Source of the DNA: Paludisphaera mucosa | Lineage (GTDB): Bacteria > Planctomycetota > Planctomycetia > Isosphaerales > Isosphaeraceae | Assembly: GCF_029589435.1 (NCBI RefSeq) | Contig: NZ_JARRAG010000001.1 | Location: 424,808 to 488,807 of the forward strand | Length of the DNA: 64,000 bases | Reading direction: 5' to 3' | In this document: positions 1-64,000 of the stretch, in pieces | Layout of the letters: each line of letters begins with the position of its first letter | Position numbering within the stretch: position 1 is the first letter of the stretch | Notes under the pieces: generated by a model | Seen by the model: the letters and a program-made list of their open reading frames with translations, nothing else | What the model was told of the DNA's origin: nothing | Databases searched by the model: none | Translations under genes and position numbers: made by a program

Positions 1-805
1 AGTCGGGCTTCGTCCGCGTGCCGACGTTCTCGAAGTAGGTGAAGCCGTCGAGGAACTCGCCGCAGAGGAGGTCCAGGTCGCCGTCGCCGTCGAAGTCGCC
101 GAAGTTCGGCGAGGGCCAGCCGAAGACTTCCAGGGCCTTGTCGCCGATCATGATCCTGAACGGGTCGTCATATTTCGGTTTGTCGCTCTCGCCGACGTTG
201 CGTGCGACGTAGACGAGGCCGCGCAGCGGCCCGCGCGTCCACCTGCCCGAGGCGTCGTAGCCGTCGTCCCAGCCGTAGTCCGTCCAGTCGTCGGCGCCGA
301 CGACGACGTCGAGCCGGCCGTCGCCGTCGTAGTCGACGTACCGCCAGAAGTTGCCGCGGACCTTGTTGGGGTGGACGTTCGCCGGCAGGTCGAGCTTCTC
401 CCCGCGCTCCAGGCCCGACTTGAGGAAGTCGGGATGCTCCATGCCCGGCGAGAGGACCCGCGGGCGGCCGTCGACGTGGCTCACCTGGACGTTCTGCAGC
501 CCTTTGCTGATGCGCCGGCCCGGCTTGAAGACCGGCCACTTGACCTTCGAGGTCGGCCCGGTCGCGTTCTCGAAGAAGTAGACGCCGTTGTACGGCTTGT
601 CGGGGCAGTCGACGACCAGGTCGAGGTCGCCGTCGCCGTCGAAGTCCATCGGCAGCGGCCAGGCCCAGAGCCCCACGCCCAGGTCGACGACGAGGCCGGG
701 GTTGTTGAACTTGAGCCGCTCCAGGTCCTGCGCCGGGGCCGCGGTCGTCGCGAGCGCCAGGAGGATCCCCGCGGCCGACCGCAGGCGGGCCGACGTCGTT
801 CCCAT
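1..805 (-). CDS. Secreted FG-GAP/VCBS repeat protein (3' end off the window)
   Basis: The gene starts at the ATG at 805 and runs off the left edge, so 268 codons are visible. The first 25 or so residues look like a signal peptide (Arg, then a Leu/Ala core, then an Ala-x-Ala site before Gln). The rest carries repeated Asp-rich calcium-binding loops of the FG-GAP/VCBS type, such as DFDGDGDLDL, DYDGDGRLDV and again DFDGDGDLDL, spaced about 60 to 90 residues apart, as in the blades of a beta-propeller. Proteins of this kind are usually exported and bind calcium and other ligands. They are abundant in planctomycetes, but the specific role cannot be read here. Confidence 0.75.
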   Translation of the reverse strand, partial: MGTTSARLRSAAGILLALATTAAPAQDLERLKFNNPGLVVDLGVGLWAWPLPMDFDGDGDLDLVVDCPDKPYNGVYFFENATGPTSKVKWPVFKPGRRISKGLQNVQVSHVDGRPRVLSPGMEHPDFLKSGLERGEKLDLPANVHPNKVRGNFWRYVDYDGDGRLDVVVGADDWTDYGWDDGYDASGRWTRGPLRGLVYVARNVGESDKPKYDDPFRIMIGDKALEVFGWPSPNFGDFDGDGDLDLLCGEFLDGFTYFENVGTRTKPD

Positions 806-860
806 GGGTCGTCTCCGATCGGTATCGCCGCGGGACGGGCCGCCGCCGTCCCGGCCGACC

Positions 861-1154
861 TCAACCGGGCGCGAAACGTTTCCTGAGCGAGGCGAACAGC
901 CCGCCCCTCCCGGCCGATGCCGGCCCGCCATTGTAGTCGCAGAGCCGGAACAATTCCTCCAGCTTGCGGCGGAAGGCCCAGTCCGACGTCAGGCCGCACA
1001 GGCGGTCGAAATCGGTCTTGCTCATATAACCGCGAAAGCGGAGCCGGCGCGCGGCCGGGTCGAACGACAGCCGGTCGGCGTACTCCGCGGGGACCGCGAA
1101 CCCGTCCGGCAACCTCTCGAGCGCGACGAAGCGATCCACGGGACCCTCCATCAA
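861..1154 (-). CDS. Small conserved hypothetical protein, 97 aa
   Basis: A 97-codon frame lies 55 bases upstream of the FG-GAP gene on the same strand. It has the composition of a real protein, with a segment FRGYMSKTDFDRL followed by a helix-rich FRRKLEELFRL stretch. The start is either of two adjacent ATG codons at 1154/1151. There is no signal peptide or membrane segment, so it should be cytoplasmic. I do not recognise a named family. The call rests on codon-like composition, and it could share a transcript with the downstream FG-GAP gene. Confidence 0.55.
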   Translation of the reverse strand: MMEGPVDRFVALERLPDGFAVPAEYADRLSFDPAARRLRFRGYMSKTDFDRLCGLTSDWAFRRKLEELFRLCDYNGGPASAGRGGLFASLRKRFAPG

Positions 1155-1489
1155 AATCGAGGCGATCGTGGCATCCGCCCCCGGAATCGGAGACGGCGGG
1201 ACAAACCCTGGAGCGTGCGAGCGGAGACGTCGACGTGCCCGCGCGACGGCGCGTCTTACGAGCCTATCTGGATATCAGCGACCTTCGACGGACGGCCGAG
1301 CCCGGAATCGGCGCGGAAAGAAGGCGCGTCGCGTCATCCAGTTTATCGGACCCGCGCCACGGGGCCGGTTCAAGCGAAATCCGCGGGCCGGCCGGTTGCG
1401 AGCCGGTCGTTCCGGATCTATGCTCGATGGATTCGGCGTCGATGCGGCCGATGCGTGCGCAGGAGTGCGGCCGGACAGGAGGGGGCGTC

Positions 1490-2740
1490 ATGACCCGTCG
1501 GCGCGATTGGCTCAGGTCGGTGGTGGGCGGCGGCGCGGCGGCCTTCGCCGGGACGTGGGGCGTGGGTTCGTCGGCCCAGGAGCCGTCCGCGACCGGGGCG
1601 GGCGCGCGACGGACGGTCCGCCGGCCCGTCGTCCCGAACCCCGAGCGGAATGCCCTGCGGCCGGTGCTGGAGCCCTGGGAGTCCCGCCCGCCCATCGACG
1701 CCCAGGCGCAGGCTCTCCTCGAAGCGATCCGGGCCCGGCACAAGCTCCCCGGCCTCGTCGGCGCGATCGCCAAGGGCCCCGCGGTCGTCTCGATCGCCGC
1801 GACGGGCGTGCGCAAGGTCGGCGAGGACGACCCGATCCGCGTGGGCGATCAGATCCACGTCGGCTCATGCACCAAGGCGATGACGGCGACGCTCGTCGGC
1901 ACCTTGTTCGAAGAGGGGCTGCTGGGGGCGTCGAGCACGCTCGCGCAGGTCTTCCCCGAGTACGCCGACCGACTGCACCCGGATTTCCGCGAGGCGACGC
2001 TCTCGCACCTGCTGACCCATCGCGCGGGCCTCCCGCACGACGCCGCGTGGTGGGACCTGCCCGGCCGCAACCCGACCGAGAAGCGATACGCCGCGCTCGT
2101 CGACATGTGCTCCGTCGCCCCCAAAACGCGGCCCGGGCGGACCTACGCCTATTCGAACGTCGGCTACGTGCTCGCGGGGCTGATGGCCGAGCACGTCACG
2201 GGCGCGACGTGGGAAGACCTGATGCGGGCGCGGGTCTTCGAGCCGCTCTACATGTATTCCGCCGGCTTCGGGCCGCCGGGCGGCGACGACTCCTCGCGCG
2301 ACGTGCAGCCGTACGGCCACGAGATCGTGCGCGGGAGGCTGCGGGCGGTCCGCCACGACAACCCCGAGGTCATGGGCCCGGCGGGGACGGTGCACTGCTC
2401 GATCGTCGACTGGGCGAAGTTCGCCGTCGCCCACCTCCGCGGCGAGCGCGAGGGGGCCAAACTGCTGCTCCCCGCGACCTATCGCGACCTGCACACCCCG
2501 CCGCCGGGCTCGGACTACGCCGGCGGCTGGCTGGTCTTCGACCGGCCGTGGGCCGGGGGCCGGGCGCTGAACCACGCCGGGAGCAACACCATGTGGTACG
2601 CCAACGTCTGGCTCGCCCCCGCGCGAGACTTCGCCGTCCTCGTCGCCACCAACCAGGGCGGCGGCACGACCGCCAAGGCCGCCGACGAGGCCGTCGGAGC
2701 CCTGCTGGGCCGCTACGAGGCGGCCTTCGCCGGCGTTTGA
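1490..2740 (+). CDS. Tat-exported serine hydrolase of the beta-lactamase / penicillin-binding family
   Basis: The product is 416 aa. The ATG at 1490 is preceded by AGGAGGGGG, which decides the start although the frame stays open much further upstream. The N-terminus has a twin-arginine-like RRRDWLR followed by a hydrophobic Ala/Gly stretch, suggesting Tat export. The class C beta-lactamase fold motifs are visible: S126-C-T-K129 (SxxK nucleophile and base), Y221-S-N223 (YxN) and H362-A-G in place of KTG. This HxG variant is typical of esterases and peptidases of the family (Pfam beta-lactamase) rather than true antibiotic-hydrolysing enzymes. The substrate is unknown. Confidence 0.85.
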   Translation: MTRRRDWLRSVVGGGAAAFAGTWGVGSSAQEPSATGAGARRTVRRPVVPNPERNALRPVLEPWESRPPIDAQAQALLEAIRARHKLPGLVGAIAKGPAVVSIAATGVRKVGEDDPIRVGDQIHVGSCTKAMTATLVGTLFEEGLLGASSTLAQVFPEYADRLHPDFREATLSHLLTHRAGLPHDAAWWDLPGRNPTEKRYAALVDMCSVAPKTRPGRTYAYSNVGYVLAGLMAEHVTGATWEDLMRARVFEPLYMYSAGFGPPGGDDSSRDVQPYGHEIVRGRLRAVRHDNPEVMGPAGTVHCSIVDWAKFAVAHLRGEREGAKLLLPATYRDLHTPPPGSDYAGGWLVFDRPWAGGRALNHAGSNTMWYANVWLAPARDFAVLVATNQGGGTTAKAADEAVGALLGRYEAAFAGV

Positions 2741-3052
2741 AGCCCCGCCTCTCCGACGCGATCGGATTTCCTGGGCGCGGGCCGCGTCACGGCCGTCATT
2801 TCCCCGCGATCGCAATCTCTATTCCGCGATCGTGGCGCATGCTTTCTTGAAGGCGCGGCCTTGAGTAAGCCCGCTCCACTGTCATCGCGGCGCAGGCGAT
2901 TCCCCGATTTATTACGCGAAAAACGACGTACGAAGCCAAGTCCTGGGGCCGTTTTCTCTGCCTAACGGATCACGTGTAAATAGGATAAGTCGATCGGCTT
3001 CGTTGGTCTCCCGGGGCGCACGAACCCGATTTCGGACCCGATGGGGGAGGGC
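2741..3052. other. Intergenic gap between convergent genes, locally AT-rich
   Basis: About 310 bases separate the 3' ends of the serine hydrolase and the LysM gene. From about 2820 to 3010 the sequence is clearly richer in A and T than its surroundings, with a run GTGTAAATAGGATAAG near 2973. I see no open frame with good composition and no convincing T-tailed hairpin. A small RNA cannot be excluded. Confidence 0.4.
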
Positions 3053-5082
3053 TCACTCGGCGTCGTCGGGGAGGTCCAGGATCTGGCCGACGACCAGGTG
3101 GGCGGGATCGTCGACGGCGTCGCGGTTGAGGTCGAGGATCTCGCGGGCTCGCCGCGAGTCGCCCAGGCGGTCGCGGGCGATGGAGCGGAGCGTCTCGTGG
3201 GGCCGGACCTTGTGGACGGGAGCCTTGGCCCGACGGGGGGCCGGCGCGGGCTCGTCGAGCTCGTCGCGCGGCGACGTCCGGCGGCGGTCGTCGCGATCGG
3301 CCGCCCGTTCGGTCGAGGGGTCGGAGACGGGCAGGTTCAGCTCGCCCTCGGGGCGGCTGGAGCGGCGGACCGGAGTCGCGCCGGCGGGCGCGGCCGTCTT
3401 GACCGCGGGCGTCTCGGGCTGGCTCGGGTCGCGGTTGCGGGCCGAGCGGCCGCCCGGGGGGTCGATGAACGCGGGGTCCAGATCCTCGGGGGGCGGGATG
3501 CGGACGACGGCCCCGACGTACAGGTCCTCCAGCCGCTGGAACTGGTCGGCGTTGGCCTTGCCGAGCGCCCGGTAGTAGCGGCCGGAGGCGTAATGGGTCC
3601 GCGAGATCGTCCAGAAGTTCTCGCCGGGCTGCACCTTGTGCAGCACCGTGTCCATCTTGCCCTCGTCGCGCTTCGCGACCGAGGCCGCGGTCGCCGTCGC
3701 GGCCGTGGCCGCCGCGGCGGCCGCCGCCTTGGCCCCGCCGGAGACGAACCGCACGGGATCGCCGACGTCGATGCGGGCGTCGTCACGCAGCGGATCCGCC
3801 GACGAGCCGGAGCGCGGGTCGAGATCGTCGTTCAGGCCGACGTCCATGGGGTCGAGCCTGGGCTCGCCCGAGCTGTGCTTGATCGGCACCCATCCCTCGG
3901 TCGACTTGGGGGCCGCGGCCTCGGCCGCGACGGGGGCGGCCGCCGCCTCGGGGACCGACCGGGGCAGTTCGGCGGGGGCGGTCGGAGGGGCTGCGACGGG
4001 GGCTGCGACGGGGACGGGGACGGGGACCGGGACGGGCGCGGCGGCCGGATCCGCCGGAGTTCCGCCGGCCGGCGGCGTCGCGGGGGCGGGTGCGGGGGAG
4101 GAGCCCGGATCGGCGACCGGCGGCAGGCCGCCCTCCGCCGGAGTCGGCGCCGGGGCGGCGCCCGCTCCGGGATCGCTTGCGGGTGCGGGCGCCCCGACGG
4201 CGGGCGGGAGATCGGCGGCCGGTTCCGATCCGGGCGCGGCGGGCCGGCTCGCTGCAGGGCGGGTGCGGGGCCGGGGCCGGGTCGGGCGGCTCGGCGGCGG
4301 GCGTCAGGCGGCGCCAGCGCGGGGCCGCCGGGCTTCGACCCGTCGTGGGCCGGCTCCGGGGTCGGGGCGGGCGCCGGCGCGGGGGCCGGGAGGTCGTCCT
4401 CGGGCTTCAAATCGGCGCTGGCGAGCAGGAGCGAAGGATTGGGTTCGGGGGCGGGGGCCGCGCCCAGGTCGGGGAGGGCCGGGTCGGCCGCCTTGGCGTC
4501 GACCATGGCCGGCAGGTCGGGGAAGCCCTCGCCGCTCGCCTGCTTCACCCCGTCGGCCGCCGGCGCGGGGGCGTCGGCGACGGGCGTCGGGGCTGGCGCA
4601 GGGGCCTCGGCTGCCACGGCCGCGGGGGCGGTGGGGGGCGTCGCCCCGTCTTCAGGACCCTTCGCCGCGGGGGCCGCCGGATCGACCGCGGGGGCGGCGC
4701 CGGCGTCCTTCGCAGGCCGGGGGGCGGCCGCGCCCGGCCCCGGCAGCTGGACGGTCGGCGACTTGCCGGGCTTCACCGAAAGCACGCCGCAGAGCACGAG
4801 CACCGACAGGCCCGAGGCGATCGACGCGCGGGGGTACGCGCGGGCCAACCCCGCTCCGCGGGCGGCCGTCGCCGAGGCCGTGCGCAGGCCCGACGAGGCC
4901 ATCGGCCCGATCCCGCCCAGGATCTTCGCCAATCCGCCGGGCGTCGACGCGCCGTCCCCGTCCGCCTCGCTCGCGTCGTCGTCGGATTCGGCCTCGGGCT
5001 CGGAGGAGGCGTAGGCGTCGTCCGCGTCGGCGTTCAGGTGCTGGGGCTCGTCGGGGTCGGGGTAGGTTCCTGATTCGACCAT
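3053..5082 (-). CDS. Membrane-anchored Pro/Ala-rich protein with two LysM domains, frameshifted
   Basis: Reading starts at ATG 5082 inside the end of rsmH (49-base overlap), so the two are probably cotranscribed. The protein has an acidic N-terminus, one membrane segment (around ASGLSVLVLCGVLSV), a long Pro/Ala-rich linker and two C-terminal LysM domains (around LHKVQPGENFW and VHKVRPHETLRS) that would bind peptidoglycan. The frame used from 5082 becomes Arg-rich and unnatural after about 4305, while the frame ending at 3053 is natural from about 4255 down to the stop. One net single-base shift between 4255 and 4305 joins them. It is either a sequencing error in GC-rich repeats or a real lesion. 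The position after rsmH is where ftsL sits in many bacteria; this protein is not FtsL by sequence. Confidence 0.65.
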
Positions 5083-6050
5083 CGTTCGGCCACCCTTAGT
5101 TTGGCGCTGCGGGCGCGGGGATTGACGGCCGTTTCCTCGGCCGTCGCGATGACGGGTTTCTTGGTCAGGACGGTCCACCTCGGGTCGTTGCGGAACGCCC
5201 ACTTCGTCGGACGGTCTTCCAGCGAATGGAAGCTGATGATCGCGGCGCGGCCGCCGGGCGCCAGGATGTCGGGAAGCTCGGCCAGGATCGCGTCGAGGTG
5301 CTTCAGCTCGTCGTTCACCAGGATCCGGAGCGCCTGGAAGACGCGGGTCGCCGGGTCGATGGGGCCGTGCCGCAGCTTGCCCGGGATGCACCGGCGGACC
5401 AGCTCGGCGAGCTGCCCGGTGGTGGTCAGGGGCTCGGCGTCGCGGGTCTCGACGATCCGCCGGGCGATCCGGCGGCTGAACCGCTCCTCCCCGAACTCGA
5501 AGAACGCCGTGGCGAGGTCCTCGGCCGACGACTCGGCCAGCAGGTCGGCGGCGGTCGGGCCGTCGGAGGTCGGGTCGAACCGCATGTCCAGCGGCCCGTC
5601 CGAGCCGAAGCTGAAGCCGCGATGCCGCCAGGCGAGCTGGTCCGACGAGAGCCCCAGGTCCAGCAGCACGCCGTCGACCTCCCCCGCGGCGATCCCGCGC
5701 CCCGCGAGCTTCTCCCGCATCGCGCTGTAGGGCGCGTGCACGAGGGAGACGGGGAGCCCGGCGGTCGCCTTGCGGGCCAGCTCCAGCATCTCCGGGTCGC
5801 GGTCGAAGGCCACCACGCGGCCGGAGTCGCCGACCCGACGGGCCAGGGCCGCGGCGTGGCCGCCGGCTCCGGCCGTGCCGTCGACGAGGATCGACCCCTC
5901 GCGCGGGGCGAGCCAGGCGACCACCTCGTCGATCAGGACGGGGCGGTGGACGGCCCGCGGAGCCCGCTCGGGTTCGAGCCCGCCTGGATCCGGCGTCTCC
6001 TCGGGTGACACGGCCTGGACGCTCGTTTCCGTGAAAGGGCGACGAACCAC
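5034..6050 (-). CDS. rsmH: 16S rRNA (cytosine(1402)-N(4))-methyltransferase RsmH
   Basis: This 338-aa protein methylates N4 of C1402 in the decoding centre of the 30S subunit with S-adenosylmethionine. Family signatures are HRPVLIDEV (35-43), the SAM-binding DGTAGAGGH (57-65), DLGLSSDQL and near the end ISFHSLEDR. Length matches the family (about 310-340). The most upstream start is the GTG at 6050, and the first 30 residues are a poorly conserved extension. The gene is divergent from nusB and overlaps the LysM gene downstream, in the arrangement of a remnant division and cell-wall cluster without mraZ or ftsI next to it. Confidence 0.95.
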   Translation of the reverse strand: MVRRPFTETSVQAVSPEETPDPGGLEPERAPRAVHRPVLIDEVVAWLAPREGSILVDGTAGAGGHAAALARRVGDSGRVVAFDRDPEMLELARKATAGLPVSLVHAPYSAMREKLAGRGIAAGEVDGVLLDLGLSSDQLAWRHRGFSFGSDGPLDMRFDPTSDGPTAADLLAESSAEDLATAFFEFGEERFSRRIARRIVETRDAEPLTTTGQLAELVRRCIPGKLRHGPIDPATRVFQALRILVNDELKHLDAILAELPDILAPGGRAAIISFHSLEDRPTKWAFRNDPRWTVLTKKPVIATAEETAVNPRARSAKLRVAERWSNQEPTPTPTSPST

Positions 6051-6371
6051 CCCGCCGTCGAGATGGTGCGCCGGAATCTACCCGACCGCCCGTTCCTGTC
6101 AATCCCGACGCCCCGGCGGGCGCCCGGCCGGCCCGGACGATCGCTCTCCATCTTTATCGATCGTCGCGCGGCGAACGTCCCCTTGAGCCCAAGTCCGCGG
6201 CCCCCCGCCGCCGCCGCGGCCTCTGGCCTTTCCGCGGGGGGGAGCCCCGGGATATGATGACTGGGAAAGAATAAAGGGTTCGGGCGGCGCCGTCGCGAGA
6301 CGAGACTGCGGACCAGGGACGGCGAAGCCGTGCTGTTTGATCGAGGCCGAGGCGGCCGGGGCGAGTTCATC

Positions 6372-6896
6372 ATGACGCGACGTTCTCGGGGGCGCGAAGT
6401 CGCCCTCCAGGTCCTGTACCAGCTCGAGCAGAACTCGGGCGTCATGACGGCCGACGTCCGTCGCTTCATCGACCGCCGGCTGCTGGGCGACCGCGACCTG
6501 ATCGCATTCACCGTCGGCCTGATCGAGGGCGTCCAGAAGCATCAGCCGGCGATCGACGAGGCCATCAAGCAGGTCGCCGAGAACTGGCGGCTCGACCGCA
6601 TGGCCGCCATCGACCGCAACATCCTCCGCGTCGGCGCGTTCGAGATCCTGCATCGCCCCGAGGTCCCCGCCAAGGTCGCCATCAACGAGGCGCTCGAGCT
6701 GGCCAAGCGTTACAGCACCGCGCAGTCGAGCCGGTTCGTCAACGGCATCCTCGACAAGGTCCTCCAGCTCCAGCACCCCACGCCCAAACCGGCTGCGGAG
6801 GTCGAGCCGGAGCCCGAGGCCGACGTGGAGCCCGATCCGGCTCCCGCACCCGAGCCCGCCCCGTCCCCGGCCGCCGAGGAAGGCCCCGGCGCGTGA
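6372..6896 (+). CDS. nusB: Transcription antitermination protein NusB
   Basis: NusB pairs with S10 (NusE) to bind boxA RNA in rRNA antitermination complexes. The 174-aa product contains the family core RSRGREVALQVLYQLE at the start and the conserved KVAINEALELAKRYS and RFVNGILDKV blocks. The family is usually near 140 aa; here about 40 residues rich in Pro, Glu and Ala are added at the C-terminus. The ATG at 6372 gives the typical N-terminus; an in-frame ATG at 6330 is possible. A TATGAT at 6253-6258 could be its -10 box, but the -35 is poor. The stop overlaps the next gene by four bases, so the two are translationally coupled. Confidence 0.93.
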   Translation: MTRRSRGREVALQVLYQLEQNSGVMTADVRRFIDRRLLGDRDLIAFTVGLIEGVQKHQPAIDEAIKQVAENWRLDRMAAIDRNILRVGAFEILHRPEVPAKVAINEALELAKRYSTAQSSRFVNGILDKVLQLQHPTPKPAAEVEPEPEADVEPDPAPAPEPAPSPAAEEGPGA

Positions 6897-7714
6897 TCCG
6901 CCGCGACGCCGACCTGCACGTCCACACCACCCACTCCGACGGCGCCTGCTCCCCCTGCGAGGTCGTCGCCGCCGCGGCCCAGGTCGGGCTCGCGGCCCTG
7001 GCGATCACCGACCACGACACCGTCTCCGCCCTGGCGACCGCCCGCCCCGAGGCCGCCCGGCTGGGCGTCGAGCTGGTCCCCGGCGTCGAGCTGACCTGCG
7101 GCTACGAGGGCCGGGAGGTCCACCTCCTCGGCTATTTCTTCCGAGTCGACGACCCCGACCTTTTGGCCGCCGTCGACCGCCTGCGGACCGATCGCACGAC
7201 GCGGTTCGACGCGATGGTCGCGAAGCTGGAGGCCCTCGGCCTCGTCGTCGACATGCGGGCCCTCCGCCGCTGCTTCCCGCGGGCGACGCTGGGCCGTCGC
7301 CACCTGGCCGAATACCTCTTCCGGACGAAGCAGACGGCGAGCGTCCGCGACGGCTTCGACCGCTTCCTGGCCGACGGCAAGCCGGCCTGCGTCGACAAGG
7401 TCCGGCTCGACGCGTTCGAGGCCCTCGGCCTGGTCGCGAGGGCCGGCGGCGTCGTCTCGTGGGCGCACCCTCCCTACAACCTGAAGCTCGAATCGCTCCG
7501 GGCCCTCGCCGACGCCGGCCTGGCGGCGATCGAGACCGCGGGCCCCGGCGTCCAGAACCGCGTCGGCCGCCGGTTCCGCGACTGGGCCGGGATCCTCGAC
7601 CTGGTCCCCACCGCCGGCTCCGACTTCCACGCCCCCGACCGCCCCGGCCGACGCGTCGGCGCGACCGTCACCGCCGACGCCGACCTGCAACGCCTCCGCG
7701 AACGGGCCCGCTGA
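6893..7714 (+). CDS. PHP-domain phosphoesterase (nucleoside-bisphosphate phosphatase / 5'-3' exonuclease type)
   Basis: The product is 273 aa, starting at a GTG in a GTGA overlap with the nusB stop. Metal-binding PHP motifs are DLHVHTTHSDG (7-17), TDHDT (39-43), PGVELTC, a WAHP motif in the middle and GSDFHAP close to the C-terminus. This is the layout of the YciV/RNase AM family, which removes phosphate from 3',5'-nucleoside bisphosphates and trims RNA 5' ends. The reaction here is inferred from family resemblance. Coupling to nusB suggests constitutive expression. Confidence 0.85.
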   Translation: MIRRDADLHVHTTHSDGACSPCEVVAAAAQVGLAALAITDHDTVSALATARPEAARLGVELVPGVELTCGYEGREVHLLGYFFRVDDPDLLAAVDRLRTDRTTRFDAMVAKLEALGLVVDMRALRRCFPRATLGRRHLAEYLFRTKQTASVRDGFDRFLADGKPACVDKVRLDAFEALGLVARAGGVVSWAHPPYNLKLESLRALADAGLAAIETAGPGVQNRVGRRFRDWAGILDLVPTAGSDFHAPDRPGRRVGATVTADADLQRLRERAR

Positions 7715-7841
7715 CGGGCGAACCCGGGAATTGCGGAGGTCCCGGGCGCGTTTCGGCCGATGATACCGACGGCGGCTGCGGCGCGGCCTGCGTCAGGCTC
7801 GCCTGCGCACACGGAGCAAGCGGGGGCGGGGAGGAAGCGGC

Positions 7842-8930
7842 GTGCTGAGGACGCAGCCCGTAGGCGGAGGGTGGCCGAGAGCGAGGCGGCTGGCCCTGGC
7901 CGCCGCGGCGCTGGCCCTGTGCGCCCAGGCCGCAGGGCAGGGGGCGGCCCCGCCGACGGCCCCCGGCGCCGACTACGCGTCGCTGGCGACCGAGTTCGAC
8001 CCCGGGCCGGGCTCCGAGGAGCCGGAGTTCTTCGCGGGCCGGGGCGACGCGCCCGAGGCCCCCAGGATCGAGACCAGCCTGCTCGGCGCGGCGGTCGACT
8101 CGATCTTCGGCGACGCCTACGCCCCCGGCCGCTGGCACCCCCTGCCGCTGCGGACGTTCTTCTCCGAAGGCTGGAACGAGGCCTGGGCGGGGGCCCCGGC
8201 GGGGAAGAACGGGACGTCGCCCCGCCACGGCTGGCTGGGGGCTTTCCAGGGGGTCTTCTACCGCCTCTGGTTCGTCGAGTTCGGGTATGCCCACGGCGTC
8301 GACGTCCCCCGCGGGAGCCAGCGCTATACGGGCGACTACACGCTGTTCCTACCTCTGAACCGGCGGTTCGAGGTGATGATCCAGGCGCCCTTCCTCATGG
8401 CGAATGGAACGGTCGACCCCCTGCGGGGCTACGCCTCGGGCGTCGGCGACCTGCGATTCGCCCCCAAGCTGATGCTGAGCGAGAGCGAGGGCCTGTCGCA
8501 GACCCTGTCGATGCTGATCCGGGTCCCCACCGGCTCGACGACGCTCGGCGAGGGGATCGCGTCGCTCGACCCGCGCTACGAGTTCTGGTCCAACCCGTTC
8601 GGCTCGTGGGTGGTTCGGGGCGGGGGCGGACCGAGCATCCCGCTGAACCCGCACCACGCCGCCGCGACGACCACCCTCATCGGCGACGCCGCCATCGGCC
8701 GCTTCTTCCGTCCCCACGACGTCCCCTTCGGCGACCTCGTGGTCTACGCGGCGTGCAACTACAAGGTCCCGCTGCGGGGCGACGTCACCTCGACCTACGT
8801 GGGGGTCGGCCCGGGGACGCGGTTCCACGTCGGGCGGAACTATTTCCTGCTGCACTACTGGGAGTTCGCCGTCGCCGGCGCGCACCCGCAGGACTACACG
8901 GTGCAGTCGGCTCTCCTGAAGATCTTCTGA
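7842..8930 (+). CDS. Outer-membrane beta-barrel-like protein, function unknown
   Basis: The 362-aa product starts at GTG 7842 behind GGGGAGGA. Residues 1-33 form a signal peptide with an Ala/Leu core. The mature part alternates hydrophobic and polar residues with many aromatic residues and ends in Leu-Lys-Ile-Phe, a C-terminal Phe as in many outer-membrane barrels. Segments such as NRRFEVMIQAPF and SGVGDLRFAPKLML resemble the MetA-pathway/transporter-like barrels of Gram-negatives. I cannot name the substrate. It stands alone between the PHP gene and ftsY. Confidence 0.6.
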   Translation: MLRTQPVGGGWPRARRLALAAAALALCAQAAGQGAAPPTAPGADYASLATEFDPGPGSEEPEFFAGRGDAPEAPRIETSLLGAAVDSIFGDAYAPGRWHPLPLRTFFSEGWNEAWAGAPAGKNGTSPRHGWLGAFQGVFYRLWFVEFGYAHGVDVPRGSQRYTGDYTLFLPLNRRFEVMIQAPFLMANGTVDPLRGYASGVGDLRFAPKLMLSESEGLSQTLSMLIRVPTGSTTLGEGIASLDPRYEFWSNPFGSWVVRGGGGPSIPLNPHHAAATTTLIGDAAIGRFFRPHDVPFGDLVVYAACNYKVPLRGDVTSTYVGVGPGTRFHVGRNYFLLHYWEFAVAGAHPQDYTVQSALLKIF

Positions 8931-9062
8931 GCGGGGATCGGCCCCGCCCCCGACGAGGCAGGCGCGAGGCCCCCGCCGGAGGTAGAATCAAGCGTCTTGT
9001 TGGTCGGCAACTTGGAGAGACCGCGGCTCGGGCCGGTCGGGAACGGGAGACGAAGGGCGGAC

Positions 9063-9968
9063 ATGGCGATCAAAGGGATCCTGGAGCGGTTCAAGAAGGG
9101 GCTGGCCAAGACGGCGCAGTTGTTCAACGTCCGGTCGTGGCTGGGCCGGAAGGTGGACCAGGCGTTCCTCGACGAGCTGGAAGGGCGGCTGATCCAGGCC
9201 GACGTCGGCGTGGCGGCGACCGCGCGGATCATCGACTCGGTGCGCGAGGCGTTCGCCGAGAAGACGGCCGACGAGGAGTTGGTGGGCTTCGTCAAGGACC
9301 AGCTCAAGGAGCTGCTGCGCGACCCCAGCCCCGACGCCCTGCTCGTGGCCTCCAAGAAGCCGAGCGTCTACCTGATCGCCGGCGTCAACGGCTCGGGCAA
9401 GACGACGTCGATCGCCAAGCTGGCCCAGCGGCTGCGGGACCAGGACAAGTCGGTCGTCCTGGCCGCCTGCGACACCTTCCGCGCCGCGGCCGCCGACCAG
9501 CTCTCGATCTGGGCCGGCCGCGCCGGCTGCGAGATCGTCCGGGGGGCGCCGGGGGCCGACCCGGCGAGCGTCGCGCACGACGCCTGCCAGCGGGCCCTGG
9601 CGCGGGGGAGCGAGATCCTCATCGTCGATACGGCCGGCCGGCTCCACACCCAGACGCACCTGATGCGCGAGCTGGAGAAGATCAAGTCGGTCGTCCAGCG
9701 CCAGATCCCGGGCGCGCCGCACGAGGTCCTGCTCGTCCTCGACGGCACCAACGGCCAGAACGCCATCCGTCAGGCGGAGGTCTTCACCAAGAGCATCGGC
9801 TGCACGGGGGTGATCCTGACCAAGCTCGACGGCACGGCCAAGGGGGGCGTCGTCGTGGCCGTCCGCCAGACCATGAAGCTGCCCATCAAGTTCCTGGGCG
9901 TGGGCGAGGGGATCGAGGACTTCCAGCCCTTCGACGCCGACGCCTTCGTCGAGTCGCTCTTCTCCTGA
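9063..9968 (+). CDS. ftsY: Signal recognition particle receptor FtsY
   Basis: FtsY is the SRP-type GTPase that docks ribosome-SRP complexes at the membrane with Ffh. The 301-aa product has an N helical domain (1-95) and the G domain with P-loop GVNGSGKTT (107-115), DTFRAAAADQL (insertion box), DTAGR, TKLDGTAKGG and the C-terminal GVGEGIEDFQPFD, all diagnostic for FtsY over Ffh. The start at 9063 gives the amphipathic MAIKGILERFKKGL membrane-targeting helix; an in-frame codon at 8997 would only add unconserved residues. There is no long acidic A domain, as in many non-enteric bacteria. It sits 150 bases before fliF. Confidence 0.95.
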   Translation: MAIKGILERFKKGLAKTAQLFNVRSWLGRKVDQAFLDELEGRLIQADVGVAATARIIDSVREAFAEKTADEELVGFVKDQLKELLRDPSPDALLVASKKPSVYLIAGVNGSGKTTSIAKLAQRLRDQDKSVVLAACDTFRAAAADQLSIWAGRAGCEIVRGAPGADPASVAHDACQRALARGSEILIVDTAGRLHTQTHLMRELEKIKSVVQRQIPGAPHEVLLVLDGTNGQNAIRQAEVFTKSIGCTGVILTKLDGTAKGGVVVAVRQTMKLPIKFLGVGEGIEDFQPFDADAFVESLFS

Positions 9969-9997
9969 GCGAAGGCCCGCCGGGAACGCGCCGCGAT

Positions 9998-10027
9998 TGA
10001 CAGATCCGGCGGAATGTGGATAACACG
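9998..10027 (+). promoter_or_regulatory. Probable promoter of the flagellar-type operon
   Basis: TTGACA at 9998-10003 is followed after 18 bases by TAACAC at 10022-10027. The box lies about 95 bases before the fliF ATG and after the ftsY stop. The -35 is a perfect sigma-70 match and the -10 is partial. It suggests housekeeping rather than sigma-28 transcription of the operon. Confidence 0.4.
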
Positions 10028-10120
10028 GTCGCCCCGTGATGCGCCCGTCGTCATGCGCCCAGGGAAGGGCGGAGACGCCGAGCGGCTCTCTCGCATCGGG
10101 GGCGGATCCGTGGAGGATGG

Positions 10121-11650
10121 ATGGCGACCTTCCGCATCGACGCGCTCGGTGAGACGCCGGCCCGGCTTCGCTCCTGGCTCGATCGCGCCCGCAAGGCGAC
10201 GGCCGGCCGATCCGCGCCCGTGCGGCTCGGCCTGCTCGCGGTTTTGGCCGGCGGGGTCGCCGTGGCCGCCTGCCTGGCGGCCTGGTCGATCGCCCCGGCC
10301 GAGCGGGTCCTGCTGGCCTCGGGGCGGTCCTTCCGACAGGACGACCTGGACAGGGTCGAGCGGGCGCTGCGGGCCCAGAACATCGACTACAAGCTCGACG
10401 AGCGCCGCGTGAGCGTCGCCGGCCGCTCGGCCGACGCCGCCTCGGCGATCGTCGCCAAGCTCGACCTCGGCCCGCGGTCGCTCGACGAGCTGCGCGACGG
10501 CGCCGCCGCCTCGTCGTTCTGGGAGACGCCCCGCGACAAGGAGGAGCGCGCCCAGCGCGAGCGCGCCAAGGTCTTCGAGTCGATGATCGACGACCTGCCG
10601 GGCGTGGAAAGCTCCTTCGTCTGGATCAGCCGCGAGCGCCAGCGCGGGGTGCTGCGGCCGGCGACGCGCACGACGGCCCTGGTGCGGGTGCAGGCCGAAG
10701 GGGGCCGCGAGCTGCCGCCGAGCACGGTCGAGTCGATCACCTCGATCGTCACCGCGGCCGAGCCGGGCCTGACGCGGCAGTCGTTCACCGTCATGGACCG
10801 CGAGGGCCGCCTCTACCGCGACGCCGGCAACCCGGCCCTGACCGCGCTCTCGAACAACCGGGCCCGCGAGGAGGACCTGAGCCGCCGGATCCTCGACAAG
10901 CTCGCCTGGATCAAGGACGTCCGCGTCACCGTCAAGCTCGAAGACCCGCCGGCCGCCCCCCAGCCGGTCGCCGTCGCCGTCGCGGTCGAGCCGGCCCCGC
11001 GCCGCGAGCCCGAGGTCGTCCCGGCCCCGCCGACGATGTCGGTCGGCCTCAACCGCGCGATGGAGCTGGGCCCGGATGACGAGGCCCCCGCGGCCGAGGC
11101 GCCGGCCCCTGCGGCCGCCCCGCCGCCCGCGCCCCTTCGGCGACGCGGCGAGGTCTGGGTGCTCGTCCCCCGCAGCTACTATTACAACGCCGGGCTGCTC
11201 CCCGAGGGCGGGCAGACCTCGCACGAGGACCACCTCGCGCTGATGACCCGGACCAAGGCGCTGATCCGCAACGCGGTGCGGCTGGTGATCCCCGAGGCCG
11301 ACGGCGTCGACTGGGCGCCGACCGAGATCGACGACCTCCCCGACGAGCTGACGACCGACCGCGCGCCGGCCGACGCCGCGGGCGCCGGGCGGCGCACGGC
11401 CCGCGAATGGGCGATGGCCGGCGCGGCGGGCGCCGCCGCCGCCGCGATCGTGGCCCTCGGGACCTGGGTCTTCGGCGGCCGGCAGCCGTCGCGGCGGGCC
11501 TCCCCCGGCCGCGGCGACCTCCGCTACCACCGCGGGACGGCCGGCGCGCCGGCACCCACCGAGCGGGTCCTCGAATTCGTCCGCCGCAACCCCGAGACCG
11601 CCTTCAGCGTGCTCAACCGCTGGACGACCCAGGGAGGGGGAAGGTCATGA
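10121..11650 (+). CDS. fliF: Flagellar MS-ring protein FliF
   Basis: FliF forms the inner-membrane ring on which the export gate and FliG sit. The 509-aa product (usual 530-570) has a first membrane helix at about 34-56, a periplasmic part with the YscJ/FliF ring folds (LASGRSFRQDDLDRVERAL, then VFESMIDDLPGVESSFVWIS), a Pro/Ala-rich linker, and a second membrane helix near EWAMAGAAGAAAAAIVALG. The cytoplasmic tail VLEFVRRNPETAFSVLNRW matches the FliF tail that binds the N-terminal domain of FliG, so this contact seems kept. The stop overlaps fliG by ATGA. Confidence 0.87.
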   Translation: MATFRIDALGETPARLRSWLDRARKATAGRSAPVRLGLLAVLAGGVAVAACLAAWSIAPAERVLLASGRSFRQDDLDRVERALRAQNIDYKLDERRVSVAGRSADAASAIVAKLDLGPRSLDELRDGAAASSFWETPRDKEERAQRERAKVFESMIDDLPGVESSFVWISRERQRGVLRPATRTTALVRVQAEGGRELPPSTVESITSIVTAAEPGLTRQSFTVMDREGRLYRDAGNPALTALSNNRAREEDLSRRILDKLAWIKDVRVTVKLEDPPAAPQPVAVAVAVEPAPRREPEVVPAPPTMSVGLNRAMELGPDDEAPAAEAPAPAAAPPPAPLRRRGEVWVLVPRSYYYNAGLLPEGGQTSHEDHLALMTRTKALIRNAVRLVIPEADGVDWAPTEIDDLPDELTTDRAPADAAGAGRRTAREWAMAGAAGAAAAAIVALGTWVFGGRQPSRRASPGRGDLRYHRGTAGAPAPTERVLEFVRRNPETAFSVLNRWTTQGGGRS

Positions 11651-12285
11651 ACGCGTCGACCCCGTCCGCCCGTCCGAGCCACCGCCGCGACGCCGGCGCC
11701 GAGCCGTCGCGCGACGACCTCGACGCGCCCGCCGAAGCCCTGGGCCCGGCCCCCGCGGCCGCCGAGGCCCCGTCGACGGCCTCGATCCCGGCCCTGCGCA
11801 AGGCGGCCATCGTCCTCGTCAGCCTGGAGCAGTCGCTGTCGACCCAGATGCTCGCGCACCTCGACCGCGACGCCGTCGAGGCCGTGACCTGGGAGATCGC
11901 CCGCATGGAGCGCGTCGACCCGGCCGAGCAGGCCGTCGTCCTGGAGGAGTTCCTCCGCCTCGGCCTGCGGCGCCTCTGCTTCGTCTTCGAAGACCTGCTC
12001 CGCATGGGCGACCGCGAGATCCGCGCCGCCTTCCGCGGCGAGGACGCCGAGGCCTGGGCCCTGGCCCTCGCCGGCTCGGCCCCGCCGCTCCGCGCCAAGG
12101 TGCTCGGCGCCCTGAACGCCTCGGCCGCCCACACGCTCCAGCGCCACCTGGAGAACCTCGGCCCGTTCCGGCTCTCCGACACGGAGGTCGCGCAGGTCGA
12201 GATCGCCGAACGGCTCCGGATCCTCTACGACCAGGGCGCGATCGACCTGCCCGATCCCAGCGGCCGCGAGGAAGTGCTGGTCTGA
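11647..12285 (+). CDS. fliG: Shortened FliG: N- and C-terminal domains only
   Basis: FliG is the switch protein that links FliF to FliM and receives torque from the stator. This copy has 212 aa against about 330 in the family. Residues 1-47 are low complexity, 48-103 match FliG_N (RKAAIVLVSLEQSLSTQML), and 110-200 match FliG_C (FVFEDLLRMGDREI, then LGPFRLSD). The middle domain with the EHPQ motif that binds FliM is absent. Aligned by eye to E. coli FliG, torque residues K264, R281, D288 and D289 correspond to A142, S159, R166 and H167; only R297 is kept (R175). The gene is translationally coupled to fliF, which supports its identity. A canonical role in rotation is doubtful. Confidence 0.82.
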   Translation: MNASTPSARPSHRRDAGAEPSRDDLDAPAEALGPAPAAAEAPSTASIPALRKAAIVLVSLEQSLSTQMLAHLDRDAVEAVTWEIARMERVDPAEQAVVLEEFLRLGLRRLCFVFEDLLRMGDREIRAAFRGEDAEAWALALAGSAPPLRAKVLGALNASAAHTLQRHLENLGPFRLSDTEVAQVEIAERLRILYDQGAIDLPDPSGREEVLV

Positions 12286-12351
12286 AACCGCCCGAACGAA
12301 CGTCACCACGCCCGGCCCGCCGACAACCCGCCGCGCACGAAGGACCCTCGC

Positions 12352-12855
12352 ATGGCTCGAGCCAAGGCCCCCATCCTGATCCTCGCCCTGATGCTGGCGA
12401 CCGCCCCGGCCGTCCGGGCGCAGGACGCGGCGCCCGATTCGAAGACGGCCCGGCCGACGCTCGCGAGCAAGCGGGCCCGGACGTCCTTCGCCCCCGTCTC
12501 GCAGAGCTGGTGGCTGGGGACGGCCTTCATGATCCTGGTCCTGGGCGTCGCCGGGGCGGTCTGCATCGCCGCGAAGCACCAGGGCGCCGGCAACTCGCCG
12601 GTCAAGCTCCAGGTCGTCGGCCGCGTCGCGCTCCCGCCCAAGCACGCCGTCTTCGCCGTCAAGGCCGGCGGCCGCACGCTCCTGATCGGCACCGGCCCCC
12701 AGGGCGCCCCTTCGCTCCTCGGCGAGCTGGAGGACGACGAGCCGGACGCCACCACCTCGACCCTGGCCCGCGTCGACGCGGCGGCCCCCCTCGCGTCCCG
12801 CCGCCCGATCCCCGCGCCCGGCCGCTTCGACGTCCGGATCGGAGACGAATCATGA
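12352..12855 (+). CDS. fliO: FliO-like flagellar export gate assembly protein
   Basis: FliO helps FliP form its ring in the export gate. The 167-aa product starts at ATG 12352 and shows a signal-like N-terminus ending VRAQD, a membrane helix near WWLGTAFMILVLGVAGAVCIA and a cytoplasmic domain VVGRVALPPKHAVFAVKAGG followed by LLIGTG, the FliO hallmark. The position directly before fliP supports the call, since FliO is weakly conserved. The last 40 residues are low complexity. Confidence 0.75.
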   Translation: MARAKAPILILALMLATAPAVRAQDAAPDSKTARPTLASKRARTSFAPVSQSWWLGTAFMILVLGVAGAVCIAAKHQGAGNSPVKLQVVGRVALPPKHAVFAVKAGGRTLLIGTGPQGAPSLLGELEDDEPDATTSTLARVDAAAPLASRRPIPAPGRFDVRIGDES

Positions 12856-12885
12856 CGGGACGTCAGGCGGCGGACTGCGGCGTTT

Positions 12886-13089
12886 CTCCTTCTCCCCTCC
12901 TGGGAGAAGGTGCCCCGCAGGGGCGGATGAGGGGGCGGCTCGCCGCGGCTCCGCGTCCCCGCGCGGGATTCGACGGTCCCCCTCATCCGGCCTTCGGCCA
13001 CCTTCTCACGCGAGGGGAGAGGGACGTTGCTCGACGGCTGCCTTGTTCATCCGGTCCTTCGGGCCACCTTCCCCGCCGAGGGGGGAAGG
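12886..13089. repeat. REPIN-like palindromic repeat cluster (three arms) between fliO and fliP
   Basis: Arm one (12886-12935) reads CTTCTCCCCTCCTGGGAGAAGG and then a GC hairpin ending GATGAGGGG. Arm two (12978-13023) is its inverted counterpart, starting CCCCTCATCCGGCC and ending GAGGGGAGAGGG. A partial third arm (13046-13089) repeats the arm-two order. Each arm can fold on itself and arms one and two can pair. Related arms lie at 32276-32441. This is the structure of REP/REPIN elements that are moved by a RAYT transposase elsewhere in a genome. The right end abuts fliP. Confidence 0.75.
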
Positions 13090-13094
13090 CCCTT

Positions 13095-13913
13095 ATGGGC
13101 GGGCTCCTGCTGCTCTTCCTCACGATCGCCGGGCCTTGCTTCGCGCAGGCCCCGACGGGGGCGGGACGCAAGACGGTGACGCGCCTGAACGAGCCGGCCG
13201 CGGTCACGGAGCCGGCGTCGGCCGCCGAGAAGCCGGCGCCCGCGTTCAACCCGGCCGACGCGGCCCGCACGGTGCAGTCGATCGTCCTCTTCGGCGCGGT
13301 CTCGCTGGCGCCGGTCGCGCTCCTGATGATCACGCCGTTCGTGCGGATCAACATCGTCCTGATCCTGCTCCGGCAGGCGCTCGGCAGCCCGCAGGTGCCC
13401 GGCAATCAGGTGCTGACGGCGTTGGCCCTCTTGCTCAGCGCGCTGATCATGCGTCCGGTTGCCGAGCGGGTGTACGCCGACGCGGTCCAGCCCTACGTCG
13501 CCGGCCGGACGGGCGCGGTCGAGGCCTGGAATGCGGGCTCGGCCCCGATCAAGACGTTCATGGTCGACCAGATCGTCATGACGAATCATCAGGACTACCT
13601 GACGACCCTCCACGATCGCTCCCGCCCCGCCACCCCCGGCGCGGCCCAGCCGGAACGCCCGGAGGACTTCGCGATCGGCGTCGTCGCGCCGGCGTACATC
13701 CTCAGCGAGCTGACGACCGCCCTGAAGATCGGTTTCATGCTCTATCTGCCGTTCCTGGTGATCGACCTGGTGGTCTCGGCGGTCCTGGCGGCGATGGGGC
13801 TGTTCATGCTGCCGCCGACGCTGATCTCGACCCCCGCGAAGCTCATCGTCTTCGTCCTGGCCGACGGCTGGCTGCTCGTGGCCGACATGCTCCTCGCCGG
13901 CTTCTCGGCGTAG
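13095..13913 (+). CDS. fliP: Flagellar export gate protein FliP
   Basis: FliP is the main pore-forming subunit of the FliP5Q4R1 export gate. The 272-aa product has a signal peptide (MGGLLLLFLTIAGPCFA), then four membrane segments with the family blocks ITPFVRINIVLILLRQALG, NQVLTALALLLSALIM, the AYILSELTTALKIGF box and FVLADGWLLVADML. The ATG at 13095 is chosen because it gives the cleavable signal and follows GGGGGAAGG, five bases away, which belongs to the right end of the REPIN-like repeat. The frame is open upstream but through repeat DNA. Confidence 0.93.
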   Translation: MGGLLLLFLTIAGPCFAQAPTGAGRKTVTRLNEPAAVTEPASAAEKPAPAFNPADAARTVQSIVLFGAVSLAPVALLMITPFVRINIVLILLRQALGSPQVPGNQVLTALALLLSALIMRPVAERVYADAVQPYVAGRTGAVEAWNAGSAPIKTFMVDQIVMTNHQDYLTTLHDRSRPATPGAAQPERPEDFAIGVVAPAYILSELTTALKIGFMLYLPFLVIDLVVSAVLAAMGLFMLPPTLISTPAKLIVFVLADGWLLVADMLLAGFSA

Positions 13914-13936
13914 CGGAAAGGGAAAGGAGGCCCCGC

Positions 13937-14203
13937 GTGGACGTCAACCAGGCCCTCGATTGGACGCGCGAGGCGCTCCGGCTCACCCTGCTGCTCGGCG
14001 GCCCCTTGCTGGCCGCGGCCCTGGTGGTCGGGCTGGCGGTGAACATCCTCCAGACGCTGACCCAGCTCAACGAGCCGGTCGTCGGCCTGGTGCCCCGGCT
14101 GGTGGCGGTGATCGTGGCGACGCTGATCCTGCTCCCCTGGCTGGCCGCCCGCTGGATCGACTTCACGGTCGACCTGATCGGCTCGATCCCGGACATGCTC
14201 TAG
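13937..14203 (+). CDS. fliQ: Flagellar export gate protein FliQ
   Basis: The 88-aa product has two membrane helices, as in all FliQ/SctS proteins (typically 86-90 aa). Family signatures are LTLLLGGPLLAAALVVGLAV and NILQTLTQLNEPVVGLVPRL. The start is GTG 13937 behind a strong AAAGGAGG at 13923-13930. It lies between fliP and fliR in the usual order, with 23-base gaps, consistent with one operon. Confidence 0.93.
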   Translation: MDVNQALDWTREALRLTLLLGGPLLAAALVVGLAVNILQTLTQLNEPVVGLVPRLVAVIVATLILLPWLAARWIDFTVDLIGSIPDML

Positions 14204-14227
14204 TCTCGATGCGAGGGCCCGGCCGCG

Positions 14228-14995
14228 ATGGGCGACATCCCGTTCGACGTCGGCTGGTACACCGCGAACGCGGCGGCGTCCGCCCTGATCGCGGCCCGCG
14301 CGGCGGGCGTCTGCTTCACGGCCCCGGTCCTCGCCGCGCCCGGGATCGACTGGCGATTCCGCGTCGTGGCGGCCCTGGCGCTCGGGGCCTGGATGACGCC
14401 CCTGGCCGCGGCGACGGTCGCCTCGCCCGCGTCGCCGTTCGGCCTCGGCTGGCTGGTCGTCAACGAGCTGCTGGTCGGGGGCCTGATCGGCCTGTCGGCG
14501 TCGCTCGTCGTCGCCGGCGCCAAGCAGGCGGGGGAACTCGTGGCGGTCCAGGCGGGGCTGGCGACGGCGTCGCTGTTCGACCCCGAGACGGGCGAGGAGC
14601 TGACGGCGCTCGGCCACCTCTACGGCCTGATCGCGATCGCGACCTTCCTGGCGATGGACGGCCCGCTGGTCATGGTCGACGCCCTGCTCCAGAGCTTCCA
14701 GACGATCCCGGCGGGCCGGCTCGTCTTCGAGCGGAGCACGGCCCAGGCGATGTTCGCGCAGGCGGCTGAGGCGCTCAAGCTGGCCCTCCGAGCCGCCGCG
14801 CCGCCGGCGGTCGCGCTGGCGACGGCCGGCGTGGCGCTCGGCTGGCTCGGCCGGATGGCCCCGAGCGTCCCCCTGATGGCGCTCTCGTTGCCGATCCGCG
14901 CGGCCCTGGGCGTGCTGCTCGTCATGGCGAGCCTCGCCGCGCTAGCCGCCTGTTTAGACGGCGCGTGGATCGCCTGGGCACGCGGCGGGCTTTGA
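14228..14995 (+). CDS. fliR: Flagellar export gate protein FliR
   Basis: FliR occupies the single-copy position at the tip of the export gate. The 255-aa protein has about six membrane segments, the conserved GLIGLSASLVVAGAKQAGEL region and the FDPETG-like segment after it. Length agrees with the family (about 260). The ATG at 14228 follows fliQ by 24 bases. Confidence 0.92.
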   Translation: MGDIPFDVGWYTANAAASALIAARAAGVCFTAPVLAAPGIDWRFRVVAALALGAWMTPLAAATVASPASPFGLGWLVVNELLVGGLIGLSASLVVAGAKQAGELVAVQAGLATASLFDPETGEELTALGHLYGLIAIATFLAMDGPLVMVDALLQSFQTIPAGRLVFERSTAQAMFAQAAEALKLALRAAAPPAVALATAGVALGWLGRMAPSVPLMALSLPIRAALGVLLVMASLAALAACLDGAWIAWARGGL

Positions 14996-15019
14996 CCGAG
15001 GCGGGAGGGATCGCGACCG

Positions 15020-16051
15020 ATGTCGGAAGACCGCACGCAGCCCGCATCCCCCCGACGCCGACAGCTCGCCCGCGAGCAGGGCCAGGCCGCGCACAGCCCC
15101 GAATTGACGGCCGCCGCCGGCTGGCTGGTCGCCGTCACGCTGCTGACGTGCTTCGGATCCTCCATGTCGGGATCGCTCGTCGACCTCGTGCGGTCACCGT
15201 TGGTCGGTCCCGCCGCGCGGCTGGAGGACGCCGTCGACCTCGCATGGCTGGTGCGTGACGCGGTTGTCGCCGTCGCGTCGCCCGTCGCCATTCTGCTCGT
15301 CGGCTTCGCGGCCGGCGCATTCGCGGCGCATCAGGGCCAGACCCGCGGCCTCTGGTCGCCCGCGCTCATCGCCCCCGACCCCTCGCGGCTCTGGCGCGTC
15401 GGCCGCGGCGGCGGGATCGGCGCCGGCGTGGAGCGCAGCGTCTGGTCGGTCGTGAAGGCCCTGATCCTGGCGAGCGTGGTCGTCTGGGCCGTCCGCTCGC
15501 GCTGGGGCGCCCTGCAAGGTCTGAGCTTCCTCGACTTCCCCGACGCCGCGCGGGGGGCCTTGTCGATCCTCCTCGCCCCGGCGTGGGCGCTGGCGGCGGC
15601 GATGCTCGCCGTGGGGGTCGTCGACTACGGGCTGCGGTCCGCCCGATTCGAGGCCATGCTGCAGACGACGCCCGAGGAGCAGCGCGAGGACCTGCGGACG
15701 ATCGAGGGCGATCCCAAGGCCCGCGCCTCGCGGCGTCGGCTCGCCCAGGCGTGGCGCGACGGAACGCCCGAGCTGCTCGAAGGCGCCTCGCTCGTCCTGC
15801 TGGGCGACGCCGGCCTGGTGGTCGTGCTCGCCGGCGGCCCGCCGCCGCGCAAGGTCTTCGTGCGGGTGATCGGCCAGGGGAGGTCGGGCGGGTCGATCCG
15901 CAAGGCGGCCGTCCGGGCGAAGCTCCCGCAGCGCGACGCCGCGCAACTGGCCCTGCGGATCGCCTCGCGGGCGGAGGCCGCCTCGCCCCGGGCCGCGATC
16001 GCCGATCCCCTTCTGATCGCCCAGCTTCGCGCCGCGTGGCCGACCGCCTGA
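15020..16051 (+). CDS. flhB: FlhB-type export switch protein lacking the NPTH self-cleavage motif
   Basis: FlhB surrounds the gate and normally cleaves itself between Asn and Pro of NPTH to switch substrates from hook to filament. The 343-aa product has the family N-terminus RRRQLAREQGQAAHSPEL (13-30), four membrane segments (to about 205), and the EGDPKARASRRRLAQ linker (229-243). Where NPTH should be, in VVITNPTH-like context, the sequence is LVLLGDAGLVVVL with GDAG at 262-265. The rest of the C-domain is recognisable (ALRIA near 311, ADPLLIAQL near 328). Cleavage by the known mechanism needs the Asn and Pro, so it should not occur. It lies in the normal place between fliR and flhA. Confidence 0.87.
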   Translation: MSEDRTQPASPRRRQLAREQGQAAHSPELTAAAGWLVAVTLLTCFGSSMSGSLVDLVRSPLVGPAARLEDAVDLAWLVRDAVVAVASPVAILLVGFAAGAFAAHQGQTRGLWSPALIAPDPSRLWRVGRGGGIGAGVERSVWSVVKALILASVVVWAVRSRWGALQGLSFLDFPDAARGALSILLAPAWALAAAMLAVGVVDYGLRSARFEAMLQTTPEEQREDLRTIEGDPKARASRRRLAQAWRDGTPELLEGASLVLLGDAGLVVVLAGGPPPRKVFVRVIGQGRSGGSIRKAAVRAKLPQRDAAQLALRIASRAEAASPRAAIADPLLIAQLRAAWPTA

Positions 16052-16089
16052 TCTGGCGGTCGAAAGCGTCGGCCGCGGGCCTTTCGCAC

Positions 16090-16118
16090 TGGACAATCCG
16101 GGGCGTCGGAAGTAAGGT
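16090..16118 (+). promoter_or_regulatory. Possible promoter upstream of flhA
   Basis: TGGACA (16090-16095) and TAAGGT (16113-16118) are separated by 17 bases in the 226-base gap between flhB and flhA, the largest gap in the export operon. Both boxes are close to sigma-70 consensus. It would let flhA, flhF and the following small gene be transcribed separately. Confidence 0.33.
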
Positions 16119-16277
16119 CCCTGCACACATCACGCGGGCCGAATCCGGCACGCCGGGAGCATTCGATTCGAGCGGTCGGCCTGCCCCCGTCGGCGACGGG
16201 GAGGCCGGAGAGATCATGGCGAGGCGCGCCGCGACGGGTCGCGCGCCGTTCGGTCCGTCTCGTGTGGAGAGGAATGG

Positions 16278-18521
16278 ATGCCTCCCTCGACGTCCGGTAG
16301 TTCCGCCGCCTGGAGAGCCGCCTCGGGGCTGGTCTTGCCGATCACCATCGTCGGCGCCGTCCTCGTGTTCGTCGTGCCCGTCTCGCCCGACGTGCTCGAC
16401 CTGCTGCTCGCGGCCAACCTGACGCTGGCGGTCCTGGTGCTGCTGACGACGCTGGCGATCCGCTCGCCGCAGGAGTTCAGCGCCTTCCCGACGATCCTGC
16501 TGACCACGACGCTGACCCGGCTGGTGCTCAACGTCGCCACCACGCGGCTGATCCTGACCCGCGGCGGCGAGCACGGCGTCGACGCGGCCGGCACGGTCAT
16601 CCGGGCCTTCGGCGAGTTCGTGGCGCGGGACCAGGTGCTCGTCGGCGTGATCCTGTTCGTCATCCTGGTCGTCATCCAGTTCGTGGTCATCACGAAGGGG
16701 GCCACGCGGATCAGCGAGGTCGCCGCGCGGTTCATGCTCGACGGCCTGCCGGGCCGCCAGATGGCGATCGACTCCGACCTGCACGCCGGGCTCATCGACC
16801 AGCACCAGGCCCACGCCCGGCGCGACGAGGTCTATCGCCAGGCGGACTTCTTCGGGGCGATGGACGGCGCCGGCAAGTTCGTCCGGGGCGACGCGGTGGC
16901 GGGCGTGGTGATCCTGCTGGTGAACATCGCCGGCGGCCTGTTCATCGGCGTCGTCCAGAACGGGATGGACTTCGGCAAGGCCGTCGACGTCTTCACGAAG
17001 CTGACGATCGGCGACGGCCTGGTGAGCCAGGTGCCGGCGTTCCTGATCTCGCTGGCGGCCGGCCTGATCGTCACGCGGTCGTCGTCGGCCAGCGACCTGG
17101 GCCGCGACGTCGTCGGCCAGCTCACGCGGAACCCGAGCGTCCTGGGGGTCTCGTCGGCCTTCCTCGGGCTGCTCGCCTTCACGCCGCTCCCCAAGATCCC
17201 CCTGCTCACGATCGCGGCCGTCCTCGGCTGGCGGGCCTACCGCCTGCGCGGGACGGGCCCCGGCGAGATGGACGCCGAGCACCACGAGTCCCGCCCGGCC
17301 CCGCGCCGGGCCGCCCGCGCCGAGGAACCTCGCGCCGAGAACGAGCCGGGCCCGCGCCCGACGGCGACGGCGGCCGAGCCGACCCGCATCACGGGCGACG
17401 CGGCGTCGGACGACATGGAGAACCTGCTGCACGTCGACCTGCTGGAGCTGGAGATCGGCTATCGGCTCATCAGCCTGGCCGACTCGACTCGCGGCGGCAA
17501 CCTGCTGGAGCGGCTGCGGACCGTCCGCCAGGACGTGGCCCGCGAGCTGGGCCTGATCGTCCCCCAGGTCCGCATCCACGACGAGATCGGCCTCTCGGCG
17601 CACGAGTACCGCGTGAAGATCCGCGGGACCGTGGTCGGCGCGGGCTCGGCCTACGCCGGGCGGCTGCTGGCGATCCCGCCGGCCGGCCTGGGCGACCGCC
17701 CCGAGGGCCGCGAGGCCGTCGACCCCGCCACCGGTCAGGCCGCCGTCTGGATCCACGCCGAGGGCCGCGAGGTCGCCGAGCTGGCCGGCTGCAAGATCCT
17801 CGACGCGTCGGCCGTCGTCGCCGCCCACTTCGGCGAGATCGTCCGCAGCCACGCCGACGAGCTGCTCACCCGAGACCAGATCGAACGCCTCCTCGACCGC
17901 GTCCGGACCACGGCGCCCACGCTCGCGAACGAGGTCGTCCCCGGCCTGCTCCGGCCCGGCGAGCTGCAGCGCCTGCTGCAGAACCTGCTGCGCGAGCAGG
18001 TGAGCGTCCGCGACCTGGAGACGATCCTGGAGACGATGGCCGTCCACGCCGGCAAGCCGAAGGACGTCGAGTCGCTGACCGAGCTGGCGCGGCAGAGCCT
18101 GGCGCGGCAGATCACCGAGAGCCACCGCTCGACCGACGGCCGGCTCCGCGTCGTCACGCTCTCGCAGGACCTCAACACCCGGCTCACGATCGTGGCCGCG
18201 CAGTCCGAGGCGCACCCGTCGGAGGCCCTGGGCGACGAGACGGTCCGCAGCATCCTCCGCGCCGTGGCCCAGGGGGTCGGAGCCCTGATCGACGTCGGCC
18301 TGCCGCCGATCGTCCTGACCTCGGCCTCGGCCCGCGCCGTGCTCAAGGACCTGACCCGGGCCGACCTGCCCCGGCTGGTCGTCCTCAGCCAGCGCGAGAT
18401 CCCTCGCGACACGCCCGTCGAGGTGCTGGGGACGATCGTCGAGGAGCCGACCGAGGCCGACGAGCCGGCCGAGCCCGCCGTCGACCCGGTGACGTTCGCC
18501 ACGACCGAGGCGTTCGCATGA
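16278..18521 (+). CDS. flhA: Flagellar export protein FlhA
   Basis: FlhA forms the nonameric ring of the export apparatus that receives chaperone-substrate complexes and couples export to proton motive force. The 747-aa protein has about eight membrane helices in the first 340 residues, the family box TLTRLVLNVATTRLIL and the FHIPEP-type loop GRQMAIDSDLHAGLIDQ, then an acidic Arg/Ala-rich linker and the cytoplasmic domain beginning near DLLELEIGYRLISL. The family is about 690 aa; the surplus is in the linker. Start is ATG 16278 behind GAGAGGA. The stop overlaps flhF by ATGA. Unlike FliG and FlhB, I see no loss of key segments. Confidence 0.94.
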   Translation: MPPSTSGSSAAWRAASGLVLPITIVGAVLVFVVPVSPDVLDLLLAANLTLAVLVLLTTLAIRSPQEFSAFPTILLTTTLTRLVLNVATTRLILTRGGEHGVDAAGTVIRAFGEFVARDQVLVGVILFVILVVIQFVVITKGATRISEVAARFMLDGLPGRQMAIDSDLHAGLIDQHQAHARRDEVYRQADFFGAMDGAGKFVRGDAVAGVVILLVNIAGGLFIGVVQNGMDFGKAVDVFTKLTIGDGLVSQVPAFLISLAAGLIVTRSSSASDLGRDVVGQLTRNPSVLGVSSAFLGLLAFTPLPKIPLLTIAAVLGWRAYRLRGTGPGEMDAEHHESRPAPRRAARAEEPRAENEPGPRPTATAAEPTRITGDAASDDMENLLHVDLLELEIGYRLISLADSTRGGNLLERLRTVRQDVARELGLIVPQVRIHDEIGLSAHEYRVKIRGTVVGAGSAYAGRLLAIPPAGLGDRPEGREAVDPATGQAAVWIHAEGREVAELAGCKILDASAVVAAHFGEIVRSHADELLTRDQIERLLDRVRTTAPTLANEVVPGLLRPGELQRLLQNLLREQVSVRDLETILETMAVHAGKPKDVESLTELARQSLARQITESHRSTDGRLRVVTLSQDLNTRLTIVAAQSEAHPSEALGDETVRSILRAVAQGVGALIDVGLPPIVLTSASARAVLKDLTRADLPRLVVLSQREIPRDTPVEVLGTIVEEPTEADEPAEPAVDPVTFATTEAFA

Positions 18522-19651
18522 CCTTCGAACGGCCCGCGAGGCGGGCGACGGGGAGCGACCTGGAGGCCAGGACCTATCGCGGCCGGACGATGCGGGAGGC
18601 GTTGGCGCGGGTGCGCCGGGACCTCGGCGGCGACGCCGTGATCCTCGCCGCCCGCGAGGTCCGCCGCCGCCGGCTGTTCGGCCTCGGGCCGGGCGCGACG
18701 GTCGAGGTCGACGCCTCGTCGCCGACCGCCGACTGGGTCGCGGCCCCTCCGGAATCGCGGCCCCCGCGCGGACTGGGGACCGACCTGGGTCGCGTCCACG
18801 CGATGGTCGGCGCGCTGAGCCGCCGCGGCCTGATGGAACAATGGTCGCCCGACCTGCCCGCCGAGCTGGCCTCGGCCTACGCACGACTCCTGGAAGCCGA
18901 CGCGCCCGAGGCGTTCGCCCGGGCGCTCGTCCGCGAGGCCGCCGCCTCCGCCACGGCCGAGGACCTGTCGACCCCCGCCCCGGCCCGCGCGGCCGTCCGG
19001 CGCGTCCTGGAGGACGCGCTGGCCGTGGCCTCGCCGATCCGGGCGGTCTCGGGGACGCGGCGGGTCGTCGCCCTGGTTGGCCCGACCGGCGTCGGCAAGA
19101 CGACGACGATCGCCAAGCTCGCCGCGACGCTCAAGCTCCAGCAGGGCGTGCGCGTGGGCCTCCTCACGGTCGACGCCTACCGCATCGCGGCCGTCGAACA
19201 ACTCAAAACCTACGCCGACATCATCGACGTCCCGCTGGCGGCCGGCGACGACCCGGACTCGGCCCGCCGCGGGCTCGACGAACTCGGTCCGGTCGACGTG
19301 GTCCTGGTGGACACCGCCGGCCGGAGCCCCCGGGACGGCGAGAAGATCCGCGAGCTGGGCGAGCTGCTGGCTCGGCTGCGGCCCGACGAGGTCCACCTGG
19401 TCCTCAGCGCGGCGACGTCGGCGCGGGGCCTGGGCGCGGCGGCCGACCTGTTCGCCCCGGCGCGGCCGGACCGCTTGATCTTGACCAAGCTCGACGAAGC
19501 CGAGACCCTGGGGCCGCTCCTGGCGGTCCTGGGCCGGGCCGACCGCCCCGTCAGCTACCTGGCGACGGGGCAGGCCGTCCCGGACGACGTCGAAGCCGCC
19601 TCGCGGGGCCGCCTCGCCCGGCTGATCCTGGGCGAAGAACCGATCGCATGA
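18518..19651 (+). CDS. flhF: SRP-type GTPase FlhF
   Basis: FlhF is the third SRP-family GTPase and sets the place and number of flagella, dimerising on GTP. The 377-aa product has a basic N-terminal B domain (TYRGRTMREALARVRRDLG), a variable N domain and a C-terminal NG domain with GPTGVGKTTTIAKLAA, DAYRIAAVEQLKTYADI, DTAGRSP and TKLDEAETLG. These boxes separate it from FtsY and Ffh. It is coupled to flhA by ATGA overlap and is followed after 73 bases by the small gene at 19725 that carries the FlhF-activating motif. Confidence 0.93.
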   Translation: MTFERPARRATGSDLEARTYRGRTMREALARVRRDLGGDAVILAAREVRRRRLFGLGPGATVEVDASSPTADWVAAPPESRPPRGLGTDLGRVHAMVGALSRRGLMEQWSPDLPAELASAYARLLEADAPEAFARALVREAAASATAEDLSTPAPARAAVRRVLEDALAVASPIRAVSGTRRVVALVGPTGVGKTTTIAKLAATLKLQQGVRVGLLTVDAYRIAAVEQLKTYADIIDVPLAAGDDPDSARRGLDELGPVDVVLVDTAGRSPRDGEKIRELGELLARLRPDEVHLVLSAATSARGLGAAADLFAPARPDRLILTKLDEAETLGPLLAVLGRADRPVSYLATGQAVPDDVEAASRGRLARLILGEEPIA

Positions 19652-19724
19652 ACCCGGTCGCGGGCGCGCCGAAGCGTCGCCCTTCGCAGCGATTTCCCAC
19701 GAGGCCACCCTCCGGAGGCGTCCC

Positions 19725-19907
19725 ATGAACGACCAGGCCGAGAGCCTGAGACGACTGGTCCGGGCCCAGCGCGACTGGAAACGGATGACGACCGAGCCGC
19801 CGCAGCCGCGCCCGGCCTCCGAGCCGGCCGGGCGCGAGCCCTCGCCCGGCGTCGTCTGGGGCGTGGGACGCGGCCGCGGGCGCGGCGAGAAGCGCGGGCC
19901 GGATTGA
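19725..19907 (+). CDS. 60-aa protein with the FlhG-type FlhF-activating DQAxxLR helix, no ATPase domain
   Basis: The ATG at 19725 follows CCGGAGG by seven bases. The protein opens with MNDQAESLRRLVRAQ. This is the DQAxxLR motif found at the extreme N-terminus of FlhG/YlxH, where a short helix alone inserts into the FlhF GTPase and stimulates hydrolysis. In FlhG the motif precedes a MinD-like ATPase of about 250 residues; here it is followed only by a Pro, Arg and Gly-rich tail and a stop. The position, immediately after flhF and before the sigma-28 gene, is the usual place of flhG. I infer a stand-alone FlhF activator. No Walker A motif follows in any frame up to fliA. Confidence 0.72.
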   Translation: MNDQAESLRRLVRAQRDWKRMTTEPPQPRPASEPAGREPSPGVVWGVGRGRGRGEKRGPD

Positions 19908-20226
19908 GCCGGACGCGCGGCCGGGACGCGCCCAGGGATGGGACGCGCGGGTCGCGCGCGGCGGGCGGATTGTTCGGATTCTTCGGACGACGAGGCTCAA
20001 GACGGATGGGCGGGTCGTCCGATGAATAATGAGGATCGAGTTCCTTGAATGGTGAGGGGCAAGGGGCGGGATCGCCGATCGACGGGGCCGGGCCTTTCCG
20101 AAGGGCCGAGCCGCGTGCGGATCGGGCGGATCGTCTCGCGATCGCCGGCGGACGGACGAGCCGTCGTCCCCGCCGGAGGCCGCACAGGGATGTGCGCCCC
20201 CTCGCGCAGCCGACACGGAGGTCAGG
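19908..20226. other. Gap before fliA with a 9-bp inverted repeat
   Basis: No gene is supported in these 319 bases. A perfect inverted repeat, TCGGACGAC at 19983-19991 and GTCGTCCGA at 20014-20022, has a 22-base loop and no T run. It could be an operator or a weak transcription stop between the export operon and fliA. I did not find a clear -35/-10 pair for fliA. Confidence 0.4.
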
Positions 20227-21003
20227 ATGTCAACCAAGGTGGATGTGGATGTGACCGAACTCTGGCGGGAGTTCAAGGAACAGCCCACCACGGAGCTGCG
20301 GAACCAGCTGGTCGAGCGTTACTTGGCCCTCGTCAAGTACAACGCCGAGCGCATCTGGCAGCGGCTGCCCGAAGGGGTCGACCTGGACGACCTGATCTCG
20401 GCGGGCGTCTTCGGCCTGATGGACGCGATCGACGCGTTCGACTTGACCCGCGGCGTCAAGTTCGAGACCTACTGCGTACCCCGAATCCGCGGCGCCATGC
20501 TCGACGAGCTGCGCACCATGGACTGGGTGCCCCGGCTGGTGCGCTCCAAGGCCACCAAGATGGAAGAGGCCCGCAAGGAGCTGGAGGCCCGCCACGGCCG
20601 CCCGCCCACGGGTCCCGAGCTGGCCGAGCGGCTCGGCCTGCCGATGGAGGAGTTCGAGAAGATGGCGATCGACGCCAACGCCGTCGGCCTCATCAGCCTG
20701 AACAAGAAGTGGTACGAGACCGACAGCTACAAGGACGTCCGCGAGATCGACATCCTCGAGGACAAGAAGGGGGAGGACCCCACCCGGCGGCTCCAGCGCA
20801 AGGACCTGATGCGCATGGTGACCAAGGGGCTCAACCGCAACGAGCGCCTCATCATCATCCTCTATTATTATGAAGAACTGACGATGAAAGAGATCGGCGC
20901 GACGCTCGACCTGAGCGAGTCGCGGGTCTCTCAGATGCACTCGTCGATCATCCAGCGGCTGCAGTCGCAGCTCTCCTTCCGCCGCCCCGAGTTCGGCACC
21001 TGA
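20227..21003 (+). CDS. fliA: RNA polymerase sigma-28 factor FliA/WhiG type
   Basis: The 258-aa product is a group 3 sigma factor with region 2 (RYLALVKYNAERI, DLDDLISAGVFGLMDAIDAFD, FETYCVPRIRGAMLDELR), region 3 (GRPPTGPELAERLGL) and a region 4 helix-turn-helix (LTMKEIGATLDLSESRVSQ). The ending MHSSIIQRLQSQL is typical of FliA. In flagellated bacteria it drives late genes such as flagellin and is held by FlgM; no flgM is seen here. The ATG at 20227 is preceded by ACGGAGGTCAGG. Confidence 0.93.
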   Translation: MSTKVDVDVTELWREFKEQPTTELRNQLVERYLALVKYNAERIWQRLPEGVDLDDLISAGVFGLMDAIDAFDLTRGVKFETYCVPRIRGAMLDELRTMDWVPRLVRSKATKMEEARKELEARHGRPPTGPELAERLGLPMEEFEKMAIDANAVGLISLNKKWYETDSYKDVREIDILEDKKGEDPTRRLQRKDLMRMVTKGLNRNERLIIILYYYEELTMKEIGATLDLSESRVSQMHSSIIQRLQSQLSFRRPEFGT

Positions 21004-21292
21004 CCCGGACGCGACGGGGCCCCGCCCGCCGGCCGGCCGATCCGTCCCGTCACGACCCGGACCGATCCGCCGAACCCGCCCCCCGGCTCTCGGGCGCCCC
21101 CCGAAGGCCGAGGGGCGGGTTCGCGCGCCGCCTCGATCGCGGGGTCCGGCGCTTCTCTTCCCGCCGCGGTCGTCTTAGAATGGACTTCGCGTCGCCGTCC
21201 GTCCTCGATCCGTCGACGGCGTCGCCGGGCCGGCGCCCGCGCGTCCGCCCCTCCGACGGCCCTTCCCACTCCGGATCCGGGTGACCGACGAC

Positions 21293-22027
21293 ATGAAGAC
21301 GCGTCAAGCTGCGCCGGCCCTCGTGCTCTGCCTCGCCGCCCTCGCCGCGACGGCCTCGCCCGCCCGCGCCCAGGGCTTCGGCTACGGCTTCGGGGGCCTG
21401 GCGATGCCCTGGGTCCCCTCGCCGACGAACGCCGTCAACGACTGGGCCCTGCAGAACGCCGCCCGGGGCGGCCAGCGACCCCCCTCGAACAACGTCTACG
21501 CCAACAACCCCAACTCGTACATCAACCGCATCCGCGACAACGGCTTCGTCTCGCAGCAGGACGCCCGGGGCCGCGTGCCCGGGAGCCGACGCGCCGCCCA
21601 GGCCGCCGCGCGGTCGCTCGGCCAGGCCGCGACCGCCGCCGCCGAGCCCGCGCCCAAGGCGGCCCCGACCCCGGCACCGCCGCCGGCGAAGCCGACCCTG
21701 CCGATCGCGAGCTTCTTCGACGCCGCCGGCCGGCTCGTCTGGCCCTCGGACTCGCCCGTGGACGGCGAGTTGAAGGCCAAGCGCGACGTCTCCGACCAGG
21801 CCACGATTGCCGTCCGCCGCGAGATCGACGCGCAGGGCTGGGCCCCCATCGCCCTGGCCGCCGAGGCCCGCCAGAAGCTCCTGGACTACGGCCGCCCGGC
21901 CCTCCAGGAGATCCGCCAGGCCTCCACCCCCCGGATCGCCGAGGCGTTCCACGAGTTCCTCATGGGCCTGTACGACGCCCTCGGCGCCGCGACCGTCCCC
22001 CCGCCGCCGCCCGCCCCGCCGCGCTGA
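21293..22027 (+). CDS. Secreted Ala/Pro-rich hypothetical protein
   Basis: About 244 aa. Residues 1-27 are a signal peptide ending in an ARA-Q junction, followed by a Gly/Phe/Tyr stretch (GFGYGFGGLAMP). The middle is Ala/Pro-rich and the C-terminal half has a helical region (VRREIDAQGWAPIALAAEARQKLLDYG). A GTG at 21281 in the same frame would add four residues; the ATG at 21293 gives the normal Lys-Thr-Arg signal start. No family is recognised. It ends 37 bases before the converging thioredoxin-like gene. Confidence 0.65.
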   Translation: MKTRQAAPALVLCLAALAATASPARAQGFGYGFGGLAMPWVPSPTNAVNDWALQNAARGGQRPPSNNVYANNPNSYINRIRDNGFVSQQDARGRVPGSRRAAQAAARSLGQAATAAAEPAPKAAPTPAPPPAKPTLPIASFFDAAGRLVWPSDSPVDGELKAKRDVSDQATIAVRREIDAQGWAPIALAAEARQKLLDYGRPALQEIRQASTPRIAEAFHEFLMGLYDALGAATVPPPPPAPPR

Positions 22028-22029
22028 TC

Positions 22030-22057
22030 GCGAGGGGCGGGAACGAGGGGCCCTCGC
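22030..22057. terminator. Possible shared hairpin between convergent genes
   Basis: GCGAGGG (22030-22036) can pair with CCCTCGC (22051-22057) across a 14-base loop, between the stops of two converging genes. There is no T run, so a factor-independent terminator is only weakly supported. Confidence 0.27.
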
Positions 22058-22063
22058 CGGAGA

Positions 22064-23212
22064 TCAGGGCCCGACGAGCTTGGCGACGGTGGGCTCCAGG
22101 TTCTTGCGGACCAGGTCCAGGCCGACGACCTTGCCGTCGCGGTCGATCAGGACGCTGGCGGGGATCTCGGCCACGCCGTAGGCCTTGGCGACGTCGCCCG
22201 CGCCGGGGCGGTTCATCAGGTTGGGCCAGCGGAGGTTGTAGTCGAGGGCGAACCGGCGCACGTTCGGGATGTAGCTCTCGACGTCGGCCTGCTCGTCCTG
22301 GAGCGGGTCGAGGTTGACGCCGACGATCTCGAAGCCGCGGGCGTGGTCGGCGTCGTAGACCTCCTGGAGCCAGGTGATCTCGGCCGCGCTGGGCAGGCAC
22401 CACGAGGCCCAGAAGACGACCAGCACGACCTTGCCGCGCAAGGCGGCCAGGTCGAACGGCCGGCCGTCGAGGTCCTTCCCCTGGATCGCCGGCGCGGGCT
22501 TGCCGACGAGCTTCAGCCGGTTCAGCCGCGAGCCCAGGTAGTCGCGCACGTCGTCCGCGTCGGCCTGCTCGAGGACGAGCTGGAAGGCCCGCGTCGCCAC
22601 GTCGTAGCGGCCGGCGTGCACCAGGCGCTGATAGTAGGAGTCGGCGACGCCGAGCAGCTCCGCGCTGCTGAGGACGACGCCCGCCTCGGCCTTCGGGTCG
22701 GCCTTCCTGGCCAGCAACGCCGCGAGGTCCTTGAGCGACTGGTCGAAGTCGCCCCGGTCGCACTCGGCGATCAGCTTCACCAGGTTGGCCAGCGCCAGGC
22801 AGGACGGCGAGGGGAGCCCCGCCTTCAGCGCGGCGTCGGCGGCGGGCTCGGCCTGGGCGAATAGGTCGGCGGCGATGGCCGAGCGGAAGAGCTGCTCGTA
22901 GACGGCGGCCGCCTCCTTGGGCTTGAGGCCGACCGCCAGCTCCTGCAGCTGCTTCAGGCGGCCGAGGTCCAGGCCCTTGAGCTTCTCGGCGTACTCGGCG
23001 TCGATGGCGAGCAGCGCCGCGGCCGTGCCTTTCTGGGGACGGCTGAGGTTGGCCGCCTCCCCCTTGGTCGTCGCGGTGGAGGTCGGCGACGTCGCCGGCG
23101 CCTGCTGGCCCCACGCCGCGCCGGCGGTCAGGATCAGTCCGAGCGCCCCGACGGGGACGGTCCGGGCCAGGGCTCGGACGCGGGATGTGGGGGAGGGGTG
23201 GCGGCTCGTCAT
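22064..23212 (-). CDS. Exported thioredoxin-fold (TlpA-like) protein with WCLPS active-site motif
   Basis: The 382-aa product has a signal peptide (to about residue 36), a helical N-terminal region of about 200 residues, and a C-terminal TlpA/AhpC-type domain beginning GKPAPAIQGKDLDGRPFDL. The active site is W271-C-L-P-S275: the first Cys is present but the second is Ser. A normal CxxC disulfide exchange is therefore unlikely; a one-cysteine peroxidase-like or binding role is possible. The conserved cis-proline region (AEIPASVLIDRDG) is intact. The gene overlaps the upstream membrane-protein gene by four bases and is probably coupled to it. Confidence 0.8.
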   Translation of the reverse strand: MTSRHPSPTSRVRALARTVPVGALGLILTAGAAWGQQAPATSPTSTATTKGEAANLSRPQKGTAAALLAIDAEYAEKLKGLDLGRLKQLQELAVGLKPKEAAAVYEQLFRSAIAADLFAQAEPAADAALKAGLPSPSCLALANLVKLIAECDRGDFDQSLKDLAALLARKADPKAEAGVVLSSAELLGVADSYYQRLVHAGRYDVATRAFQLVLEQADADDVRDYLGSRLNRLKLVGKPAPAIQGKDLDGRPFDLAALRGKVVLVVFWASWCLPSAAEITWLQEVYDADHARGFEIVGVNLDPLQDEQADVESYIPNVRRFALDYNLRWPNLMNRPGAGDVAKAYGVAEIPASVLIDRDGKVVGLDLVRKNLEPTVAKLVGP

Positions 23213-23583
23213 CGGCGGGTCTCCTGGTCGGGCGGGGTCGTCTCGCGGGCGGCGACGGGCGGCGTCGCGGGGATCGTCCAGGCGGCCTTCGGGGGCGCGG
23301 CCCGGGAGGTCTTCGAACGGGCCTTCCGGGCCGGCCGCGTCGACGACTGGCGATTCACCAGCCGCCAGAGCGCCGCGCCGAAGAGCAGGGCCGCGACCAG
23401 GGCGATCGCCCAGAGCCCGGCCTTCACGCCCCCGGAGAGGGGCGTCGCCGGGGTGTCGCGGAGGAACTCCGAGAAGGGCTTGACCGGCGCGGCCTCGGCG
23501 AGGGAATCGTCGACGAACAGCTCGTGCTCGCGCCGCTTGATCGAGATCTCCTGCTCGGGCTGGTCGCGTCGCTCCCCGGACAT
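23209..23583 (-). CDS. Small single-pass membrane protein, unknown
   Basis: The ATG at 23583 follows GGAGA by eight bases; a GTG 15 bases further upstream is possible. The 124-aa product has a charged N-terminal half (SIKRREHELFVDDSLAE), one membrane helix (VKAGLWAIALVAALLFGAALWRLV) and a basic Pro/Ala/Thr-rich tail. Its stop overlaps the start of the thioredoxin-fold gene, so both are likely made together and act at the membrane. No family recognised. Confidence 0.6.
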   Translation of the reverse strand: MSGERRDQPEQEISIKRREHELFVDDSLAEAAPVKPFSEFLRDTPATPLSGGVKAGLWAIALVAALLFGAALWRLVNRQSSTRPARKARSKTSRAAPPKAAWTIPATPPVAARETTPPDQETRR

Positions 23584-23688
23584 GCCGCCGTTCTCCACGC
23601 GAGGCCGGAGCCTCGACGATCCTGGTCCGCCGCCCCTCCAGACTAGTGCCCTCGGCCGGGCCGCACAAGGGACGCTCCGCCGTCGGCC

Positions 23689-24486
23689 TCAGGCCTCGGC
23701 ACGGAAGAACCAGTCCCAGCTCGGCGGCTCGGCGGCGAATTCGTCGGCCCCGACGAAGTTCTCGTCCCAGGGATACAGGACCCGATCCAGGGCGACCGAG
23801 CGGAACCCCGCCTTCTTGAAGCGGTGATCGAACTCGAACGGCTGCCAGAACTTTTGCCGGAGCCCCTGGAACTGGAAGCGGCCGAACGCGAAGTCGTAAT
23901 AGCGGTGCTCGCCGTGCAAGGCGGCGAACTGCTCGGCCTCGGCCGGGTCGAGCCCGCGGTCGAGCGCCTGCTCGTGGAGCAGCATCGTGTGGTACTGGAT
24001 CGCGTCCATCGAGGGCGCGACGCCCATGAAGACCCCGCCGGGCCGCAGGGTGGCGTGGATCGCCGTCAACACGTGGTGGATCCGCCGCACGTCGGGCATG
24101 ACAAGCGAGTTGACCGCCACCGCCACGTCGAGCGAGCCCGCCAGGTCTTCCAGCTCCTCCATCGGCCGCTGGAGGAACGTCACCCGGTCGCGATCCTCGG
24201 GCGCGAGCCGCTCGCGCGCCTTCGCCAGCATCCCGGGCGCGAAGTCGAGCGCCACGACGCGGCCGAACCGCTCAAGCAGCGGCTTGATGAGCGGCCCCGT
24301 GCCGCAGCCCAGGTCGGCCGCCGTCTTCGACCCGGCGTCCTCGACCGCGTCGAGCTGGGCCCAGAGCGGATTCCGCACGGCCGGGCCGTAGGGATCCAGG
24401 AAGACCTTGTCGTAATGCGATGCGTGGCGGCTCCACGAACGCTGCTGGTCGGGCGTATTCCGGCTGAATTTCGACACGATCGCCAT
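23689..24486 (-). CDS. Class I SAM-dependent methyltransferase
   Basis: The 265-aa product contains the SAM-binding motif I ADLGCGTGPLIKPLLERFG (about 57-75), motif II acidic residue in VVALDFAPGMLAKA and a post-II DVAVAVNSL segment. This is the Methyltransf_25/11 fold. The substrate is not evident; the C-terminal half (FWQPFEFDHRFKKAGF) holds no known specificity motif. The ATG at 24486 lies in a locally AT-rich stretch. It appears to be a single-gene unit. Confidence 0.85.
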   Translation of the reverse strand: MAIVSKFSRNTPDQQRSWSRHASHYDKVFLDPYGPAVRNPLWAQLDAVEDAGSKTAADLGCGTGPLIKPLLERFGRVVALDFAPGMLAKARERLAPEDRDRVTFLQRPMEELEDLAGSLDVAVAVNSLVMPDVRRIHHVLTAIHATLRPGGVFMGVAPSMDAIQYHTMLLHEQALDRGLDPAEAEQFAALHGEHRYYDFAFGRFQFQGLRQKFWQPFEFDHRFKKAGFRSVALDRVLYPWDENFVGADEFAAEPPSWDWFFRAEA

Positions 24487-24585
24487 CGCTCCCGGATCGG
24501 GCCCGCCGTCGCCGGGGCCCGCCTCAGGTGCGGGCCCTCGCCAAGGAAGATTAAGATTTGTAAATGATCTCGCCTCGCGACGTCG

Positions 24586-25284
24586 TCAAGGGGCGGAGGA
24601 CGAGGTCTCGGCCGCCAGCACCAGCTCCGCGCCGTCGAACGTCAGGCCGCCGAGCCGGGGCAGGGCGACGAAATCGAAGCCGTTCGCATTCCCGAACGCC
24701 CAGGAGGCCGCCCTGGCCCTGCGCCGGACCCTCCCCGGCAGGCGCCGCCAGGCCGATCGCATCAGCGCGTCGGCCGGTTCCCTCGACTGAACGATCACGC
24801 GTCGATTCCGTGACAGGGCGTCGACGATCGGGCCGACTCGCGCGTCGACCGGGCCGTCCTCTCTGGGCCCGCCGATCGCGGCCGGCCGGAATCGGCCCCG
24901 GGGCAGGGGGGAGTCCTGGTCGGCGGCGGTCCAGTCGCTGCGGAAGGCCGGATCGAAGGCGTGGGGCCAGGCCCCCGCGCGGCGGTAAGACCACGGCGAG
25001 ACGAAGAGGGCGTGGAAGGCCAGCGCGCCCGGACGCCCCTGGTCGTCGCAGCCCAGCGAGTCGACCCGGACGACCATCCAGGTCGAACGGTCCGCCGGCA
25101 GGGCGAAGACGCTCCGAAAGCGGTCGACCCCCGCGGGCCGCTCGCCGAACCGTTCGCAGGCCCGCTTCATCGCGTCGCGCCACGAGGGCGGACACCCCGC
25201 CGAAGCCGTCAGCATCGCGTAGCCGCGGGACCAGAACGGGAAGCTCCCGTAGACCGCCTGCTCGTATCCGATCCCGCCGAACAT
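24586..25284 (-). CDS. Hypothetical protein, possibly GAP1-N2-like
   Basis: The ATG at 25284 is preferred because the protein then begins MFGGIGYEQAVYGSFPFW, a conserved-looking block; a frame start 48 bases upstream exists. The 232-aa product also has a strong block around VDSLGCDDQGRPGALAFHALF. These blocks remind me of the N-terminal domain of GTPase-associated protein 1 (GAP1-N2), but I hold this as a weak recollection. There is no signal peptide or membrane helix. No GTPase gene is adjacent; one lies 11 kb away. Confidence 0.6.
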   Translation of the reverse strand: MFGGIGYEQAVYGSFPFWSRGYAMLTASAGCPPSWRDAMKRACERFGERPAGVDRFRSVFALPADRSTWMVVRVDSLGCDDQGRPGALAFHALFVSPWSYRRAGAWPHAFDPAFRSDWTAADQDSPLPRGRFRPAAIGGPREDGPVDARVGPIVDALSRNRRVIVQSREPADALMRSAWRRLPGRVRRRARAASWAFGNANGFDFVALPRLGGLTFDGAELVLAAETSSSAP

Positions 25285-25454
25285 CCCTTCGCCTCGTTCG
25301 AGCTTCCGAGCCGCCCGGGCCGTCCGGCGCACCCTCGGCCGCTCTCCGTTCGCGGCCGTCCCGATCAGTGTACCCGCGCGATCCCGGGTCGATCAGGGCC
25401 GTCGAGGCCTCCGGCGACGAATCTCGGCGAAAATCCCGGACGGGCCCGAATCCA

Positions 25455-26750
25455 TCATTCGGCGACGATCGCGATGGCGATCGGGACGTCGTCGGCGAGG
25501 TCGGCGGCGGCGGCTTCGGCGCCGATCCGGTCGGCCGAGACGCCCGCGGCGACGAGCGCGGCGCGCACGGCCTCGGCGATGCGGCCGGCGGTCGCTCGAG
25601 ATGCGGCCGGATCGACGTCCTTGAGGGCTTCGCGGGCCTGAATCCTGAACTTCACGCCCGGGTAGGCCCCGGCGATCCGGGCGAGGCGGGCGATCGCGTC
25701 GGTTCCCTCTCGGGTGAGCTTGCCGTCGCGGTCGAGGGTCAGGTCGGGGGCGAGGAACGTCTGCGGCAGGGCCGGCCCGCCCGTCCGGAGAGCCTTGACC
25801 ATCGCCTCGACGTACGAATTCTCGGGGACCTCGATCGTGACGTCGCCCGGCAGGGCGAGCGAGACGCCTCGCGCCGCGGTCTCCAGCGCCGGGCGTCCTT
25901 CGGCGGTGGCGAGGGCCGCGGGCGGGGGCTCTTCGTCCGCGGCCTGGGCCAGGTCGGTCGCCGGCCGGTCGGCGTCGGGGGCTTCGAGGCGGTCGTTCGG
26001 CGCGTTCCGCGGGAGGCCGCGGGGCACCAGTTCATAGGCCGCCAGCAGGGCCAGCACCCCCAGGGCCGTCGGGATCGCCCAGCGGACCATCGATGAGATG
26101 GGCCCGAGGTCCGCCGACTGCGGAGCGGACCAGTCGGTCGTTTGCCCGGGGCGAGGGGGGGCGACCGCATGGGCCGCCCCCAGTTCGGCGAGGCCGTGCA
26201 GCCCGAGCGCCTCGGCCAGGCCGCCGGGGGCCTGGCGGACGATGGCGTCCCTCTGGGCGCTCAGCAGGCCGCGGAGGCCGTCGAGGGTGATTCCCGGCGG
26301 GCCGAGCGTGACGCGGATCAGGCCGGCGAAGGCCGGGGCGAGCATGGCGAGGATCGTCGCGACGGTGGCGGGCCGCGCGCCCGAGCCGTCGGCGACCAGG
26401 TCCATCACGCCCCCCAGCCTGTCGCCGAAGATCGTGCGGAGCATCGACCGCCCGTTCGACGCGATCGAATCGAGAGAGCCCGACCTGAGGATCGCGCCGA
26501 CGTCGTGCGCCGCATCCGACGGCCCTCCGGCCGGGTGCGGCCGAGGGGGAGCCTGCCGGATCTCGTCCAGGAGGCGGTCGGCGTCGCGCGGGGCGGCCGC
26601 GGCGTCGAGGAGCCCCGCGAGGATCGCCGGGCCGCCCAGGGCGAGCGCCTGCTCCACGCGGTCGGGCTGCTCGTCGAGCGCGACGCTCAGCTTGTGGACG
26701 GCTTCGACGTCGAAGATCGACTTCACCAGGCTGAGGAGGTCGACGGCCAT
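25455..26750 (-). CDS. DUF937 protein with membrane helix and OmpA-like C-terminal domain
   Basis: The 431-aa product starts at ATG 26750 with GGAGA upstream. Residues 1-70 (AVDLLSLVKSIFDVEAVHKLS) resemble a DUF937 helical domain. A second helical stretch follows to about 200. One membrane helix (WAIPTALGVLALLAAYEL) is near residue 240. The C-terminal part has a beta-alpha arrangement with REGTDAIARLARIAGAYPGVKFRIQ, as in OmpA/MotB-like peptidoglycan-binding domains, though the family NxxLSxxRA motif is degenerate (DPAASRATAGRIAEAV). It may link an inside helical domain to the cell wall. Confidence 0.65.
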   Translation of the reverse strand: MAVDLLSLVKSIFDVEAVHKLSVALDEQPDRVEQALALGGPAILAGLLDAAAAPRDADRLLDEIRQAPPRPHPAGGPSDAAHDVGAILRSGSLDSIASNGRSMLRTIFGDRLGGVMDLVADGSGARPATVATILAMLAPAFAGLIRVTLGPPGITLDGLRGLLSAQRDAIVRQAPGGLAEALGLHGLAELGAAHAVAPPRPGQTTDWSAPQSADLGPISSMVRWAIPTALGVLALLAAYELVPRGLPRNAPNDRLEAPDADRPATDLAQAADEEPPPAALATAEGRPALETAARGVSLALPGDVTIEVPENSYVEAMVKALRTGGPALPQTFLAPDLTLDRDGKLTREGTDAIARLARIAGAYPGVKFRIQAREALKDVDPAASRATAGRIAEAVRAALVAAGVSADRIGAEAAAADLADDVPIAIAIVAE

Positions 26751-26918
26751 GTTGCGTTCTCCACCGGTTTGCGACGCCCGAGCGGTTCGAGCCCCCACCC
26801 CGATCCTCGCCCGCCGCCCGAGGACCGTCCTTGATCCTCCGGCGTGGACGGGAGCGACGCAAGATCCGGCAGACGCCGCCGCACGACTTCCCCGCCCGGC
26901 CCCGACGCCCCGGGGTGG

Positions 26919-29900
26919 TCAGTCGAGGAAGAGGCCGCTGAGGACGGCGTTGACGCCTGCGGTCCTGGTGATGCGGAGCTGGACGCGTCCGGCGAGCGAC
27001 CAGGAGAGGTAGAGGCCGTCGTGGAACGAGGCGACGGTGCGGGAGTCGAGCAGGGCGCCGGTGTCGGCGTCGAGGACGTCGACCCGCTGGGAGCGGGCGG
27101 AGCCGTCCCAGTCGACGAAGTAGAGGCCGACGGTGCGGGGCTGCGCGCCCAGGGAGAGGGTGGCGGAGAAGGCGGAGGCGGAGTACCAGGTGGCGGCGGT
27201 CCGGCCGGTGCCGGCGGGGTCCTGCAGGGCGCGGACGTCGGCGGAGCCGGCGGCCCAGGTGTAGCTGGAGGCGGAGGCGAGGGCGAGCGAGACGCCGGCG
27301 GGGAGCGAGGTGGCGGAGCCGGCCAGGGCGTAGCCGGCGGCGCCGCGGACGCCGCGCCAGGAGCCCTGGGTCGTCGCGTCGGCCCCCAGGAACGTCGCCG
27401 CGTTGCCCGCCTCGCCGTCGAGGAAGAGGCCGCTGAGGACGGCGTTGACGCCTGCGGTCCTGGTGATGCGGAGCTGGACGCGTCCGGCGAGCGACCAGGA
27501 GAGGTAGAGGCCGTCGTGGAACGAGGCGACGGTGCGGGAGTCGAGCAGGGCGCCGGTGTCGGCGTCGAGGACGTCGACCCGCTGGGAGCGGGCGGAGCCG
27601 TCCCAGTCGACGAAGTAGAGGCCGACGGTGCGGGGCTGCGCGCCCAGGGAGAGGGTGGCGGAGAAGGCGGAGGCGGAGTACCAGGTGGCGGCGGTCCGGC
27701 CGGTGCCGGCGGGGTCCTGCAGGGCGCGGACGTCGGCGGAGCCGGCGGCCCAGGTGTAGCTGGAGGCGGAGGCGAGGGCGAGCGAGACGCCGGCGGGGAG
27801 CGAGGTGGCGGAGCCGGCCAGGGCGTAGCCGGCGGCGCCGCGGACGCCGCGCCAGGAGCCCTGGGTCGTCGCGTCGGCCCCCAGGAACGTCGCCGCGTTG
27901 CCCGCCTCGCCGTCGAGGAAGAGGCCGCTGAGGACGGCGTTGACGCCTGCGGTCCTGGTGATGCGGAGCTGGACGCGTCCGGCGAGCGACCAGGAGAGGT
28001 AGAGGCCGTCGTGGAACGAGGCGACGGTGCGGGAGTCGAGCAGGGCGCCGGTGTCGGCGTCGAGGACGTCGACCCGCTGGGAGCGGGCGGAGCCGTCCCA
28101 GTCGACGAAGTAGAGGCCGACGGTGCGGGGCTGCGCGCCCAGGGAGAGGGTGGCGGAGAAGGCGGAGGCGGAGTACCAGGTGGCGGCGGTCCGGCCGGTG
28201 CCGGCGGGGTCCTGCAGGGCGCGGACGTCGGCGGAGCCGGCGGCCCAGGTGTAGCTGGAGGCGGAGGCGAGGGCGAGCGAGACGCCGGCGGGGAGCGAGG
28301 TGGCGGAGCCGGCCAGGGCGTAGCCGGCGGCGCCGCGGACGCCGCGCCAGGAGCCCTGGGTCGTCGCGTCGGCCCCCAGGAACGTCGCCGCGTTGCCCGC
28401 CTCGCCGTCGAGGAAGAGGCCGCTGAGGACGGCGTTGACGCCTGCGGTCCTGGTGATGCGGAGCTGGACGCGTCCGGCGAGCGACCAGGAGAGGTAGAGG
28501 CCGTCGTGGAACGAGGCGACGGTGCGGGAGTCGAGCAGGGCGCCGGTGTCGGCGTCGAGGACGTCGACCCGCTGGGAGCGGGCGGAGCCGTCCCAGTCGA
28601 CGAAGTAGAGGCCGACGGTGCGGGGCTGCGCGCCCAGGGAGAGGGTGGCGGAGAAGGCGGAGGCGGAGTACCAGGTGGCGGCGGTCCGGCCGGTGCCGGC
28701 GGGGTCCTGCAGGGCGCGGACGTCGGCGGAGCCGGCGGCCCAGGTGTAGCTGGAGGCGGAGGCGAGGGCGAGCGAGACGCCGGCGGGGAGCGAGGTGGCG
28801 GAGCCGGCCAGGGCGTAGCCGGCGGCGCCGCGGACGCCGCGCCACGAGCCCTGGGTCGCCGCGTCGGCCCCCAGGAACGTCGCCGCGTTGCCCGAGCGCG
28901 GCAGCGCCGCGCCGACGTTGAGCCGGCCGCCGGTGACGAGCTTGGTCTGCAAGGCGGGCACGGGCGTGGCCGTGCTCTCGATCTGCGTGATGATCTGCGT
29001 GTAGGTCCACTCGGGGTGGGCGGCGAGCAGCAGGGCCGCGGCGCCGCTGACGAACGGCGAGGCCATCGAGGTGCCGCTCTGGTAGCCGTAGCGGTTGCCC
29101 GGCAGCGTGCTCAGGATGCTCACGCCGGGCGCCGCGACGTCGACCGTCGTCCTGCCGTAGTTCGAGAAGCTCGCCAGCGTGCCGTCGGACGCGATCGCCG
29201 CGACCGAGACCACGTTGGGGCTCGCGGAGGACGCCGGCCAGAACGGGTTCACGTCGGTGTTCAAGGCGCTGTTGCCGGCGGCGGCGACGAAGACCGAGCC
29301 GGCCGCGGCCGCGGCGGCGATGGCCGAGTCGAAGGTCGTGCTGGCGGTCCCGGCGGCCCCGTAGCTGTTGTTCGAGACCCGCGCCCCGTGGGCGGCGGCG
29401 TAGAGGGTGGCCGCGGCCGCGTCGACGTCCGAGCCGCTGCCCGAGGAGTCGAGGAACTTCAGCGCCATGATCTGGACGCGCCAGTCCACGCCCGACACGC
29501 CCACCCCGTTGTTCCCGGTCGCGCCGATGATCCCCGCGACGTGGGTGCCGTGGCCGTGGTCGTCCAGGGGGTTGTTGTTGCCGGCGACGAAGTTCCAGCC
29601 GATGATGTCGTCCACGTACTGGTCGCCGTCGTCGGAGACGCCGTTGGACCACCCCCCCTGCCCGGAATCCGCCCCGCCGGGGAGCCGGCCCATGGAGACC
29701 AGCAGGTCGGAGCCCGTGATCAGGCCGTCGCCGTTCGAGTCGACGATCTTGCCGACCCCCTGGTTGGGCTTCGAGCCGCCGGGGGACGTGTAGTTGAGGT
29801 CGTAGAAGGTGATCAGGCCGTCGCCGTCGACGTCGGTCAGGTTGGCCCGGCGCGAGGCCGGGATCTCCGCCTGGTTGATCCACATGTTCTGGTACAGGTC

Positions 29901-30371
29901 GGGATGGTTGTAGTCGACCCCGGTGTCGACGACGGCCACCACGACCGTGGAGGAGCCGGTCGTGGCGTTCCAGGCCGTCGGGGCGTCGATGCCGGCGGTC
30001 CCGTTCAGCCCCCACTGGCTGTTGTCGACGTAGCCTGGGTCGTTCGGCGTCGCGTCGATGCTGAAGGTCTGGCTGGGCTCGACGTAGCCGAGGCCGGGCA
30101 GGACGGCCAGGCGTCCCGACAGCCGCCTCAGGGCCGTCGACGTGCCGGTCGCCTCGAGTACGCCGGGCAGCCCCGTGGGCTGGAGGGTCGCCCCGGCCCG
30201 CTCCGCCGCCGCGGCGAGGTCGGCCGTCGAGGCGTCCTTCACCTGCACGAGCAACGCCCCCGCCGACGTCGTGCTCAGGACCGTACGGGCCTCCAGCCGC
30301 TCGAAGTGGACCGTCCGGGTCCGCGACTGGCGGACGCCGCGCCGACGCCGATTCTCCGTCCGAATGCTCAT
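26919..30371 (-). CDS. Secreted subtilisin-like protease (S8) with LEPR-XLL-type motif and four 165-aa repeats
   Basis: 1150 aa. The N-terminus is Arg-rich and contains FERLEARTVLS (23-33), the LEPR-XLL-type motif of planctomycete surface proteins. The S8 triad is visible: D149 (VVDTGVDYNHPD), H274 (DHGHGTHVAG) and S435 (GTSMASP). Between Asp and His lie two EF-hand-like loops, VDGDGLITFYDL (181-192) and SNGDGLITGSDL (212-223), spaced like a dockerin pair. From 494 to the end are four copies of a beta-rich domain with TWAAGSADVRALQDPAGTGR and FVDWDGSARSQRVDVLDADT. That domain recurs in planctomycete secreted proteins; its ligand is unknown. No further anchoring motif follows the last copy. 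Confidence 0.88.
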   Translation of the reverse strand: MSIRTENRRRRGVRQSRTRTVHFERLEARTVLSTTSAGALLVQVKDASTADLAAAAERAGATLQPTGLPGVLEATGTSTALRRLSGRLAVLPGLGYVEPSQTFSIDATPNDPGYVDNSQWGLNGTAGIDAPTAWNATTGSSTVVVAVVDTGVDYNHPDLYQNMWINQAEIPASRRANLTDVDGDGLITFYDLNYTSPGGSKPNQGVGKIVDSNGDGLITGSDLLVSMGRLPGGADSGQGGWSNGVSDDGDQYVDDIIGWNFVAGNNNPLDDHGHGTHVAGIIGATGNNGVGVSGVDWRVQIMALKFLDSSGSGSDVDAAAATLYAAAHGARVSNNSYGAAGTASTTFDSAIAAAAAAGSVFVAAAGNSALNTDVNPFWPASSASPNVVSVAAIASDGTLASFSNYGRTTVDVAAPGVSILSTLPGNRYGYQSGTSMASPFVSGAAALLLAAHPEWTYTQIITQIESTATPVPALQTKLVTGGRLNVGAALPRSGNAATFLGADAATQGSWRGVRGAAGYALAGSATSLPAGVSLALASASSYTWAAGSADVRALQDPAGTGRTAATWYSASAFSATLSLGAQPRTVGLYFVDWDGSARSQRVDVLDADTGALLDSRTVASFHDGLYLSWSLAGRVQLRITRTAGVNAVLSGLFLDGEAGNAATFLGADATTQGSWRGVRGAAGYALAGSATSLPAGVSLALASASSYTWAAGSADVRALQDPAGTGRTAATWYSASAFSATLSLGAQPRTVGLYFVDWDGSARSQRVDVLDADTGALLDSRTVASFHDGLYLSWSLAGRVQLRITRTAGVNAVLSGLFLDGEAGNAATFLGADATTQGSWRGVRGAAGYALAGSATSLPAGVSLALASASSYTWAAGSADVRALQDPAGTGRTAATWYSASAFSATLSLGAQPRTVGLYFVDWDGSARSQRVDVLDADTGALLDSRTVASFHDGLYLSWSLAGRVQLRITRTAGVNAVLSGLFLDGEAGNAATFLGADATTQGSWRGVRGAAGYALAGSATSLPAGVSLALASASSYTWAAGSADVRALQDPAGTGRTAATWYSASAFSATLSLGAQPRTVGLYFVDWDGSARSQRVDVLDADTGALLDSRTVASFHDGLYLSWSLAGRVQLRITRTAGVNAVLSGLFLD
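26922..28901 (-). repeat. Four tandem 495-bp repeats inside the subtilase gene
   Basis: The same sequence begins at 26922, 27417, 27912 and 28407, giving an exact 495-bp (165-codon) period. By eye the copies are identical at DNA level, including third codon positions, apart from two substitutions near 28844 and 28859 in the copy next to the catalytic domain. Such identity points to recent duplication or ongoing gene conversion, and short-read assembly could miscount the copies. Confidence 0.93.
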
Positions 30372-30817
30372 GGGTGGCTATCCTTCAAATGGTGCGGAGG
30401 CGTCGGGTTGCGCAGGAGGACGGAAGCGGTCCCGCCGGCGAGGCGTCGCGTGGATGAATGATGTCGAATCGATATCGTCGAGACGGAGTACTTCGAGCGC
30501 GAAAACGCGGAGGCCGAGCCTCGCGTGGCGCGACGTGGGTCTCCGGGCGGCCGGGACTTGAGAGGCGATCATTGTTTTCCGCCGCCTCGCCGCCTGACAA
30601 GAGGTGAGGCCCGGAATCCACGCGGCCCCGTCGCAGGCGCATGCCGGCCCGGACGTACCGGGCCCGCGATCGAGTTCGACCCGCGGCCCGCACGCGGCTC
30701 GCCGTCGCGTGTCTATGAAATGGATGGGCATGGCGACTCCGGCCCGGAGAAGCCGCGCCGCGGGGGGCGGAAGCCGGCCGCCCCCGCCGCGTGGGCGCGC
30801 GGCGGGGGCGGGGTCGA
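30372..30817. other. Upstream region of the subtilase gene, no gene seen
   Basis: These 446 bases separate the subtilase start from the end of the first sulfatase, both on the minus strand. They should hold the subtilase promoter, but I find no convincing box pair. Frames in this stretch have Arg/Pro-rich, unnatural translations. Confidence 0.4.
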
Positions 30818-32194
30818 TCAGTCGGACTCCCTCTCGGGGGCGGAGGCCTTCAGGGGCGGGGCGTCGGTCGTGGGGAACCACCTGGCCAGCTCAGCCTTCT
30901 TGCCGGCGTACTTGGCGTCGGCGGCGAGGTTGGTCCACTCGTAGGGGTCGGCTTCCTCGTCGTAGAGTTCCTCGTCGCCGTTGGCGTAGCGGATGTAGCG
31001 CCAGCCTTCGGAGCGGACCGCGTGGTTGCGGGCGCCGAAGGTCGTCAGCGCGGGCTGATCCCAGGCGGCGGCGGGGTCTTGCAAAAGGGCCTTGATGCTC
31101 CGGCCCTCGACGTGCTTCGGCGTCGGCACGCTGCAGAGGTCGGTCAAGGTCGGGTAGAGGCTCATGAAGTCGACCGTCCGCGCGCAGGCGACGCCGGGCT
31201 TCGTCACGCCCGGGACGACCCAGATCAGGGGCGCCCGCGTGGCCTCTTCCCAGAGCGCGAACTTGCGCCAGTGGCTCTTCTCGCCGAGGTGCCAGCCGTG
31301 GTCGCCCCACAGGACGACGATCGTCTTGTCGCGCTGGGGCGAGGCGTCGAGCGCGTCCAGGAGCCGGCCGATCATGGCGTCGGCGTAGGAGATCGCCGCG
31401 AGGTACGCCTGCACGGCCTCTTTCCACCGCCCCGATTCGAGCATCGCCTTGTGGTCGCCCCGGGGCCTCGCCATCCTCACGCCCGCGGGCGGGACGTCGT
31501 CGAGGTCGTCGGGCCGGGTGGGCGGCAGCTGGATCGAATCGAGCGGGTGGAGGTCGTAGTACTTGCGCGGGACGTTCCAGGGCATGTGCGGCTTGTGCAG
31601 GCCGACGGCGAGGAAGAACGGCTTCTCGCGCGGCTTGCCCAATTGCTCGATGCCGTAGTCGACGATCTTCCACTCGCGGAGGTCTTCATCCCGGGCGTCG
31701 TCGAGGGGGGCGAACCGGATGCCGCCGACCCCCAGGTCGCCCTTGGGCTGGGGATCCTTGCCCGCGCCGCGAAGGTAGTCGTCCCACTCCTCGGCGCGTC
31801 GGAAGCTCTCGTGGTAGATCTTGCCGGCGCCGAGGACGTCGTAGCCCGCCTTCCGGAACGCGGTCGTCAGCGTGAGGTCCTTGGGGATGACGGTCCGCCA
31901 GTCGTCGGGGTTCTGGTAGACGCCCGTCGTCGAGGGCCGCTGCCCGCTCATCAGCGCCGCCCGCGAGGGGTTGCACAGGGGCGCGGCGCAATAGGCGTGG
32001 GTGAACCGGACGCCCCGGGCGGCGAGGCGGTCGATGTTGGGGGTGCTCGTCTGGGGGTTGCGTCCCAGGTGGCCGACCCAGTGGTTGAGGTCGTCGACGG
32101 CGATGAACAGCACGTTCGGCCGGTCGTCGGCGCGGACCGAGACGGCCGCCGCCAGGGCGAACCCCGCGACGACCGCCATGCGGAAGATTCTCAT
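30818..32194 (-). CDS. Secreted sulfatase, iduronate-2-sulfatase-like
   Basis: The 458-aa product has a signal peptide (residues 1-22, ending VRA-D), metal ligands in NVLFIAVDDLNHW (D34, D35), and the formylglycine motif C74-N-P-S-R78 within LCNPSRAALMSGQRPS. The segments VGLHKPHMPWNVPRKYYD and VVLWGDHGWHLGEKSHW match the iduronate-2-sulfatase branch of S1 sulfatases. Such enzymes desulfate marine or plant polysaccharides and glycosaminoglycans; the actual substrate is unknown. The Cys must be converted by a maturase coded elsewhere. The ATG at 32194 is chosen for the signal peptide. Confidence 0.92.
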   Translation of the reverse strand: MRIFRMAVVAGFALAAAVSVRADDRPNVLFIAVDDLNHWVGHLGRNPQTSTPNIDRLAARGVRFTHAYCAAPLCNPSRAALMSGQRPSTTGVYQNPDDWRTVIPKDLTLTTAFRKAGYDVLGAGKIYHESFRRAEEWDDYLRGAGKDPQPKGDLGVGGIRFAPLDDARDEDLREWKIVDYGIEQLGKPREKPFFLAVGLHKPHMPWNVPRKYYDLHPLDSIQLPPTRPDDLDDVPPAGVRMARPRGDHKAMLESGRWKEAVQAYLAAISYADAMIGRLLDALDASPQRDKTIVVLWGDHGWHLGEKSHWRKFALWEEATRAPLIWVVPGVTKPGVACARTVDFMSLYPTLTDLCSVPTPKHVEGRSIKALLQDPAAAWDQPALTTFGARNHAVRSEGWRYIRYANGDEELYDEEADPYEWTNLAADAKYAGKKAELARWFPTTDAPPLKASAPERESD

Positions 32195-32275
32195 GCGGCG
32201 ATATCCCAAGGGAATGGAGTGAGCTGATCCATCGAATGGAAGATTCGAAAACACCTCGGCGGAGCGTCGCATCGT

Positions 32276-32441
32276 CCTTCTCCCCTCGTGGGAAAAGGTG
32301 GCCGGAGGCCGGATGAGGGGCTCGCCATCCGACGCCGGCTTTCTCGCCGTCCAGGCCGCGACGGCCTCGAAGATCGAGACCCCTATCGGGGTCCCCCTCA
32401 TCCGCTGCTGCGCGGCACCTTCTCCTACGAGGGGAGAAGGG
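32276..32441. repeat. REPIN-like inverted repeat pair between the sulfatase genes
   Basis: Arm one (32276-32320) reads CCTTCTCCCCTCGTGGGAAAAG and ends GGCCGGATGAGGGG. Arm two (32393-32441) starts CCCCCTCATCCG and ends GAGGGGAGAAGGG, its inverse. Both arms are close relatives of those at 12886-13089, so this is a dispersed family. It fills most of the gap between the two sulfatase genes. Confidence 0.75.
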
Positions 32442-32476
32442 CGATCCGGACCGGCCCTTCAAGCGACGCGGAAACC

Positions 32477-33904
32477 TCAGTCGCCCTTCGCGCCCGGCGC
32501 CCCGATCGGGCCCCAGAGCGGCTGGGCGAGCTGGGCGTCCCAGCCCTTCCAGAGGGCCAGCAACTCTTCGACCCGCCCGGGTTGCTGGGCGGCGAGGTCG
32601 TGCGCCTCGCCCGGGTCGTCGGCGAGGTTGTACAGCCGCAGGGGCGTGACCTCGACCGCCCCGGGGTTGGACCGCACGCCGGGCGAGTCGATCGCGGCGT
32701 CGTAGCGGACGAGCTTCCAGTCGCCCTTGCGGACGGCCGCCTGCTCGCCCATCCGCCAGAAGAGGACGTCGTGCGGGGCGCGGGCGTCGGCTCCCGTGAG
32801 GAACGGCAGCAGGTCGACGCCGTCGAGCTTCCACTCGGGCTTCACCGCGACGCCGGCCGCCGCCAGCGCGGTCGGCAGCAGGTCGAGCTGGATCACGGGG
32901 CTCTTGTACACGGCGTTCGCCGGCAGCCTCCCCTTCCAGCTCAGGACGAACGGGACGTGGACGCCCCCTTCCAGCGCCGTCCGCTTCGAGCCCCGGAAAG
33001 GCGCGTTCCGCGAGCCGTTCAACGTCGTGCCCAGCATGGTCGGGCCGCCGTTGTCGTTGAAGTAGACGATCAGGGTGTCGTCTTCGAGGCCCGCGTCGCG
33101 GACCTTGGCGACGATCGCGCCGACGGCCTCGTCGAGCGCCGTCAGCATCGCGGCGTAAGTGCGCCGGGTCGGGTCGGCGATCGAGGAGAACCGCGAGAGC
33201 CGCTCGTCGGTGGCGTCCATCGGCGTATGGACGGCGTTGAAGGCCACCTCCAGGAAGAACGGCGAGGCCCCTCCCTTGTGGCGGTCGATGAACGCCACGG
33301 CCTCGCGGGCGAAGGCGTCGGTCAGGTAGGCCTTCTCCTTCACGACCTCCGTGCCCCGATAGATGTTCTCGGTCTGCTCGGCGAAATACGTGTGGGCGCC
33401 GCCGAGGAACCCGAAGAACTCGTCGAACCCACGCTTCTGAGGATGGAACCGCGGGGCCCCTCCCTGGTGCCATTTGCCGACCAGCCCCGTGGCGTAGCCG
33501 GCCGCCTTCAGACGGTCGGCGATCGTCGTCTCGGTCGTGGGCAGGCCCACCTCGGGCCCGCCCCCGGGGTTCCACTCGTGGCCGAACCGCTGCTGGTAGC
33601 GGCCCGTCAGGAACCCGGCGCGGGTCGGGCTGCAATACAGGCCCGAGACGTAGCCGTTCGCGCAACGCACGCCGCTCGCCGCCAGGGCGTCGATCTGCGG
33701 CGTGGGGAAGTCCTGGTTGCCGTTGAAGCCGAGGTCGGCGTGGCCCATGTCGTCCGTGATCAGGACGACGATGTTCGGTCTCTTGCCGTCCGCCGCCAGG
33801 CTCGCCCCCTGGGTCGCGGCGGCCGCCAGACCCAGCATCGCCGCATAAACGACCCTGCGCAGCCGCGCGGCCCACGTCTCGTCCGATCGCATCCTGGACA
33901 TCAT
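32477..33904 (-). CDS. Secreted arylsulfatase-type sulfatase
   Basis: 475 aa from ATG 33904 (a second ATG follows at once; GGAGG lies about 11 bases upstream). Residues 1-38 form a signal peptide after a basic start. Sulfatase motifs: NIVVLITDDMG (D51, D52), formylglycine site C91-S-P-T-R95, GLVGKWHQGG, and a C-terminal VYFNDNGGPTMLG. It belongs to the S1 family and is more like arylsulfatases than the neighbouring iduronate-type enzyme, so the pair may act on different positions of one sulfated polymer (inference). Confidence 0.92.
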   Translation of the reverse strand: MMSRMRSDETWAARLRRVVYAAMLGLAAAATQGASLAADGKRPNIVVLITDDMGHADLGFNGNQDFPTPQIDALAASGVRCANGYVSGLYCSPTRAGFLTGRYQQRFGHEWNPGGGPEVGLPTTETTIADRLKAAGYATGLVGKWHQGGAPRFHPQKRGFDEFFGFLGGAHTYFAEQTENIYRGTEVVKEKAYLTDAFAREAVAFIDRHKGGASPFFLEVAFNAVHTPMDATDERLSRFSSIADPTRRTYAAMLTALDEAVGAIVAKVRDAGLEDDTLIVYFNDNGGPTMLGTTLNGSRNAPFRGSKRTALEGGVHVPFVLSWKGRLPANAVYKSPVIQLDLLPTALAAAGVAVKPEWKLDGVDLLPFLTGADARAPHDVLFWRMGEQAAVRKGDWKLVRYDAAIDSPGVRSNPGAVEVTPLRLYNLADDPGEAHDLAAQQPGRVEELLALWKGWDAQLAQPLWGPIGAPGAKGD

Positions 33905-34011
33905 CGCGATCCCAACCTCCCTCGCTCCCGGTTGCTGACGCATCCACCGAACACCGGCGGCCTCCTGCCATTCAACCCGATGCGCCCGCCATGGTGTCGA
34001 ATCGTTGGCCC

Positions 34012-34041
34012 AGGATAGCCATTGTCTAGTCTCCCGGTCAA
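34012..34041 (-). promoter_or_regulatory. Probable promoter of the arylsulfatase gene
   Basis: On the minus strand TTGACC (34041-34036) and TATCCT (34017-34012) are 18 bases apart, about 110 bases before the sulfatase start. It stands back to back with the promoter at 34060-34087. Confidence 0.42.
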
Positions 34042-34059
34042 TCTAATAGGATTTCGAAG

Positions 34060-34087
34060 TTGACAAAGCCTATCGATATGGTAAATA
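34060..34087 (+). promoter_or_regulatory. Probable promoter of the DUF1559 gene
   Basis: TTGACA (34060-34065) and TAAATA (34082-34087) are separated by 16 bases in a locally AT-rich patch, about 117 bases before the ATG. Both boxes fit sigma-70. Confidence 0.5.
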
Positions 34088-34203
34088 TCTCAGCCACGGA
34101 CGTTCGATTGCAACGATCCGACGGACGATCCAGGGGATGCCAGGACGAATTGGTCGACGATCGACCCCTTCGTCTCGCGACGAGATAAAGAGGATTCGCC
34201 ACG

Positions 34204-35160
34204 ATGAAGACCGTCCAGAATCGGACCCATGGTGCAGCGTCGCGAGCCGCGCGACGGGGCGGTTTCACGCTGATCGAGCTGCTGGTGGTGATCGCGATCA
34301 TCGCCGTTTTGATCGCCTTGCTGCTGCCGGCGGTGCAGTCGGCGCGCGAGGCGGCGCGACGGATCCAGTGCACCAACAACATCAAGCAGCTCGGCCTCTC
34401 GCTGCACAACTACCACGACGTCCACGGCCGGTTCGCGCCCGGGACGATCACGGTGACGATCACGCCGACGAGGGATTACCGCCAGCCGTTCGTCACGTCG
34501 CTGCTGCCCTACCTGGAGCAGGGGAACCTGACCAACAGCTACAACTCCAACCTGTCGTTCCAGACCAACGCCAACGACACGACCCGGCTCACGCGGCTGG
34601 GCGTGTTCGACTGCCCGTCGGATCAGCAAGTGCTGTTCGTCAGCAACGACGGCGCGAACCCCGACGTGAAGGGGAACTACGGGATCAACTGGGGGCAGAA
34701 CACCTTCGGCGACCAGGTGCTCCCCGGGCCCTTCGCCCTCAACTACGGCTCGTCGCTGGCCGAGATCACCGACGGCACGAGCAACACCTACCTGATGGCG
34801 GAAGTGCTGCAACTGCCGCATCCGACCGGCCAGCCGGTGGGGGTCGTCGACCGTCGCGGCCGCATCTGGAGCGACCAGTCGACCTCGTATCACCTCACGA
34901 CCCGGAACGGCCCCAACAGCCAGGTCCCGGACTTCGGCGTGTGCGGCGAGCAGACGGACCCCCGCAAGGCGCCGTGCACCCGCAAGGTCGGCACCCCGGC
35001 GAACCACTACCTCTCTTCGCGGAGCCGACATCCCGGGGGCGTAAACGTCCTCCTGGGCGATGGCTCGGTCCGCCTCATCAAGGACTCGATCTCGACCCCG
35101 ACCTGGCGCGCCCTGAGCAGCAAGGCCGGCGGCGAGGTCGTCAGCGCGGACGCCCTCTGA
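34204..35160 (+). CDS. DUF1559 prepilin-like protein with N-terminal cleavage/methylation motif
   Basis: 318 aa. The N-terminus has the type IV pilin-like signal [22 protein letters not shown] (cleavage after Gly, methylated Phe), then [20 protein letters not shown], the start of the DUF1559 (SBP_bac_10) domain. The C-terminus has [18 protein letters not shown], the H-X9-DG-type ending of this family. Dozens of paralogues occur in planctomycete genomes; they are thought to form extracellular pseudopilin-like structures, but no function is settled. AAAGAGGA precedes the ATG. The stop overlaps the next start (TGATG). Confidence 0.94.
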
Positions 35161-35639
35161 TGCCCACCACGACGCACGCCCTCGCCGCCTCGTCCCGGAG
35201 CCTGGTCCTGCCCGCGGCCCTTTTCGCCTGCCTCGGCCTGGCCGGGTGCGGCGAGGGGGGGCCGAGTCGCCTACCGGTCTCCGGCAAGGTCTCGCTCGAC
35301 GGCAAGCCGCTGACGACGGGCAAGGTCACGTTCGTCCCGCTCGACGGCACGACGGCCTCGGTCGCCGAGATCCGCGACGGCGCCTTCCAGGCCGACCGCT
35401 CTGCAGGGCCCTCGCCGGGCCGGTATCAGGTCGAGATCATCGCCGTCGAGCCGACGGGCAAGAAGGTGCCCAATCCGGACGTCCCCGGCTCGACCATCGA
35501 CGAGGAGCGCGACCTCGTCCCCGCCCGCTACAACGTCAAGTCCGAGCTGACCGCCGAGGTCAAGCCCGACGCCGACAACGCGTATGAGTTCGCGCTCTCC
35601 TCCCAGGGCGCCGTCGCCAAGAAGATCCGCCGCCGTTGA
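35160..35639 (+). CDS. Small lipoprotein with carboxypeptidase-regulatory/transthyretin-like fold
   Basis: The 159-aa product starts at the ATG in TGATG directly after the DUF1559 stop. The lipobox is LAGC (Cys about residue 30), so it is anchored by lipid. The mature part VSGKVSLDGKPLTTGKVTFVPLDG is the beta-sandwich pattern that regularly accompanies DUF1559 proteins in planctomycetes. It is probably a surface partner of the upstream protein. Confidence 0.85.
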   Translation: MPTTTHALAASSRSLVLPAALFACLGLAGCGEGGPSRLPVSGKVSLDGKPLTTGKVTFVPLDGTTASVAEIRDGAFQADRSAGPSPGRYQVEIIAVEPTGKKVPNPDVPGSTIDEERDLVPARYNVKSELTAEVKPDADNAYEFALSSQGAVAKKIRRR

Positions 35640-36053
35640 GACCGGCGCGACCCTCCTCCGGGACCGCCCCGGGTCCTAACAACGCTCATCTGCCGGGTCG
35701 CCCGTTGGACATGCGGCTTATACCATGGGCGGGCCGGCGGGCCGGTGTCGGACTTCCACTTTTCGAGGACGTCGAATTTCTGGACTGCCGAAATGTCGTA
35801 TTCTTCAGGTAGGGAGATACGCCGACATGGGAGCGTCGACGACCTCGTAAAACATCCGATTCTCTTGTGGCAACGAAGCCATTCGAGAGCCGAAAATCTG
35901 ACGCAAGTCTATACTCCAAAAAATATTGTGTCGTGAACTGATTTTCTCTCGGCTCCGAACGGAGCCAAAGCGAAGCCAACCCTCGTCGACCCGGATTGGA
36001 ACCGCCGAATGAGCGACGAGGAGGGTGCCAGCGACCGCATTCGACGAGGTCGA
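35640..36053. other. Gap between convergent genes, no gene seen
   Basis: Four hundred and fourteen bases between the lipoprotein stop and the ParE remnant. The part from 35745 to 35945 has lower GC than the neighbours. Open frames here give unnatural translations and none has a ribosome binding site. Confidence 0.4.
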
Positions 36054-36363
36054 TCAGGCTGGTCCCTGGTCGTGGCCGAACAGCTTCCTCGCGTCTCGCC
36101 GGCCGTGGATCAGCCGCAGCACCACGATCGAATCGGCCTCGACTCGATAGAACGCCACGTAGGGACGTACGGCGAAACACCTCAAGGCCGGCGCGAGGTC
36201 TTCACGGATCTGTATGATGAGCGGAAACTGGGCGTGCGTCCTGGCCGCGGAGACGAAACGGTCGATGAACCCGATCGGCGGCCTTCTCGTTCCTGAGCCG
36301 TAGGTAGTTCCAGGCCTCGTCCAGGTCGGCCTGCGCCGCTCGCGTGATGACGGCTTCGCCCAT
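36054..36363 (-). pseudogene. parE: ParE-type toxin gene broken by a frameshift
   Basis: From ATG 36363 the frame gives MGEAVITRAAQADLDEAWNY, a normal RelE/ParE start, up to about 36280. From there the natural sequence continues in another frame (FIDRFVSAARTHAQFPLI, then VRPYVAFYRVEADSIVVLRLIHGRRD) to the stop at 36054. One extra base near 36280 explains it; corrected, the toxin would be 102 aa, the normal length. ParE toxins block DNA gyrase; RelE relatives cut mRNA. The lesion could be real, leaving only the antitoxin, or a sequencing error. Confidence 0.72.
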
Positions 36364-36408
36364 CGCCTAGGAACTGCGCTTGCGCATGACGTGGCGTTCC
36401 CGACCGCG

Positions 36409-36645
36409 TTACTTGACGTCCCGCACCAGTTCATCCGTGAGGGGCGAGGTCTCGCCCCGGTCGGCCTGGTCGACCCCGATTTGAACCTCGCGACGGAGTT
36501 CGGCGAGCTTCGCCTGCTGCTGCTCCTCGCGCTCTTTCAGGAGCCGCAAGCCTTCGCGGACGACTTCGCTGGCGGTCTGGTACATCCCGCTCTGGACCTT
36601 GCCGTCGACGAACTGTTCGAGTTCCGGCGTCAGGGAGACGTTCAT
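36409..36645 (-). CDS. parD: ParD-type ribbon-helix-helix antitoxin
   Basis: The 78-aa product begins MNVSLTPELEQFVDGKVQSG and continues YQTASEVVREGLRLLKERE, the standard ParD N-terminal ribbon-helix-helix used for DNA binding and dimerisation. The C-terminal part, which wraps the toxin, is charged. ATG 36645 has GGAG nine bases upstream. It lies 45 bases before the toxin gene, in the usual antitoxin-first order, and probably represses its own promoter. Confidence 0.88.
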   Translation of the reverse strand: MNVSLTPELEQFVDGKVQSGMYQTASEVVREGLRLLKEREEQQQAKLAELRREVQIGVDQADRGETSPLTDELVRDVK

Positions 36646-36677
36646 GATCGCTACTCCTTCGAGTTCGTGGACATTCG

Positions 36678-36706
36678 ACCGTACCACGGATGGCAGGAAG
36701 TAGCAA
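36678..36706 (-). promoter_or_regulatory. Probable parDE promoter
   Basis: On the minus strand TTGCTA (36706-36701) and TACGGT (36683-36678) are 17 bases apart, 33 bases before the parD ATG. The distance fits an autoregulated toxin-antitoxin promoter. Confidence 0.4.
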
Positions 36707-36741
36707 TTTTGGTTATCGGCTCGGATGCCGGACTCGGATCG

Positions 36742-39084
36742 TCACTCCGGCCGGGCGAGGGCCGGCATGGCGAAGTCGGAGGTGAAGGTCAGCGAGGTCG
36801 AGCCCCCCTTGGCGAACTTGATCGTGTTGTCGAGCAGGCGCATGGCGAGGGGGTCGCCCTGGCGGCTGTGGAGGACGGCGACCTCGGAGGCCGACCAGTC
36901 GTAGTCGACGACCCGGATCGTGATCGGGTCGCCGTACTTCCAGACGACCGGCTGGGCGAACGTGTAGTCCCAGATCGGCCGGGTGCAGTTGGCGATGACG
37001 GGCGACGGGCCGTAGGTCGCGCCGGCGACTTCGAGGGTCACGCCCAGGTCGGGGCCGCCGCCCGCGAGGTACTTGCCGGCCGACGCGGGGATCTCGCCCC
37101 GACGGAGCGTGACGCGGTAGTTGTGGGGGACGGAGACCTTGTCCCACCAGTCGAGGTAGCCCCTTGCGGAGGCGGAGTAGCGGCCGTCGGGATGGTCGCG
37201 GAGGTAGTCGCGGAGGCGTAGCGCGACCTGGGCGACGTCGTCTGGATGGGCCGTCGCGTGGTCGTAGGCCTGGCGGTAGGAATAGGCGTCCCAGTCGCGG
37301 AGGGCCCGGTCGCGGCCCTCGATCGCCTCGCTGATGAACCGGCCGCCGGTCTGGTGGGCCTTCAGATACTCCTGATACTTCTCGATCCGGGCTGCGAAGC
37401 TCGTCGGCTGGCGCTGGGAGAACTCGCGGGCGCGGGCGATGTCGCGGTCGTCGAGGCGGCGGACGTAGTCGTCGAGCCGGCCCTGCACCTCGGTGCGGTA
37501 CGCGCTCTCGGGATGCTCGTCGAGGAACCGCCGGGAGCGATCGATCAGGTCGGCGAGCGAGGCGTTGGGGAGCGTCTCGGCGCGGACGAGGTCGTCGACG
37601 ACCCGGCGCTCGCCGGCGGTCCGGCGAGTGGCCAGCTCGGCTTTGAGCCCCTGGGCCAGCTTCAGGACCTCGGGTCGCCGCGGCGTGTCCGGGAACTCGC
37701 GCAGGAAGGCGTCGAGCGCGGCGACGGCCTTGCCCGGCTCGTCGATCGCCTCAAGCGAGTTGGCCTGCGCATACACGTCCTTCCAGCGCTCCTCCTGGCG
37801 GGCCTGCTCGCGGGACTTCTCGACCTCGCGGATCGCCGGCGCGAGCTGGGGGGCCTGGACGCGCGCGGCCTCCAGCTTGGCCTCCAGGTCGGGCACGACC
37901 GCGCCGGCGGCGATCTGCACGCCGCTGGCCTTCACGGTCCACTCGGCCTTGCGGTTCTCGGCCTCGCGGGCGAAGCGGGGGAGCAGATACGGCAGCGTGG
38001 GATGCGTCTCCAGCAGCGCCGACCAACTCGAGGCGACGGCCGACGCCGTGTTGCCCGAGTCGCGCTCGAAGGCCGAGGCCCGCTGGTAGCCCCAGAAGTC
38101 GTAGCCGACCGCGACCCCCGCCAGCAGGGCGACCGCCCCCGCGAGCTTCCCCGTCCGGCGGAGCTTCCGCTTGCGTTCCAGCCCCTTGAGGCGGTCGCGG
38201 AACTCGTACGTCCGGTTCGATCGGGGATACCGCTTCTCGTAGGCGGACAGACAGCGGTGCAGCCGCGGCAGGTCGTCGGGGGCGAGGTCCCAGAGCAGCT
38301 CCATCTGGGCCCGGTCGCGGATCTCGAGCTGATCGGCGACCCAGCCCAGCGGGCCTTCGAGCCCCATCGGGTGGATCTCCGACGGCGGCCGGTTCCCCTG
38401 CGATCCGGCCCCGAACGAGCTGACGGCGAAGATCACGCCGTCGGGGGCGTGCTGCCGCAGGGCGTGGCGGGTCATGCCGTACTGGCGGTCGACCAGGTCC
38501 TCGACGAACCCCTCGTCGGCCGTCGAGCCCTTCCCCTCGCGGGCCAGGACGCGGTCGAACTTGGTCAGCAGCAGGGCGACGGGCCGGTCGGTGCTGATGT
38601 CCTCGGAGCGCTCGATGTAACGCTCCAGCAGGTTCTCGACCTCCTGCTGACGCCGCCGGCGTTCGGCGGAGTCGTTGGAGCCCTCGGGATCGAGGCAGAG
38701 GAAGACGGCGTCGCAGCCGGCGAAGAACTCCTGGATCGGTTCGTCAGTCCCGAGGGTGACGTGCTCGCCCTGGTAGTCCTTGACGATCAGCTCGAACCGG
38801 GCGGGTCCGTGATACAGCCGCAGGTGCAGCTCGGTCTCGGAGAGCGTGCCCGAGGTCGGCTCGCCGGACTCGATCTGCGCGATCTTCTCGGCGAGGTATT
38901 CGGCCGTGGGGGAGTCCGCGGCGGCCAGTCGGACGCCCGGCACCAGGCCGCCGGCGGCCTCGCGGTAGAACATGGCCAGGAGCGTCGTCTTGCCGACGTT
39001 CCGATGCCCGAAAAGCGCGATCCGCTTCGGCCCCGTCAGCCGGGCCTCCAGGGCGTCCAGTCGCGTGCTGCGGCGGTTTGACAC
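36742..39084 (-). CDS. Membrane-anchored P-loop GTPase with long C-terminal periplasmic-like region
   Basis: The 780-aa product is read from GTG 39084, which follows GGGGACGAGC; the frame is open upstream but with unnatural composition. The GTPase domain (about 19-260) has G1 GHRNVGKTT (26-34), KDYQGEHV as a G3-like box (102-109) and TKFD (174-177) as G4. A basic stretch and membrane helix (about 313-329) follow, then a coiled, TPR-like helical region (about 400-640) with DAFLREFPDTPRRPEVLKLA, and a beta-rich C-terminus that resembles a C2 sandwich (DPITIRVVDYDWSASEVAVL). The resemblance is to the TRAFAC/YcjX-like GTPases; function unknown. It follows a membrane protein gene on the same strand. 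Confidence 0.75.
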   Translation of the reverse strand: MSNRRSTRLDALEARLTGPKRIALFGHRNVGKTTLLAMFYREAAGGLVPGVRLAAADSPTAEYLAEKIAQIESGEPTSGTLSETELHLRLYHGPARFELIVKDYQGEHVTLGTDEPIQEFFAGCDAVFLCLDPEGSNDSAERRRRQQEVENLLERYIERSEDISTDRPVALLLTKFDRVLAREGKGSTADEGFVEDLVDRQYGMTRHALRQHAPDGVIFAVSSFGAGSQGNRPPSEIHPMGLEGPLGWVADQLEIRDRAQMELLWDLAPDDLPRLHRCLSAYEKRYPRSNRTYEFRDRLKGLERKRKLRRTGKLAGAVALLAGVAVGYDFWGYQRASAFERDSGNTASAVASSWSALLETHPTLPYLLPRFAREAENRKAEWTVKASGVQIAAGAVVPDLEAKLEAARVQAPQLAPAIREVEKSREQARQEERWKDVYAQANSLEAIDEPGKAVAALDAFLREFPDTPRRPEVLKLAQGLKAELATRRTAGERRVVDDLVRAETLPNASLADLIDRSRRFLDEHPESAYRTEVQGRLDDYVRRLDDRDIARAREFSQRQPTSFAARIEKYQEYLKAHQTGGRFISEAIEGRDRALRDWDAYSYRQAYDHATAHPDDVAQVALRLRDYLRDHPDGRYSASARGYLDWWDKVSVPHNYRVTLRRGEIPASAGKYLAGGGPDLGVTLEVAGATYGPSPVIANCTRPIWDYTFAQPVVWKYGDPITIRVVDYDWSASEVAVLHSRQGDPLAMRLLDNTIKFAKGGSTSLTFTSDFAMPALARPE

Positions 39085-39335
39085 GCTCGTCCCCGATCCT
39101 GATCGACCGATCCGAGAGATGTGGGCGTCCCTGCCCGGGAAACGGGGCCGGCGAGAGAGGCTCTCGGCCGCCTTTACATGATCGACCTTTCCGACCCCCC
39201 GAGCGTAACACCCCCGCAGTCCCGGCGGTCGGGTCGACGGGGATGCTCCGTCGCCGTCGAGTTTTCCGTCGTCGGCGACGCGTTCTCCCAGGATGGCTAC
39301 GCGGGCGACGCTCCGATGGTTCGTTTCAAATCCGA

Positions 39336-40325
39336 TCAAACCGGACGCCGGAGGACGACCCGGCGGAACAGCCAGGCGGCCCCGGTGAACGGCCGCAGCA
39401 TGGTCCGCAGCGGGAAGCCCAGGACGATCAGGAGCGCCCCGCAGGCCACGAGCCCGGCGAGGATCGCGCCGAGGCGTCGGAAGACGGGGAAGTCGAGGCC
39501 GCGGCTGGCGAGCGCCTCGCCGATCGTGGCTTCGAGCCCGCTGACCACCCCGCCGCCGACGCTCGTCGCCAGGGCGACCCCGGCGCGGGCGAATTCGCGG
39601 GCGGCGTACTCGGTCGCGCGGCCGGCGTAGTCGACGAAGGCGTCGGGGTTGGCGTAGAAGGCCGCGAGGACGCCGGCCGCGGCCAGCTTCTTCTTGTGAG
39701 GGAGGACCTGGGTCGTGAAGAACTCCCAACCCCCCCGGCCCGTCTTGCGCAGGACGCCCAGGCTTTCGGGGCCCTCCTTCACGATGACTTCCGCCACGTC
39801 GTCGCCGAACGCCCGGACGGCGGTCAGGCCTTCGGGGCCGAGCCGGCGGACCATCGTCTCGGCCTCCTGGGGATAGCGCATGGCGATCCGCCGGGCCGAC
39901 TCGCCCATCTCCACGACCACCCGCTTCTCGGCCGGCTTGAGCCCGGAGAACGTCCGCAGGGCGTCGGCGTCGCGGCCTACGAGTTGGCCGAAGCGGCCTT
40001 CCAGCAGAAGCTCGCTCGGCTTCTCGACCCGACGCGCGGCCGTCGCCAGCTCGTCGGACTGCTTCGCCAGACGTTCCAGGCTCTCCTCCGACCCCCGGGC
40101 GAACAGCTCGCCGGCCCCTCGGGCCTCGACCCGGGCGGCGTCGCCGCCGCGCAGGACGGCCTTGCCCCCGCGGGCCTCGACGATGATCTGCTGCACGATC
40201 TCGTCCAGCCACGAGAAGGCCCCGGCCCGCGCCGGGCTGGGCGCGGCGAGGACCGTCAGGGCCAGCCCCAGCGCGAGCGCCAGGGGCCGGCGCGCCGTCC
40301 GACCGATCTTGGAGAGGAGATGCAT
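39336..40325 (-). CDS. Exported membrane protein, unknown
   Basis: The 329-aa product starts at ATG 40325 with a signal peptide ending SPARA-G. A charged helical region follows (FARGSEESLERLAKQSDELATAARR), then a hydrophobic segment (KKLAAAGVLAAFYANPDAF) and a strong membrane helix close to the C-terminus (RLGAILAGLVACGALLIVLGFPL). I recognise no family. It lies between nadD and the GTPase gene, all on the minus strand, and may work with the GTPase at the membrane (inference from position only). Confidence 0.62.
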   Translation of the reverse strand: MHLLSKIGRTARRPLALALGLALTVLAAPSPARAGAFSWLDEIVQQIIVEARGGKAVLRGGDAARVEARGAGELFARGSEESLERLAKQSDELATAARRVEKPSELLLEGRFGQLVGRDADALRTFSGLKPAEKRVVVEMGESARRIAMRYPQEAETMVRRLGPEGLTAVRAFGDDVAEVIVKEGPESLGVLRKTGRGGWEFFTTQVLPHKKKLAAAGVLAAFYANPDAFVDYAGRATEYAAREFARAGVALATSVGGGVVSGLEATIGEALASRGLDFPVFRRLGAILAGLVACGALLIVLGFPLRTMLRPFTGAAWLFRRVVLRRPV

Positions 40326-40456
40326 GATTCCGGTCCTTCCGCGCGTGCCTTCTCGGGACTCCCGCGGGAGTCGATTCGCCCGAACCCATCCTCTATTGTA
40401 TCGCCCGATCGGATTTCGGCGGTGAGGATCGCGGGATTTGCCGGAATCGTCCCCGC

Positions 40457-41068
40457 TCAGGCCGGAGGGGCCGAAGGCTCGCGATACAGCGCGTGGGCGT
40501 CGATGTAAGCCTCCACCGACCGAGGGACCATGTAGCGGATGCTCCGACCATCCCGGAGCCGGCCCCGGACGTCGTGCGAGGCGATGCCGATCGGGGGGAT
40601 GGTCACGAATTCGAGGGTCCGGGCGTCGGGACCCAGCGAGTCGGCCGGCGGGGCGTCGGCCCCGGAACCCGGGCGGTTGACGACGACGATCGTCGCCAGC
40701 CGGGCGATCCGGTCGGGCTCGCGCCAGGTCGGCAGGTCGACGAGGCTGTCGCCGCCGATCAGGAAGAACAACTCGTCCTCCGGGCGTTCGGCCCGGATCT
40801 GTTCCAGCGTGTCGACGCTGTATGACGGCCCGGACCGGTTCGCCTCGATGTCGGACACCTCGAAGGCGGCATTGCCGGCGATCGCCAGCCGGGCCATCTC
40901 CAGGCGGTGATGCACCCCCGACCGCTTCGCCCCGCGCTTGTGGGGCGGCTCGTTGGCGACGACGAACCAGACGCGGTCCAGCCCGCACGCCTCGCGACAC
41001 TGCTCCGCCAGGATCAGGTGGCCCATGTGGATCGGATCGAACGTCCCCCCGAACAACCCTAATCGCAT
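40457..41068 (-). CDS. nadD: Nicotinate-nucleotide adenylyltransferase
   Basis: NadD joins nicotinate mononucleotide and ATP to deamido-NAD. The 203-aa product has the nucleotidyltransferase motif GGTFDPIHMGHL (8-19), the substrate region NEPPHKRG, SGPSYSVDTLEQI, FLIGGDSL and the C-terminal ISSH-type motif as GIASHDVRGRLRDGRSIRYMVP. Length is normal. It is divergent from priA across 132 bases. Confidence 0.93.
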   Translation of the reverse strand: MRLGLFGGTFDPIHMGHLILAEQCREACGLDRVWFVVANEPPHKRGAKRSGVHHRLEMARLAIAGNAAFEVSDIEANRSGPSYSVDTLEQIRAERPEDELFFLIGGDSLVDLPTWREPDRIARLATIVVVNRPGSGADAPPADSLGPDARTLEFVTIPPIGIASHDVRGRLRDGRSIRYMVPRSVEAYIDAHALYREPSAPPA

Positions 41069-41148
41069 GGACGAGCAATCCCCCTTCGACCCGCAAGAAC
41101 CCCCGCCCGGATGTCTGGACAGGTGTGCAGAATTTCGGCGGGTCGGAG

Positions 41149-41154
41149 TATAAT
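41149..41154 (+). promoter_or_regulatory. Perfect TATAAT -10 box before priA
   Basis: TATAAT at 41149-41154 lies 47 bases before the priA ATG. No good -35 is found 16-18 bases upstream, so it could be an extended -10 or chance. Confidence 0.3.
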
Positions 41155-41200
41155 CCAGATGGTAGCCGACGCCCCGGAAACTCGACGATAGGTCCCGCCG

Positions 41201-43576
41201 ATGAGCGTTGTCAATCAGGATCAGGACGGCGAGGACGCCCGGCCCCGGGGGCGCACGGTCCGCCCGCCCTCGTGGTTCGGCGGCGAGGACGAAGCCCCCG
41301 CGGCGCGCGGGGGGATGTTCGTCGAGGTCGTCGTCAACCGGGCGTTCGACCAGGCGCTGACCTACCACGCGCCCCGGAAACTCGTCGCGGGCATCCGCCC
41401 CGGCGTGCGGGTTCGTGTGCCGCTGGGCAAGCGGGGCGGGCTGGTCACGGGCTACTGCGTGTCGATCGGCCTGCTGCCCCCCGAGGGGCTCGACCCGGCC
41501 CGGATCAAGGACGTCGCCGAGGTCCTCGACGCCGTCCCCTTGATCGACGCCCGGATGCTCGAATTGACCCGCTGGATGGCCGGCTACTACCTCTGCTCGT
41601 GGGGCCAGGCGCTCGACGCCGTGGTCCCGGCCGGGGTCCGCAAGCAGGCCGGGACGCGGATCGGCACCTTCCTGACGGTCCCCGAGGACGCCCGCCGGGC
41701 CTGGCTCGACGGCAGCCTGGAGAAGACCCTGACCGCGAAGCAGGCGGCGGTGCTCGACGTCCTCTGCCAGCCCGACGGCGGGATGCTCACCGTCTCCGAC
41801 GTCTGCCGCCGCGCACGTTGCGGCTCGGGGGTCGTCGACGGCCTCCGCAAGGACGGCGTCATCCATACGGTCAAGCGCCGGCTGTCGCTCGAAGACTCCC
41901 GCAAGGAGGAGCCGGACGACGCCCCCCCTCCCGCGTCGGCCGAGAGTCCGACCCCGCCCCCGACGAAACCCAAACTCCTCCTGACGCCCGAGCAGCAGAA
42001 GGGGCTGGACGCCCTCGCGCCGGCCCTGCAGGGGGACGGGTTCGCGCCCTTCCTGATCTTCGGCGTGACCGGCAGCGGCAAGACCGAGGTCTACCTGTCG
42101 GCCATCGAGCAGGTCGTCGCCCGGGGCCGCGAGGCGATCGTGCTGGTCCCCGAGATCAGCCTGACGCCCCAGACGATCCGCCGCTTCCGCCGCCGCTTCA
42201 AAAAGGTCGCCGTGCTGCACAGCCACCTCAGCGACGTCGAGCGGCACCGCCACTGGCGGAGCATCGCCCAGGGCGAGGTCGACGTCGTCGTCGGGGCCCG
42301 CTCGGCCATCTTCGCCCCCACCCGGCGGCTGGGCCTGATCGTCGTCGACGAGGAGCACGAGAGCACGTTCAAGCAGGAGAGCGTCCCCCGCTACCACGCC
42401 CGCGACGTCGCCGTGAAGCGGGCCCAGCTGGAGGGCGTGCCCGTCCTGCTGGGCTCGGCGACCCCCTCGCTGGAGTCGTGGGCGAACGCCGAGCGCGGGC
42501 GGTACGTGAAGGTCGACATGCCGAGCCGGGTCGAGGGCCGCCCGATGCCGGCCGTCGAGCTGATCGACCTCCGCCACGAGAAGAACATGACCGGCGGCCT
42601 GAGCGACTCGCTGCGCAACGCCATGCACCAGGCGCTCGACGACGGCGGCCAGGTGATCCTGCTGCTGAACCGTCGCGGCTACAACACGTTCGTCATCTGC
42701 CCCAAGTGCGGCGACGTGGTCAAGTGCCGGCACTGCGACGTGGCGGCGACCTTCCACAAGGGGCGGCGGCTGCTGATCTGCCACATGTGCGACGCCGAGC
42801 GCGCCTGCCCGCCGGCCTGCCCGTCGTGCAACGCGGCGGTGCTCCACTACGGCGGGATCGGCACCGAGCGGCTGGAGCGCGAGGTCCTGATGGAGTTCCC
42901 GTTCCACGCCGCGCGGCGGATGGACTCCGACACCATGCGCCGGCACGGCAGCCACGAGGAGGCGCTGGCGGCGTTCAAGGCGGGCGACGTGCGCATCCTC
43001 CTGGGCACGCAGATGATCGCCAAGGGGCTCGACTTCCCGAACGTGACCCTGGTCGGCGTCGTCGACGCCGACGTCGCGCTCCACCTGCCCGACTTCCGCG
43101 CCGCCGAGCGGACGTTCCAGCTCGTGGCGCAGGTCGCCGGCCGGACGGGCCGCGGCGACCGCCCGGGGCGGGTGTTCGTCCAGACCTACAGCCCCGAGAG
43201 CCCGGCGATCCTCCACGCCGCGCGGCACGACTACGAGAGCTTCGTCACCCAGGAACTCCCCCAGCGCGCCGGCGGCCTCGCCTCCCCCTATGGGAGGATC
43301 GTCCGCCTCGTGGCGCGGGGCCGCGACGAGGGCCGCGTGAAGGGCTACCTCGACGAGCTGGCCGCGACCCTGCGAGCCCGCGCCGAGGCGTCGGTCCGGT
43401 TCCTGGGCCCGTGCCCCGCGCCGGTGCTGAAGATCAAGGAGGAGTTCCGGTTCCACCTCCAGCTCCGGTGCGCGACGGCCCCCCCCTTGCGCGCCCTGCT
43501 GCGCGACCTGTCCAGCCCGCCGGCCCCCCCCAAGGTGGAGCTGGCGGTGGACGTGGATCCCGTCAGCATGCTCTGA
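41201..43576 (+). CDS. priA: Primosomal protein N' (replication restart helicase PriA)
   Basis: PriA recognises stalled forks and reloads the replicative helicase. The 791-aa product has the 3'-DNA-binding domain (FVEVVVNRAFDQALTYHAP), Walker A GVTGSGKTEVYL (about 287), DEEH box in VVDEEHESTFKQE, GSATPSLES, and the zinc-binding region with four Cys pairs (CPKCGD, CRHCD, CHMCD, CPSC). Helicase motifs V and VI (GTQMIAKGLDFPNVTLV, AGRTGRG) are intact. The middle has a Pro/Ala/Glu linker of about 40 residues before the helicase. Length is slightly above the family norm (about 730). Confidence 0.95.
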   Translation: MSVVNQDQDGEDARPRGRTVRPPSWFGGEDEAPAARGGMFVEVVVNRAFDQALTYHAPRKLVAGIRPGVRVRVPLGKRGGLVTGYCVSIGLLPPEGLDPARIKDVAEVLDAVPLIDARMLELTRWMAGYYLCSWGQALDAVVPAGVRKQAGTRIGTFLTVPEDARRAWLDGSLEKTLTAKQAAVLDVLCQPDGGMLTVSDVCRRARCGSGVVDGLRKDGVIHTVKRRLSLEDSRKEEPDDAPPPASAESPTPPPTKPKLLLTPEQQKGLDALAPALQGDGFAPFLIFGVTGSGKTEVYLSAIEQVVARGREAIVLVPEISLTPQTIRRFRRRFKKVAVLHSHLSDVERHRHWRSIAQGEVDVVVGARSAIFAPTRRLGLIVVDEEHESTFKQESVPRYHARDVAVKRAQLEGVPVLLGSATPSLESWANAERGRYVKVDMPSRVEGRPMPAVELIDLRHEKNMTGGLSDSLRNAMHQALDDGGQVILLLNRRGYNTFVICPKCGDVVKCRHCDVAATFHKGRRLLICHMCDAERACPPACPSCNAAVLHYGGIGTERLEREVLMEFPFHAARRMDSDTMRRHGSHEEALAAFKAGDVRILLGTQMIAKGLDFPNVTLVGVVDADVALHLPDFRAAERTFQLVAQVAGRTGRGDRPGRVFVQTYSPESPAILHAARHDYESFVTQELPQRAGGLASPYGRIVRLVARGRDEGRVKGYLDELAATLRARAEASVRFLGPCPAPVLKIKEEFRFHLQLRCATAPPLRALLRDLSSPPAPPKVELAVDVDPVSML

Positions 43577-43988
43577 CCGGGCGCAAGCGCTCGGCATTCC
43601 GGCCGGCGAAGATCAGGGCAATTCCGACAATCCGGGCCAAACTCGCGTTTACAGGTCGGGCGACCGCGAGTATTCTCCCCGCCGTTGGCTCACATCTCGG
43701 ACACCCAGACGATGAGACTCATGGCGGAGTCCTCGGAGGCGGGCATGGATGCGAAAGAACACCGCTCTCATCCATCCCTTCCATCCCAGACCCGCCCGGA
43801 TCTCGTCGGCCCCCCAGGGGCTCTTCCGGGAAGCTCGTCCGAGTCGTGATCCCCGTGTCTCGCGACGTCCGAACCGCACCGCGCCGAGTCTCTTTCGACC
43901 GGGCGAGGCCGTCACGACGCGAGTCAGACATGCGACCGAGGGACCAGGATTGCGTCGTGACAATCCAAATCTTGTTCAGGAGGAAGAG
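43577..43988. other. Long leader region of the PEP-CTERM gene
   Basis: The gap between priA and the PEP-CTERM gene holds the promoter at 43648-43676 and then about 305 bases of leader. I see no supported gene; in-frame codons upstream of 43989 give an Arg/Pro-rich unnatural extension. The leader could carry RNA structure, but I cannot name a riboswitch class. Confidence 0.4.
43648..43676 (+). promoter_or_regulatory. Probable promoter of the first PEP-CTERM gene
   Basis: TTTACA (43648-43653) and TATTCT (43671-43676) with a 17-base spacer match sigma-70 well and stand out in GC-rich DNA. They lie just after priA, about 310 bases before the ATG. Confidence 0.45.
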
Positions 43989-44645
43989 ATGAGCATGACT
44001 AAGGGGTTGACGAGGCTGCGATCCGCGGTCATCGCCCTAGGGCTGGTCGCGGGCGTCGGGACCGGGGCCGCCGAGGGCGCCGCGATCCTCAAGTATCAGA
44101 CCGCCACCGCGATCGACCTGAGCAAGGGGATCAGCGGCCCCAACCTGATCAGCTTCACGCCGGCCACCGCCGCGGGCGTGGACCTGGCGTCGGGCTCGGT
44201 CAACGCCGGCCTGGGGACCTTCGTCGTGGCCCCGCCGGCCGCCGGCGCGTCGACGACGTACGACAACGTCAAGTTCGCGATCACCTTCCTGCCGCAGGAC
44301 CTCAACGGCAACCCGATCGCCAGCCTCTCGACGGTGATCACCGGCGTCCTGAACGGCGTGATCGACAGCCCCTACCACTCGACGGTGACCGCCACCTTCG
44401 ACGCCCCGGACGGCAGCCTGGACCTGGGCACGCAGAAGATCACCCTCAGCTTCCCCAAGGGCGACAAGCTGCTGGTCCCCTCGCAGTCGAACAGCGGCCT
44501 GACGACGGCCGAGGCCCTGATCACCTCGACCCCCGGCTCCGAGGCCCCGGTGCCCGAGCCCAGCACGATCGCCCTGGTGCTCACCACCCTGGGCGGCCTC
44601 GGCCTCCGGCAGTACGTCTCCGGCCGCCGCGTCAAGCAGGCCTGA
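43989..44645 (+). CDS. PEP-CTERM sorting-domain protein
   Basis: 218 aa. ATG 43989 follows CAGGAGGAAGAG. A signal peptide (MSMTKGLTRLRSAVIALGLVAG, cleaved near EGA-A) leads to a beta-rich mature domain with many Thr, Ser and Gly. The C-terminus is a PEP-CTERM signal: VPEPSTIALVLTTLGGLGL and then RRVKQA. Such proteins are cut and sorted by an exosortase and are often tied to exopolysaccharide. No exosortase is in the window. A hairpin terminator follows. Confidence 0.87.
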   Translation: MSMTKGLTRLRSAVIALGLVAGVGTGAAEGAAILKYQTATAIDLSKGISGPNLISFTPATAAGVDLASGSVNAGLGTFVVAPPAAGASTTYDNVKFAITFLPQDLNGNPIASLSTVITGVLNGVIDSPYHSTVTATFDAPDGSLDLGTQKITLSFPKGDKLLVPSQSNSGLTTAEALITSTPGSEAPVPEPSTIALVLTTLGGLGLRQYVSGRRVKQA

Positions 44646-44713
44646 GCCCCGCCCGCGACGGCCTCGCTCTTCCCGACCGAACACGCGCGACTTCCCTCCG
44701 GACCCCCGGCGAT

Positions 44714-44735
44714 CCCCCGATCGGCCGGGGGTTTT
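44714..44735 (+). terminator. Rho-independent terminator after the PEP-CTERM gene
   Basis: CCCCCG (44714-44719) pairs with CGGGGG (44726-44731), followed directly by TTTT. It lies 70 bases after the stop. Confidence 0.7.
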
Positions 44736-44902
44736 CGCGCGCCCGCGGTCTGCGCCTTGTCGACGGGCCGGGCCGGTCCCATGATTGATGGGGTCGCGGG
44801 GCCGGAGGGCGGCCGGCCCGGCGGCCTTTTCGGCGTTCGACGGTCCGGCCGGGGTCGGGGCGTCGCCTAATAGAGAAGTGGACGCGAGTAGGGGCGATCT
44901 TC

Positions 44903-45571
44903 ATGGCCGAAGGGCCGATCGAGCTGTTGTCGAGGGCCCGCGCCGGCGAGACCGAGGCGCTCGGCGAGCTGTGCGCGCTGTACCGGAACTACCTGCGGAT
45001 GGTCGTCCGGACCGGCCTGGGGCCTCGGCTCCGGGAGCGCCTGGAGCTGTCCGACGTGGTCCAGGAGGCCCTGGTCGAGGTCGTCCGCCAGTTCCCTCAG
45101 TTCACCGGCCAGAACGAGGCCGCGCTGGTGGGATGGCTGCGTCGGCTGGTGGGCCAGAAGCTCGCCGACCTGGGCCGCTACCACAGCCGCACGAAGCGCG
45201 CCGGGGGCGTCGCCGCGGTCCCGCTGGACGCCCCCTGGGACGGCGGCCGGGGGGACGACCCGGGCGAGCCGGGCGCGGGGCGGCTGCTCGACATGCTCGC
45301 CCTCAGCCAGACCAGCCCGAGCGAGGTCGTCAGCCGCCGCGAGTTGATCGTCCTGCTGGCCGACGCCCTGGCCGCGCTGCCGGTGGGGGAGGCCGACGTC
45401 CTCTGGCTCTACCACGCCGAGAACCTCTCGTTCGAGGCCATCGGCGACCGGATGGGGCTGACCCGGAAGTCGGTCCGAGGCGTCTGGGCCCGGGGGCTCA
45501 AGCGCCTGAAACGTTCGCTCGAAGGCCCGCCTGGCGGATCGTTGAGGTACGAAGATGGCTCAGCCGGTTGA
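44903..45571 (+). CDS. ECF-type RNA polymerase sigma factor
   Basis: The 222-aa product has region 2 (LYRNYLRMVVRTGLG, LELSDVVQEALVEVV, FPQF) and region 4 (LPVGEADVLWLYHAENLSFEAIGDRMGL, then a recognition helix). No anti-sigma gene follows; instead its end overlaps the start of a Ser/Thr kinase gene by 17 bases. This is the arrangement of the planctomycete ECF groups thought to be controlled by phosphorylation through an adjacent kinase (established as a pattern; regulation here is inferred). Confidence 0.9.
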   Translation: MAEGPIELLSRARAGETEALGELCALYRNYLRMVVRTGLGPRLRERLELSDVVQEALVEVVRQFPQFTGQNEAALVGWLRRLVGQKLADLGRYHSRTKRAGGVAAVPLDAPWDGGRGDDPGEPGAGRLLDMLALSQTSPSEVVSRRELIVLLADALAALPVGEADVLWLYHAENLSFEAIGDRMGLTRKSVRGVWARGLKRLKRSLEGPPGGSLRYEDGSAG

Positions 45572-48500
45572 CGACGAGGCCTCCGACGTCGCCCCGCTCG
45601 ACGAGGACGAACGCCTGGGCGAGGCGATCGAGCTCTACCTGGAGCTGGTCGAGCGCGGCGAGGCCCCGCCGGCCGAGACGTTCGCCGCCCGCTACGGCGA
45701 GATCGAGGAAGACGTGCGCGCCGCCCTGGAGGGCCTCGAGCTGGTCCACGGCCTCGTCGGCGGCGGCAGCGGCTCGGGCGGGGGCTCGGGGCCGGGCCGG
45801 AACCTGGAATCGGGCCGGCGGATCGCCGGCTACCGGGTGGTCCGCGAGCTGGGCCGCGGCGGGATGGGGACCGTGTACGAGGCCGTCCACGTCGGCCTCG
45901 ACCGCCCGGTCGCGCTCAAGGTGCTGGGGACGCTCGCCGCGCCCGACTCCTCGGCCCGCCGCCGCTTCCTGAACGAGGCCCGGGTCGCCGCCGGCCTGCA
46001 CCACACCCACATCGTCCCGGTCTTCGACGTCGGCCAGGTCGGCGGCCTCTGCTACTACGCGATGCAGCGGATCGAGGGGAGCGGCCTCGACCGGGTCGTC
46101 CGCTGGTTGCGCAAGGAGCGAGGGGCCGGCGGCGGCCGCTCCAGCGAGCCCGGGGGCCGCGCCGGCTCGTCGTCGGCCTCGAAGCTCGTCCGGGCCTGGG
46201 CTCGCGCCTCGTCGGGCGTGATCTGGCCCCGGCCCGCGGCCGCGTCCCCGGCGAAGCCGCTCCGGCTCCCGAACGCGGCCCTCGACGACGCCACCCCGGC
46301 CTGGTCCGAGAGCCGCGTCCTGCTGGGCCTCTCGCGCCCGGCCGGCTCGCCGGCCTCGCTCTCCTCGCGCCCCCGCGAGGAAGACGCCGGGCCCCCGTTC
46401 GAGCCCCCCCGCGGCTCGTCGTACTTCCGCTGGGCGGCCCGCGTCGGCATGCAGGCGGCCGAGGCGCTCGACCACGCCCACCAGCACGGGGTCATCCACC
46501 GCGACGTCAAGCCCTCGAACCTGCTCATCGACGCCGAGGGCTCGATCTGGGTCGCCGACTTCGGCCTCGCCCGCCGGCTGGCCGACCCGGGCCTGACCCA
46601 GCACGACGGGATGCTCGGCACCCCCCGCTACATGAGCCCCGAGCAGGGCCGCACCGGCGTCATCGACGGCCGCACCGACGTCTACAGCCTGGGCGCGACC
46701 CTCTACGAGCTGCTGACGCTGCGGCCCCCGTTCGACGGCTCCAGCGCCGCCGAGCTGCTCGACCAGATCGCCGGCCGCGAGCCGGCCCCGCCCCGCGCGA
46801 TCGACCCCCGGATCCCCCGCGACCTGGAGACGATCGTCCTGAAGTCGCTCTCCAAGCGGCCCGCCGACCGCTACGCCACGGCCGCCGAGCAGGCCGCCGA
46901 CCTGGCCCGCTTCCTCAACCGCGAGCCCGTGAAGGCGCGGCGGATCAGCCTGGCGGGCCGGGCCTGGCGGGTGGTGCGGCGACACCCGGGGATCAGCTCG
47001 GTCACGGCCGCCGCCAGCCTGATCATCCTGGCCGTGGCCACGTTCTCCTATCAGCGGGTCGTCAGGGAGCGCGACCGCTTCGAGCAGGAGCGCGACCTGA
47101 AGGTCGAGGCCCTGAATCGGGCCGACGCGGCGCTGGCGAAGACGGAGGAGGCGGTCCGCGAGACCCAGGCCGCCTGGCGGATGGAACTCTGGCGGCACGC
47201 CGAGCTGGTCCGCCGCACCAACACGCCCGACCGCCGCGCCGCGGGGTTGGACCTGCTGAAGAAGTCGGCCGCGCTCGGGCCCGAGCCGGCGATGAAGGCG
47301 AGGCTGCGGAACGAGGCCGCCGAATTCCTGACGCTCCGCGACATCGAGGCCCGCGTCGACCTGGCGACCGGCCCGAGCCGCGACGTCGTGCTGGGCGCGG
47401 CCGGCTCGCGACTGGTCACCCTCTCCAACGCGGTCGGCGGCGAGGAGCTGGCGTTCTGGGACCTGGGCTGCGGCCGCCGAGGCGACGGCATCCCGCTCCC
47501 CCGGGTCGATTCCCGCGACGAGCCCCCCTCGCAGGGCGGACCGGGCGGGCCCCCGCGCGGCGGCCCGCCGGGAGGCGGCGGCGGGGGTGGCGGCGGCCCG
47601 AACGGCCGTCGCGGCGGCGGGGGAGGCGACAGGCTCGTCTCCTGCGGCGCGAGCCTCGCGGTCGTCCCCCAGGGGGGATCCTCGATCCTGATCCTCGACG
47701 CCTCGACCGGCGGCGTGGTCCGCGAGCTGAATCGGGGCGTCGGCCGCGTCGTGGGCGTCTTCGGCGAGCCGACCGGCAAGCGGCTGGCGGCCGTCGAGGC
47801 CGAGGCGAACTTCTCCGAACGTCCGTTTCAGCCCGACGACCCGGCGGCCCGCGTCGCGTACCACGTCGCGCTCTGGGACCTCGAACACGCCGACGCCCAG
47901 CCCGTCGTCCTCGCGCTGGACACCGAGGGACGCCGGCCCTGGCCGCCCCTGATCGCCGTCTCGGTCGACGGCAAGACGCTGGCCGCGTCGGCCTGGGGCG
48001 GGACTTCGATCAAGCTGATCTCGACCGACGACGGCCGCGAGCTGCGCGTGATCGAGGCGCCGGCCGACGTCCGGGCGCTGGCGCTGGGCGGGCGCGACCT
48101 GCTGGCCGCGGCGTCCGAGGGGGCGATCCAGATCTGGAACCTGGCGAACCCCGACGCCGCCGCCTACGTCACCAGCCTCGCCTCGTCGCAAGGCAGCGCC
48201 TACCGGATCCAGTTCAACCCCGGGGGGACGCTCCTGGCCGCCGCCACCGGCCCGCAGGTCGAGCTCTGGGACGCCCTGACGCACAAGATCGTCGCGGTCA
48301 TGCCGAGCGCCGAAATGGTCACCGACCTGGCCTTCTCGTCGGACGGCCGCACCCTGGCGGCCGGCGGGCTGAGCGTGTCCACCTCGTACTGGAGGATCCG
48401 CGAGCCCGTGGTGCGGACCCAGATCGGCGGGCTCGCGTCCCGGCCGGCCTCGATCGCCTTCCGCGACGACGGCCTGCTGGCGATCGGCGACATCGCCGGC

Positions 48501-49637
48501 GACCTCTGGCTCTGGGGCGACGCCCGGGGAGCCTCTCCGGGGGCCGGCGCGCCCTATCGCCTGGCCATGCCCGACCCCGGCGCGCCCCCGGAGCCGTCGA
48601 CCCGCAAGGATGAGGCCCGGACGCCGGCCGCCGATCCGGGCGCGGCGCGGGCCCGCGACCGCGTCCCGTTCCGCCCGCTCGCCTCGACCTTCCTCGCCGC
48701 CGGGGACCTCGTCGCCCACGACGCCCAGGGCCTGGAGATCTGGCCCGCGAGCATGACGCCGGACCGGAAGCCGACCCGCATCGAGCTGCCCCACCCCCAG
48801 GCGGGCGGGAGGGGGCCGATCTGGGGGTTCTGGCCCCTGACCCGGACCGCCGACGGCCGGACCTTGGCCCTCAGCCGCGGCCGCTCGGTCTACCTCTGGG
48901 ACGCCGAACGGCCCGACCGGGCGATCCCCGTGACCCGCGTCGACGAGCCTCCCGCCCCCCCCATCCTCCCCTGGGCGCTCGCCTTCGGCTCGCACGACGG
49001 CCCCCGGGGGCGGGGGCCCGGCGGCGGCGAAGGGGGCTCGCCGCGACCCGACGAGGATCGGCCGCCGCCCGCATCGCGGCCGCGGATCCTCCAGCTCTCG
49101 CCCTCGGCCGATCGGCTCTACCTGCTGTTCGACGGTCCGTCGCCCGTCCAGCTCCAGGCCTGGACGCTGGTGCGGGCCGAAGGCTGCGCCGAGGCGAAGC
49201 TCGCGTCCTGGGGCGACGCGCCGCCCGAGAACGCCGCGACGATCGCCCTGAGCCCGGACGGCCGGCTGCTGGCGATCGGCGACCACGCCGGCGCCGTCGT
49301 CCTGATGGATGCGACCCGGCTGACGGTGCTGGGCCGGATCGCCCCCCGCCCCGACGAGCCGGAGACCCTGGCGACGGCCCTGGCCTTCGCCCCCGACGGC
49401 CGTCGGCTCGCGGTCGGCTCGCAGCAGGGCGTCGTGCAGTTCTGGGACGTCGTCGACCCGAGGTCGCCGCACCCGGCGTTCCGCCTCCCCGGCCAGGGGG
49501 GCAAGACCATCTCCCTCGCCTTCCAGCCCGACGGCCGCCGCCTGGCGGTCCTCGGCCTCGGCCTCGAGCCCCTCGTCGAGCTCTGGGACCTCGTCGCCTT
49601 CGAGGACGAGCTGCAGCGGCTCGCCCTCCGCGACTGA
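45555..49637 (+). CDS. Transmembrane Ser/Thr protein kinase with WD40 repeats
   Basis: 1360 aa. The Hanks-type kinase domain has the glycine loop LGRGGMGTVYEA (99-110), Lys122, HRDVKPSN (315-322), DFGLAR (335-340) and GTPRYMSPEQ. About 100 residues of Arg/Ser/Pro-rich sequence (185-288) are inserted between the hinge and the catalytic loop. A membrane helix lies near residue 490 (ISSVTAAASLIILAVATF). The outside part carries degenerate WD40 repeats (LAFSSDGRTLAAGG, LAFAPDGRRLAVGSQQG) with a Gly-rich stretch near 660-690. It overlaps the ECF sigma gene by 17 bases and likely controls it. Confidence 0.92.
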   Translation: MAQPVDDEASDVAPLDEDERLGEAIELYLELVERGEAPPAETFAARYGEIEEDVRAALEGLELVHGLVGGGSGSGGGSGPGRNLESGRRIAGYRVVRELGRGGMGTVYEAVHVGLDRPVALKVLGTLAAPDSSARRRFLNEARVAAGLHHTHIVPVFDVGQVGGLCYYAMQRIEGSGLDRVVRWLRKERGAGGGRSSEPGGRAGSSSASKLVRAWARASSGVIWPRPAAASPAKPLRLPNAALDDATPAWSESRVLLGLSRPAGSPASLSSRPREEDAGPPFEPPRGSSYFRWAARVGMQAAEALDHAHQHGVIHRDVKPSNLLIDAEGSIWVADFGLARRLADPGLTQHDGMLGTPRYMSPEQGRTGVIDGRTDVYSLGATLYELLTLRPPFDGSSAAELLDQIAGREPAPPRAIDPRIPRDLETIVLKSLSKRPADRYATAAEQAADLARFLNREPVKARRISLAGRAWRVVRRHPGISSVTAAASLIILAVATFSYQRVVRERDRFEQERDLKVEALNRADAALAKTEEAVRETQAAWRMELWRHAELVRRTNTPDRRAAGLDLLKKSAALGPEPAMKARLRNEAAEFLTLRDIEARVDLATGPSRDVVLGAAGSRLVTLSNAVGGEELAFWDLGCGRRGDGIPLPRVDSRDEPPSQGGPGGPPRGGPPGGGGGGGGGPNGRRGGGGGDRLVSCGASLAVVPQGGSSILILDASTGGVVRELNRGVGRVVGVFGEPTGKRLAAVEAEANFSERPFQPDDPAARVAYHVALWDLEHADAQPVVLALDTEGRRPWPPLIAVSVDGKTLAASAWGGTSIKLISTDDGRELRVIEAPADVRALALGGRDLLAAASEGAIQIWNLANPDAAAYVTSLASSQGSAYRIQFNPGGTLLAAATGPQVELWDALTHKIVAVMPSAEMVTDLAFSSDGRTLAAGGLSVSTSYWRIREPVVRTQIGGLASRPASIAFRDDGLLAIGDIAGDLWLWGDARGASPGAGAPYRLAMPDPGAPPEPSTRKDEARTPAADPGAARARDRVPFRPLASTFLAAGDLVAHDAQGLEIWPASMTPDRKPTRIELPHPQAGGRGPIWGFWPLTRTADGRTLALSRGRSVYLWDAERPDRAIPVTRVDEPPAPPILPWALAFGSHDGPRGRGPGGGEGGSPRPDEDRPPPASRPRILQLSPSADRLYLLFDGPSPVQLQAWTLVRAEGCAEAKLASWGDAPPENAATIALSPDGRLLAIGDHAGAVVLMDATRLTVLGRIAPRPDEPETLATALAFAPDGRRLAVGSQQGVVQFWDVVDPRSPHPAFRLPGQGGKTISLAFQPDGRRLAVLGLGLEPLVELWDLVAFEDELQRLALRD

Positions 49638-49845
49638 CGCCTCCCGCCGCGTCGCCGGAAATCCACGCGTCCCGGCCGCCCGTCGCTTTCCGGCGGCGCG
49701 CGCCGCCGGGCTTGCGCGCGCCGTGGCAAGTCGGCGACGGGTCGTCCCGGCCCCGTCCCGACGGCGTAGATTCCGTGCAGTCATGGATCAGGTGAAAGGA
49801 ATCGGATACGCGGAAAGCCGTTCAAGACTGGGAAATCAATTGAAC

Positions 49846-50559
49846 ATGCGCAAAATTCTCAATGGTATGGCGGCCGTGGTTTTGGGAGCCGGCTTGGCGA
49901 TGGGCCCGGCCCGGGCGGACTCGACGTTCACGAGCCAGTTCCAGGGGGGGCCGGGCGTCAACATCACGTATTCGACCGGCAGCGGCACGGCCTCGGAGGG
50001 GACGGCGGCCGGTCCCTTCACGCTGACGCCGACCAGCCCCTCGGGCTCGGCGCTCGACGCCTTCTGCGTCTCGCCCGACGTCCAGGTCGGCTGGGGCCCG
50101 GACGTGATCCACACCAGCTCGGTCCTCAGCCTCAACACGGTCGGCCAATCCTTCTTCACCCACTCGAACTACGCCGACGTCGGCAACCGCCTGGCCTTCC
50201 TGCTGGTCAGCCACGGCGGCGGCGACGTGAACACCGACGCGGCCCTGGCGCTGTCGATCTGGTACACGATGGACAAGAACTTCAGCTACACCGGCGCCGA
50301 CTCCACGGTCGCCGGACTGTACACCAGCTACATCAGCTTCGCCGGATACGACTCCTCGACCCTCTACGGCGGGTCGGACGCCAAGCTGTTCGTCGTCGAT
50401 CCGGCCGGGTCGTACCAGAACCTGATCGGGATCACGAGCCAGAGCTTCGTTCCCGAGCCGTCGAGCGTGATCTCGGCCGCCGTCGGCATGTCGGCGTCCG
50501 GGCTGTTCGTCCTCCGCCGCGCCCGCCGTCGCAAGGGCGCGGCGCGGTCGGCCGCTTGA
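49846..50559 (+). CDS. PEP-CTERM sorting-domain protein
   Basis: The 237-aa product from ATG 49846 begins MRKILNGMAAVVLGAGLAM with cleavage near ARA-D. An in-frame ATG at 49783 is possible, and neither has a strong ribosome binding site. The mature domain is rich in Ser, Thr, Gly and Tyr and contains one Cys. The C-terminal sorting signal is VPEPSSVISAAVGMSASGLFVL followed by an Arg-rich tail. Its sequence is not similar to the PEP-CTERM protein at 43989 outside the signal. Confidence 0.85.
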   Translation: MRKILNGMAAVVLGAGLAMGPARADSTFTSQFQGGPGVNITYSTGSGTASEGTAAGPFTLTPTSPSGSALDAFCVSPDVQVGWGPDVIHTSSVLSLNTVGQSFFTHSNYADVGNRLAFLLVSHGGGDVNTDAALALSIWYTMDKNFSYTGADSTVAGLYTSYISFAGYDSSTLYGGSDAKLFVVDPAGSYQNLIGITSQSFVPEPSSVISAAVGMSASGLFVLRRARRRKGAARSAA

Positions 50560-50581
50560 AGAGTCCGGCTTCGAAACACGA

Positions 50582-50613
50582 CGGCCCCGCCCCTTCTCGG
50601 GTGCGGGGCCGTC
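50582..50613. terminator. Bidirectional hairpin between convergent genes
   Basis: ACGGCCCCGC (50582-50591) pairs perfectly with GCGGGGCCGT (50604-50613) over a 12-base loop, between the stops of the PEP-CTERM and oxidoreductase genes. No long T run is present, but the position fits a shared terminator. Confidence 0.5.
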
Positions 50614-50633
50614 CGCGTTCGAAGGGTCGAGGA

Positions 50634-51971
50634 TCAGACGACGATCTCGAAGCCCGCGCGCTGGGGGCGCGAGAGGAAGCCGTTGGCCTGGTCGTCGCCG
50701 ACGATGACTTCCTTCTCGGGATCCCAGGTCAGCTTGCGGTTGCCGAGGCGGATGGCGATGTTCGCCAGGTGGCAGGTGGTCAGGGCCCGGTGGTGGCTCC
50801 AGACGTCGGAGGCCGGCTTGCCGCGGTCGTTGCAGCAGGCGAAGAAATTCTCGAAGTGGTCGTCCATCGGCTTGCCGTGGCGCAGTTCGCGGAGCAGCGG
50901 CTCGGGGAGCGGGTTCTTGTACAGGGCGGCGACCGCGCCGCCGTCCAGGTCGATGCGGTCGCGGGTGACGAAGATCCGCCCCCCGGCACCCTGGAACGTG
51001 ACGCCGTTCTCGGTGTCGTCGCGGATCTCGATCGGCGTGCCGTCGGCGAACGTGGCCTTGACCACGAAGCTGTTGACGGTGTTGAAACGGTCGTCGACGG
51101 TGGCGAAGCCGTCCTTGTAGGCGACCGGCAGCACGGCGCGTTCGACCTCGATGGTCGTCGGCCCGGTCTGGTCCTTGCCGAGGCCCCAGTGGGCGACGTC
51201 GACGTGGTGCGCGCCCCAGTCGGTGAGCTTGCCGCCCGAGTACTCGTACCACCAGCGGAACTCGGAGTGGCAGCGGTTGGCGATGTAGTCGACCTTGGGC
51301 GCCTGGCCCAGCCACATGTCCCAGTTCAGCTCGGGAGGCGGGGTCTCCTTCGAGAAGGGCCCGCCGACGGGCCCGCCGCCGATGGCCGCGGTCACCTTCT
51401 TGATCTTGCCGATCCGGCCCGAGCGGACCAGGGCCACGGCCAGCAGGAAGACCTTGTTGTGGTCGCTGCGCTGCTGGGTGCCGACTTGCAGGACCTTCTT
51501 GGTCTTCTCGACGGCCTCGCGGAGCTTCTTGCCCTCGTCGATGGTGAGGGTCAGGGGCTTCTCGCAGTAGACGTCCTTGCCGGCGTTCATGGCGTCGATG
51601 CAGATCTTGGTGTGCCAGTGGTCGGGCGTGCCGATGATCACGGCGTCGACGTCGTTGCGCTCGAGGACCTTGCGGTAGTCGCCGTAGGCCTCGGCCTTGC
51701 CCTTGCCGATCCGGTCGCTGTCCTTCGCCTTCTCGGCGTGGGACTTGTCGACGTCGGCCACGGCGACGAAGTCGCCGAAACGGGCGGCGCTGCGGGCGTC
51801 GCCCGAGCCCTGGCCGCCGGCGCCGATGAGCGCGAGGCGGGGCCGGTCGTTCTTCGCCCGGAACGCCGCGCCCACGGCCGTCGCCGGGGCCTCGCCCAGG
51901 GCGGCGACGACCGCCCCCGACGCACCCACCCGCAAGAACTCCCGCCGACTCCCGCCGGTTCGCACCAACAT
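50634..51971 (-). CDS. Tat-exported Gfo/Idh/MocA family oxidoreductase
   Basis: The 445-aa product starts at ATG 51971, eight bases after AAAGGGAG. A twin-arginine signal SRREFLRVGA (8-17) is clear. The Rossmann motif is LALIGAGGQGSGDARSAARFG and the EKP motif of the family is present in VYCEKPLTLT. Members use NAD(P) to oxidise or reduce sugars and inositols; many planctomycete paralogues are exported with folded cofactor. Substrate unknown. Confidence 0.92.
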   Translation of the reverse strand: MLVRTGGSRREFLRVGASGAVVAALGEAPATAVGAAFRAKNDRPRLALIGAGGQGSGDARSAARFGDFVAVADVDKSHAEKAKDSDRIGKGKAEAYGDYRKVLERNDVDAVIIGTPDHWHTKICIDAMNAGKDVYCEKPLTLTIDEGKKLREAVEKTKKVLQVGTQQRSDHNKVFLLAVALVRSGRIGKIKKVTAAIGGGPVGGPFSKETPPPELNWDMWLGQAPKVDYIANRCHSEFRWWYEYSGGKLTDWGAHHVDVAHWGLGKDQTGPTTIEVERAVLPVAYKDGFATVDDRFNTVNSFVVKATFADGTPIEIRDDTENGVTFQGAGGRIFVTRDRIDLDGGAVAALYKNPLPEPLLRELRHGKPMDDHFENFFACCNDRGKPASDVWSHHRALTTCHLANIAIRLGNRKLTWDPEKEVIVGDDQANGFLSRPQRAGFEIVV

Positions 51972-52085
51972 CGCTGCGTCTCCCTTTCGCAAATGGAACA
52001 GGGTCTCGATATCAGGCGAACATACCCCGCGCCGGGGCGCGGCTCAAGCGTGCGGCGGGGCGGGCCGCGCGGGATCGGCCCGCCG

Positions 52086-53594
52086 TCACTCCACCTCGTG
52101 GACGAGGATCGCGTTGTGGCTGGGGTTGTCGGGGATCACGCCGCGGACGACCACGAGGCGGTCGCCGGTGTCGATCAGGTCGTGGCGGCGGCACCACTCG
52201 TCGGCGAAGGCGAGGACCTGGCCGGTGTCGAAGAGCTCCGGGATGTGCAGCGGCGTGACGCCCCAATACAGGGCCATGGACCGGGCGACTTCCTCGTCGT
52301 CGGTCAGGGCCAGGGTCGGCGTGGCGGTGCGCTGCTTCGAAAGGGCCAGGGCCGTCCGGCCCGAGTGGGTGGCGACCACCATCAGGGCGGCCCGGAGCTT
52401 GGCGGCGACGTGGCTGGCCGCCTCGACGACCGCCTCGGTGATCGGCAGGACCTGGCCGGCGCGGGAGACCGCGCCCGTCGGCCCGCAAGGGCAGTTGGCG
52501 CAGGTCTCGGCCGTCATCGGCCAGCTGCCGACGCCCGACTCGATCCGCGAGAAGAGCAGGCCCTCGGCCTCGTGGGCGATCTGGCTCATGATCGAGACGG
52601 CCTCGACCGGGTACGACCCGATCGCCGTCTCGCCCGACAGCATGACGGCGTCGGAGCCGTCGAGGACGGCGTTGAAGACGTCCGACGCCTCGGCCCGCGT
52701 CGGGCGGCTGGACGACTCCATGCTGTTGAGCATCTGGGTGGCCGTGATGACGGGGACGCGGGCCTTGTGGCAGGTCTCGATGATCTTCTTCTGGACGGCC
52801 GGCACCTTGGCGACGTCGATCTCGACCCCCAGGTCGCCGCGGGCCACCATGACGCCGTCGGCCTCGGCCACGATCGAGTCCAGGTTGGCGACCGCCTGGG
52901 GCTTCTCGATCTTGGCGATGATCCGGGCGCGGCTGCCCCGCGCCTCCAGCTCGGCGCGGAGGCGGGTGACGTCGGCGGCGTGGCGGACGAACGACAGGCC
53001 GACGTACGAGACCTCGTGCTTGGCCGTCCATTCCAGGTCGGCCAGGTCCTTGGGCGTCAGGGCCGAGACGCTCAGAGCCGCGCCGGGGACGTTGATCCCC
53101 TGGTTCGACCGGATCCGGCCCGGCAGCGTGACCTTCATGCGGGCCCAGCCCGGCTTCTTCTCCTGGACGGTCATGCCGACCGTGCCGTCGGCGAAGAGGA
53201 CCGCCTGGCCGACCTCCAGGTCGTCGGCCAGCTCTTTGTACGTGCATGTGAGCTGGTGGGGGTCGTCCGCGGAGGTCGGGTGCGTCGTCAGCACGAACTC
53301 GGAGTCCAGGTCGCAGGCAACGACGTCTCCGGCGATGGTCCCCAGCCGGATCTTCGGCCCGCAGAGGTCCTGCAGGACGGCGACCTGCCGGCCCATCTCG
53401 CGGCTGACGTCCTGGATGTCCCGGAACGTCGCCGAGTGCTCGTCGTGCGTGCCGTGCGAGAAGTTGAGCCGGAAGACGTCGACGCCGGCCTCGACGAGGC
53501 GGCGCAGCATCGCGGGGTCGCGCGAGGCCGGCCCCAGGGTCGCGACGATCTTGGTCCTGACCTTGCCGAGCGGCTCGACCTGATTTCCCGACAT
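52086..53594 (-). CDS. pyk: Pyruvate kinase
   Basis: Transfers phosphate from phosphoenolpyruvate to ADP at the end of glycolysis. The 502-aa product from ATG 53594 begins with the family VRTKIVATLGPASR and has GVDVFRLNFSHG, the catalytic IIAKIEKPQAV, MVARGDLGVEI and TATQMLNSM segments, then the C-terminal allosteric domain. A Cys-rich insert (CANCPCGPTG) lies between the catalytic and C-terminal domains; it is unusual and might bind a metal. The frame continues upstream, but the ATG at 53594 gives the conserved start with AGGA before it. Confidence 0.95.
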   Translation of the reverse strand: MSGNQVEPLGKVRTKIVATLGPASRDPAMLRRLVEAGVDVFRLNFSHGTHDEHSATFRDIQDVSREMGRQVAVLQDLCGPKIRLGTIAGDVVACDLDSEFVLTTHPTSADDPHQLTCTYKELADDLEVGQAVLFADGTVGMTVQEKKPGWARMKVTLPGRIRSNQGINVPGAALSVSALTPKDLADLEWTAKHEVSYVGLSFVRHAADVTRLRAELEARGSRARIIAKIEKPQAVANLDSIVAEADGVMVARGDLGVEIDVAKVPAVQKKIIETCHKARVPVITATQMLNSMESSSRPTRAEASDVFNAVLDGSDAVMLSGETAIGSYPVEAVSIMSQIAHEAEGLLFSRIESGVGSWPMTAETCANCPCGPTGAVSRAGQVLPITEAVVEAASHVAAKLRAALMVVATHSGRTALALSKQRTATPTLALTDDEEVARSMALYWGVTPLHIPELFDTGQVLAFADEWCRRHDLIDTGDRLVVVRGVIPDNPSHNAILVHEVE

Positions 53595-53963
53595 AAGCCG
53601 TCCTGATTCCTGGTGGTCGCCGTGAATTGTGATCGCCTCCCGCCGGCGCGCGGGATTTCCCCGGCCCACCGATTCTAGGAAGTGGACCCGGGTCTGCACA
53701 GGGCCCCGGCCGCCGGCCCCGCCCATTCGCCCCGACGGCCGGATCCGAGGCTCGCCGCCGGGGCCGGCCGACCCCCCGATCGATCAGGACCCGCATCGCG
53801 GGCCCGCCGAACGCCCGGTCCGAATTGACGAACTCCGGAACGTCGGGGACAATTGCATACAATGGAGTAGGAGGGCCGTCCTCGGGTCGGGCGAGGCATG
53901 CGGACGCCCGGCCGACGCCTCGCAGAATCTGGGGTCGCATCTCACCACGGGGCCGACTCTCTC
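53595..53963. other. Divergent intergenic region between pyk and the 660-aa protein gene
   Basis: The region holds the likely promoter at 53825-53853 for the plus-strand gene. The pyk promoter is not evident; TAGAAT on the minus strand at 53676-53671 is a candidate -10 without a good -35. No gene is seen. Confidence 0.4.
53825..53853 (+). promoter_or_regulatory. Probable promoter of the 660-aa protein gene
   Basis: TTGACG (53825-53830) and GACAAT (53848-53853) are 17 bases apart, about 110 bases before the ATG at 53964. A TACAAT follows at 53858. Confidence 0.38.
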
Positions 53964-55946
53964 ATGAAGCGCACCTTCGCGATCGTCGTCCTGCTCGCGG
54001 CGCTCGGCGTGGCGGCCAAGCTGGCCGTCAAGCCGCCGGGCGGCCCCGCGCGCCCGGGGGCGCCGGCCGAGGCCCCGGCGGGCGTCGCGACGGCCCCGAC
54101 GATCTCCGACGAGGACGCCCTCGTCGCCCGCTACCGGGACGCCTCGGCCGAGGACCGCGCGCTGGTGGCCCGGACCCTCGAGCGCTACCGCCGCAACGCG
54201 GTCGCCGTCGAGCGTTCCGACGGCCTCCGGGGGCTGGCCCTCCTCGACCGGCTCGACCTCGAAGCCCTCTTCCTCCACGAGAAGCACCCGACCGAGTTCC
54301 GCCGCCTCCGCGACCTCCTGGGCGACGACGCGGCGGCCGACCTGCTCCTGCACTGGCGGGAGTACTTCGGCCTGAAACGGGCCGACGAGACCGATCGCAA
54401 GATCCTGATCGCCGAGCTGGAGGGGCTCAGCCCCGAGCAACGCCGGCTGGCCGCCAAGCACCCCAACGCGCTGCCGCTGATCCTGGCCGAGCCCGCCGGC
54501 GTCGCCGAGCTGATGGCCTCGGCCGGCGACGACGACCCGACGCTCGTCGACCGCCTGGTCGTCCTCAGCCTCGTCAGCCTGGAGTCGGGCGCGGCGGACC
54601 TCCGCGCGGCCCTGCGGACGCTCGAAGACCACCCGACGCTCGCCGTCGACGCCTTCCGCCTCCACGGCATGGAGGGCTTCGCGCTCGTGAGCCTTTACGG
54701 GCCCGTGCTCGAAAGCCTCGGCTCGGCGATGCCGCTCGACGAGAGCCTCATCCTCCTCAGGGTGAACACCGACTTCGTCGACGAGCAACTCCAGACCCAT
54801 CGGCCCGAGACCATCGCGCGGCACCTGGCGCACGTCAAGGCCGCCGGGCTGGTGAAGGAGGTCGGCGGCGGCCCGAACGCGCTGCGGCTGGCGGTCGAAT
54901 ACGGCGAGGTCGGCGAGCGGGCCCTGGCGAAGGCCGGCGCCGACGCCGCCGACGTGGTCTACGACGACTTCACCGACCCCGTCCTCCGCCGCCAGGCCGC
55001 CGTCGCCCTGGGCGACCACGGCGCGATGGCCCTGGCGATGCTCGAGAAGTACGCGACCGATCCCGACTTCCGGGAGATCCTCCGCGCCCACGGCGGGGCC
55101 GTCGTCCCCCCGATCGCCCGCGCCGACGCCGGGCCCGAGACCCTCGCCTACCTGCAGTCCAAGGAACGTCCGTCGTTCACCGAGAACCTGGCCAAGACCG
55201 CCCTCTATCTCTCGGGCGACGACGGCCAGTCGGTCATCCGGACGATCCGCAAGGACGGCCTGGCCCGGGTCGCCAGCCTGGGCGACTCGGAGCTGAGGTT
55301 CTACCAGTTCCTGCCCCTCTACGACATGATCCACCTGGGCGACGTCGTCCGCCGCGGCTACGCGCCCACGACCGGCGAGGCCGCCTGGGCCCTGCTCGAC
55401 GCCTGCTTCGTGGTGACCGACGTGCTGAGCCTGGCCGCGATCCAGCCCGGGGCCGCCGTCGCCGTCGAGGCCGCCCGCTCCGAGCTGAAGGCGGCCGTCC
55501 GCGAGTCGTCGCGATCCGCCGGCCGCGAGGCGGTCGAGACCGGCGTCGAGGCCGCCGCGAAGGCCGCGGCCCGCGAGTCCGGCGACCTCGCCGCCCGCCG
55601 CGCCGCCCGCTGGTGGACCGTCCGCGCCGCCGGCGGCGTCTACCAGGTCCTCCGCCGCACCCCCGAGGCCCTCCAGCGGATGACCCTCGGCCAGCTCGCC
55701 GACGTCGCCCGCCCCCTCTGCGCCAAGGCCGGCCTCCGCCTCAGCTCATGGGCCCCCTTCCGCCTGCTCCGCGACGGGGCCGAGGTCGCCTTCCAGATCC
55801 CCCCCGAGCGCGGCCTGAAGTACCTCGGCGCCCAGCTCGCCCAGGCCACAGTCGGCGTCGTCGGCTTCCACAAGATGGAAGAACACCTGGCGTCGCGACG
55901 TCCTCAACCGGCGGTCGAATCGCAGCCGTTGCAGCTCATCCGCTGA
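53964..55946 (+). CDS. Membrane-anchored hypothetical protein, 660 aa
   Basis: The N-terminus MKRTFAIVVLLAALGVAAKLAV is a signal anchor. The rest is long, helical and charged with no motif I know: repeated Leu/Arg/Ala-rich segments, a hydrophobic region near AWALLDACFVVTDVLSLAAI, an Ala/Glu-rich helix (EAVETGVEAAAKAAARE) and a C-terminal block LAQATVGVVGFHKMEEHL. A decayed copy of that last block lies at about 57562-57630. The gene is probably transcribed alone from the promoter at 53825. Confidence 0.65.
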   Translation: MKRTFAIVVLLAALGVAAKLAVKPPGGPARPGAPAEAPAGVATAPTISDEDALVARYRDASAEDRALVARTLERYRRNAVAVERSDGLRGLALLDRLDLEALFLHEKHPTEFRRLRDLLGDDAAADLLLHWREYFGLKRADETDRKILIAELEGLSPEQRRLAAKHPNALPLILAEPAGVAELMASAGDDDPTLVDRLVVLSLVSLESGAADLRAALRTLEDHPTLAVDAFRLHGMEGFALVSLYGPVLESLGSAMPLDESLILLRVNTDFVDEQLQTHRPETIARHLAHVKAAGLVKEVGGGPNALRLAVEYGEVGERALAKAGADAADVVYDDFTDPVLRRQAAVALGDHGAMALAMLEKYATDPDFREILRAHGGAVVPPIARADAGPETLAYLQSKERPSFTENLAKTALYLSGDDGQSVIRTIRKDGLARVASLGDSELRFYQFLPLYDMIHLGDVVRRGYAPTTGEAAWALLDACFVVTDVLSLAAIQPGAAVAVEAARSELKAAVRESSRSAGREAVETGVEAAAKAAARESGDLAARRAARWWTVRAAGGVYQVLRRTPEALQRMTLGQLADVARPLCAKAGLRLSSWAPFRLLRDGAEVAFQIPPERGLKYLGAQLAQATVGVVGFHKMEEHLASRRPQPAVESQPLQLIR

Positions 55947-55988
55947 ACAACACTCTAGAACGATTACTCGCGGCCTCCAGCGATTCGA

Positions 55989-56393
55989 TCATCGACCGAG
56001 CCCCGGTCCACCGGCGGGACGAGTGCCTTCGGTCCCATCCTTGCGCGAAACTCGGCCTCGACCCAGGCCGAGGATGTGGTCGCGGAGCTCGCGAACTCCG
56101 GACTCCAAGGCCTTCACGGCGACGACCGTCTCCCTCGTGATCCCGATGTAATCGGTGATCACCTCTTTCTGAGACGCCTGCGACTCCTTGACGTCGGCGC
56201 GGTAGTCCTCCATCATCGCAGCGATGTGGGCGCTATGTTCCTGGCTCATCCTCTCGACCCTCTCGGCGAACGCCACGGCGACCTCCTTGAAGTCGGCGTC
56301 GCGCTTCGAGAGCGACTTCGACGAGTAGTACAGCACGATTGCGGCCGGGACGAGGTAAGCGGGCACCATCTTGAGGATCTCAAGCTCATTCAT
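55989..56393 (-). CDS. Small membrane protein with coiled coil
   Basis: The 134-aa product has one N-terminal membrane helix (MVPAYLVPAAIVLYY), then a long helical region with heptad-like spacing (FAERVERMSQEHSAHIAAMM, then SGVRELRDHI). Its start overlaps the stop of the upstream gene by eight bases. Size and layout remind of phage or plasmid accessory proteins, but no family is recognised. Confidence 0.6.
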   Translation of the reverse strand: MNELEILKMVPAYLVPAAIVLYYSSKSLSKRDADFKEVAVAFAERVERMSQEHSAHIAAMMEDYRADVKESQASQKEVITDYIGITRETVVAVKALESGVRELRDHILGLGRGRVSRKDGTEGTRPAGGPGLGR

Positions 56394-56970
56394 CGTCTCC
56401 TTCTTTCGAATAAGCAGGCGCGACGAGCAGCGAGCGGATCTCGGCCAGCGACCGCATCGCCCCGTCGTTCCAGGCGAGATGCTCGAACTGGGCTTGAAGG
56501 TGGTCGACCCGGCTGCAGAGCGCGTGATTCTTCCTCACCATCTCCGGCAGCTCCTTCGCGTGCTCCCGCATGATGTCGCGCAACTCCTGGTTCAACTTCC
56601 GGAACTGATCCCGCGACGGGAGCAGCAGGATGCGTTTGAAGAACGCGGGCAGGTGGCAGGCCGAATAGGCGATCACGACGGCGCATAAACAATCGAAGAT
56701 CGACGCCAGATGGCTGGGCGGTCCCCAGACTTGCTGGATGCGGAGGGCTTTCGACACGCCGATCGCCGGCAGGAACGCCAGCACCTTCAGCACGGAGGCG
56801 GCGTGGTAGCCGTCAAGCCGGAAGTTCCACAGCCGCAGCACGATCGTCGGGATCACGATCAGCAAGACGGCCGTGATGAGGTTGGAGAGGTGGAAGAGCA
56901 ACGACAACCAGAGAGGCCAGTGGCCGCTCCAACCGGGCGGGCCCATGCTCGTATCATTCAGCCATTCCAC
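56386..56970 (-). CDS. Multi-pass membrane protein with C-terminal coiled coil
   Basis: The start is fixed by a strong AGGAGG five bases before GTG 56970; the frame is open for another 168 bases upstream with no such site. The 194-aa product has three or four membrane helices (LWLSLLFHLSNLITAVLLIV; VLKVLAFLPAIGV; FDCLCAVVIAYSACHLPAFF) and a helical charged tail (FRKLNQELRDIMREHAKEL). It is coupled to the gene at 55989 and both have a helical tail, so they may bind each other. Function unknown. Confidence 0.62.
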   Translation of the reverse strand: MEWLNDTSMGPPGWSGHWPLWLSLLFHLSNLITAVLLIVIPTIVLRLWNFRLDGYHAASVLKVLAFLPAIGVSKALRIQQVWGPPSHLASIFDCLCAVVIAYSACHLPAFFKRILLLPSRDQFRKLNQELRDIMREHAKELPEMVRKNHALCSRVDHLQAQFEHLAWNDGAMRSLAEIRSLLVAPAYSKEGDDE

Positions 56971-57494
56971 TTGCACCTCCTCTTGTTGTTCGACCTGGTC
57001 GGGTGGCGAAACCGTAGAAACCTGCCGGAGAGTCGCGAAAGGGGAGATCGCCTGATTGGCATGATCGGCCGGCTCGGCCGAGAAGGTCGCGCAGCCGCAA
57101 CTGAAGGGGGCGCACGATGCACCGGGTCGGCCCTCCACGTCGGAGTGTTCGCAATCGACCCTGCAGCAAGACCGGCCGACCCGATCCGCCTGAGACGACG
57201 TCGTCGGCGCCGCTCATGGGGGTTCCGGTGCGGTTGATGAGGCGATGGCCGGGTTCGGAGAGCCGGAGGGAATCTCGAGGCGAGGATCATGAGGTTGGCG
57301 GACCGGCTTCGCCGCCGGCCGCCACGCCGGGCGTTTTGCAGAGAACGCCCTATCTCTTATGGTGGTCCCATTCGGCGAAGTGTGCGGGCGTTCCGATCAA
57401 AAGCCGCCCTTTTCGCAGCGAAAATCTAAACATTAAATGAGTTGTCGATGCGGCTTATATTAAGGTTGCGGAAACCTGCGTCGCCGAGCTAGCT
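56971..57494. other. Non-coding stretch upstream of the two membrane-protein genes
   Basis: The first 170 bases are upstream of the GTG at 56970. From about 57340 to 57480 the sequence is AT-rich (CGAAAATCTAAACATTAAATG). No gene or clear promoter pair is supported. Confidence 0.35.
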
Positions 57495-57554
57495 TTGGAT
57501 TGCTCTTCGGCGGTGCCGCCATCGTCTTCAAAGTTCGTCCCAACACCTACTGAA

Positions 57555-57630
57555 TCGCCTCGGCGCGAGCTTGCCCAGGCCGCCGTCGGCGTTCTCGATT
57601 TCCAGAGGATGGAAGAGTACCGGAATCGCG
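57555..57630 (+). pseudogene. Remnant of the C-terminus of a paralogue of the 660-aa protein
   Basis: The plus-strand translation LAQAAVGVLDFQRMEEY closely matches LAQATVGVVGFHKMEEH at the end of the 660-aa protein (DNA near 55835-55895). The match covers only about 20 residues before similarity is lost, with no intact gene around it, so it looks like the tail of a deleted duplicate. Confidence 0.5.
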
Positions 57631-57669
57631 AGGGCCGCAGAGCCCGCAGCCTTGAAGCCCGAAGGGGGC

Positions 57670-58095
57670 CTAGCTCCCCTTTGGCGTGAAGATATCCGCA
57701 ATCGCCTTCAGGCCGCCGTTGTAGATTCCCTGAAACAATTCGACGGCCTCCTCGTCGGTCACGCCGTCGGGGAGGAATTCGCCGGACCAGTCGACACGCG
57801 AGCCCCGGCCGTCGTCCGCCTCGCGGACGCGCAGGGTGGCCCGGTACTTCGAGACCGGGAAGGGCGACTCGATGAAGGAGTAGCTGTAGCTGCGCCCGGC
57901 CTCGTCGAACGCCTCCAGCCGTTCGACGATCACGTCGCCGCCGGAAGTGGTGAGGCGGCGGACGCGGCCGCCCTCGCTCACCTCGCTGCCGGAGATGACC
58001 GGGTGCCAATCGTGCAGCGTGCCGAACCCGCCGATCAATCTCCAAACCTCTTCGGGGGGGACCGGCAGTTCGAGAGAGGCGGATGCGCTGGCCAC
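57670..58095 (-). CDS. SRPBCC (polyketide cyclase/START-like) family protein
   Basis: The 141-aa product from GTG 58095 has GAGGAGA before it. It begins with ASLELPVPPEEVWRLIGGFG and WHPVISGSEV, the typical start of SRPBCC helix-grip proteins that bind hydrophobic ligands, and continues with a beta-strand pattern and a C-terminal helix (AVELFQGIYNGGLKAIADIF). Ligand unknown. An IS element is inserted 143 bases upstream and could separate it from its original promoter. Confidence 0.8.
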   Translation of the reverse strand: MASASASLELPVPPEEVWRLIGGFGTLHDWHPVISGSEVSEGGRVRRLTTSGGDVIVERLEAFDEAGRSYSYSFIESPFPVSKYRATLRVREADDGRGSRVDWSGEFLPDGVTDEEAVELFQGIYNGGLKAIADIFTPKGS

Positions 58096-58237
58096 GGGGA
58101 TTCTCCTCGAAAGACGATCGACGGGCGGCCGAAATCGACGATGCCAGTTTTCCGGCCGCTCCGATCGAGGTGGTTTCCACAGCGACCGGCCACGCGGCGT
58201 GGGAGGACGGGCCGCGGCCGGACACCCCAGAAGGTTA

Positions 58238-59160
58238 GGGTCTGTTTGATGAACAGGCAGCCAGTCATCTTCGTAGAACCTTGTTCGGGAAGAGCAAGGA
58301 GGGTCGGAGATGAGACGGCACGAGTTGACGGAGGCCCAGTTCGAGGCGATCAGCCGGCTTCTGCCCCAGGGCGGCGGCCGCGGCCGCAGGTGGCGCGACC
58401 ACCTGAAGGTGCTCAACGGCCTGCTCTGGCGGCTGCGCACCGGCTGCCCCTGGCGGGACGTACCGGAGCGCTACGGCCCCTGGTCGACGATCTACGGCCG
58501 ATTCCGCCGCTGGAGCCGCGACGGCACGTTCGATCGCATCCTCAAGGCGTTGCAGATGCGGATGGACGAGGAGGGGCGGGTCGACTGGGACCTCTTCTGC
58601 ATCGACGGGACCTCGATCCGAGCCTCCCGGGCGGCCGCCGGCGGCGGAAAAAAGGGGGCGCGGACGAGCCCGACGACCATGCGTTGGGCCGCTCGCGCGG
58701 CGGATTCGGGACCAAGGTCCACCTGGTCGTGGACGGTCGCGGACTTCCCCTCGCGGCCGAGGTGACCGCCGGTCAACGCCACGAGTCGACGCAGTTCGAG
58801 AGGGTGATGGACGCGGTCCGCGTGCCTCGGCGGGTCGGTCGTCCCCGCAGCCGGCCCGCGAACGTGGCCGGCGACAAGGGGTACAGCTACGACCGCATCC
58901 GCGTCTGGCTGCGCCGCCGCGGGATCGGGGCCGTCATCCCCCAGCGTTCGGATCAGAAGGCCAACCACCGTGGCCGGCCCTTGAAGTTCGACCCCGACAG
59001 CTACCGCCGCCGCAACGTGGTCGAGCGGTGCGTGAGCTGGATAAAGGAATGCCGGGCCGTGGCCACGCGCTTCGAGAAGCTGGCCCGCCACTACCTCGGA
59101 ATGGTCAAAACCGCCATGATCGAAAGGTACTTGCGCCTACTCTATTTGTGATACAGACCC
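58238..59160 (+). mobile_element. IS5-family insertion sequence, 923 bp, apparently intact
   Basis: The ends are inverted repeats: left GGGTCTGTTTGATGA from 58238, right reading inward GGGTCTGTATCACAA from 59160. Both are flanked by TA (58236-58237 and 59161-59162), consistent with a short target duplication. Inside is one transposase in two frames joined by a frameshift site. The intact ends and gene suggest recent insertion. Confidence 0.85.
58310..59151 (+). CDS. IS5-family DDE transposase made by programmed -1 frameshift
   Basis: Frame one (from ATG 58310) has the IS5 N-terminus ELTEAQFEAISRLLP and LLWRLRTGCPWRDVPERYG, and the first catalytic Asp in FCIDGTSI (D99). At 58648-58654 lies A AAA AAG in the correct zero-frame phase. 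A -1 slip leads into the second frame with the second Asp (VHLVVDGRG) and the Glu region (RRRNVVERCVSWIKECRAVATR), ending at 59151. The full product is about 280 aa, normal for the group. Without the shift, a 151-aa protein is made. Confidence 0.88.
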
Positions 59161-59308
59161 TAGTCGCGTCGCTCGGAAATGCCAATGGAGCGACGATCCG
59201 ACGCGGCGTCCTCGATCCGGCGAATCGGGGCCGTCCGCCCCATTCGGAATCCGGACCGATCGGTGTCATCCATACAAGTCGTCGGCTGGGCTCGCACGGC
59301 CCGGGCCG

Positions 59309-59337
59309 TTGACAGCCCGGTGCGGCGACCCTATCGT
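59309..59337 (+). promoter_or_regulatory. Probable promoter of the two-component genes
   Basis: TTGACA (59309-59314) and TATCGT (59332-59337) with a 17-base spacer lie about 120 bases before the histidine kinase start and outside the IS element. Confidence 0.45.
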
Positions 59338-59460
59338 GGACCTAATCCGTTCGATTTCAAGCCGTTCCAGCGATCGTCGAAGGCGACGCCCCCCGAGGTC
59401 TGCGGCGAAGACGCCGGCCGCGGGGGCGACGAACGCACCATGTCCAAACTCGGAGGCCGA

Positions 59461-60816
59461 ATGCCGAAGCCGGTCCCCGATGGGAACCTCGCCGGGGCGA
59501 GATCGATGCGACCGATTTCCCCGACCCTCTCCGACGAGCCCCGACCCGCCGGCGACGACGTCGGCGACCTCACGCCGCCCGCCGACCGCGACCTGCGGGA
59601 CCGCCTGAGTTTCGAGCGGCTGCTGACGGACCTGTCGGCGACGTTCGTCAACGTGGCGGCCGACCTGGTCGACGCCCAGATCGAGCAGGCGTTGGAGCGG
59701 CTCGTCGACTTCCTGGGCGTCGAGCGGAGCAGCTTCGCCCAGATCTCCGAGGAGGGCGAGGCGATCCTGATCACGCACTCGTTCGTCCTCCCCGGCTATC
59801 CGCCGCTGCCGCCGTTGATCCCCGAGAAGGACCTCCCCTGGTACGCCGATAAGGTCCGGAGCGGCGAGGTGATGCGTTACGACCGGCTGCCCGACGACGC
59901 CCCCGCCGAGGCCGTCCAGGAGCTGGCGTACGTCATCAAGATCGGGATGAAGTCGAACCTGACGATCCCGCTGAAGGCCGGGGGCGTCGTCCTGGGCGTC
60001 CTCAGCTTCGGGGCCTTCCGCGCGTTCCGGGCGTGGCCCGACGACCTCGTCCAGCGCCTCCGGACCGTCGGCGAGATCTTCGCGAGCGCCCTGGCCCGCA
60101 AGCGGGCGGACCATCGGCTGCACGCGCGCGAAGAGGCGTTGCGACGGACTCAGGCCGAGCTGCGGCTCCTGGCCGGCCGGCTCCTCCAGGCGCAGGAGGA
60201 CGAGCGGCGGCGGATCGCCCGCGAGATGCACGACGACTGGACCCAGCGGCTGGCGGTCCTGGCGATCGACGCCGCCCGGCTCGAAGCCCGGCTCGACCCG
60301 GCGTCGGACGCCCTCGGCCAGCTCCAGCAGATGCGGGCGGGGCTGGTGAGCCTCTCGGAGGACGTCCACGCCCTCTCCCGCCAGCTCCACCCCTCGATCC
60401 TCGACGACCTCGGCCTCGTCGACGCCCTCCGATCGGAGTGCGCCGGCGTCGAGCGCCGGGAGGGGCTCGCGGTCGCCTTCCGCGCCGACGAGGTCCTCGC
60501 GTCGCTGCCCAAGGACGTGGCACTCTGCATCTACCGGGTCGCGCAGGAGGCCCTGCGGAACGTCGTCAAGCACGCCGCGACCGACGAGGCCTCCGTCTCG
60601 CTCGTCCGCGTGGGCCGGGAGCTGGTCCTGACCGTCCGGGATCGGGGCGTCGGCTTCGACGCGACGGAGGCGGGCTCGCGCGAGGGGCTCGGGCTCTCCA
60701 GCATGGAGGAGCGGGTCCGGCTGGTCCGGGGCGCGTTCGCCGTCGCCTCCAGGCCCGGCGAGGGCGCGACGATCACGGCCCGCGTCCGCGGCGACGCCGA
60801 CGGGGGCGGGGCATGA
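59461..60816 (+). CDS. Sensor histidine kinase with GAF domain (NarX/DegS-like, HisKA_3)
   Basis: The ATG at 59461 has GGAGG four bases upstream and is preferred over ATG 59440. The 451-aa product has a GAF-type sensor (about 55-215, ending FASALARKRADHRL), a coiled linker, the HisKA_3 box EDERRRIAREMHDDWTQRL with phosphoacceptor H257, and a HATPase domain (VAQEALRNVVKHA, RDRGVGFD, GLGLSSMEERV). There is no membrane helix, so it senses a cytoplasmic signal. It is coupled by ATGA overlap to its response regulator. Confidence 0.92.
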   Translation: MPKPVPDGNLAGARSMRPISPTLSDEPRPAGDDVGDLTPPADRDLRDRLSFERLLTDLSATFVNVAADLVDAQIEQALERLVDFLGVERSSFAQISEEGEAILITHSFVLPGYPPLPPLIPEKDLPWYADKVRSGEVMRYDRLPDDAPAEAVQELAYVIKIGMKSNLTIPLKAGGVVLGVLSFGAFRAFRAWPDDLVQRLRTVGEIFASALARKRADHRLHAREEALRRTQAELRLLAGRLLQAQEDERRRIAREMHDDWTQRLAVLAIDAARLEARLDPASDALGQLQQMRAGLVSLSEDVHALSRQLHPSILDDLGLVDALRSECAGVERREGLAVAFRADEVLASLPKDVALCIYRVAQEALRNVVKHAATDEASVSLVRVGRELVLTVRDRGVGFDATEAGSREGLGLSSMEERVRLVRGAFAVASRPGEGATITARVRGDADGGGA

Positions 60817-61454
60817 CCAGGCCGACCGTCCTGCTCGCCGACGACCACCGGATCCTGGCCGAGGGCGTGCGCGGCCTGCTGGAGCCCGAATTCGACCTCG
60901 TGGCGATCGTCGCCGATGGCCGGGCGCTGGTCGAGGCCGCGGCCGAACTCCGGCCCGACGCGATCGTCGCCGATATCAGCATGCCCCTGCTCAACGGCAT
61001 CGACGCCATCGTGCAGATCCGCCGCGCGGGGGTCGCCTCGAGGGTCGTCTTCCTGACCATGCAGCGCGACGTCTCGTACGCGCGGCGGGCGATGGAGGCC
61101 GGGGCCTCGGGCTACGTGCTGAAGCATTCGGCCCACGACGAGCTGATCAAGGCCCTCCGCGAGGCGCTCGCGGGCCGGACCTACGTGACGCCGATGATCG
61201 CCGGCGAGCTGCTCCGCTCGTACCGCGAAGAGGGCCCGCGACCCGCGGACGATCCGCAACGGCTGACCCCTCGCCAGCGTGAGGTCCTGCAGCTCTCCGC
61301 CGAGGGCCGGTCGGCCAAGGAGGTCGCGAGCCTGCTGTCCATCTCGACCCGGACCGCGGAGTTCCACAGGGCCCGCGTCATGAAGGCGATCGGCGTCCGG
61401 ACGACCGCGGAACTCGTCCAGTACGCGATCCGGAACGGCATCCTCGCCCTCTGA
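60813..61454 (+). CDS. NarL/FixJ-type response regulator
   Basis: The 213-aa product has a receiver domain (VLLADDHRILAEGVRGLL with D10/D11 and phosphoacceptor D54 in VADISMP; Lys in GYVLKHSA) and a LuxR-type helix-turn-helix (LTPRQREVLQLSAEGRSAKEVASLLSIS). Its start lies in the kinase stop (ATGA), so the two form a pair. Target genes are not evident. Confidence 0.94.
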   Translation: MTRPTVLLADDHRILAEGVRGLLEPEFDLVAIVADGRALVEAAAELRPDAIVADISMPLLNGIDAIVQIRRAGVASRVVFLTMQRDVSYARRAMEAGASGYVLKHSAHDELIKALREALAGRTYVTPMIAGELLRSYREEGPRPADDPQRLTPRQREVLQLSAEGRSAKEVASLLSISTRTAEFHRARVMKAIGVRTTAELVQYAIRNGILAL

Positions 61455-61723
61455 CGGGGCCGCCCGCGCTGCGCAATGCGCAAGCCGAAGCCCGTATCTT
61501 TGCGAATGGCGTGATTTCCCGGCCGTTCGGAAGATAACCGTGGAGTTCGAGCTTCCGTCGTGGTTCGATGGTTCTCGTCGAAAGCGTGGGTGCTCGCGAC
61601 GATGCGGGGCGTCGACGCCTCGAAACAGACGACGACTCGCGGCCGGCCCCTCCTGCGAGGAGGGCCCGCCCGAACGTCCAGCAAGTCCGACCTCGGGCGC
61701 CGACGCCTGCGAGGGGGGAAGAC

Positions 61724-62182
61724 GTGCGGCCGATGCAGCCGGGTAGCCGTGAAGGACGACGAGACGAGGCCGACCGCCCTCCGAGGCGCGGCCGCGTGCT
61801 CCTCGCGGACAGCCACCTGCCCATGTTGCAGGGCGTCCGCAGCCTTCTGGAGGCCCTCTTCGCGGCTGTGGTGATGGTCGCCGACGAGGGCTCCCTGCTG
61901 GAGACGATCGAGCGGCTCGACCCCGACGTCGTCGTCGTCGACCTCTCCATGCCGGTGCACGAGGGGGCCGACGTCGCATGTCAACTGATGGCCCGCTTCC
62001 CCGGCCTCCGGCTGATCGCCCTCAGCATCCACGACGAGCCCGCCGTCGCCGCCCGGATGCTCGACGCGGGCGTGGCGGGGTTCGTGCTGAAGCGCACCGC
62101 GGCCGTCGACCTGATCCCGGCGGTCGAGGCCGTCCTCGAGGGCCGCTCGTTCGTCTCGCCGACGGTCGCCGGCCGCGCGTGA
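61724..62182 (+). CDS. Receiver-only response regulator
   Basis: About 152 aa from GTG 61724 (ATG 61733 is equally possible); the frame upstream is Arg-rich and unnatural. The receiver has phosphoacceptor D73 in VVVVDLSMP and Lys in GFVLKRTA. The usual acidic pair is Asp-Ser (D29-S30 in LLADSH) instead of Asp-Asp. No output domain follows. It lies after the kinase/regulator pair and could compete for phosphate or bind a partner protein (inference). Confidence 0.75.
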   Translation: MRPMQPGSREGRRDEADRPPRRGRVLLADSHLPMLQGVRSLLEALFAAVVMVADEGSLLETIERLDPDVVVVDLSMPVHEGADVACQLMARFPGLRLIALSIHDEPAVAARMLDAGVAGFVLKRTAAVDLIPAVEAVLEGRSFVSPTVAGRA

Positions 62183-62290
62183 AAAGAACGTCCTAGGTTT
62201 GCAACGGCCGTCGGCCCGGATTCTCCGCGCCGCACGGCCCATCCCCCTCAGCGAGGCTTCCGCCTCGGACCTTCCCAAGGAGCGACAGCG

Positions 62291-63274
62291 ATGAGACCGG
62301 TCCCCCTCTGGTTCGGCGTGGCGGCATTCGCGATGGGGCAGGGCGTCACGGCCCAGGAGCCCGCCAAGGCCGTGCAGGCCGCCCCGGCCGCCGTCCGGAC
62401 CCCGGCCGTCGCGGCGCGGGCGGCCGCCCCGGCGACGGCCCAGGCGGCCGACGCCAAGGCCATCGCCGCCCTGGCCGAAGCGTACGCCAAGGCCTTCAAC
62501 GCGGGCGACGCCGAGGCCGCGGCCGCGACCTATGCCGAGGACGCCCTGGTCGTCGACGAGGACGGCGACCGCACCGAGGGCCGGGCCGCGATCCGCGACC
62601 GACTCGCCGCGGGCTTCGCCGACGCCCCCGGCACGACGATCGCCATCGCCACCGAGGCGCTGCGGTTCCTCGGCCCCGACGCGGCCCTCGAAGAAGGCCG
62701 GACGACGCTCACGCCCGCCGGGGCCGGCGAGTCGCCCGAGACCACGAACTTCACTGTCGTCTACGTCAGGCGCGACGGCCGATGGCTGCAGTCCGCCGTG
62801 CGCGACGAGGCCACGCACGACCTCACGCCCCACGACCGCCTGAAGGAGCTGGAGTGGCTGACCGGCGACTGGGTCAACGAGAGCCAGGACGCGGTCGTCG
62901 CCACCTCCTGCAAATGGGCCGACGACGGCAACTTCCTGGTCCGCGAATTCACCATGAAGATGCAGGGCCGGCCGGTCCTCTCGGGCACCCAGCGCATCGG
63001 CTGGGACCCGATCCGGCGCCAGTTCAAGACCTGGGTCTTCGACTCCGCGGGCGGCTTCGGCGAGGGCTACTGGACCCGTGACGGCGACCGGTGGGTGATC
63101 AAGGCCGAGGGCGTGCGGCAAGACGGCCGGCACGCGTCGGTCACCAACATCATCACGCGGCTCGGCAAGGATCGCGCGAGCTGGCAGTCGGTCGACCGGA
63201 CCCTCGGCGACGCCGCGGTCCCGGGCGTCGACGAGTTCACCATCGTGCGCAAGCCCCCCGAGGCCGGCAAGTGA
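62291..63274 (+). CDS. Secreted SnoaL/DUF4440-like protein (SgcJ/EcaC family)
   Basis: The 327-aa product begins with a signal peptide (MRPVPLWFGVAAFAMGQGVTAQ), then an Ala/Pro linker. Residues about 54-175 match the NTF2-like SnoaL/SgcJ pattern (AIAALAEAYAKAFNAGDAEAAAATYAEDALVVDEDG). The second half (LKELEWLTGDWVNE to the end) is a beta-rich domain like DUF1579. AAGGAG precedes the ATG. Ligand or reaction unknown. Confidence 0.82.
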   Translation: MRPVPLWFGVAAFAMGQGVTAQEPAKAVQAAPAAVRTPAVAARAAAPATAQAADAKAIAALAEAYAKAFNAGDAEAAAATYAEDALVVDEDGDRTEGRAAIRDRLAAGFADAPGTTIAIATEALRFLGPDAALEEGRTTLTPAGAGESPETTNFTVVYVRRDGRWLQSAVRDEATHDLTPHDRLKELEWLTGDWVNESQDAVVATSCKWADDGNFLVREFTMKMQGRPVLSGTQRIGWDPIRRQFKTWVFDSAGGFGEGYWTRDGDRWVIKAEGVRQDGRHASVTNIITRLGKDRASWQSVDRTLGDAAVPGVDEFTIVRKPPEAGK

Positions 63275-63323
63275 CCCCGGCCCCTTTCACCCCGACGAAA
63301 TCACCCCGACAAGGACCGACATC

Positions 63324-64000
63324 ATGAATCGCACCCTCTGGAAAACGGCCCTCGGAGTCGGCCTGACGCTCGCGGCGATCTCGGGCGAAGTCCTCGCAGG
63401 TCGAGGCGGCGGTCGCGGCGGCGGCCAGCGCGGCGGCGGCGGCGGGTATGGCGGAGGCGGCGGCGGATACGGCGGCGGCCAGCGCGGTGGAGGAGGCGGC
63501 GGCTCCATGGGCCACTCGCCGTCGTTCAGCTCGCCCCCTTCGGGCGGGTCGCGATCCCAATCCGGCTATCAGGGCGGGGCCTCGAATCGCAACCAGTCCA
63601 GCAACCCGAACGCCGGCGCCGCCGCGGGCGCGGGCTACGCGAATCGCAACCAGTCCGGCAATGCGGGAGCCGCCGCGGCGGGCGCGGGCTACTCCAACCG
63701 CAACCAGCCGAGCAATGCGGGGGCGGCCGCCGCGGGCGCGGGATACTCCAACCGCAACCAGTCCACCCTGCCCAACAACGGCGCCGCGGCCGCGGGCGCC
63801 GGCTATTCGAACCGGAATCAGCCGAGCACCGCAGGAGCGGCCGCCGCTGGCGCGGGCTACGCGAATCGCAACCAGTCGACGCTCCCGAACGGCGGTGCCG
63901 CGGCGGCGGGCGCGGGCTACGCCAACCGCAACCAGTCGACCCTGCCCAACAACGGGGCCGCCGTCGCGGGCGCGGGCTACGCCAACCGCAACCAGTCGAC
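63324..64000 (+). CDS. Secreted Gly-rich repeat protein (cut by the right edge)
   Basis: Starts at ATG 63324, 49 bases after the previous gene; 225 codons are visible. A signal peptide (MNRTLWKTALGVGLTLAAIS, cleavage near VLA-G) is followed by a Gly/Arg/Gln/Tyr-rich region (GGGGYGGGGGGYGGGQRGGG) and then at least six copies of a 19-21-residue unit, GAAAAGAGYxNRNQ with linkers such as STLPNN or PSNA. No known family; it looks like a surface, structural or aggregating protein. Confidence 0.7.
   Translation, partial: MNRTLWKTALGVGLTLAAISGEVLAGRGGGRGGGQRGGGGGYGGGGGGYGGGQRGGGGGGSMGHSPSFSSPPSGGSRSQSGYQGGASNRNQSSNPNAGAAAGAGYANRNQSGNAGAAAAGAGYSNRNQPSNAGAAAAGAGYSNRNQSTLPNNGAAAAGAGYSNRNQPSTAGAAAAGAGYANRNQSTLPNGGAAAAGAGYANRNQSTLPNNGAAVAGAGYANRNQS

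Follow-up and report, generated by a model that had tools for sequence, protein, structure and literature searches.

Autocleavage of the export-gate subunit FlhB has been studied mostly through laboratory mutants. In Salmonella, the cleaved domain of FlhB carries a pocket for early substrates; blocking autocleavage abolishes the switch and yields polyhooks, and the gate becomes locked in late mode when Fluke and the cleaved domain are both removed (PMC13344023). In Isosphaeraceae, flagellar genes are poorly represented and motile swarmer cells are absent (PMC5352709); the relevant passages contain no description of a retained gate.

Here we compare the gate locus of the isosphaeracean Paludisphaera mucosa with these and other described systems. 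The locus resembles those of Salmonella and other flagellated bacteria in the family, membrane domain, and FlhBc fold of its FlhB, and in having flhB next to the FliR and FlhA genes; unlike those bacteria, Isosphaeraceae lack NPTH, FliK, hook, and filament. Like the reduced non-flagellar type III secretion system (T3SS) of Myxococcales (PMC3459982), Isosphaeraceae have long kept a gate without rod, hook, or stator; however, the Myxococcales system keeps its ATPase and branches basally to injectisomes, whereas the Isosphaeraceae gate has no ATPase and lies among planctomycete flagellar gates. As in Buchnera flagellar basal bodies (PMC8109811), flagellin and motor genes are lost and an export apparatus, presumed in Buchnera to be repurposed, is kept; in contrast, the rod and partial hook genes that Buchnera keeps are absent from Isosphaeraceae.

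The P. mucosa operon and its FlhB

The window (the whole stretch of DNA analyzed, 64,000 nt of contig NZ_JARRAG010000001.1) contains the following features:

10121–11650, + strand: divergent FliF-like MS-ring protein (Pfam YscJ_FliF, 66.9 bits; NCBIfam fliF, only 27 bits), syntenic across Isosphaeraceae
11647–12285, + strand: shortened FliG-like protein (Pfam FliG_N, 49 bits; FliG_C, 74 bits; middle domain below cut-off)
12352–12855, + strand: FliO (Pfam FliO, 30.7 bits, over cut-off)
13095–13913, + strand: FliP (Pfam FliP, 211.6 bits)
13937–14203, + strand: FliQ (Pfam Bac_export_3, 77.4 bits; GTG start)
14228–14995, + strand: FliR (Pfam Bac_export_1, 150 bits)
15020–16051, + strand: FlhB without autocleavage site (Pfam, 119.5 bits; AlphaFold2 model; structural matches)
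15803–15814, + strand: GDAG in place of NPTH, FlhB residues 262–265 (alignments, translation, model)
16278–18521, + strand: well-conserved FlhA (Pfam FHIPEP, 770 bits)
18518–19651, + strand: FlhF-like GTPase (Pfam SRP54, 141 bits; operon position)
20227–21003, + strand: FliA-like sigma factor (Pfam Sigma70 r2, r3, and r4; 98% identical within Paludisphaera)

The type III export-gate components FliP, FliQ, FliR, and FlhA are all present. In particular, FlhA residue 205 (codon at 16890) is, by alignment, the retained equivalent of Salmonella D208, the role of which is described in PMC3139655. The FliG-like protein has ~212 residues and little middle domain, and it keeps its C-terminal domain despite the absence of MotB from the genome. 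Downstream of fliA, a gene at 21281–22027, the product of which apparently carries a signal peptide and has no Pfam match, is present in 5 of 30 clustered Isosphaeraceae loci. A family of secreted ~200-residue proteins, encoded upstream of fliF in some loci and present in 11 of 30 clustered loci, was considered as a conserved substrate candidate and set aside because the proteins apparently carry their own signal peptide.

The flhB gene (15020–16051, + strand) is a single intact ORF of 343 codons with homology extending to its end, ruling out a frameshift, in agreement with the initial annotation, which had called the rest of the gene intact. Its product has the membrane domain and matches Pfam Bac_export_2 (PF01312) with 119.5 bits (curated cut-off, 24.4 bits; E = 2.5e-34) over profile positions 1–311 of 335. 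Its match to the NCBIfam flhB equivalog TIGR00328 reaches 81.3 bits (cut-off, 349.25 bits) and is confined to profile positions 1–243, so that most of the divergence is C-terminal. The P. mucosa genome contains no second FlhB, canonical or otherwise, the FlhB of the locus being the only copy, and a profile search of the genome gave no match for FliK, the two genes whose presence elsewhere had been raised with the initial annotation.

Codons 15803–15814 (GGC GAC GCC GGC) encode GDAG at residues 262–265. BLASTP against canonical planctomycete FlhB pairs ASLVLLGDAGLVVVL with ADVVITNPTHVSVAL, and alignment of an Isosphaeraceae profile with the FlhBs of solved structure pairs 'vvtGasgltvvl' with 'VIVTNPEHFSVAL'. 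By these two alignments and a multiple alignment, NPTH is replaced in register by GDAG, as had been read from the letters of the window, and a shift of NPTH, as opposed to its loss, is ruled out. Judged from its sequence, P. mucosa FlhB lacks the Asn-Pro of the autocleaving switch and cannot undergo autocleavage by the known Asn-Pro route.

The AlphaFold2 model of P. mucosa FlhB (mean pLDDT 81.7) retains the FlhBc fold, with pLDDT ~82–91 over most of residues 251–320, and places GDAG as a turn between two strands (residues 256–261 and 267–272). The C-terminal domains of EscU, YscU, and FlhB match the model at Z 10–13, with non-cleaving EscU and YscU mutants among the closest, and the FlhB of 6s3l_K aligns to it over residues 25–215 at Z 11.2. 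The cytoplasmic domain is thus predicted to be recognizable around the site, as first proposed.

The replacement is shared by relatives. Specifically, Asn-Pro is present at the site in 0 of 27 Isosphaeraceae FlhBs (the family including Paludisphaera, Singulisphaera, Aquisphaera, and Tautonia) versus 20 of 21 FlhBs from other Planctomycetia families, the exception being that of genome G054; with Asn-Pro absent from all 27, GDAG is therefore no sequencing error. Gly occupies the Asn position in 22 of the 27 and the His position in 21, and on these counts the Isosphaeraceae replacement is a conserved G-x-x-G turn, not random drift. The cleaved C-terminal domain, FlhBcc, is wholly lost in several Isosphaeraceae (G013, G018, G024, and Tautonia); a C-terminal domain surviving downstream in another frame was found in none of six truncated FlhB loci searched. 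In the Paludisphaera congener G001 (locus L032, FlhB region 4579–6419, minus strand), a frameshift, either real or an assembly error, falls within FlhBcc just after the GDAG strand. Several native flagellar FlhBs (L003–L006, L013, and L018) carry NPTE instead of NPTH.

Flagellar gene content of Isosphaeraceae

We performed profile searches over 59 genomes, comprising 37 Isosphaeraceae and 22 genomes from other families. Flagellin and MotB were each found in 0 of 37 Isosphaeraceae versus 20 of 22 other-family genomes; credible rod and hook genes in none of the 37 (doubtful matches in G008, G021, and G029 only) versus 20 of 22; FliK over cut-off as one doubtful match (G008) in the 37 versus 20 of 22; and FliI over cut-off (TIGR01026, 379.5) in 0 of 37 versus 21 of 22. 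The best Isosphaeraceae score against TIGR01026 is ~237 bits, as for rotary ATPases, and the 20 flagellated relatives and G054 all exceed 497. The P. mucosa genome itself lacks the flagellin, rod and hook, stator, and FliK ruler of a bacterial flagellum, as well as a FliI/SctN export ATPase.

The doubtful matches were rejected. Those to FliK, FlgD, and FlgE in G008 lie together on one 6.2-kb contig of a genome without FlhB or FlhA; the contig is therefore probably a contaminant. Those in G021 and G029 are lone flgB-like genes (L170:3859–4275 and L171:3694–4113, respectively) near plasmid-type genes, with ParA-like and antirestriction-like neighbors.

The gate, by contrast with the parts lost, is kept. 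FlhB is present in 33 of 37 Isosphaeraceae (the genomes without it being fragmentary assemblies, 68–85% complete), and FlhA is present, intact and with >700 bits, in 36 of 37, across ~20 genera. The order FliF-FliG-FliO-FliP-FliQ-FliR-FlhB is kept in most Isosphaeraceae loci examined, usually with FlhA-FlhF-FliA next to it; in G024, FlhB is separated from the rest of the gate.

Of the 37 Isosphaeraceae, 26 encode one SpoA (FliMN_C)-domain protein. The sole SpoA-domain protein of P. mucosa (L105:7002–8970; G000:C1, ~1.645 Mb) has 393 aa, with SpoA at its C-terminal end, and is encoded away from the operon. Its gene overlaps a 265-aa gene without a Pfam match and adjoins genes for two kinases (one a PAS histidine kinase, the other a hybrid kinase) and for a response regulator; the arrangement is kept in several relatives. 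The protein is possibly a C-ring remnant tied to signaling.

The co-occurrence of FliF, FliG, the gate, FlhF, and FliA in one operon might suggest a working, highly divergent flagellum with cleavage-independent switching. This reading is largely refuted, and we regard it as extremely improbable: flagellin, FliI, MotB, and credible rod, hook, and FliK are absent throughout the 37 genomes, the profiles that fail here match 20 to 21 of the 22 other-family genomes, and described Isosphaeraceae lack motile swarmer cells (PMC5352709). P. mucosa FlhB belongs to the family of FlhB gate subunits, lies outside the autocleaving switch class, and is no part of a flagellum. The initial annotation had held that the switch must be absent or use another route; this stands insofar as the Asn-Pro site is lost, and falls insofar as it presupposed a flagellum in need of a hook-to-filament switch.

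Switch-less gates across Planctomycetia

A survey of FlhB in 198 Planctomycetia genomes revealed FlhBs in other families for which the profile match stops at ~220–244 of 335. We read 20 low-scoring FlhB loci outside Isosphaeraceae, with five further low-scoring FlhBs lying outside this count. Eighteen of the 20 end directly after the linker helix, having lost the cleavage domain; in the other two (G141 and G076) the C-terminal domain is kept, the site reads DGLA or NGMA, and FlhB is uncleavable. The uncleavable FlhBs of the P. mucosa family, G141, and G076 are natural counterparts of the Salmonella N269A laboratory mutant, and the 18 other loci and several Isosphaeraceae are natural counterparts of Salmonella FlhB without its cleaved C-terminal domain (PMC13344023). 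Unlike the laboratory mutants, the planctomycete states are natural, are fixed across genera, and occur in gates apparently lacking a flagellum of their own.

In seven genomes, a second, full-length FlhB is present beside the switch-less one (G050, loci L177 and L217; G052, L178 and L218; G149, L179; G164, L186; G172, L192; G190, L181; and G194, L180). Among the 20 other switch-less genomes, searches for flagellin, FliK, and hook covered G050, G052, and G054; profile searches of G054 gave no flagellin, rod, FliK, or MotB, and this genome keeps FliI, SpoA proteins, and a gate. Eight genomes (G038, G039, G043, G044, G047, G048, G051, and G056) contain small FlhB-C-like ORFs of ~91–153 aa near a second match of FliK type, the arrangement of FlhX/YlqH pairs.

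We constructed a gate tree from FliP, FliQ, FliR, and the FlhB membrane domain, including the 14 of 20 switch-less loci that have neighboring FliPQR genes. The tree reveals two Planctomycetia lineages. The full-length FlhBs of the seven two-gate genomes fall in a lineage that clusters with other phyla. The other, native lineage comprises flagellar gates from several families that bear NPT(H/E), together with switch-less gates scattered among them according to host family; within it, Isosphaeraceae form a well-supported group. In an independent FlhA tree, G050 and G052 each have a second FlhA that falls among native f2 flagellar FlhAs, apart from the flagellar FlhAs of the same two genomes, and G054 FlhA falls with native f5/f7 FlhAs. 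Parsimony on the gate tree requires at least four changes of switch state; counting strongly supported branches only, two changes fall in the non-Isosphaeraceae set, plus one. By this reconstruction, the FlhB switch has been lost independently in native-lineage gates at least about three or four times. A native gate decoupled from flagella, with its switch lost several times, is an outcome that the initial annotation did not foresee.

The trees also bear on whether the locus encodes an injectisome-like system delivering effectors to other cells, since they nest the gate with planctomycete flagellar gates. Flagellum-derived non-flagellar systems have been described, among them the reduced type of Myxococcales (PMC3459982), which combines gate and ATPase without rod or hook; however, the Isosphaeraceae gate has no ATPase, and its FlhA scores as flagellar (753.6 bits versus 500 bits for hrcV). 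An injectisome is marked by a secretin and a needle; secretin profiles match other systems as well. Judged by the ATPase, the FlhA score, and the trees, an injectisome-like system is very unlikely.

Selection on the gate and its proposed function

Within Paludisphaera, dN/dS, calculated by NG86 and rough at 72% GC, is <1 for all gate genes: ~0.16–0.28 for FlhA, 0.17–0.40 for the FlhB membrane domain, and 0.44–0.64 for FlhBcc, which is the least constrained part. From these values, from the retained FlhA aspartate, and from the loss of FlhBcc in several members, the gate is under purifying selection, with FlhBcc relaxed yet conserved in many Isosphaeraceae. The low constraint on FlhBcc and its complete loss in several Isosphaeraceae could reflect slow decay.

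Decay of the whole locus, that is, a functionless remnant of a lost flagellum in which loss of NPTH is one erosion among many, would account for the disappearance of FliI, rod, hook, filament, ruler, and stators, for an FlhBcc that is the fastest-evolving part and is deleted in several genera, and for the frameshift inside the FlhBcc of congener G001. It would not account for dN/dS well below 1, for an FlhA that remains intact (>700 bits) in all but one of the 37 genomes and across ~20 genera, for the persistence of FlhB, FliPQR, and synteny, or for native gates kept even beside another flagellar system. We therefore consider a decaying relic unlikely.

The explanation we favor, and judge probable, is that the locus is a native planctomycete flagellar gate that has outlived its flagellum and would carry out single-mode, non-flagellar export of a presumed substrate. 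At the level of sequence, loss of Asn-Pro is family-wide, flagellin, FliI, and MotB are gone, and FliF, FliG, FliOPQR, FlhA, FlhF, and FliA remain. With flagellin, FliI, MotB, credible rod and hook genes, and FliK absent, there is no hook-to-filament transition and therefore nothing to switch; selection on FlhB autocleavage would have disappeared because that transition had disappeared. In Isosphaeraceae FlhBs that keep the C-terminal domain, the domain would be folded and neither cut nor released, and the gate would consequently be fixed in the specificity state it has at assembly. By analogy with Salmonella N269A, that state may be the early mode; domain-deleted FlhBs, by analogy with the Salmonella deletion mutant, may instead leave the gate fixed in late mode. 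Because FliI is absent and the essential aspartate of FlhA is kept, export would be powered by proton motive force. Weighing against the favored reading are the absence of FliI and the frequent absence of the SpoA ring protein. FlhB residue 28, the site of the Salmonella ATPase-bypass substitution P28T, was considered as an explanation of ATPase-free export and rejected: flagellated relatives also have Ala, Val, or Thr there.

A broader proposal, to which we give about even weight, is that the native gate of Planctomycetia has a conserved role outside the flagellum which persists after the flagellum is lost, that the gate is kept even beside a flagellar system of another lineage, that its FlhB switch is lost whenever the gate is released from building flagella, and that it is ATPase-free in Isosphaeraceae. 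The open-access papers examined contain no description of such a pattern; a prior report in subscription journals is possible.

Uncleavable and domain-deleted FlhBs have both been supplied by nature many times, in gates persisting over tens of genera. They allow a test of a current question, namely whether the cleaved domain acts purely as a lock on the hook-to-filament switch (PMC13344023); if it does, it should be dispensable in hookless gates, as seen here. For mechanistic studies, the Isosphaeraceae gate offers a candidate for type III export without an ATPase, and its retention points to an unrecognized export task in planctomycetes.

Follow-up and report, generated by a model that had tools for sequence, protein, structure and literature searches.

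A small gene following flhF in Isosphaeraceae may encode FlhG reduced to a free FlhF-activating helix

Previous work has identified the DQAxxLR helix of FlhG as a stimulator of FlhF and its glutamine as a co-catalytic residue, serving FlhF in the way that a cytidine of the SRP RNA serves Ffh-FtsY; flhF and flhG are described in a review as genes that consistently occur together (PMC12826062). In B. subtilis, hook distribution is unaffected by D65A, an FlhG substitution that prevents ATP hydrolysis, and is modestly affected by removal of the MTS, and the substitution Q8A in DQAxxLR resembles deletion of flhG; stimulation of the GTPase is the central function of FlhG in this bacterium (PMC12327844). 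In Shewanella, FliG is able to capture FliF once it is bound by the N-terminal domain of FlhF (PMC11236974). Non-flagellar membrane structures related to the fT3SS core have also been described (PMC9380563). The described members of the Isosphaeraceae all lack motile swarmer cells (PMC5352709). Among open-access papers dealing with DQAxxLR, we found none that describes a stand-alone helix gene.

The small gene and the cluster around it

In this study, we analysed a 64,000-nt stretch of the genome of the soil planctomycete Paludisphaera mucosa (hereafter the window); the genome is 8.2 Mb in size and complete by estimate. The features of the locus are listed in Table 1. The original prediction of a 60-codon DQAxxLR gene just after flhF was borne out by the open reading frame itself, its GGAGG box, a match to a helix profile (A2) and conservation in the family. 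The open reading frame translates to MNDQAESLRRLVRAQRDWKRMTTEPPQPRPASEPAGREPSPGVVWGVGRGRGRGEKRGPD and starts with MNDQAESLRRLVRAQ, which carries the FlhG enhancer-helix motif DQAxxLR. Codons 1 to 22 make up the conserved helix with this motif, and codons 23 to 60 encode a poorly constrained tail of Pro, Arg and Gly. The gene begins 73 nt after the flhF stop codon and is followed, after 320 nt, by a sigma-70-family gene. A G+A-rich box likewise lies 5′ of the start in its homologues. The N-terminus MNDQAESLRR was found in its own genome with E = 3.5e-10 by profile A2, in which the sequence itself is included, and no second DQAxxLR helix matched this profile at E ≤ 0.05 in that genome. The 60-aa protein matched no Pfam family, and no solved structure was matched in a sequence search of the PDB. 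A chance motif is ruled out by the family-wide conservation of the DQAxxLR start. A frameshift or assembly error is also ruled out, as the ATPase is absent from the syntenic place in five genomes with the short gene that are assembled into 3 to 9 contigs (G000, G001, G011, G028 and G031).

Table 1. Features of the flhF locus and the upstream cluster (positions in the window)
Feature	Position	Strand	Evidence or remark
fliF, MS-ring protein	10121..11650	+	Pfam YscJ_FliF, 2.7e-18
fliG (start estimated)	11647..12285	+	Pfam FliG_C, 1.3e-20; FliG_N, 8.6e-13
fliO	12352..12855	+	Pfam FliO, 3.4e-7
fliP (start estimated)	13095..13913	+	Pfam FliP, 5.2e-62
fliQ, 88 aa (start estimated)	13937..14203	+	ORF read by eye between fliP and fliR
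fliR	14228..14995	+	Pfam Bac_export_1, 9.6e-44
flhB, canonical NPTH autocleavage motif absent	15020..16051	+	Pfam Bac_export_2
flhA, export-gate gene	16278..18521	+	Conservation and position before flhF; presumed similarity to known FlhA
flhF, SRP-type GTPase, presumed partner	18518..19651	+	GPTGVGKTT, DAYR, DTAGR and TKLDE motifs intact
RBS region CCTCCGGAGG, holding the GGAGG box of the small gene	19711..19719	+	Sequence, compared across homologues
Putative stand-alone enhancer-helix gene (mini-FlhG)	19725..19907	+	60 codons; translation and 15 short homologues in the family
Sigma-70-family (FliA-like) gene, follows flhF-flhG in the family	20227..21003	+	Family synteny

The gene order upstream of the small gene is fliF-fliG-fliO-fliP-fliQ-fliR-flhB-flhA-flhF. 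FlhA is 54 to 86% identical over most of its length among the family loci. In our sample of 45 Isosphaeraceae genomes, flagellin (PF00669) was found in none, compared with 4 of 14 control genomes, and FliI (TIGR01026) reached the cut-off in none, again compared with four of the 14 controls. Rod/hook proteins (PF00460) were absent from the window's genome and matched in 3 of the 45 genomes. The NPTH motif was present in none of the family loci holding flhB but was present in a Phycisphaerales control (L082). Because flagellin and FliI are missing, rod/hook matches are few, NPTH is absent and motile swarmers are lacking, the cluster at 10121-19907 is better called a flagellum-derived export core, one without a filament. 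As to flagella, the family probably has nothing to count, and on the same evidence the original suggestion that FlhF would here be controlled without the MinD-like counting of flagella fails.

Some further features of these genomes are recorded here. The sigma-70-family gene is 91 to 98% identical among the genomes in which it is complete beside the short gene, even though there is no flagellin for it to transcribe. One FliM/N-type gene is present in 34 of the family genomes. The example at L136 (G000:C1:1644500-1649000), which lies far from the flagellar cluster, encodes a FliM/FliN-type protein (about 400 aa) that carries a SpoA (FliMN_C) domain; apart from it and fliG, no C-ring-like gene was found. 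A reading of this FliM/N-like gene for signs of a changed FlhG partner gave nothing decisive. Elsewhere in the window (26919-30371, minus strand) a large subtilisin-like protein is encoded; its C-terminal half is built from four copies, almost the same in sequence, of a repeat of about 170 residues and has the look of a recent duplication.

Short and full FlhG in the family

The short gene stands alone at the locus in 15 of the 45 family genomes (genera g1, g2, g6, g8, g12 and g14), and its products are 59 to 78 aa in length with the same start as full FlhG. In a sixteenth genome, G032 of the window's genus, the copy has decayed. Across most of the remaining genera, the place between flhF and the sigma gene is taken by a full flhG encoding about 300 residues. 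Its product has the same N-terminus as that of the short gene (MSDQADGLRQLVQAR), followed by an ATPase with KGGVGTS and DADLGLAN and, at the C-terminus, by an amphipathic segment (for example, RPGFFSALAARWALSRVAR). We take the full flhG to be ancestral because a full FlhG also follows flhF in one Pirellulaceae and one Phycisphaerales record. A DQAxxLR start was found at the syntenic place in five of the six genomes of the window's genus and, either alone or as the N-terminus of full FlhG, in 39 of the 41 family genomes with an examinable flhF. A search for helix-only genes outside the family, covering 249 genomes of the class, yielded no strong match, although the profile was trained on this family and distant versions could escape it.

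The best match to a full-FlhG profile (A1) in the window's genome was 1.4e-14, which is the background of ParA/MinD proteins, compared with less than 1e-99 for a typical FlhG. No FlhG ATPase was found in the 15 short genomes, whose best matches (1e-11 to 1e-16) also correspond to the general ParA/MinD background; in genomes with FlhG the same profile gave mostly 1e-100 to 1e-150, with 1.7e-56 in G004, which has a degenerate FlhG. A tblastn search for ATPase remnants 3′ of the short gene returned only weak, scattered, GC-rich matches, none of them convincing. These genomes are rich in MinD/ParA-type ATPases, as would suit a split FlhG whose ATPase is encoded elsewhere and acts in trans with the helix, but with the FlhG profile every ATPase of the 15 short genomes scored no higher than the general background of ParA proteins; such a split is highly improbable, and a FlhG located elsewhere was rejected on the same ground. 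The prediction that the ATPase is missing and that no normal flhG lies elsewhere thus holds, with the A1 matches at background and no second DQAxxLR.

In G004, the FlhG at L035 is of full length and has KGGVGTS and the DQAxxLR helix, and its DADLGLANIDLLCG switch region is gone. Judged from its sequence, this protein is probably an intermediate, a dead ATPase that still carries the helix.

Within the window's genus, codons 1 to 22 are under purifying selection (pN/pS 0.25, dN/dS 0.17) and the tail is nearly free (pN/pS 0.86, dN/dS 0.74). In a set of 16 representative sequences, some short and some full, residues D3, Q4, A5, L8 and R9 do not vary, a descriptive observation given that the representatives were chosen by the motif. 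The search of relatives for the small gene that had been proposed therefore gave a positive answer: the gene is conserved at the same spot and its helix is under purifying selection.

On a tree built from FlhA and FlhF, parsimony requires five changes to the short state (in g14, in g1 together with g2, in g12, in g6 and in g8), and the strongly supported branches alone force two. Forcing all short genomes into one clade lowered the lnL by 138.6 and was rejected (p-AU 7e-64). The reduction of FlhG thus apparently happened several separate times in the family. The DQAxxLR helix is retained in all five lineages of apparent ATPase loss. Three short genes have C-termini resembling the membrane-targeting segment of FlhG (G011, VGLFASLFARWAP; G007, LGLLAVFAARWSR; G003, IGVVMARVARWAF), with matches exceeding those of shuffled tails at p values, given per tail with 16 short and decayed tails tested, of 0.0005, 0.001 and 0.0065, respectively. 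In most of the 16 tails the match was below significance, and the tail of the window's gene gave no match against shuffled tails (p = 0.33). Since the C-terminal segment is kept in G011, G007 and G003, the ATPase was therefore lost from between the two ends there. The window's genus seems to have lost the membrane-targeting segment as well as the ATPase.

It could be argued that the small gene is the remnant of a dying flhG with no present function: the ATPase is gone, the tail evolves almost freely, the cells are non-motile and G032 has a decayed copy. However, a dN/dS of 0.17 for the helix within the genus, the persistence of the helix in every one of the five lineages, the G+A-rich box 5′ of the start in homologues and the fact that the one clearly decayed copy adjoins a decayed FlhF (see below) all speak against it, and we regard a dying remnant as quite unlikely. 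The reading we prefer, that FlhG has been reduced to its FlhF-activating helix, agrees with what was originally predicted and is supported by the absence of the ATPase and of a second DQAxxLR, by conservation and by selection.

FlhF and the proposed action of the helix

The FlhF of the window matches the SRP54 domain with 3.9e-41. We modelled its structure with AlphaFold with the helix tethered to it; in this construct the flhF stop (TGAA) was read as one four-base step and the intergenic DNA served as linker, purely as a device that makes no claim of frameshifting. The FlhF part of the model matches the FlhF structures 8r9r (best fold match, 1.8e-17), 2px0 and 2px3, confirming the predicted FlhF fold, and the helix is placed at 403-425 with moderate confidence.

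In G032, the helix motif reads DPAESLGRR where DQAESLRR is expected. At 11 sites that do not vary among the remaining genomes compared, the FlhF of this genome carries a different residue (the second-highest count is six), and these changes include R269A and A267P (both in DTAGR), A224G, Y232F and Q352P. Despite this decay of FlhF, the FlhA, FlhB and sigma proteins of G032 are 86, 72 and 98% identical to those of the window. In G012, a divergent FlhF-like protein that lacks DTAGR is encoded between flhA and the sigma gene, with no FlhG and no recognisable helix gene next to it; a possible relic of the helix (SDQAGRLVSRIV) overlaps the 3′ end of this divergent flhF (L050). Of the 41 genomes with an examinable FlhF, 39 keep both the arginine of DTxGR and the DQAxxLR helix and two have neither, a pairing expected by chance about once in 820 when relatedness is ignored. 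These data suggest that the helix and the active site of FlhF decay together, a case that rests on two genomes (G032 and G012), in one of which (G012) FlhF is very divergent.

The helix might bind FlhF as a stabiliser, an inhibitor or a localisation partner instead of activating its GTPase. Its link to catalysis comes from sequence evidence only, and the PDB search with the 60-aa protein offers no structural parallel. Nevertheless, all the helices compared carry the co-catalytic glutamine (PMC12826062) apart from the clearly decayed copy, and there the adjacent FlhF has lost its DTAGR arginine as well. We consider a non-activating partner unlikely, if slightly less so than a dying remnant. The small gene probably encodes a stand-alone enhancer helix, that is, FlhG minus the MinD-like ATPase in the middle of the gene, which would activate the FlhF of a filament-less export apparatus. 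Given the published stimulation by the helix and the D65A, MTS and Q8A results from B. subtilis, a free helix should manage the central job of FlhG.

According to the model that we propose, FlhF presumably places or builds a flagellum-derived apparatus without rod, hook or filament. In its GTP-bound form it would gather FliF-FliG and the FliPQR-FlhAB export gate. The DQAxxLR helix would then bind the GTP-loaded FlhF dimer, and its glutamine would complete the active site, so that GTP is hydrolysed, release follows and FlhF is reset. With no flagella to count and no regulatory circuit to gate, the ATPase may have become dispensable, and the GTPase-activating helix would be retained while FlhF still functions as a GTPase. 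Where the membrane segment is retained, the activator may stay permanently at the membrane; a soluble activator is expected for the window's genus. The broader statement, that FlhG was independently reduced about five times in one family to a free peptide activator resetting FlhF in the filament-less export machine of non-motile bacteria, has in our judgement an even chance of being correct.

Significance and comparison with known systems

The family may be seen as a natural experiment in which FlhG is taken apart: the ATPase half, to which the counting or gating of flagella is ascribed, would be dispensable in several lineages, and the other half, a helix of 20 residues, is kept. The helix is lost where the active site of FlhF decays, which fits the finding on GTPase stimulation in B. 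subtilis (PMC12327844). This suggests that the helix, and not the ATPase, is the part of FlhG that evolution keeps. If so, the small gene would represent a naturally evolved minimal FlhF switch made of one GTPase and one helix, and GTPase activation would be the irreducible core of FlhG. In addition, the locus suggests that bacteria lacking flagella have conserved a flagellum-derived export gate under the control of FlhF. The small proteins encoded by the short genes would be handy test proteins.

As in flagellar systems, FliF, FliG, FliO, FliP, FliR, FlhB, FlhA and FlhF are encoded together; unlike them, the family has no flagellin or FliI over the cut-off, rod/hook matches in just three genomes and an FlhB without NPTH. 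The small gene resembles those of FlhG/YlxH/FleN in its place, immediately 3′ of flhF and ahead of the sigma gene, and in encoding the N-terminal helix MxDQAxxLRxxV, and some of the related short genes retain a C-terminal membrane-targeting segment. It differs from them in having no MinD-like ATPase (KGGVGTS and the DAD switch), in its length (60 aa compared with about 300) and, in the window's genus, in having no membrane-targeting segment either. By analogy with the SRP RNA and the FlhG helix, the peptide would activate an SRP-type GTPase in the same way; unlike both, it is encoded by a free gene and is part of neither an ATPase nor an RNA. The FleN of Pseudomonas is likewise a FlhG with one half missing, but it is the mirror image of the small gene: FleN keeps the ATPase and reportedly lacks DQAxxLR (PMC12713375), whereas the small gene has kept the helix and dispensed with the ATPase.
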